A stretch of DNA of 19,443 bases, taken from Clostridia bacterium (GTDB taxonomy: Bacteria; Bacillota; Clostridia; Oscillospirales; CAG-272). A model generated the notes under the pieces. That model had not been told where the DNA came from. It did no database searches and saw nothing but the letters and a program-made list of their open reading frames with translations. The stretch is from assembly GCA_017456685.1 (NCBI GenBank), contig JAFTIV010000091.1, positions 1 through 19,443 of the forward strand, given 5' to 3'. Of this stretch, positions 1-19,443 are shown piece by piece. The first letter of the stretch is position 1, and each line of letters begins with the position of its first letter. Made by a program: the position numbers and the translations under genes.

Positions 1-36
1 GACAATCTCTGCATCGGTGTCGTCAAAATAAAATAA
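1..36 (+). CDS. 3' end of an upstream gene (partial)
   Basis: Frame 1 is open from the first base to a TAA at 34-36 and encodes only DNLCIGVVKIK. It is followed at once by the intergenic repeat block that also follows two other genes in the window, which supports this being a genuine gene end. The DN-hydrophobic pattern close to a C-terminus would fit the last motif of a PP2C phosphatase, and a signalling operon follows, but eleven residues cannot establish a family. Confidence 0.4.
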   Translation, partial: DNLCIGVVKIK

Positions 37-200
37 GAATGAAGAGTGAAGAGTGAAGAGAAAAGGTAGAAAACGCGCTTACGCACTGTTTTCGTTGATT
101 TATATTTGATGGAAGCCTATCCTATCTGTTCTCTCGAACGGGCTTACAATCCCCCCTGCTACGCTGTCCCCCCTTACTCTAAAGGGGGCGGTGAAATGAA
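37..200 (+). repeat. Composite intergenic repeat block, copy 1
   Basis: The order is: 7-bp units (GAATGAA, GAGTGAA, GAGTGAA) at about 40-60; a hairpin core GGTAGAAAACGCGCTTACGC at 65-84, in which GAAAAC pairs with GTTTTC; a CCTATCTGTTCTCT segment; and a CCCCCTT/AAAGGGGG hairpin near 169-188. Parts recur in the same order and orientation at 5029-5266 and 9900-10140. No ORF is supported here. Hairpins next to a stop codon may terminate transcription of the upstream gene (inference). Confidence 0.75.
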
Positions 201-214
201 ATTCGTCTAACTCA

Positions 215-316
215 ATCCAAAAAGTAGGCTTTTTGGATTTCACCGCGAAGCGATTTCATCTGCAAAGCAGATTTCAACCGTCGCAAGACGGATTTCATTG
301 CAGAGCTTTGCTCTGC
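215..316 (-). repeat. Micro-hairpin array A (ATTTCA spacers)
   Basis: Five perfect small hairpins stand in tandem: ATCCAAAAAG/CTTTTTGGAT (215-238), CGC-gaa-GCG (244-252), TCTGC-aaa-GCAGA (259-271), CCGTC-gcaa-GACGG (278-291) and GCAGAGC-ttt-GCTCTGC (300-316). They are separated by TTTCA or ATTTCA. The block is the reverse complement of arrays at 13351-13427 and 19358-19443. Loops are 3-5 nt and stems differ from one hairpin to the next. Confidence 0.85.
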
Positions 317-317
317 C

Positions 318-345
318 ATTCCGCATTTCGCACTTCGCATTTCGC
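318..345. repeat. 7-bp tandem array ATTTCGC
   Basis: Four exact-length heptamers: ATTCCGC, ATTTCGC, ACTTCGC, ATTTCGC. The same heptamer family occurs at 5240-5266, 6408-6456, 12011-12045, 12096-12116 and 13549-13576 in either orientation. Confidence 0.85.
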
Positions 346-366
346 CTTAAATTATAAGAGGTTTTT

Positions 367-1926
367 ATGGATTTTCACGGATATTCAGTAGAGCCCAAGT
401 TTATATCGGGCTCAGCTATAAAATGGGTAACTACGGGAAATGGAGAGTTCATTCTCGGTAAAAAGGGTGGCACCACCTACTTTATCAAGAGAAATATAAA
501 CACCCGTTACCCTAACAAAAAGGTACACTCTCCTGCAGTTTTTGCAAAATATCTCAAGACCGCACAGGAGCTTGAAAACAAGCAACAGAGGCTTCGCTCG
601 CTTATGTCGGGGCTTCGTTGGGACAAGGACCTTATCGTTGCCGAGAACGAGAATTTTTGGGACGATAGCAAGTTCACAACGATAACCGTATGCGTGCCCG
701 GAATTATGTCAAACGAGCAGGTCGAAAACGACCTTCCAAAAATCGCCTTTCCAAAGCTCTTGGCTCTTGCTAAGCGCTCAGCCGAGGTTATGGCGCTTCT
801 TCACTCAAAGGGCGTAATTCACGGTGACCTCAAGGAAAAGAACTTTGTTGTCGCTCCAAAGGGCGGAGAATACTACCCCTACCTTATCGACTTTGACTCA
901 GCATACCCCGCTGACGAGGTTCCACCATTTGATGAGATAGGCGGAACACCAGGCTACCAAAGCCCCGAAATTCTTGAATACTACGACAGCGAGGACGACT
1001 CGCTCTCAACAATAATCACCCCCGCAACCGACATTTTCACCCTTGCGCTCGTATGGCATAAGTGGTGGACGGGCGCATTCCCTAACACGGACAAGCCCGT
1101 TGAGGATGTTGCAAGTGCGATAACCGACGGCATTAAGGTAAAGCTTGATGCAAAGTTCGATGTAAAAATAGGCGACACCTGTGGCGCAACTGTCGTTTCG
1201 CTCATCAACTGGATGCTCGCCAAGGACCACACCAAGCGCCCAACGGGTGAGCAGGTTGTTAAGGTTCTAAGCGACCAGCTCGAGGTTCCTACCGAATTCC
1301 ATTGCGGTGGAGATACTCAGCCCTTTGATAGCGAGCTTTGGGACGCACACAAGTCCGCAGGTATGCTTTGCTCAGTTGACGAGCTTAAGAAAAAATATAA
1401 GTCCTTCAAGCGCTTCAATCAGGGAAGTGGCTCAACGGGTCTTAAATATAAGTCAGTCAGCCTAAGCGGAGCAGAGCGCATAATGTCAATTGACGAGCTC
1501 ATTGGCGAGGGCATTGTAGAGTCCAAGGAGGCATCTCTTGACGGTCCTTGGGACGACCACGGCATTGAATACATAAGCGCTAAGGATGTAATTGCAAAGG
1601 GCTATGTGGCTATAAAGCGCGTAGAGCTTGCATACAAAAAGCGCTACATTGTAACAACCCTTGGCGGTAGGCGCTTCGACTGTGGCAAGGATTTCCTTAT
1701 AACAAACGGGCTTGCTACCGAAAAGGTGCTTGAAATTCCATCGGAGACACCTTGGCCAGAGCACGGAACAGCCTATAACCCCGAGGCTATGGCGCTTCTC
1801 AATATTATAAAGATTGAGAGAATGGAAATAGGCGGGGAGAAGAAATATAAGCTCATTCGCGCTGACAGAGTAACCGAGGGAGTTCCCGTAAATAATATGA
1901 AGCTTATGAGGTTGATAACAAAATGA
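367..1926 (+). CDS. Ser/Thr protein kinase-like protein with duplicated C-terminal module
   Basis: 519 residues, probably a cytosolic Hanks-type protein kinase. Visible motifs: a degenerate Gly-rich loop and candidate ATP lysine around GEFILGKKGGTTYFIK (K41); the catalytic loop HGDLKEKNF (152-160, Asp154 and Asn159); DFD in place of DFG (175-177); GTPGYQSPE as the activation/APE segment (193-201); and the late RP pair (291-292). No transmembrane helix or PASTA repeat is seen, so it is not a PrkC-type receptor kinase. Residues about 391-450 and 458-515 are two diverged copies of one unit, each starting PWxxHGxxY, possibly a binding or sensor module. The start is set by AGAGG 6 nt before the ATG. 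The stop overlaps the phosphatase start by four bases (ATGA), implying translational coupling. The kinase fold is confident; the substrate is unknown. Confidence 0.88.
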   Translation: MDFHGYSVEPKFISGSAIKWVTTGNGEFILGKKGGTTYFIKRNINTRYPNKKVHSPAVFAKYLKTAQELENKQQRLRSLMSGLRWDKDLIVAENENFWDDSKFTTITVCVPGIMSNEQVENDLPKIAFPKLLALAKRSAEVMALLHSKGVIHGDLKEKNFVVAPKGGEYYPYLIDFDSAYPADEVPPFDEIGGTPGYQSPEILEYYDSEDDSLSTIITPATDIFTLALVWHKWWTGAFPNTDKPVEDVASAITDGIKVKLDAKFDVKIGDTCGATVVSLINWMLAKDHTKRPTGEQVVKVLSDQLEVPTEFHCGGDTQPFDSELWDAHKSAGMLCSVDELKKKYKSFKRFNQGSGSTGLKYKSVSLSGAERIMSIDELIGEGIVESKEASLDGPWDDHGIEYISAKDVIAKGYVAIKRVELAYKKRYIVTTLGGRRFDCGKDFLITNGLATEKVLEIPSETPWPEHGTAYNPEAMALLNIIKIERMEIGGEKKYKLIRADRVTEGVPVNNMKLMRLITK

Positions 1927-3995
1927 ACGAATTAGCCTTTAAATTTTACTCAATAATCAAAAACGAGGATGTTCCCCCATACTTGGGCGAGGATTTTCTC
2001 GTTTGCGCTGACGGCTTGGGTGGCTCGGGCTCAGTCGTTCACGAAATAGACAGAAAAAAGCACCCCGAGCTAAAGGACGAGCTTTTTGAGAGCGCCTTTG
2101 GCGATATCGGCAGAGAGGAGCTTGCGTTCTGCGCTGACTATATCGACTCTCTCCTTAGCGAAATGGCAGACGAGAAGAGCGACACGAGCGCAATGTGGGG
2201 CTCTCGCATCGCGACTGTTAGATTTGTCTATGTCCTCACAAAAAAGCCAGAGGGAATGGCAGATATTTCAAGCGAGGAGCAAAGACGCGAAATCTCAAAA
2301 TTCGTACACAAGGGTCTTGTTAAGGTAAAAAAGGACTTTGATTTAGATGTTGGTAAGGTGTCGGGAATGCTCCCACTTCCAACAACAATGTGCGCAATGA
2401 GATACGAGGACAAGGGCGACTATGTCCTTGCCGAGAGCATTTGGGCGGGCGACTCTCGCTGTTATATCATCACACCCGAGGGGCTTCGCTGTGCCTCAAT
2501 TGACGACGAGGCATCAAATGGCGGTATTACAAACCTCTTTAATGCGCTTGACGATACAGTAACCACGCTCAACTACAGAAAATTCGAAATTAAGAAGCCC
2601 TGTGTGCTTCTTACCGCAAGTGACGGAATATTTGACACCTTCAAGCCAAATGTGACCTTCTCCTTTGACCCCGAGAACCTCGGTGTAGAGAAGGAAATTC
2701 TTTCTCACATAATGAAGGCGTCCTCACCAAGCGAGGCGGGCACTCTGCTTCACGATTGCTATAATAAGGACCACAGGGGCGACGATTCGACCCTTTGCTT
2801 CGTGCCAATCGGCTTTAAGGACTTTGAGGATGTAAAGGCTACACTAAAGCCACGCGCAGACAAAATCTGCCAGCTTTATAAGGACTATCAGGACAAGTCC
2901 TCACAGCTTTTCTCACTTTCAATTAACGAGGATGATATTGCATCCTATGTGCTTCAAAGAACTCGCGACAAGCTTCCAAAAATCGCTTCTCTTATCGCAG
3001 AGGCATACTCGACAGGCTCAGCCGACCCTGTGATTACAGACGAGCTTCTTGCGCTAATCGAGGAAAGAAAAGCATCTATCGCCTCATCACTCCGTACAAA
3101 GCGCTCGGGCGCGCTTATTGCAAGCATTGACGCATTTGGCGCTAAGCTTCTTGAAAATCCACGCCTTGCTATCATTTCTAAGAAATCGGCAGGGGAGTGT
3201 GTGTTTAATTCAAGCGCAAGCCTCAAAATCATAGGCGACCTTTCCTCAAGAGCACACGACCTTCTCAAGAAGATGGAAACTCTCGAGGCAAGAAGGGAAG
3301 CATACGAGGCTCAGCTCCCAGAGCTAAAGAGGGTAGGCGATGAGCTTAAGCTTAGCTGTCGCACTCTTGCAGACGAGCTTCTTGAGCTCGACACAGACAC
3401 CTCAAAATGGCTTAAGAAAAAGGAGCTATTTAATCTTCTTTTGTTCGCGCTTCGCGGAATTTGCGACGACGAGCTAAGGGCTATTCCTAAGATTAAGGGA
3501 ATTAGCGACACATACAGCGCCCTTATCGCAGGCTCAAACGAGATTATAAAGGACACCTTGAACCTCAAGGGCAAGCTTGAGTATGCTGAAACTCAGGTGG
3601 CTCTTGCTAAGCGCTCATATAAGCACGCGCTTGATACGCTTCTTGCGTTCCTTAAGGCATCACGCGCACATATTGAGGCAAATATCACCCCCGAGGCAAT
3701 TCGCGCCTATAGCCTAACCACCGAGGTTAGCGAGGCTGAGGTTAGAGGTCTTTTAGCAAGCGAGCTTCCAAGCGTGCTTTCCTCAGCGGAGAACACCGAA
3801 AGGGTTGCTCAAATCATTAAAAAGGCGCTACAGGGTGCGCTTAATTCGACATCTGTGATAGAATCTCAATACAACTCCGCAAGGCTCGCGCGCTTTAAGG
3901 ACTACTATAGGTCAATGACCTCTCCAAGAGAGGAAATTGAGGCGCTTGATGCCCAAATCAAGGCAGTAATAGCAGAATATGCTTTAAAGGACTAA
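1923..3995 (+). CDS. PP2C-family Ser/Thr phosphatase with long helical C-terminal half
   Basis: 690 residues. The first ~300 form a PP2C/PPM metal-dependent phosphatase domain: ADGLGGSG (29-36, metal Asp30), GDSRCYII (176-183), LTASDGIFD (230-238, Asp234) and GDDSTLC (286-292). These match the usual VADGMGGH, GDSRxY, SDGLxD and DN/DD motifs in order. Residues ~300-690 are rich in Leu, Glu, Lys and Ala without membrane segments and read as extended helices or coiled coil, with a Glu/Leu-rich stretch around 470-510. PP2C enzymes reverse Ser/Thr phosphorylation, so this protein probably opposes the kinase encoded four overlapping bases upstream (inference from context). The start codon lies inside the kinase stop, with GAGG about 11 nt upstream. 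The tail makes the protein far longer than the ~240-residue stand-alone PP2C. Confidence 0.87.
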   Translation: MNELAFKFYSIIKNEDVPPYLGEDFLVCADGLGGSGSVVHEIDRKKHPELKDELFESAFGDIGREELAFCADYIDSLLSEMADEKSDTSAMWGSRIATVRFVYVLTKKPEGMADISSEEQRREISKFVHKGLVKVKKDFDLDVGKVSGMLPLPTTMCAMRYEDKGDYVLAESIWAGDSRCYIITPEGLRCASIDDEASNGGITNLFNALDDTVTTLNYRKFEIKKPCVLLTASDGIFDTFKPNVTFSFDPENLGVEKEILSHIMKASSPSEAGTLLHDCYNKDHRGDDSTLCFVPIGFKDFEDVKATLKPRADKICQLYKDYQDKSSQLFSLSINEDDIASYVLQRTRDKLPKIASLIAEAYSTGSADPVITDELLALIEERKASIASSLRTKRSGALIASIDAFGAKLLENPRLAIISKKSAGECVFNSSASLKIIGDLSSRAHDLLKKMETLEARREAYEAQLPELKRVGDELKLSCRTLADELLELDTDTSKWLKKKELFNLLLFALRGICDDELRAIPKIKGISDTYSALIAGSNEIIKDTLNLKGKLEYAETQVALAKRSYKHALDTLLAFLKASRAHIEANITPEAIRAYSLTTEVSEAEVRGLLASELPSVLSSAENTERVAQIIKKALQGALNSTSVIESQYNSARLARFKDYYRSMTSPREEIEALDAQIKAVIAEYALKD

Positions 3996-3997
3996 AA

Positions 3998-4975
3998 ATG
4001 GGACTTCTTGATAGAATAGGTAAAATAGTTTTTGGAGAAGGCGGTGCTTCGGCACCGTCCTCTCCTTCATATTCCGCACCCCCTCCCTCGTATGGCGGTG
4101 GAGTGCAATACTCCCTCTCGTTTCCGTCGGGTAGCACAATTGTTTTAAGCCTCACAGAGTCGGGCTATCGTCAGCTTGAAGCTCGCGGTAAGCGCTCGTT
4201 TTTAAAGCGCTGTCCCAAGGACAAGCTTATCTCTATGATAGATACCGCTATCAACTATAAGTCGCTCGAGGAAATCGCAGAGAGGTATTCAATTTGTGAT
4301 AGCGCGGACTTTTCCGACCTTCACCTTGATGCAATTAAAACCGCACTTCGCTCAACGGTTGATGTGCTTTACGATTACCCGCGCCTAAGGAGCAAGACCT
4401 GCTATATCGGCTCGGCTCAGGGTTACCGCAGAAAGCTTGAGAGCCTACGCTGTGGCTCGGTTGCAACCCTTAAGGACCTTGGAATTGAGTATATTTGCTC
4501 GCCCTCGCAGGTAAAACAGCTTGGTGCGCTAATGGTCGAGCTTGCCGACTCATACCTTGTCGATAATAGCTCATTTATCGCGCTCGCAATAGATGCCTTT
4601 GGGCTCTTTGACGCGCTTGTGCTTGATGCCGACGACTATAAGGGGTACAAATATCGCCAAACGCTTGACGGCTTAAAATATGGTGAAAGCTCGGGCTTCC
4701 ACCCCAAGGGCTGTGACTCCCCCGAGAGTGCCGTTTATCACGAGCTCGGTCACCTTCTTGACTACCTTTGTCACCTAAATTCAAGCGGAATGGAGCGCCT
4801 TTATTGCTCCTACACAAGGCGCGATATAGAGAGAGAACTTTCTCAATATGGAGCTACAAGCGCCTACGAATTCTTTGCCGAAGCCTTTGCCGAGGCAAGG
4901 TGTAACCCCTATCCGCGCGACATCGCAAATAGAGCAATGCTTCTCCTGAAAGACGGGTATGCAAGGGTTAGATGA
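3998..4975 (+). CDS. HExxH zincin-type putative metallopeptidase
   Basis: 325 residues, starting 2 nt after the phosphatase stop with AAAGGA as ribosome site. The key motif is YHELGHLLDYL (247-257), a zincin HExxH with His248, Glu249 and His252. It is followed about 40 residues later by EFFAEAFAEA (291-300), whose Glu295 is a plausible third zinc ligand. This HELGH...EFFAE pairing resembles zincins found in phage and toxin-related proteins (family knowledge; no precise family assigned). Residues 15-35 are a Gly/Ser/Pro-rich linker, so the ~12 N-terminal residues (MGLLDRIGKIVF) could be a separate docking helix. No signal peptide is evident. It is the last gene of the kinase-phosphatase operon and may be the effector controlled by phosphorylation; that role is inference only. 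Confidence 0.8.
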   Translation: MGLLDRIGKIVFGEGGASAPSSPSYSAPPPSYGGGVQYSLSFPSGSTIVLSLTESGYRQLEARGKRSFLKRCPKDKLISMIDTAINYKSLEEIAERYSICDSADFSDLHLDAIKTALRSTVDVLYDYPRLRSKTCYIGSAQGYRRKLESLRCGSVATLKDLGIEYICSPSQVKQLGALMVELADSYLVDNSSFIALAIDAFGLFDALVLDADDYKGYKYRQTLDGLKYGESSGFHPKGCDSPESAVYHELGHLLDYLCHLNSSGMERLYCSYTRRDIERELSQYGATSAYEFFAEAFAEARCNPYPRDIANRAMLLLKDGYARVR

Positions 4976-4984
4976 CGAGCAAGT

Positions 4985-5018
4985 GCGCATACGAGCGAAG
5001 CGAGTATGCGCGTTTTCT
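4985..5018 (+). terminator. Terminator of the kinase-PP2C-zincin operon
   Basis: Eight-base-pair outer stem GCGCATAC/GTATGCGC with an interior GAGCGAAGCGA segment, followed by GTTTTCTT. It begins 9 nt after the zincin stop codon. The same near-palindrome reappears at about 5215-5240 and 10105-10130 as part of the composite repeat. Confidence 0.65.
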
Positions 5019-5028
5019 TGCCACTTGG

Positions 5029-5266
5029 GAGAGAAGAATGAAGAGTGAAAAATGAAGAATGAAGAGAAAAGGTAGAAAACGCGCTTACGCACTGTTTTCG
5101 TTATTTTCGCCCGCGGGGGCGTCCCCGCCATTGAAGAACCTAACCTAACTGTTCTTTCGAGCAGGCTACTCCGTAGCTCGTGAAAATCAAATAGTATTTT
5201 CACGGTTAGAACCTTGATACTCGCTTAGCTCGTATGCGCATTTCGCATTCCGCATTTCGCACTTAA
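5029..5266 (+). repeat. Composite intergenic repeat block, copy 2
   Basis: 7-bp units GAGAGAA, GAATGAA, GAGTGAA, AAATGAA, GAATGAA (5029-5063); the GGTAGAAAACGCGCTTACGC hairpin core; GCGGGG/CCCCGC hairpin near 5112-5127; an AAGAACCTAACCTA segment; CGTGAAAAT/ATTTTCACG hairpin near 5179-5203; GGTTAGAACCTTGATACTCG; and a closing 7-bp array of ATTTCGC type (5240-5266). This order matches 9900-10140. No gene is seen between 4976 and 5318. Confidence 0.8.
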
Positions 5267-5318
5267 CATATTTGCTTGCCACTTAAAATGTTAAAAAAAT
5301 AAAAATTTTAAAAATCTC

Positions 5319-5347
5319 TTGACACAGTCACTTTTTTATGATATATT
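5319..5347 (+). promoter_or_regulatory. Sigma-A promoter of the RNA/tRNA-Ser unit
   Basis: A perfect -35 TTGACA (5319-5324), a 17-base spacer and -10 TATATT (5342-5347), one mismatch from consensus. A start is expected near 5353, which coincides with the 5' strand of the closing stem predicted for the downstream RNA. Confidence 0.85.
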
Positions 5348-5349
5348 AA

Positions 5350-5510
5350 GTAGGCAAATAAATGTTTGCACTAAAAGATTTCCAAATATCGGGGTAGAGC
5401 GACAAGTCGCTTATCTCAACGAGCCTTTTGTGAGCAAGCTCCCATCGGCTTTCGTTGGATATACGCAGCGGTTTTAAAGCGGAGCTTTAAATACCATTCT
5501 CTTTGCCTGC
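5350..5510 (+). ncRNA. Structured RNA of unknown family, tandem copy 1
   Basis: Follows the promoter directly. The 5' end GTAGGCAAA (5350-5358) pairs with TTTGCCTGC (5502-5510), and AATG (5361-5364) with CATT (5495-5498), closing a rod of about 160 nt. Inside are a 5' hairpin AGCGAC/GTCGCT (5398-5411), a long apical stem TATC-CAACGA-GCC pairing with GGC-TCGTTG-GATA (5412-5461), and a 3' hairpin TTTAAAGC/GCTTTAAA (5473-5491). Closing stem, central open region with small side hairpins and apical stem recall 6S RNA, but I do not recognise diagnostic 6S sequence. T-box and known riboswitch signatures were not found. Confidence 0.6.
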
Positions 5511-5530
5511 ATATATGAATGCTACAAATA

Positions 5531-5668
5531 AAAAGATTTCCAAGTATCGGGGTAAAGCGACAAGTCGCTTATCTCAACGAGCCTCTTGTGAGCAAGCTCC
5601 CATCGGCTTTCGTTGGATATACGCAGCGGTTTTAAAGCAGAGCTTTAAATACCATTCTCTTTGCCTGC
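5531..5668 (+). ncRNA. Structured RNA of unknown family, tandem copy 2
   Basis: Direct repeat of 5373-5510 at a period of 158 bases; 134 of 138 positions match. The four changes, all transitions, map to positions unpaired in the model for copy 1: before the 5' hairpin (two), in the apical loop, and in the GGA loop of the 3' hairpin. All stems are therefore preserved. No separate promoter is seen between the copies, so it is probably co-transcribed with copy 1 and tRNA-Ser. Confidence 0.6.
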
Positions 5669-5701
5669 TTATTTATTTGGAAATCCAAATAAATAAGCAG
5701 G
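5664..5701 (+). other. Perfect 17-bp hairpin overlapping the tRNA-Ser 5' end
   Basis: CCTGCTTATTTATTTGG (5664-5680), loop AAAT, then its exact complement (5685-5701). The last five bases, GCAGG, are the first five of the tRNA acceptor stem. In the precursor RNA this hairpin and the acceptor stem are mutually exclusive. There is no following U-run, so it is not an intrinsic terminator. Confidence 0.75.
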
Positions 5702-5784
5702 GGTATCGAAGCGGTCACAACGAGGCGGTCTTGAAAACCGTTTGGCCAAAAGCCACGTGGGTTCGAATCCCACCCCCTGCGCCA
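5697..5784 (+). tRNA. tRNA-Ser (anticodon UGA)
   Basis: Acceptor stem GCAGGGG (5697-5703) pairs with CCCCTGC (5774-5780); G is the discriminator and CCA is encoded (5782-5784). The anticodon stem GCGGT/ACCGT carries loop CTTGAAA, giving UGA. The long variable arm has a TTGGC/GCCAC stem, typical of class II serine tRNAs. The T-arm is GTGGG-TTCGAAT-CCCAC. The tRNA reads UCN serine codons. Confidence 0.96.
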
Positions 5785-5822
5785 AAAACAAAAAGGACAC
5801 ATTCCGTGTCCTTTTTGTTTTT
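5784..5822 (+). terminator. Intrinsic terminator of the tRNA-Ser unit
   Basis: AAAAACAAAAAGGACAC (5784-5800), loop ATTCC, then a perfect 17-base complement ending in a T-rich run (5806-5822). The stem begins at the last base of the tRNA CCA. Confidence 0.92.
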
Positions 5823-6131
5823 CTTGGCTTGGGGGTGCTCTCGAACCTCATCTTTGTAAATGCACCGCATTTGCAAATTGGGTGCGGACACGAGCGTCAG
5901 GGCGGTGGGAGCTCGCTCACATAAGCCGAGCGAAGTGCATTGCTAAAAGCAATGCATCCCACAAAATTTACATAGTAAAACGGGTGGGATTCGAAGGGGA
6001 AAGCGTTAAGAAAATCATTCGGGGAATGATTTTTAGCTGGAAGACCGCAGAATTTTGCAAGGCATTTTTTTGCTTTTTTCTCTTTTGTCCTTGCAAAATT
6101 CAAGACCTAATCCCACCCCCTGCGCCAAAAA
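5823..6131. other. Island between two copies of the tRNA-Ser 3' end, with nested hairpins
   Basis: A 23-base segment comprising part of the T-arm, the acceptor 3' strand, CCA and five A's (5766-5788) is repeated exactly at 6109-6131. In addition GGGTGGGATTCGAA at 5982-5995 is the reverse complement of tRNA T-arm sequence and pairs with AATCCCACCC at 6109-6118. That stem encloses hairpins AAAATCATTC/GAATGATTTT (6011-6033) and AATTTTGCAAGG/CCTTGCAAAATT (6051-6100). A further hairpin TGCATTGC/GCAATGCA sits near 5937-5957. No convincing ORF. It resembles the footprint of an element inserted at a tRNA 3' end, or a miniature repeat. Confidence 0.65.
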
Positions 6132-6164
6132 TCGGTAAGTTTCGAAAGAGGCTTGTCGATTTTT
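6127..6164 (+). terminator. Terminator-like hairpin after the tRNA 3'-end duplicate
   Basis: AAAAATCG (6127-6134) pairs with CGATTTTT (6157-6164). Like the real tRNA terminator, the stem starts on the duplicated CCA. The stem is only 8 bp and the loop is long, so function is uncertain. Confidence 0.4.
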
Positions 6165-6289
6165 ACTTCTTCACTCTTATTTTTTCACTTTTCACTTTTC
6201 TCTCAAATCTTGCGACAGGGCGCCGTCGGGCGCGAATCCATTCACTATGTCAAAAGAACACAAGCAAGCTTCATTTTTTAAAATAGTAA

Positions 6290-6318
6290 TTGAAAATCCT
6301 TAAAATATATGCTAAAAT
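6290..6318 (+). promoter_or_regulatory. Putative promoter of the FGGY kinase gene
   Basis: TTGAAA (6290-6295), 17 bases, TAAAAT (6313-6318). The leader to the start codon at 6498 is about 170 nt and contains the 7-bp array described next. Confidence 0.55.
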
Positions 6319-6407
6319 ATAATAGCAGAATATTTCATACCTTGCATTAACAAAAAGTGATTAACTCGAAATGTCTATGTGTAAGCTATATTTATTTATC
6401 ATTTCTC

Positions 6408-6456
6408 ATTCCGCATTTCGCATTTCGCACTTCGCACTTCACACTTCGCATTTCGC
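6408..6456. repeat. 7-bp tandem array ATTTCGC, seven units
   Basis: ATTCCGC, ATTTCGC, ATTTCGC, ACTTCGC, ACTTCAC, ACTTCGC, ATTTCGC in perfect register, within the leader of the FGGY kinase. A preceding piece, AAATGTCTATGTGTAAGC near 6369-6386, recurs near 13517-13534 before another such array. Confidence 0.9.
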
Positions 6457-6497
6457 ACTTGTTTATTATTTCTCATTATTTATTAAGGAGCTTTATT

Positions 6498-8039
6498 ATG
6501 AAAAAAATCTTAGGTATCGAGCTTGGCTCGACAAGAATTAAATCCGTTCTTCTTGACGAGAGCGCAAATGTTATCGCTCAAGGCGCGCACGACTGGGAAA
6601 ACAAGCTTGAAAATGGCTTTTGGACCTATTCGCTTGATGATGTTTGGGGCGGACTTCAAGCATCTTATGCTGACCTTTGCAAAAATTTCGGTGAGAAGAT
6701 AGAGCATCTTGACGGAATAGGAATTTCCGCTATGATGCACGGCTATCTTGCCTTTGACAAGGACGATAATCTTCTTGTGCCCTTTAGAACCTGGCGTAAC
6801 ACAAGCACAGCGCAGAGCGCTAAGGAGCTTTCAAGCGCGCTCAGCTTCAATATGCCTCAAAGATGGAGCGCAACTCACTTTTATCAAGCGGTTTTAAATG
6901 GCGAGGAGCACATTGATAAGGTAACCTTTTTGACAACGCTTGCTGGCTATGTTCACTGGCAATTGACAGGCGAAAGGGTGCTTGGCATCGGTGATGCTGC
7001 AGGAATGTTCCCAATTTGCGATAAATGCCTTGATTACGATAAGCCAAGGCTTGAAATTTTCGATAATTTACTTAAAAAGCACGGTCTTAGCGTTCACCTT
7101 TACGACCTTTTGCCAAAGGCGCTTTGCGCAGGCGAGGACGCAGGTAATTTAACAGAGGCGGGCGCACGACTTCTTGACCCAACAGGCACACTTAAGGCAG
7201 GGGCTAAGCTTTGCCCACCAGAGGGTGATGCAGGCACAGGAATGATAGCAACAAACGCAATTAAGGCGCGCACAGGAAATGTTTCCGCGGGCACAAGTGC
7301 ATTTGCTATGGTAGTTCTTGAAAAGCCACTTTCAAGCGTGAACGAAAGCATAGATGTAGTTGCAACTCCAACAGGTAAGGGTGTTGCAATGGTACACGCA
7401 AATAACTTTACAAACGAGATAAACGCGTGGGCGGGTCTTTTTGACGAGGTAATTGCCCTTGCGGGTGCAACAATCAAAAAGAATGTTTTGTTCGATAAAA
7501 TGTACGAAAAATCGGCTGAAAGCGACGACGAGGTCGGCAATCTTATCGCATATAACTTCCTATCAGGTGAGCCTATTGTGGGTATGGAGAGTGGCGTTCC
7601 TCTCGTTATGAGATTGCCAAATAGTAAGATGACGCTTGCTAATTTCACTCAAATGCTCCTTTATTCCGCACTTGGCGCAATGAGCATAGGTATGGAGGCT
7701 CTTGAGGCAGAGGGCGTAAAAATCGACGATATTTGCGGTCACGGTGGCTTCTTTAAAACTCCATTTATCGGTGCAAATGCTATGAGCGCAGCGCTCGGCG
7801 CACCTATCACAGTTATGAAAAACGCAGGCGAGGGCGGTGCTTGGGGCGTTGGCGTGCTTGCACTCTATAATGTCCTAAAACAGGGCACACTTGACGAGTT
7901 CCTTGATAACCTCTTTGCATCAGTAGAGAAGGAAACAACCATCGCAGACGAAAAAACAAAAGCAAAATTCGCCCTCTTTATGCAAAACTATAAAAAAGGG
8001 CTTTCTGTTGAAATGGAAGCAACAAAAAAATATAACTAA
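6498..8039 (+). CDS. FGGY-family carbohydrate kinase (xylulokinase-like)
   Basis: 513 residues from the ATG preceded by AAGGAG (6485-6490), the usual length for the family; an upstream ATG at 6357 would add sequence encoded by the 7-bp repeats and is rejected. The N-terminal phosphate-1 motif GIELGSTRIK (6-15) is followed by SAMMHGY (78-83), the probable catalytic base in GDAGTGM (Asp244), NVSAGTS (261-267, phosphate-2), and GHGGFFKTPF (414-423) with GEGGAWGVG (444-452) as the nucleotide-binding part of the second half. These enzymes phosphorylate sugars such as xylulose or ribulose with ATP. No sugar transporter or isomerase lies next to it, so the substrate stays open. It is a single-gene unit with its own promoter and terminator. 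Confidence 0.9.
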   Translation: MKKILGIELGSTRIKSVLLDESANVIAQGAHDWENKLENGFWTYSLDDVWGGLQASYADLCKNFGEKIEHLDGIGISAMMHGYLAFDKDDNLLVPFRTWRNTSTAQSAKELSSALSFNMPQRWSATHFYQAVLNGEEHIDKVTFLTTLAGYVHWQLTGERVLGIGDAAGMFPICDKCLDYDKPRLEIFDNLLKKHGLSVHLYDLLPKALCAGEDAGNLTEAGARLLDPTGTLKAGAKLCPPEGDAGTGMIATNAIKARTGNVSAGTSAFAMVVLEKPLSSVNESIDVVATPTGKGVAMVHANNFTNEINAWAGLFDEVIALAGATIKKNVLFDKMYEKSAESDDEVGNLIAYNFLSGEPIVGMESGVPLVMRLPNSKMTLANFTQMLLYSALGAMSIGMEALEAEGVKIDDICGHGGFFKTPFIGANAMSAALGAPITVMKNAGEGGAWGVGVLALYNVLKQGTLDEFLDNLFASVEKETTIADEKTKAKFALFMQNYKKGLSVEMEATKKYN

Positions 8040-8044
8040 GCTAC

Positions 8045-8075
8045 AAAAAGCGATGAAAAAATTCATCGCTTTTTT
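8045..8075 (+). terminator. Intrinsic terminator after the FGGY kinase
   Basis: AAAAAGCGATGAA (8045-8057), short A-rich loop, TTCATCGCTTTTTT (8062-8075): a 13-bp stem ending in a T-run, 6 nt past the stop codon. Confidence 0.93.
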
Positions 8076-8242
8076 AATTTTTATTAAATTTCACCTTAAA
8101 ATTTTTAAAAAAATTTAGTAAAGATTTAGAAAAATTTAATGATTTTTCCTACATTTTTACAAAAAATAGTTAATTTATATTGATTTTTTGCTTTAATTAT
8201 TAAAAAATAATTAAGTTTTCAACTATTTTAGTGGATTTATTA
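8076..8242. other. Very AT-rich stretch upstream of the dnaA promoter
   Basis: Almost entirely A and T, with no ORF and no clear DnaA box (nearest is AGTGGATTT near 8230, three mismatches to TGTGGATAA). It could be an upstream promoter element or a helically unstable zone of a bipartite origin; nothing in the sequence decides this. Confidence 0.4.
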
Positions 8243-8271
8243 TTGACATATATTAATATTTATTATATAAT
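8243..8271 (+). promoter_or_regulatory. Perfect-consensus sigma-A promoter of dnaA
   Basis: TTGACA (8243-8248), 17 bases, TATAAT (8266-8271). The predicted start near 8278 gives a leader of about 200 nt full of hairpins before the dnaA ATG. Confidence 0.92.
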
Positions 8272-8283
8272 AATAATAGATTA

Positions 8284-8376
8284 TTGCGCCTACGCGCAAG
8301 TGGGGACGCCCCTGCGGGCAATGAGGTTATTGGCGCAAATGATGTCGGCTGTGCCGAATGATGTTGCCTTTGGCAA
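8284..8376 (+). repeat. Micro-hairpin array in the dnaA leader (ATGATGT spacer)
   Basis: TTGCGC-ctac-GCGCAA (8284-8299), GC-rich hairpins around 8301-8320, TCGGC-tgt-GCCGA (8345-8357), spacer ATGATGT, TTGCC-ttt-GGCAA (8364-8376). The last two hairpins and the following ACGGAAAGAGTTTA recur in the dnaN leader. Confidence 0.8.
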
Positions 8377-8403
8377 ACGGAAAGAGTTTATAATTATCTG
8401 TTT

Positions 8404-8456
8404 TCATAGTGGTTTCTTTTTTGGTAGCTTTTTTCTTTTCCAAAAGAAAAAAGTAC
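8404..8456 (+). repeat. Shared leader hairpin, dnaA copy
   Basis: TCATAGTGGTTTCTTTTTTG leads into a stem of GTA plus CTTTTTTCTTTT (8424-8439, one bulged G) against AAAAGAAAAAAG plus TAC (8442-8456). The dnaA ribosome site AGGGGG follows at 8464-8469. Three further copies precede dnaN, recF and gyrB. Confidence 0.85.
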
Positions 8457-8477
8457 ATAAAACAGGGGGATAAAAAA

Positions 8478-9857
8478 ATGGCGGAATTAAAAAGCATATG
8501 GCTAATGATAGCCGAGATATTAAAAACTAAGCATCCTGACACTGCGTACAATTTATGGTTTGGTGATATGGAGCTAATTTCGCTAACTGCGAAGGAAGCA
8601 ATGTTCACCACAACGACCAACGCGAAAAGAGATGTAATTCTTGATATATTTGCAGACGAAATGGCTGAGGCTACTGAGAGTGTTGTAGGCTTCAAGCCAA
8701 GAATAGTAATAATCTCAACAGAAAACGAGGAAATTGACCTTTCTGCGCCAACGCTTGAAATTTTTTCAAGAGTTGAAAGGGGCGAGGAGAAGAAGCCAGA
8801 AAATGTTGTGATTCCTGACGATTATCGCTCAGACTACACCTTTGAGAACTTTATTACAGGCGCATCAAACGAGTTTGCTTATGCGGCAGCGCGTGCAGTT
8901 GCAGAGAAGGATTTAAACGACCCCGAAACGCTAAGGGCTAATATGTTCAACCCGCTTTTCATTTATGGCCCAAGTGGAGTTGGTAAAACCCACCTTCTTT
9001 ACGCAATCACAAACAAGCTTGCAAGGCGCTTTCCAAACAAGAAAATAATGTACATAAAGGGCGAGGAGTTCACAAATCAGCTCGTTGATGCAATTCGTAA
9101 CAGAACTACCGCTCAATTTAGAGAAAAGCTAAGAACTGTTGATGTCCTGCTTATTGACGATATTCAATTCGTTGCGGGCAGAGAGGCAACTCAGCTTGAG
9201 GTTTTCAACACCTTTAATGCGGTTTATGAGGAAAGAAAGCAAATTATTCTAACCTCCGACCGTCCGCCATACGAGATGCGCACTCTTGAGGAGCGTCTTA
9301 GAACGAGATTTATGTCTGGAATTTTGGCTGATGTTTCCTTGCCAGACTACGACCTTCGCTTAGCAATCCTTCAGCAAAAGGCTAAGGAGCACAACATTTA
9401 TCTCTCAAGCGAGATTATAAAGTACATTGCAGAGAATGTTGTATCATCAATTCGTCAGCTTGAGGGAGTTATCAAAAAGCTCGGCGCTGTTAAATTCCTT
9501 CAAGGCACTGATATAACCCTTGAAAAGGTTAAGGAAATCACAAGGGACTTTTCACAGGCTAAGGAAAATGACTCTAAGAAATTCGAGGAGATAATTGAGG
9601 CAGTTTCCACAAAGTACGGAATTTCCAAGGAAGACATTCTTTCAAGCAAGAGAAACAAGGAAATTGCACTCGCTCGCCATATCTGCGTTTATATTGCGCG
9701 CGAGGTTACCTCACTTTCTCAGGCTCAAATCGCTAAAATCCTTAATCGTGATCGTTCAACCCTCGTTTCGAGCGAAAAGTTCGTTAAGGACAAAATGAAC
9801 GAGGACAACGAGTTCGCTCTCGATATCAAGGAAATTATTCGCAACCTAAACACATAA
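8478..9857 (+). CDS. dnaA: Chromosomal replication initiator DnaA
   Basis: 459 residues from the ATG after AGGGGGATAAAAAA; an in-frame ATG at 8409 would translate the leader hairpin and is rejected. Domain I is at about 1-85, followed by a short linker. The AAA+ domain has Walker A GPSGVGKTH (164-172), Walker B LLIDDIQF (224-231), sensor 1 LTSDRPP (258-264), box VII EERLRTRF (271-278) and sensor 2 SIRQLEG (324-330). Domain IV reads IALARHICVYIARE (396-409), then NRDRSTLV (423-430), where almost all DnaA proteins have RDH[TS]TV: the DNA-contacting His is Arg426. Arg400 matches E. coli Arg399. DnaA-ATP binds DnaA boxes and melts oriC. The long leader suggests post-transcriptional control in addition to any box-mediated regulation. 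Confidence 0.97.
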   Translation: MAELKSIWLMIAEILKTKHPDTAYNLWFGDMELISLTAKEAMFTTTTNAKRDVILDIFADEMAEATESVVGFKPRIVIISTENEEIDLSAPTLEIFSRVERGEEKKPENVVIPDDYRSDYTFENFITGASNEFAYAAARAVAEKDLNDPETLRANMFNPLFIYGPSGVGKTHLLYAITNKLARRFPNKKIMYIKGEEFTNQLVDAIRNRTTAQFREKLRTVDVLLIDDIQFVAGREATQLEVFNTFNAVYEERKQIILTSDRPPYEMRTLEERLRTRFMSGILADVSLPDYDLRLAILQQKAKEHNIYLSSEIIKYIAENVVSSIRQLEGVIKKLGAVKFLQGTDITLEKVKEITRDFSQAKENDSKKFEEIIEAVSTKYGISKEDILSSKRNKEIALARHICVYIAREVTSLSQAQIAKILNRDRSTLVSSEKFVKDKMNEDNEFALDIKEIIRNLNT

Positions 9858-9899
9858 GTCGGTGCGGACCGACAGCCAAGGTGGCGGTATACCACTTGG
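9858..9899. other. Two hairpins just after dnaA
   Basis: GTCGGT-gcgg-ACCGAC starts at the base after the stop codon (9858-9873), followed by CCAAGGTGG/CCACTTGG with one bulge (9876-9899). The first hairpin recurs at about 10459-10474. No U-run follows, so a role as terminator is unproven. Confidence 0.55.
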
Positions 9900-10140
9900 G
9901 AATGAAGAGAGAAGAATGAAAAGTGAAGAATGAAGAGAAAAGGTAGAAAACGCGCTTACGCACTGTTTTAGTTCTTTTCTGCCTGCGGGGGCTTCCCCAC
10001 CATTGAAGAACCTAACCTATCTGTTCTCTTTACGTCGGCTTACAATCCCCCCTGCTACGCTCCCCCCCTTACTCTAAAGGGGGCTTGGGGTTAGAACCTT
10101 GATACTCGCTTCGCTCGTATGCGCATTCCGCATTCCACAT
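9900..10140 (+). repeat. Composite intergenic repeat block, copy 3
   Basis: 7-bp units GAATGAA, GAGAGAA, GAATGAA, AAGTGAA, GAATGAA (9900-9934), the GGTAGAAAACGCGCTTACGC hairpin core, a GC hairpin, AAGAACCTAACCTA with CTGTTCTCT, CCCCCTT/AAAGGGGG hairpin (about 10066-10084), GGTTAGAACCTTGATACTCG and GCGCATTCCGCATTCC. It combines segments seen separately in copies 1 and 2. Confidence 0.8.
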
Positions 10141-10237
10141 TTGCTTGTCATTTTTTCACTTATCAACCAAAAAATTGCCTTATTTGGCAAAAATTCTTGA
10201 TTTTTCTTTTCTTGTTTTCTTAGAAAGAAATAATTTT

Positions 10238-10258
10238 TAGTAGTAGGAGTAGCAGTAG
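10238..10258 (+). promoter_or_regulatory. DnaA-trio-like element
   Basis: Seven trinucleotides in register: TAG, TAG, TAG, GAG, TAG, CAG, TAG. Read 3' to 5' they are the GAT-type trios on which DnaA assembles on single-stranded DNA. AT-rich DNA lies on the left and the G cluster and boxes on the right, the orientation expected for strand opening towards dnaA. Confidence 0.6.
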
Positions 10259-10319
10259 AGGGGTTGGATTTGTTGGAAAACTCCAAATTCTTACTATTTA
10301 AAGGAATTTTACCTCAAAT

Positions 10320-10357
10320 TTATCAACAATCAAAGGTGGACAATCCTTTGTGAATAT
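10320..10357. promoter_or_regulatory. Cluster of three imperfect DnaA boxes
   Basis: TTATCAACA (one mismatch to TTATCCACA), then GGTGGACAA and TGTGAATAT (two mismatches each to TGTGGATAA), at centre spacings of about 15 and 14 bases. The divergence may reflect the altered recognition helix of this DnaA. Confidence 0.5.
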
Positions 10358-10420
10358 GTTGGAATTCTTTTGATAACTCACATTTTTTACTAAAATTTTC
10401 ATTTTTCACTTTTCCACATT

Positions 10421-10564
10421 TTTTCCCCGTTGAAAGAGGGGGAGCCCCCTCGGGCAGGTCGGTGAGGACCGACAGCCAAAATTCGGGCTTGCTTAGTATA
10501 AGCTTTAAGTCACTCACGAAATGGTGGAAAAATGCGAAGTGGCGGGTGAGTGGCACAAACGATG
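10421..10564. other. GC-rich hairpin tract between oriC and the dnaN leader
   Basis: GAGGGGG-ag-CCCCCTC (10436-10451), GTCGGT-gagg-ACCGAC (about 10459-10474; also found after dnaA) and CACTCAC/GTGAGTG enclosing 10511-10552. No gene is supported. The tract could insulate the origin from dnaA transcripts (inference). Confidence 0.5.
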
Positions 10565-10634
10565 TCGGCTATGCCGAATGATGTTACCTTTGGTAAATGA
10601 TGTTGGCTACGCCAAATTATGTTGCCTTCGGCAA
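10565..10634 (+). repeat. Micro-hairpin array in the dnaN leader (ATGATGT spacer)
   Basis: Four perfect 5-bp hairpins: TCGGC-tat-GCCGA (10565-10577), TTACC-ttt-GGTAA (10584-10596), TTGGC-tac-GCCAA (10603-10615) and TTGCC-ttc-GGCAA (10622-10634). They recur every 19 bases with ATGATGT or ATTATGT between them. Stem sequences change in a paired way while length, spacer and 3-nt loops stay fixed. Confidence 0.88.
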
Positions 10635-10663
10635 ACGGAAAGAGTTTACAATTATTTTATTTT

Positions 10664-10715
10664 CATAGTGGTTTCTTTTTTGGTAGCTTTTTTCTTCTCA
10701 TAAAGAAAAAAGTAC
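10664..10715 (+). repeat. Shared leader hairpin, dnaN copy
   Basis: TTCATAGTGGTTTC, then CTTTTTTCTT (10687-10696) pairing with AAGAAAAAAG (10703-10712), flanked by GTA/TAC. The ribosome site AAAGGAG follows. The ACGGAAAGAGTTTA segment before it contains a weak -10-like TACAAT (10647-10652). Confidence 0.85.
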
Positions 10716-10739
10716 AAAAAAACAAAAGGAGTTTAAAAT

Positions 10740-11885
10740 ATGGTAGTAATTTTTGACAGAGACACATTGATGAACGGCTTAACGCCAGCGATGTACACAG
10801 TAGCGGGCAAGAACACGAATGCAAATCTTGAGGGCGTGCATCTTATATGCACAGAGGACGGCAAGGTAGTAATAGAGACTCAAGATATGGAGAAGGGCTT
10901 CCGCACCTCGATTATAGCGAGAGTAGAGGAGGAGGGCGATGTAGTAATCAACGCGAACAAGCTTCTCCAAATAATGAAGGTAATGCCAGCGGGCGACATC
11001 AAGGTTACAGTTGACGAGCGTTTTTCAACGAGAATAGAGTCAGGACTATCACATTTTGACATAAAGGCATTGCCAGGCGACCAGTTCCCACCGCTTCCTG
11101 AGATTTACGGAGAGAGGGGCTTTATAATCCAGCAATACCTCTTTAGAAAGCTTGTAAACAGGGTATATTTTGCGATAGGACAAAACGATGCGCGCCCTGT
11201 ATTTAACGGAGCATACTTTAAGATAACCGACAACAACATGCTACTTGTATCCTGCGACGGAAACAAGCTTGCATACTGTGAGAAGGACATAAGCCTTGAG
11301 AACAGAAGCAAGGACGGAATGAACCTAAATCTTAGATTTATCGTTCCAGGAAGAACTCTATCTGACATTCTCAAGATGACAAAGGACACAGAGGATACAA
11401 TGGAAATTCGTCTTAGCAGAAGATATATTATCTTCCGCTTTGCAAGCTACATGTTCTTCTCAAAGACAATTGACTCCGAATATATCGACTACAACAGAAT
11501 TTTGCCAAGCTCACACAGAGTAAGCACATATCTTGATGCGAGCGCGCTTCGCGGTGCGCTTGAGAGAAGCTCACTAATTGTTGAGGACCGCTTGGCTGGA
11601 AGCATTCGTTCATATGTAAAATTCACCGTAGAGGACGACCTTTTGGTATCAACAATCTCCTCGAACGGAAATGCGTTTGACACAATTCCAATAAGGAAGG
11701 AAAACGACGAGGGCATAGTAATTGGCTTTAACTGCAAGTTTATGCTTGATGCGCTCAAGGTAATTGACGACGGAGAAATTAAAATGTCGTACAACACCCC
11801 ACTTCAGGGCGTGCTTATTGAGCCTCAGGACAAGAGTGATGCGACATACAAGTATTTTGTGATGCCTTTGAAGATGAACAACTAA
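10740..11885 (+). CDS. dnaN: DNA polymerase III sliding clamp (beta subunit)
   Basis: 381 residues, within the normal range for the beta clamp, which forms a ring dimer that tethers polymerase to DNA and also binds other replication proteins. Recognisable features are the central DARPVFNGAYFKI segment (about 146-158), the SYVKFTVEDD stretch of the third domain, and the C-terminal YFVMPLKMNN, equivalent to the conserved VMPMRL end that lies by the peptide-binding pocket. The start has AAAGGAG 7 nt upstream. It follows dnaA after the origin and has its own leader with micro-hairpins and the shared T/A hairpin. No disruption is seen. Confidence 0.96.
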   Translation: MVVIFDRDTLMNGLTPAMYTVAGKNTNANLEGVHLICTEDGKVVIETQDMEKGFRTSIIARVEEEGDVVINANKLLQIMKVMPAGDIKVTVDERFSTRIESGLSHFDIKALPGDQFPPLPEIYGERGFIIQQYLFRKLVNRVYFAIGQNDARPVFNGAYFKITDNNMLLVSCDGNKLAYCEKDISLENRSKDGMNLNLRFIVPGRTLSDILKMTKDTEDTMEIRLSRRYIIFRFASYMFFSKTIDSEYIDYNRILPSSHRVSTYLDASALRGALERSSLIVEDRLAGSIRSYVKFTVEDDLLVSTISSNGNAFDTIPIRKENDEGIVIGFNCKFMLDALKVIDDGEIKMSYNTPLQGVLIEPQDKSDATYKYFVMPLKMNN

Positions 11886-12009
11886 TTTGAGAGCTACTAA
11901 GCGTCGTTATACGGCGTTGCTACTCGTAACCGACCTCGACTATCACAAGATAGCCTTCGTCCGGTTACTTGCCGTTGCGCCTTGTCTAACTTGCTTATTA
12001 ACTCTCAAA
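11886..12009. repeat. Structured intergenic element bounded by TTTGAGAG/CTCTCAAA
   Basis: TTTGAGAG (11886-11893) is complementary to CTCTCAAA (12002-12009). Inside are GTAACCG/CGGTTAC, and a CTAT/ATAG hairpin. The segment AAGCGTCGTTATAC (from about 11899) recurs near 19333 just after the lipoprotein gene. It occupies the place where yaaA is normally found between dnaN and recF; no ORF fills this gap. Confidence 0.6.
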
Positions 12010-12010
12010 T

Positions 12011-12116
12011 GCGAAATGCGAAGTGCGAAATGCGAAATGATAAATCAATATAATTTACACATAGACATTTTGCACTTATGAAATTGCAAGCAAATGCGAA
12101 ATGCGAAATGACAAAT
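12011..12116. repeat. Two 7-bp arrays GCGAAAT
   Basis: GCGAAAT, GCGAAGT, GCGAAAT, GCGAAAT, GATAAAT (12011-12045) and GCGAAAT, GCGAAAT, GACAAAT (12096-12116). These are the reverse-complement form of the ATTTCGC heptamers elsewhere in the window. Confidence 0.85.
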
Positions 12117-12149
12117 CAAGCTTAGATTTTTAAAATAATTATTTTATTT

Positions 12150-12198
12150 TCATAGTGGTTTCTTTTTGGTTCTTTTTCTTCTCCGTAAAGAAAAAGAA
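12150..12198 (+). repeat. Shared leader hairpin, recF copy
   Basis: TCATAGTGGTTTCTTTTTGG, then TTCTTTTTCTT (12170-12180) pairing perfectly with AAGAAAAAGAA (12188-12198). Where the other copies have G-T-A/T-A-C at the base, this copy has T-T/A-A, still paired. Confidence 0.85.
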
Positions 12199-12213
12199 TA
12201 TAAGTAATAAGTA

Positions 12214-13326
12214 ATGATAATAAAAAGCATAGAATTAACAGATTTTAGAAACATAGAGAAGGAAAGGATAGAATTTTCGCCGACGGTGAATGTCATATGT
12301 GGGCGCAACGCGCAGGGCAAGACGAACATTGTTGAGGGAATATATCTATTTGCGCGCGGAAAGAGCTTTAGGGCGATGAAGGACAAGGAGCTAATTCGCT
12401 TTGACAGCTCAGTTGCGTACGCTCTAATGGAATATGAAAAGCGCGCAGAGGGTGTCAAAATAGGTGTACAAATACCGCGCACACAGCCGAAATCGTTTTA
12501 CAAGAACGGGGCGCGAGTACAGCGCACGGCTGACATAATAGGCGAGTTTAGGGCGGTTCTTTTCTGTCCGTCGCATCTTGGAATAATAAGCGACTCACCG
12601 AGTGTGAGGCGTAGCTTTCTCGATGTAGCTATAAGCCAGCTAAAGCCGATATACATCAAGCTTATGACGAGATATAACAGCGTAATGAGCTCGCGAAACG
12701 CGATACTAAAGATGGACGATGCCGAGAGGGCGAAATATCGAGAAACGATAGATTTTTACTCAAGCGAGCTTGCGTCGATTTGCGCGGACATAGCAGATGC
12801 TCGATACGAATATGTAAAGAAGCTTGATTTTTGGGTAAAGAAATTCTTTGAGCAGATGACAGACGGCAGAGAAACGCCAAAAATAAGCTATGAAACGAAC
12901 GCTCAGGGGGCAGATTTTGACACAAGGGCGAGCTTAAAAAACAGATACGCACAGCTCTTGACGGAGAACCTCGACAGAGAAATCCGTTATGGCGCGACTG
13001 CGTACGGAATACACAAGGACGACCTCAAGATAGAGATAAATGGCAAGGATGCGCGTTTATACGCCTCACAGGGGCAACAGCGCTCTCTTGCGCTTGCAAT
13101 GAAGATGGCAGAGGGCGAGATAAGCCGAGAGCATACAGGCGAGTATCCCGTGTTTTTGCTTGACGATGTGCTTAGTGAGCTTGATATTGAGAGGCGAAAA
13201 TATGTGTTATCAAACATAAATAATAGACAGGTTATAATAACCTCCTGCGAGCCAAACTATTTCGACGAAAGCGATGCGAATTTTATTTGGCTAAACGAGG
13301 GCAAGCTAATGCCAAGCGCGGAGTGA
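12214..13326 (+). CDS. recF: DNA replication/repair protein RecF
   Basis: 370 residues, normal length. An SMC/ABC-type ATPase that binds gapped DNA and helps load RecA. It opens with the family N-terminus SIELTDFRNIE and has Walker A GRNAQGKT (30-37), the ABC signature SQGQQRS (285-291), and Walker B VFLLDDVLSELD (313-324). The start is only 16 nt from the shared leader hairpin and has no clear Shine-Dalgarno sequence (AAGTAATAAGTA precedes the ATG), so expression may be low or dependent on the leader. It lies in the standard place before remB and gyrB. Confidence 0.96.
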   Translation: MIIKSIELTDFRNIEKERIEFSPTVNVICGRNAQGKTNIVEGIYLFARGKSFRAMKDKELIRFDSSVAYALMEYEKRAEGVKIGVQIPRTQPKSFYKNGARVQRTADIIGEFRAVLFCPSHLGIISDSPSVRRSFLDVAISQLKPIYIKLMTRYNSVMSSRNAILKMDDAERAKYRETIDFYSSELASICADIADARYEYVKKLDFWVKKFFEQMTDGRETPKISYETNAQGADFDTRASLKNRYAQLLTENLDREIRYGATAYGIHKDDLKIEINGKDARLYASQGQQRSLALAMKMAEGEISREHTGEYPVFLLDDVLSELDIERRKYVLSNINNRQVIITSCEPNYFDESDANFIWLNEGKLMPSAE

Positions 13327-13350
13327 CAGAGCGATGCTCCGCGGTGAAAT

Positions 13351-13427
13351 CCGTCTTGCGACGGTTGAAATCTGCTTTGCAGATGAAATCGCTTCGCGGT
13401 GAAATCCAAAAAGGTTCACTTTTTGGA
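13351..13427 (+). repeat. Micro-hairpin array B (TGAAAT spacers)
   Basis: CCGTC-ttgc-GACGG (13351-13364), TCTGC-ttt-GCAGA (13371-13383), CGC-ttc-GCG (13390-13398) and TCCAAAAAG/CTTTTTGGA (13405-13427), separated by TTGAAA or TGAAAT. It is the inverse of array A and matches the array at the window end. It lies between recF and remB. Confidence 0.88.
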
Positions 13428-13548
13428 CTTGAGTTAGACGGGTTTTGTTTCAACGAGGCTAATTGGCTATTATTTCATATATTAAACATTAAAATTAACA
13501 AAAAGAGCGCGGTGAAAAATGTCTGTGTGTAAGCAGTATTGGCTTATC

Positions 13549-13576
13549 ATTCCGCATTTCGCATTTCGCATTCAAC
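13549..13576. repeat. 7-bp tandem array ATTTCGC before remB
   Basis: ATTCCGC, ATTTCGC, ATTTCGC, ATTCAAC, ending 9 bases before the remB start codon. The space where a ribosome site should be is CATTTAACTT, which is not Shine-Dalgarno-like. Confidence 0.8.
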
Positions 13577-13585
13577 ATTTAACTT

Positions 13586-13825
13586 ATGTATTTATATTTA
13601 GGAAGCAACAAAAGTGTTCGAGGTAGCGAGGTTGAGGCGATATTCGACCTTGATACAGCGACAGTATCTACGCACACGCGCGCGTACCTGCATAATGCGC
13701 AGGCGCGCGGAAAGCTAATAACGCTCGGGCTTGATTTGCCGAAATCCTTTGTTGTTATGAGGGACGGAACGGTGTATCTTTCTCCGCACAACTCAAGCAC
13801 AATAGCGAGCTCAATTTTGGGCTAA
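13586..13825 (+). CDS. remB: RemA/RemB-family regulator (DUF370; YaaB-like)
   Basis: 79 residues, close to the size of B. subtilis RemB (YaaB), which also sits between recF and gyrB. Conserved features: MYLYLGSN at the N-terminus, VEAIFDLD (16-23), PKSFVV (52-57) and YLSPHNSSTI (64-73). RemA/RemB proteins are small DNA-binding regulators that in Bacillus activate matrix genes; the targets here are unknown. No Shine-Dalgarno sequence is visible ahead of the ATG. Confidence 0.9.
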   Translation: MYLYLGSNKSVRGSEVEAIFDLDTATVSTHTRAYLHNAQARGKLITLGLDLPKSFVVMRDGTVYLSPHNSSTIASSILG

Positions 13826-13855
13826 AAAAACTTGTCCGTTTTGTCCGTTTCTGTG

Positions 13856-13864
13856 TGCTATGAT
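13856..13864 (+). promoter_or_regulatory. Putative extended -10 promoter of gyrB
   Basis: TGCTATGAT: a TGN extension followed by TATGAT (13859-13864). No good -35 lies at 17 bases, but repeated TTGTCCGTT motifs (13832 and 13841) are upstream. It is placed between remB and the gyrB leader hairpin. Confidence 0.4.
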
Positions 13865-13879
13865 AGAAATAGATAGAAT

Positions 13880-13930
13880 TTCACAGCGGTTTCTTTTTGC
13901 TATCTTTTTCTTCTCCTAAAGAAAAAGTAG
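13880..13930 (+). repeat. Shared leader hairpin, gyrB copy
   Basis: TTCACAGCGGTTTCTTTTTG, then CTA plus CTTTTTCTT (13900-13912, one bulged T) pairing with AAGAAAAAG plus TAG (13919-13930). The gyrB ribosome site AAGGA is 30 bases downstream, after a small GCC-aaa-GGC hairpin. Confidence 0.85.
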
Positions 13931-13940
13931 AATTAACTAA

Positions 13941-15923
<1,983 letters not shown>

Positions 15924-15944
15924 GGTTTCAATAAACAATGAAAT

Positions 15945-16163
15945 CCGCACCACGGATGCGGTTGAAATCCATCTTCGATGGTTGAAATCGCTTTGCGATG
16001 AAATCTAAAATGAGCCATTTTAGATGAAGATAGAGATAATTAAATAAAAAAGAAAACAGTGCGTAAGCGCGTTTTCTTCCTTAACTTTTCCGCAAGGAAA
16101 AATTTCAATTGCGCACAGCGCAAATTTCAATCGTCGCAGACGAATTTCATCCGCGTTGGCGGA
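15945..16163. repeat. Mirror-paired micro-hairpin arrays C and C' between gyrB and gyrA
   Basis: Array C (TGAAAT spacers): CCGCA/TGCGG (15945-15961), CCATC-ttc-GATGG (15969-15981), TCGC-ttt-GCGA (15988-15998), TCTAAAAT/ATTTTAGA (16004-16024). In the middle a hairpin AAGAAAAC...GTTTTCTT (16050-16078) is the inverse of the composite-block core and resembles a bidirectional terminator. Array C' (ATTTCA spacers): TTTTCC/GGAAAA (16086-16101), TTGCGC/GCGCAA (16109-16123), TCGTC/GACGA (16131-16143), TCCGC/GCGGA (16150-16163). The gyrA ribosome site AGGAGG follows at 16181. No ORF or clear promoter is seen here. Confidence 0.88.
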
Positions 16164-16192
16164 TTTCATTGCGACGACATAGGAGGAGCATA

Positions 16193-18745
16193 ATGAGCGA
16201 AAAAGAACACAATGTGCTTGATTATGAAAATATCGAGCAAATGATAGTAAACCGCAACATTGAGTCAAGAGTAAAGGAAGCGTTTCTTGAGTACTCAATG
16301 AGCGTAATAGTATCTCGTGCGTTGCCAGATGTAAGAGATGGAATGAAGCCTGGACAAAGGCGTGTAATGTACGCGATGTACGAGGACCATCTAACATCAG
16401 ACAAGCCGTTTAGAAAATCGGCTACAACCGTTGGTAATGTGCTTGGTAGATACCATCCACACGGAGACCAAGCGGTATATGGCACAATGGTAAGAATGGC
16501 ACAGCCCTTCTCGCTTCGCCACCCGCTTATTGACGGACACGGAAACTTTGGTAATGTTGACGGTGACGGTGCTGCGGCTTACCGTTATACAGAGGCAAGA
16601 ATGTCCAAGCTCGCAAACGAGCTTATGGCAGATATCGAAAAGGATGTAGTAGATTTCGTTCCTAACTTCGATAACTCAAGAAAGGAGCCAACCGTATTGC
16701 CCTCGCGCTTCCCGAATGTTTTAGTAAACGGAAGCGTAGGAATTGCAGTAGGTATGGCTACAAACATTCCACCTCACAATCTTGGCGAGGTAATTGACGG
16801 AACAATCCATCTAATTGACAATCCCGATGCAAGCGTCGAGGAGATGATGGAATACATTAAGGGACCAGACTTCCCAACCTATGCAACAATTTACGGCAGA
16901 CGCGGACTTATAGAGGCATACACAACAGGTAAGGGACGCATATCAGTTCGCTCAAGGGCTGAGTGTGACGAGGAAAACCACAGAATTATCGTAACCGAAA
17001 TTCCATATATGGTAAACAAGTCACAGCTTATCGAAAAGATTGCCGACCTTCACAAGGAAAAGAAGGTAGAGGGACTCACAGGCATTCGTGACGAGAGCGG
17101 ACGCGCGGGAATGAGAATAGTAATTGAGTGTCGCAGAGATGCAAACCTTCAAGTAATTCTCAATCAGCTTTATAAGAATACACAGCTTCAGGACACCTGT
17201 GCTATGAATATGCTCGTTTTGGTAAACGGAGAGCCAAAGACACTTGGACTTCGCGAGATTTTAAGAGAGTACATTCAGTATCAGGAGCAAATCGTAGAGC
17301 GCAGAACTCGCTTCGAGCTTAAGAAGGCTCAGGCAGAGGCTCATATCTACGAGGGCTATAAGATAGCAATTGACAACATCGACGAGGTAATTTCAATCAT
17401 TCGTGCAAGCGAAAGCACCGCTGTAGCAAAGGAAAAGCTCAAGGAGCGCTTCCTTCTTAGCGAGGAGCAGGCTCAGGCTATTGTTGAAATGACCCTTGGT
17501 AGGCTCTCTGGAATGGAGCGCCAAAAGGTCGAGGAGCGCTTGGCTAAGCTTCACGCAACAATTGCCGAGCTAAATGGCATCTTGGCTGACGAAAACAAGA
17601 TTAAGGAAATTATCAAGACAGAGCTTGAGGAGATTAAGAGAAAGTACGCAGACGCGCGTCGCACCGACATTATTGACAGCGACGACGAGATTGACCTCGA
17701 GGACCTCATTGAGCGCCACGAGTGCGTAATCACCCTCACAAACTCAGGCTACATTAAGAGAATTCCTGCCGACACCTACGAGGCACAGCACAGAGGTGGT
17801 AAGGGTCTTGTTGCAATGGGCACCAAGGAAGAGGACTTTATCGAAAATATTCTTGTTGCAAATTCACACGCACACCTTCTTATGTTTACTGACAATGGTA
17901 AGATATTCGTAAGAAAGGTATATAGAATACCCGAAAGCTCAAGAACCGCTAAGGGTGCAAACCTTATCAATATCATAGAGATTGAAAAGGGCGAGAAGGT
18001 AACCGCAATGGTTGCGCTTGAGAGCTTCGAGGACAACGAGTACCTCGTAATGGTAACAAGAAACGGTGTTATCAAGAGAACTCGCGTTAAGGAGTACGAG
18101 TACCAGCGCAAGGGCGGTAAGATTGCAATCAACCTTGACGAGGGTGACGAGCTTATCTTTGTTGGCCACACTAAGGGAGATAGCGATATTATCATCGCAT
18201 CAAAGAATGGTCAGGGCGTTCGCTTTAACGAGGACAAGGTTACAATCGTTGGTAGAACCGCACGCGGAGTTCGCGGTATTGAGCTTCGTGGTGAGGACAA
18301 GGTATGCGGTGCGGTTATTGTTGATGAGACAAGGAAGCTTCTTACAGTTACAGAAAACGGCTTTGGAAAGAGAAGCGAGTTTAGTGACTTTGAGGCGAGA
18401 AACCGTGGCATATTCGGTGTTCGTGCACACAATGTCACAGATAAGACAGGCGCCCTTGCAACAATCGGCGCAGTTGACGAGAGTGAGGACATTATGGCAA
18501 TCACCGATGCAGGTGTTGTTATTAGAACTCCGGTTAGCGAGGTTCCTGTTTATAATAGAAGCGCATCAGGCGTACGCGTAATGCGTATTGCTGAGGGCAC
18601 TAAGGTTGCAAAAATGACCTTTACCGATGCAGTTGATGACGAGGACGAGGTAGCAGAGACACCCGAGGGAGAGGAAGCGCCAGCAACCGATACCCCCGCA
18701 ACCGATAATCCCGTAGCACCAGAAACACCAGAGGGTGCTGAATAA
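16193..18745 (+). CDS. gyrA: DNA gyrase subunit A
   Basis: 850 residues from the ATG 6 nt after a perfect AGGAGG; an in-frame ATG at 16109 would translate the hairpin array and is rejected. GyrA cuts and rejoins DNA: the catalytic pair is Arg131-Tyr132 in AAAYRYTEARM. The GyrA box QHRGGKG (532-538) at the start of the C-terminal beta-pinwheel marks a wrapping gyrase rather than ParC, and pinwheel blades follow to about 810. In the quinolone region GDQAVYGTMV (91-100), Gln93 and Gly97 replace the usual Ser83 and Asp87 (E. coli numbers). The tail (~813-850) is acidic and rich in Glu, Thr and Pro, with ATDTPATDNP-type repetition. The stop overlaps the start of the following lipoprotein gene. Confidence 0.97.
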   Translation: MSEKEHNVLDYENIEQMIVNRNIESRVKEAFLEYSMSVIVSRALPDVRDGMKPGQRRVMYAMYEDHLTSDKPFRKSATTVGNVLGRYHPHGDQAVYGTMVRMAQPFSLRHPLIDGHGNFGNVDGDGAAAYRYTEARMSKLANELMADIEKDVVDFVPNFDNSRKEPTVLPSRFPNVLVNGSVGIAVGMATNIPPHNLGEVIDGTIHLIDNPDASVEEMMEYIKGPDFPTYATIYGRRGLIEAYTTGKGRISVRSRAECDEENHRIIVTEIPYMVNKSQLIEKIADLHKEKKVEGLTGIRDESGRAGMRIVIECRRDANLQVILNQLYKNTQLQDTCAMNMLVLVNGEPKTLGLREILREYIQYQEQIVERRTRFELKKAQAEAHIYEGYKIAIDNIDEVISIIRASESTAVAKEKLKERFLLSEEQAQAIVEMTLGRLSGMERQKVEERLAKLHATIAELNGILADENKIKEIIKTELEEIKRKYADARRTDIIDSDDEIDLEDLIERHECVITLTNSGYIKRIPADTYEAQHRGGKGLVAMGTKEEDFIENILVANSHAHLLMFTDNGKIFVRKVYRIPESSRTAKGANLINIIEIEKGEKVTAMVALESFEDNEYLVMVTRNGVIKRTRVKEYEYQRKGGKIAINLDEGDELIFVGHTKGDSDIIIASKNGQGVRFNEDKVTIVGRTARGVRGIELRGEDKVCGAVIVDETRKLLTVTENGFGKRSEFSDFEARNRGIFGVRAHNVTDKTGALATIGAVDESEDIMAITDAGVVIRTPVSEVPVYNRSASGVRVMRIAEGTKVAKMTFTDAVDDEDEVAETPEGEEAPATDTPATDNPVAPETPEGAE

Positions 18746-19326
18746 TGAAACGAATTTTATCACTTATAATTGCTCTTTTGCTCGTTACAGGGGCACTTTG
18801 CTCCTGTAAACGAGTTGATGGAAAAAACGAGGCATACGACATTGTAAAGGACTTAATTGACCGCTCTTACGCGTTAAATCAGGTCTATTACGGAGAGGGC
18901 TTGCCTCACAATCCAGACGAGCATTATGAAGGCGATTACTACTATGTTGGCGAGGACTCCGCATATAGGGTAAGAAACGACCTCTTAGTGGAGACAAAGG
19001 CGGTTTTTTCAAGCGACATTGCAAATGAGCTTATAGAAATATATTTTTCGGGCAAAAACAGCTATGGAATGGTTATCTACGCGCGCTATGTAACAGGCGC
19101 AACAGGCTTCCTTGCCGTAAACCCGAATTATGAAAATCCCGTCCCAAGGGTGTATAAATACGACACCTCAAGGCTAAAAATAACAAAAATCAAAAGAAAC
19201 GAGATAAGAGCCACCGTCCCCGCAATAATAGAGCAGGGCGACAACACCGCCCCCTTTGAAATAGAAGTTGTTGTGACATACGAGAAGGGTGTGGGGGAGT
19301 GGAGACTTGACTCTCCAACCTATTAA
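18745..19326 (+). CDS. Small predicted lipoprotein of unknown function
   Basis: 193 residues. The N-terminus MKR is followed by a hydrophobic stretch (ILSLIIALLLVTGAL) and LCSC (18-21), a lipobox-like site with Cys21 as the probable lipidated residue and Cys19 just before it; the protein is probably anchored outside the membrane. The mature part is mixed alpha/beta-like, ending VVVTYEKGVGEWRLDSPTY, a pattern seen in NTF2-like extracellular proteins, but I do not recognise a family. The ATG shares one base with the gyrA TAA (TAATG), and GAGGGTG in the gyrA end serves as ribosome site, so translation is probably coupled to gyrA. No functional link to gyrase is evident. Confidence 0.8.
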   Translation: MKRILSLIIALLLVTGALCSCKRVDGKNEAYDIVKDLIDRSYALNQVYYGEGLPHNPDEHYEGDYYYVGEDSAYRVRNDLLVETKAVFSSDIANELIEIYFSGKNSYGMVIYARYVTGATGFLAVNPNYENPVPRVYKYDTSRLKITKIKRNEIRATVPAIIEQGDNTAPFEIEVVVTYEKGVGEWRLDSPTY

Positions 19327-19330
19327 GCCC

Positions 19331-19443
19331 AATAAGCGTCGTTATACTGTGTTGCTGGCAGAGCAAAGCTCTGCAATGAAATCCGTCTTGCGACGGTTGA
19401 AATCTGCTTTGCAGATGAAATCGCTTCGCGGTGAAATCCAAAA
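19331..19443 (+). repeat. Dispersed repeat and micro-hairpin array D (runs off the window)
   Basis: AATAAGCGTCGTTATAC (from 19331) matches the element after dnaN. It is followed by GCAGAGC-aaa-GCTCTGC (19358-19374), CCGTC-ttgc-GACGG (19383-19396), TCTGC-ttt-GCAGA (19403-19415) and CGC-ttc-GCG (19422-19430), with TGAAAT spacers. It is the inverse of array A and the same as array B. The last bases, TCCAAAA, begin the fifth stem, cut by the window edge. Confidence 0.88.

Follow-up and report, generated by a model that had tools for sequence, protein, structure and literature searches.

The locus around tRNA-Ser(UGA)

The window, by which we mean the whole 19,443-nt stretch of Clostridia bacterium DNA that was analysed (assembly GCA_017456685.1, contig JAFTIV010000091.1), contains a tRNA-Ser(UGA) gene that is preceded by two tandem copies of a hairpin-rich unit and followed by a third copy on the opposite strand. 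The features of the locus are given below; core hairpins were scored with R1, a covariance model of the central hairpin that was built from 19 copies.

5319–5347, plus strand: promoter of tRNA-Ser, TTGACA-17-TATATT, upstream of both units
5390–5510, plus strand: element unit 1 (boundaries by inspection)
5408–5473, plus strand: core hairpin of unit 1 (R1, 74.5 bits)
5548–5681, plus strand: element unit 2, with terminal CCTGCTTATTTATTTGGA, 15 nt from the tRNA (boundaries by inspection)
5566–5631, plus strand: core hairpin of unit 2 (R1, 74.4 bits)
5664–5701, plus strand: 18-bp perfect inverted repeat of the end of unit 2 and the tRNA leader plus the first 5 nt of tRNA-Ser
5697–5784, plus strand: tRNA-Ser(UGA) (Rfam tRNA match and tRNA call)
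5784–5822, plus strand: terminator-like hairpin of the tRNA, 17-bp arms, GGACAC..GTGTCC and a T run (read by eye)
5824–5970, minus strand: downstream element (boundaries by inspection)
5877–5942, minus strand: core hairpin of the downstream element, directed at the tRNA (R1, 50.1 bits)
5982–6131, no strand assigned: second hairpin family between inverted tRNA-3′-end copies (GGGTGGGATTCGAA at 5982–5995, AATCCCACCCCCTGCGCCAAAAA at 6109–6131)

The tandem copies, at 5373–5514 and 5531–5672, are 142 nt each, have a spacing of 158 and are 96% identical. The first-pass annotation had described two 138-bp copies with a period of 158 and four differences; this is confirmed, and the repeat actually extends to 142 nt with a fifth difference. 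The four differences within the first 138 nt (5386, 5397, 5427 and 5481) had all been assigned to unpaired segments of the copy 1 fold, which is correct for three of them, while position 5397 (G to A) is paired in that fold and its change leaves the pair intact, G-U becoming A-U.

Unit 1 is composed, in order, of a mimic of the tRNA 5′ end (CGGGGTA), hairpin hp1, the core hairpin, ACGCAGCGG, hairpin hp2 (5473–5491) and the inverted tRNA 5′ end, whose last letters are CCTGC. The downstream element runs from an antisense mimic of the tRNA 3′ end through hp2, the minus-strand core and hp1 to a partial tRNA-3′-end copy (ATCCCAC). With this third copy (minus strand, 5877–5942) and a related hairpin insertion at about 5982–6131, the feature is larger than the interval 5319–5701 to which it was originally assigned. 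The hairpin at 5784–5822 is absent from the program-made terminator list of the region. The second hairpin family is inserted at the T-loop of an inverted tRNA-3′-end copy, has the apex hairpin ATTTTGCAAGG..CCTTGCAAAAT in the window and also occurs in five other loci (L008, L113, L159, L171 and L173).

Elsewhere in the window, translations read by eye indicate an origin-type gene order, dnaA, dnaN, recF, gyrB and gyrA, at 8409–18745, and a protein kinase gene with a PP2C-like phosphatase gene at 367–3995. Gut-1 RNA (RF01706) is found near both contig ends, at 232–300 on the minus strand and 19374–19442 on the plus strand, with equal scores and opposite orientation; the assembly may have broken at this repeat.

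The promoter is of the sigma-70 type, matches the consensus at 11/12 and carries a TG extension, in agreement with the earlier call of a strong promoter ahead of a pair that lies upstream of tRNA-Ser. The region contains 2 promoter-like sites, compared to 1.3 in shuffles. Promoter-like matches are present upstream of tRNA-Ser in 20 of 24 relatives' loci, where the distance from the −10 box to tRNA-Ser ranges from 62 to 391 (349 in the window); one tRNA-Ser locus has an additional promoter-like match at distance 504. As judged from this arrangement, the window pair is very probably transcribed from the promoter, though probably as no more than the 5′ leader of pre-tRNA-Ser, and its copies would be passengers in that leader that are cut off by RNase P.

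Distribution, polarity and tRNA-end copies of the element

A DNA search with the central part of copy 1 matched 11 of 57 genomes, its own included, all from one genus, and a tRNA gene was present in 14 of the 16 loci fetched from the other genomes (two of the 16 overlap). Allowing at most one mismatch, the hairpin word occurred in 25 of 29 genomes of the genus and a reversed control word in 2/29. R1 matched at least 26 of these 29 draft assemblies, including all 11 of the most complete, and its counts are lower bounds because 150 candidates were scored per genome. With filters stricter than those of the genus search, R1 identified the element in 15 of 146 genomes of a family sample (9 of 71 genera, the own genus included with three of the 15) and in 5 of 295 genomes of an order sample, all five in the same family. 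In the genomes searched, the element occurs in one family of uncultured Clostridia. The nearest named records that carry it are uncultured Clostridia or Oscillospiraceae, and two of the three (L171 and L172) are labelled as ruminant gut. Elements of this kind were not found described in the titles and abstract openings of the literature searched.

A blastn search of 5350–5700 against phages and plasmids gave no match. A search of IMG/VR for one exact 27-nt word, taken from a variant of the core that is common, returned a single contig (L296), where a core lies beside a phage-like gene. In L296 (780–806) this core, with a terminator and a TGGCGCAG remnant, adjoins a gene that by eye is terminase-like, and prophages may also enter at such tRNA ends.

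When 80 regions surrounding R1 hits were searched together with the window and 27 more loci, 150 copies were obtained, 147 of them distinct. Ninety-seven of the 147 have a tRNA gene no more than 500 bp away, with a median core-tRNA distance of 89 bp, and these come from 74 loci in 22 genomes. In all 97, the core strand is directed at the tRNA. Fifteen are upstream on the tRNA strand, exclusively at tRNA-Ser(UGA) and tRNA-Ser(CGA). The remaining 82 sit downstream, on the strand opposite to the tRNA, which in these cases is one for Arg, Gln, Glu, Ser, Tyr, Met or Leu. Of the 50 copies with no tRNA within 500 bp, six have one farther away in the locus, with identical polarity, and the loci of the other 44 contain no tRNA; in 19 of the 50 the downstream sequence covers less than 500 bp, and among the remainder several of those inspected carry a terminator together with a truncated tRNA-like end. 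Among loci from outside the genus, eight of ten have the same polarity, tRNA-Cys now being included, and the other two lack a tRNA. None of 18 control loci fetched for recombinases or transposases contains a tRNA. Two tRNA-Ser loci deviate: in L321 the unit is missing, and L315 has just a short hairpin.

On its core strand, a typical element reads: the end of the adjacent tRNA, hp1, the core hairpin, CGAA or CGCA with the next few nucleotides of that tRNA, hp2, and an inverted copy of the tRNA end; a terminator or leader follows, and then the real, intact tRNA end. In the downstream class, the own tRNA was the best match of the 3′ flank in 51 of 82 copies and of the 5′ flank in 47 of 82 (5.9 expected in each case). 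In the upstream class the corresponding numbers were 5/15 and 4/15 (1.2 expected), both window units being among the misses. The four nucleotides after the CGAA-like word agreed with the own tRNA in 44 of the 72 scored downstream copies (10 of the 82 were not scored), compared to 16% of control pairs, and in 7/15 upstream copies, compared to 0 in the control. The test is post hoc, as the length of four was picked after seeing that the similarity stops there. Over eight nucleotides, downstream copies had 3.74 matches to their own tRNA and 2.89 to others, and the own tRNA was best in just 8/74; for upstream copies it was best in 15/15, where one other type was compared. The hairpin is therefore located next to a CGAA-like motif within a copy of the tRNA end that folds back, and the element amounts to an inverted tRNA-end duplication that contains a hairpin at such a motif.

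Within the tRNAs examined, the CGAA-like motif is part of the T-loop read antisense, at the 3′ end. On the sense strand, CGAA occurs within the first 25 nucleotides of 7/7 Ser(UGA), 2/2 Ser(CGA) and 2/4 Ser(GCU) sequences and in none of 31 other distinct tRNA sequences. That upstream sense-strand copies are found only at Ser(UGA) and Ser(CGA) fits the presence of CGAA near their 5′ ends; Ser(GCU) is an exception, as two of four sequences have CGAA near the 5′ end, yet no upstream copy was found. Antisense TCGAA is present near the 3′ end of most tRNA types, with Tyr (0/3) and Leu(CAG) (0/1) lacking it. The T-loops of tRNA-Tyr and of the printed tRNA-Gln(UUG) read TCGGACC although the element occurs at both, and the motif rule is therefore a loose one.

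For 35 of 83 cores (6.5 expected), the nearest relative came from a different genome and the same tRNA type; for 41 (73.1 expected), both genome and tRNA were different, and for 7 (3.4 expected), the relative was at a different tRNA of one and the same genome. Lineages of the element thus stay largely with one tRNA type, and some have passed to another. The frequency of relatives at the same tRNA type shows tRNA-bound descent more than free jumping and counts against a mobile reading.

Two further observations concern tRNA ends. In seven loci (L297–L302 and L304), AACCTAAACCGAAC and a near-inverted copy of it form a terminator-like stem, in several cases directly behind a tRNA 3′ end. Halves of tRNA-Ser(UGA) (nucleotides 1–40 or 32–88) occur near or apart from full copies (G027:C30:32590-33037, G010:C27:30242-30511, G009:C32, G008:C31 and G005:C6) and look as if integrases had split the gene at the anticodon loop.

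Covariation, wobble pairs and the RNA readings

Among 126 distinct copies of the core hairpin, 413 cells were changed on both sides of a pair, compared to 137 in shuffles, and the covariation score was 0.538, compared to 0.193; none of 500 shuffles reached either value. Change on both sides was seen in all 16 core pairs, as it was in 20 of the 500 shuffles, and in 13 of the 16 in the first alignment; the second alignment favours structure because it was fitted to structure. When the partners were slid by one column or more, at most 49% remained paired, down from 86%. Hairpins hp1 and hp2, with 115 and 119 distinct sequences, reached a pairing score of 6 or more in 76 and 102 cases, compared to 4 and 5 in shuffles. 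Their pairs are Watson-Crick in 702/709 and 949/979 cases, respectively, in a hairpin search that itself favours such pairs.

If the core strand acted as RNA, G-U would be expected to exceed A-C among imperfect pairs. Over all 16 core pairs there are 145 G-U and 54 A-C. One inner pair is U-G in 76 of the 126 sequences (A2 columns 29 and 85), and leaving it out gives 69 G-U and 53 A-C; when the three outermost pairs are also omitted, 23 G-U remain against 30 A-C, the four pairs set aside having been picked after the counts were seen. The ratio of G-U to A-C is 1:1 in hp1 and 2:19 in hp2, where the A-C bias corresponds to G-T on the other strand. As there is no clear G-U excess except at one pair, selection as RNA on the core strand is unsupported, and the pattern looks more like that of palindromes kept as DNA than of RNA. 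The inner U-G pair and the A-C bias of hp2 both hint at strand-specific folding. An advocate of RNA could use the all-pair excess of 145 to 54, together with the U-G pair, against the DNA reading.

The first-pass annotation saw in the pair a new structured non-coding RNA, either 6S-like or of another class, a view to which we now give very little credence. It has in its favour the strong promoter, the covariation, the one inner pair held as U-G in 76/126 sequences and the lack of an Rfam match, the last as had been stated: at gathering thresholds Rfam 15 returned only tRNA and Gut-1 for the whole window and none over the pair, and at E up to 10 no family came near its gathering score over the units. 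The pair resembles 6S RNA (RF00013) as a hairpin-rich, RNA-size unit behind a strong promoter, but RF00013 is absent from the covariance-model match lists, both at the gathering threshold and at E up to 10, and a 6S-like RNA was rejected on this ground. The predicted closing stem (AGGCAAA/TTTGCCT) fails as well: it folds in copy 1 and not in copy 2, and its core halves, GGCAA..TTGCC, occur together at only two tRNA-Ser loci, one of them that of the window, out of the 20 that have a promoter-like match. In L315, AGGCAAA does follow the promoter, yet only the short hairpin is there. Comparison of homologues upholds a strongly covarying core hairpin and not a conserved closing stem. The copy 1 fold is weak (z −1.53, equalled or bettered by 9 of 200 shuffles), and the 176 nt around copy 2 give a z of −3.84. 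Also against an RNA class are the dispersal of the element at tRNA genes in both strand relations and the lack of a wobble excess in the remaining core pairs. What stands of the structured-RNA claim is that the feature is structured and conserved with compensatory changes; it mostly lies opposite the tRNA strand, and the expected G-U excess is missing apart from one pair. The pair is probably not a 6S-like RNA and the family is probably not RNA.

An improbable alternative is that the element is a leader or trailer RNA that controls tRNA maturation, its inverted copy pairing with either the decoy or the real tRNA end. The position between the promoter and tRNA-Ser, the 18-bp repeat that connects unit 2 with the tRNA 5′ end, and the presence of decoy, inverted copy and real end on both sides of the tRNA would suit such a role. 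However, the core is opposite the tRNA strand in 82 of 97 copies, and a transcript of the tRNA strand would therefore carry the complement of the core. Moreover, leaving aside the four pairs named above, G-T versus A-C counts give the core strand no advantage (23:30 in the core, 2:19 in hp2), and the tRNA-Ser loci L321 and L315 have no unit and only a short hairpin, respectively.

Accessory-gene cassettes and the nature of the element

Twelve longer stretches were fetched, chosen mostly because they hold two or more copies of the element. In eight of the 12 (L264–L266, L269, L270 and L272–L274), at least two copies in the same orientation flank genes, so that, as in integrons, cassettes are separated by same-orientation sites in 8/12 stretches chosen for paired copies. 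The order in L270, for example, is tRNA-Glu, element, one gene, element, two genes, element. Of 20 proteins encoded between copies, 14 scored above a Pfam cut-off. The cargo comprises an AlwI-type endonuclease with a D12 methyltransferase and a protein kinase; C5 and D12 methyltransferases with a rhamnosidase; AraC with GH2; and Abi_2, an HTH_3 regulator, a MerR regulator, NAGLU, PGA_cap and DUF4379. PADLOC, which matched 8 of 10 scanned proteins, backs type II restriction-modification systems and AbiD.

In two pairs of related genomes, the sequence similarity breaks off at the element. L082 (G003) and L269 (G025) are 91.2% identical over 1255 bp through a gene, tRNA-Glu and the element, the similarity ending about 21 nt past the core, and L093 (G006) and L269 are 92.6% identical over 1240 bp, from inside a core through part of the NAGLU gene. 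In places, the element probably delimits blocks of accessory genes, those for restriction enzymes among them.

Taken together, our data lead us to favour, with moderate confidence, the view that the window pair represents two copies of a palindromic, DNA-level repeat that is probably mobile, lies at tRNA ends and serves as a junction for tRNA-anchored cassettes. We infer mobility and mechanism from sequence: the element would be a mobile or recombinogenic junction, an intact tRNA end would be renewed after insertion, and accessory-gene cassettes would accumulate beside tRNA genes through recombination between copies.

A more specific proposal, which we regard as tentative, is a new kind of cassette system in which tRNA genes are the anchors, the folded hairpin within the fold-back copy is the recombination site and a yet-unrecognised enzyme acts on it. 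Each insertion would then renew the tRNA end and the terminator, and successive rounds would stack defence and glycosidase cassettes in one orientation. A candidate enzyme was sought among several families in the 29 genus genomes. Tyrosine recombinase PF00589 is common to 27/29, mostly as a protein of about 340 amino acids; the two examples inspected by eye look Xer-like and no link to the element was seen, so this shared recombinase was rejected as mover. Serine recombinases (PF00239) are found in 21/29 genomes and adjoin a tRNA or the element in L284, L286, L288 and L289. A link through AACCTAAACCGAACC, taken as the attachment arm of a large serine recombinase, was dropped: the word had 11 exact matches compared to 10 for a reversed control, and it is part of a terminator-like stem behind tRNA genes. 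In three of these genomes a conserved non-coding stretch with several hairpins (L286, about 9880–10200; L288, about 1400–1850; L289, about 1460–1760) is located between the tRNA or element and the end of the large serine recombinase gene.

Several known systems share parts of this picture. REP/BIME palindromes, which are associated with RAYT transposases, are short, imperfect and dispersed, with structure conserved above sequence, and the present element is likewise a short, imperfect, dispersed palindrome that is more conserved in structure than in sequence. In contrast to them, it is concentrated at tRNA ends and its own ends are target-specific; moreover, the Y1 transposase PF01797 occurs in 9/29 genomes while the element occurs in 26/29, which makes REP/RAYT weak as a mover. 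Rickettsia palindromic elements and MITEs are also small palindromic insertions, some of them within RNA genes, whereas the element described here leaves the tRNA end intact and is located at cassette borders.

Integron attC arrays provide a closer parallel. The element, too, is folded and structurally conserved, has one orientation and parts accessory-gene cassettes at an anchored end. A true integron, with the element as attC and tRNA genes as attI, would account for arrays of accessory genes with same-orientation folded sites between them, but we consider it extremely unlikely. The attC consensus half-sites are RYYYAAC (R″) and GTTRRRY (R′); GTTRRRY and RYYYAAC were found in 9 and 1 of 126 distinct cores, respectively, and both together in none. 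The integron integrase TIGR02249 was above cut-off in 0 of the 29 genomes, which are incomplete drafts. The anchor also differs, being a tRNA gene that is copied by the site. The integron reading was rejected on the integrase and half-site counts.

Integrative elements anchored at tRNA genes, such as prophages, ICEs and tycheposons, use tRNA 3′ ends, leave distal copies of the tRNA end and carry defence and metabolic cargo. The element shares all three features, with its location at tRNA ends and its far-side tRNA-end copies. It differs in being an inverted tRNA-end copy that has taken up a conserved hairpin, in occurring in tandem with no cargo between copies, and in that no integrase is linked with it.

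It is also conceivable, although we think it rather unlikely, that replication template switching at tRNA genes generates the element, tRNA ends being repeatedly copied in inverted form and quasi-palindromes perfected. The cargo would come in with prophages or ICEs that integrate at tRNA genes in the ordinary way, and the element would have neither a dedicated enzyme nor a function. The divergence in sequence of hp1 and hp2, which are nonetheless nearly all Watson-Crick (702/709 and 949/979), is as such a process would predict, the second hairpin family in the window has the same fold-back layout, and ordinary integrases and split tRNA-Ser halves are present in the genomes. Template switching leaves unexplained, however, a single core hairpin with conserved loops and a single polarity at tRNAs of eight amino-acid identities in 9/71 genera.

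If the element is indeed a repeat that acts as DNA, it would be a case in which strong covariation marks a DNA-level repeat and not an RNA, and would call for care when RNAs are sought by covariation; a simple check that may tell the two apart is to compare the numbers of G-U and A-C on each strand. For the organisms, a DNA-level junction of this kind would mean that uncultured gut Clostridia have a widespread, unnamed route for stacking accessory genes, namely restriction-modification, abortive infection and glycosidase genes, at their tRNA genes, with a structural site that is easily searched for.
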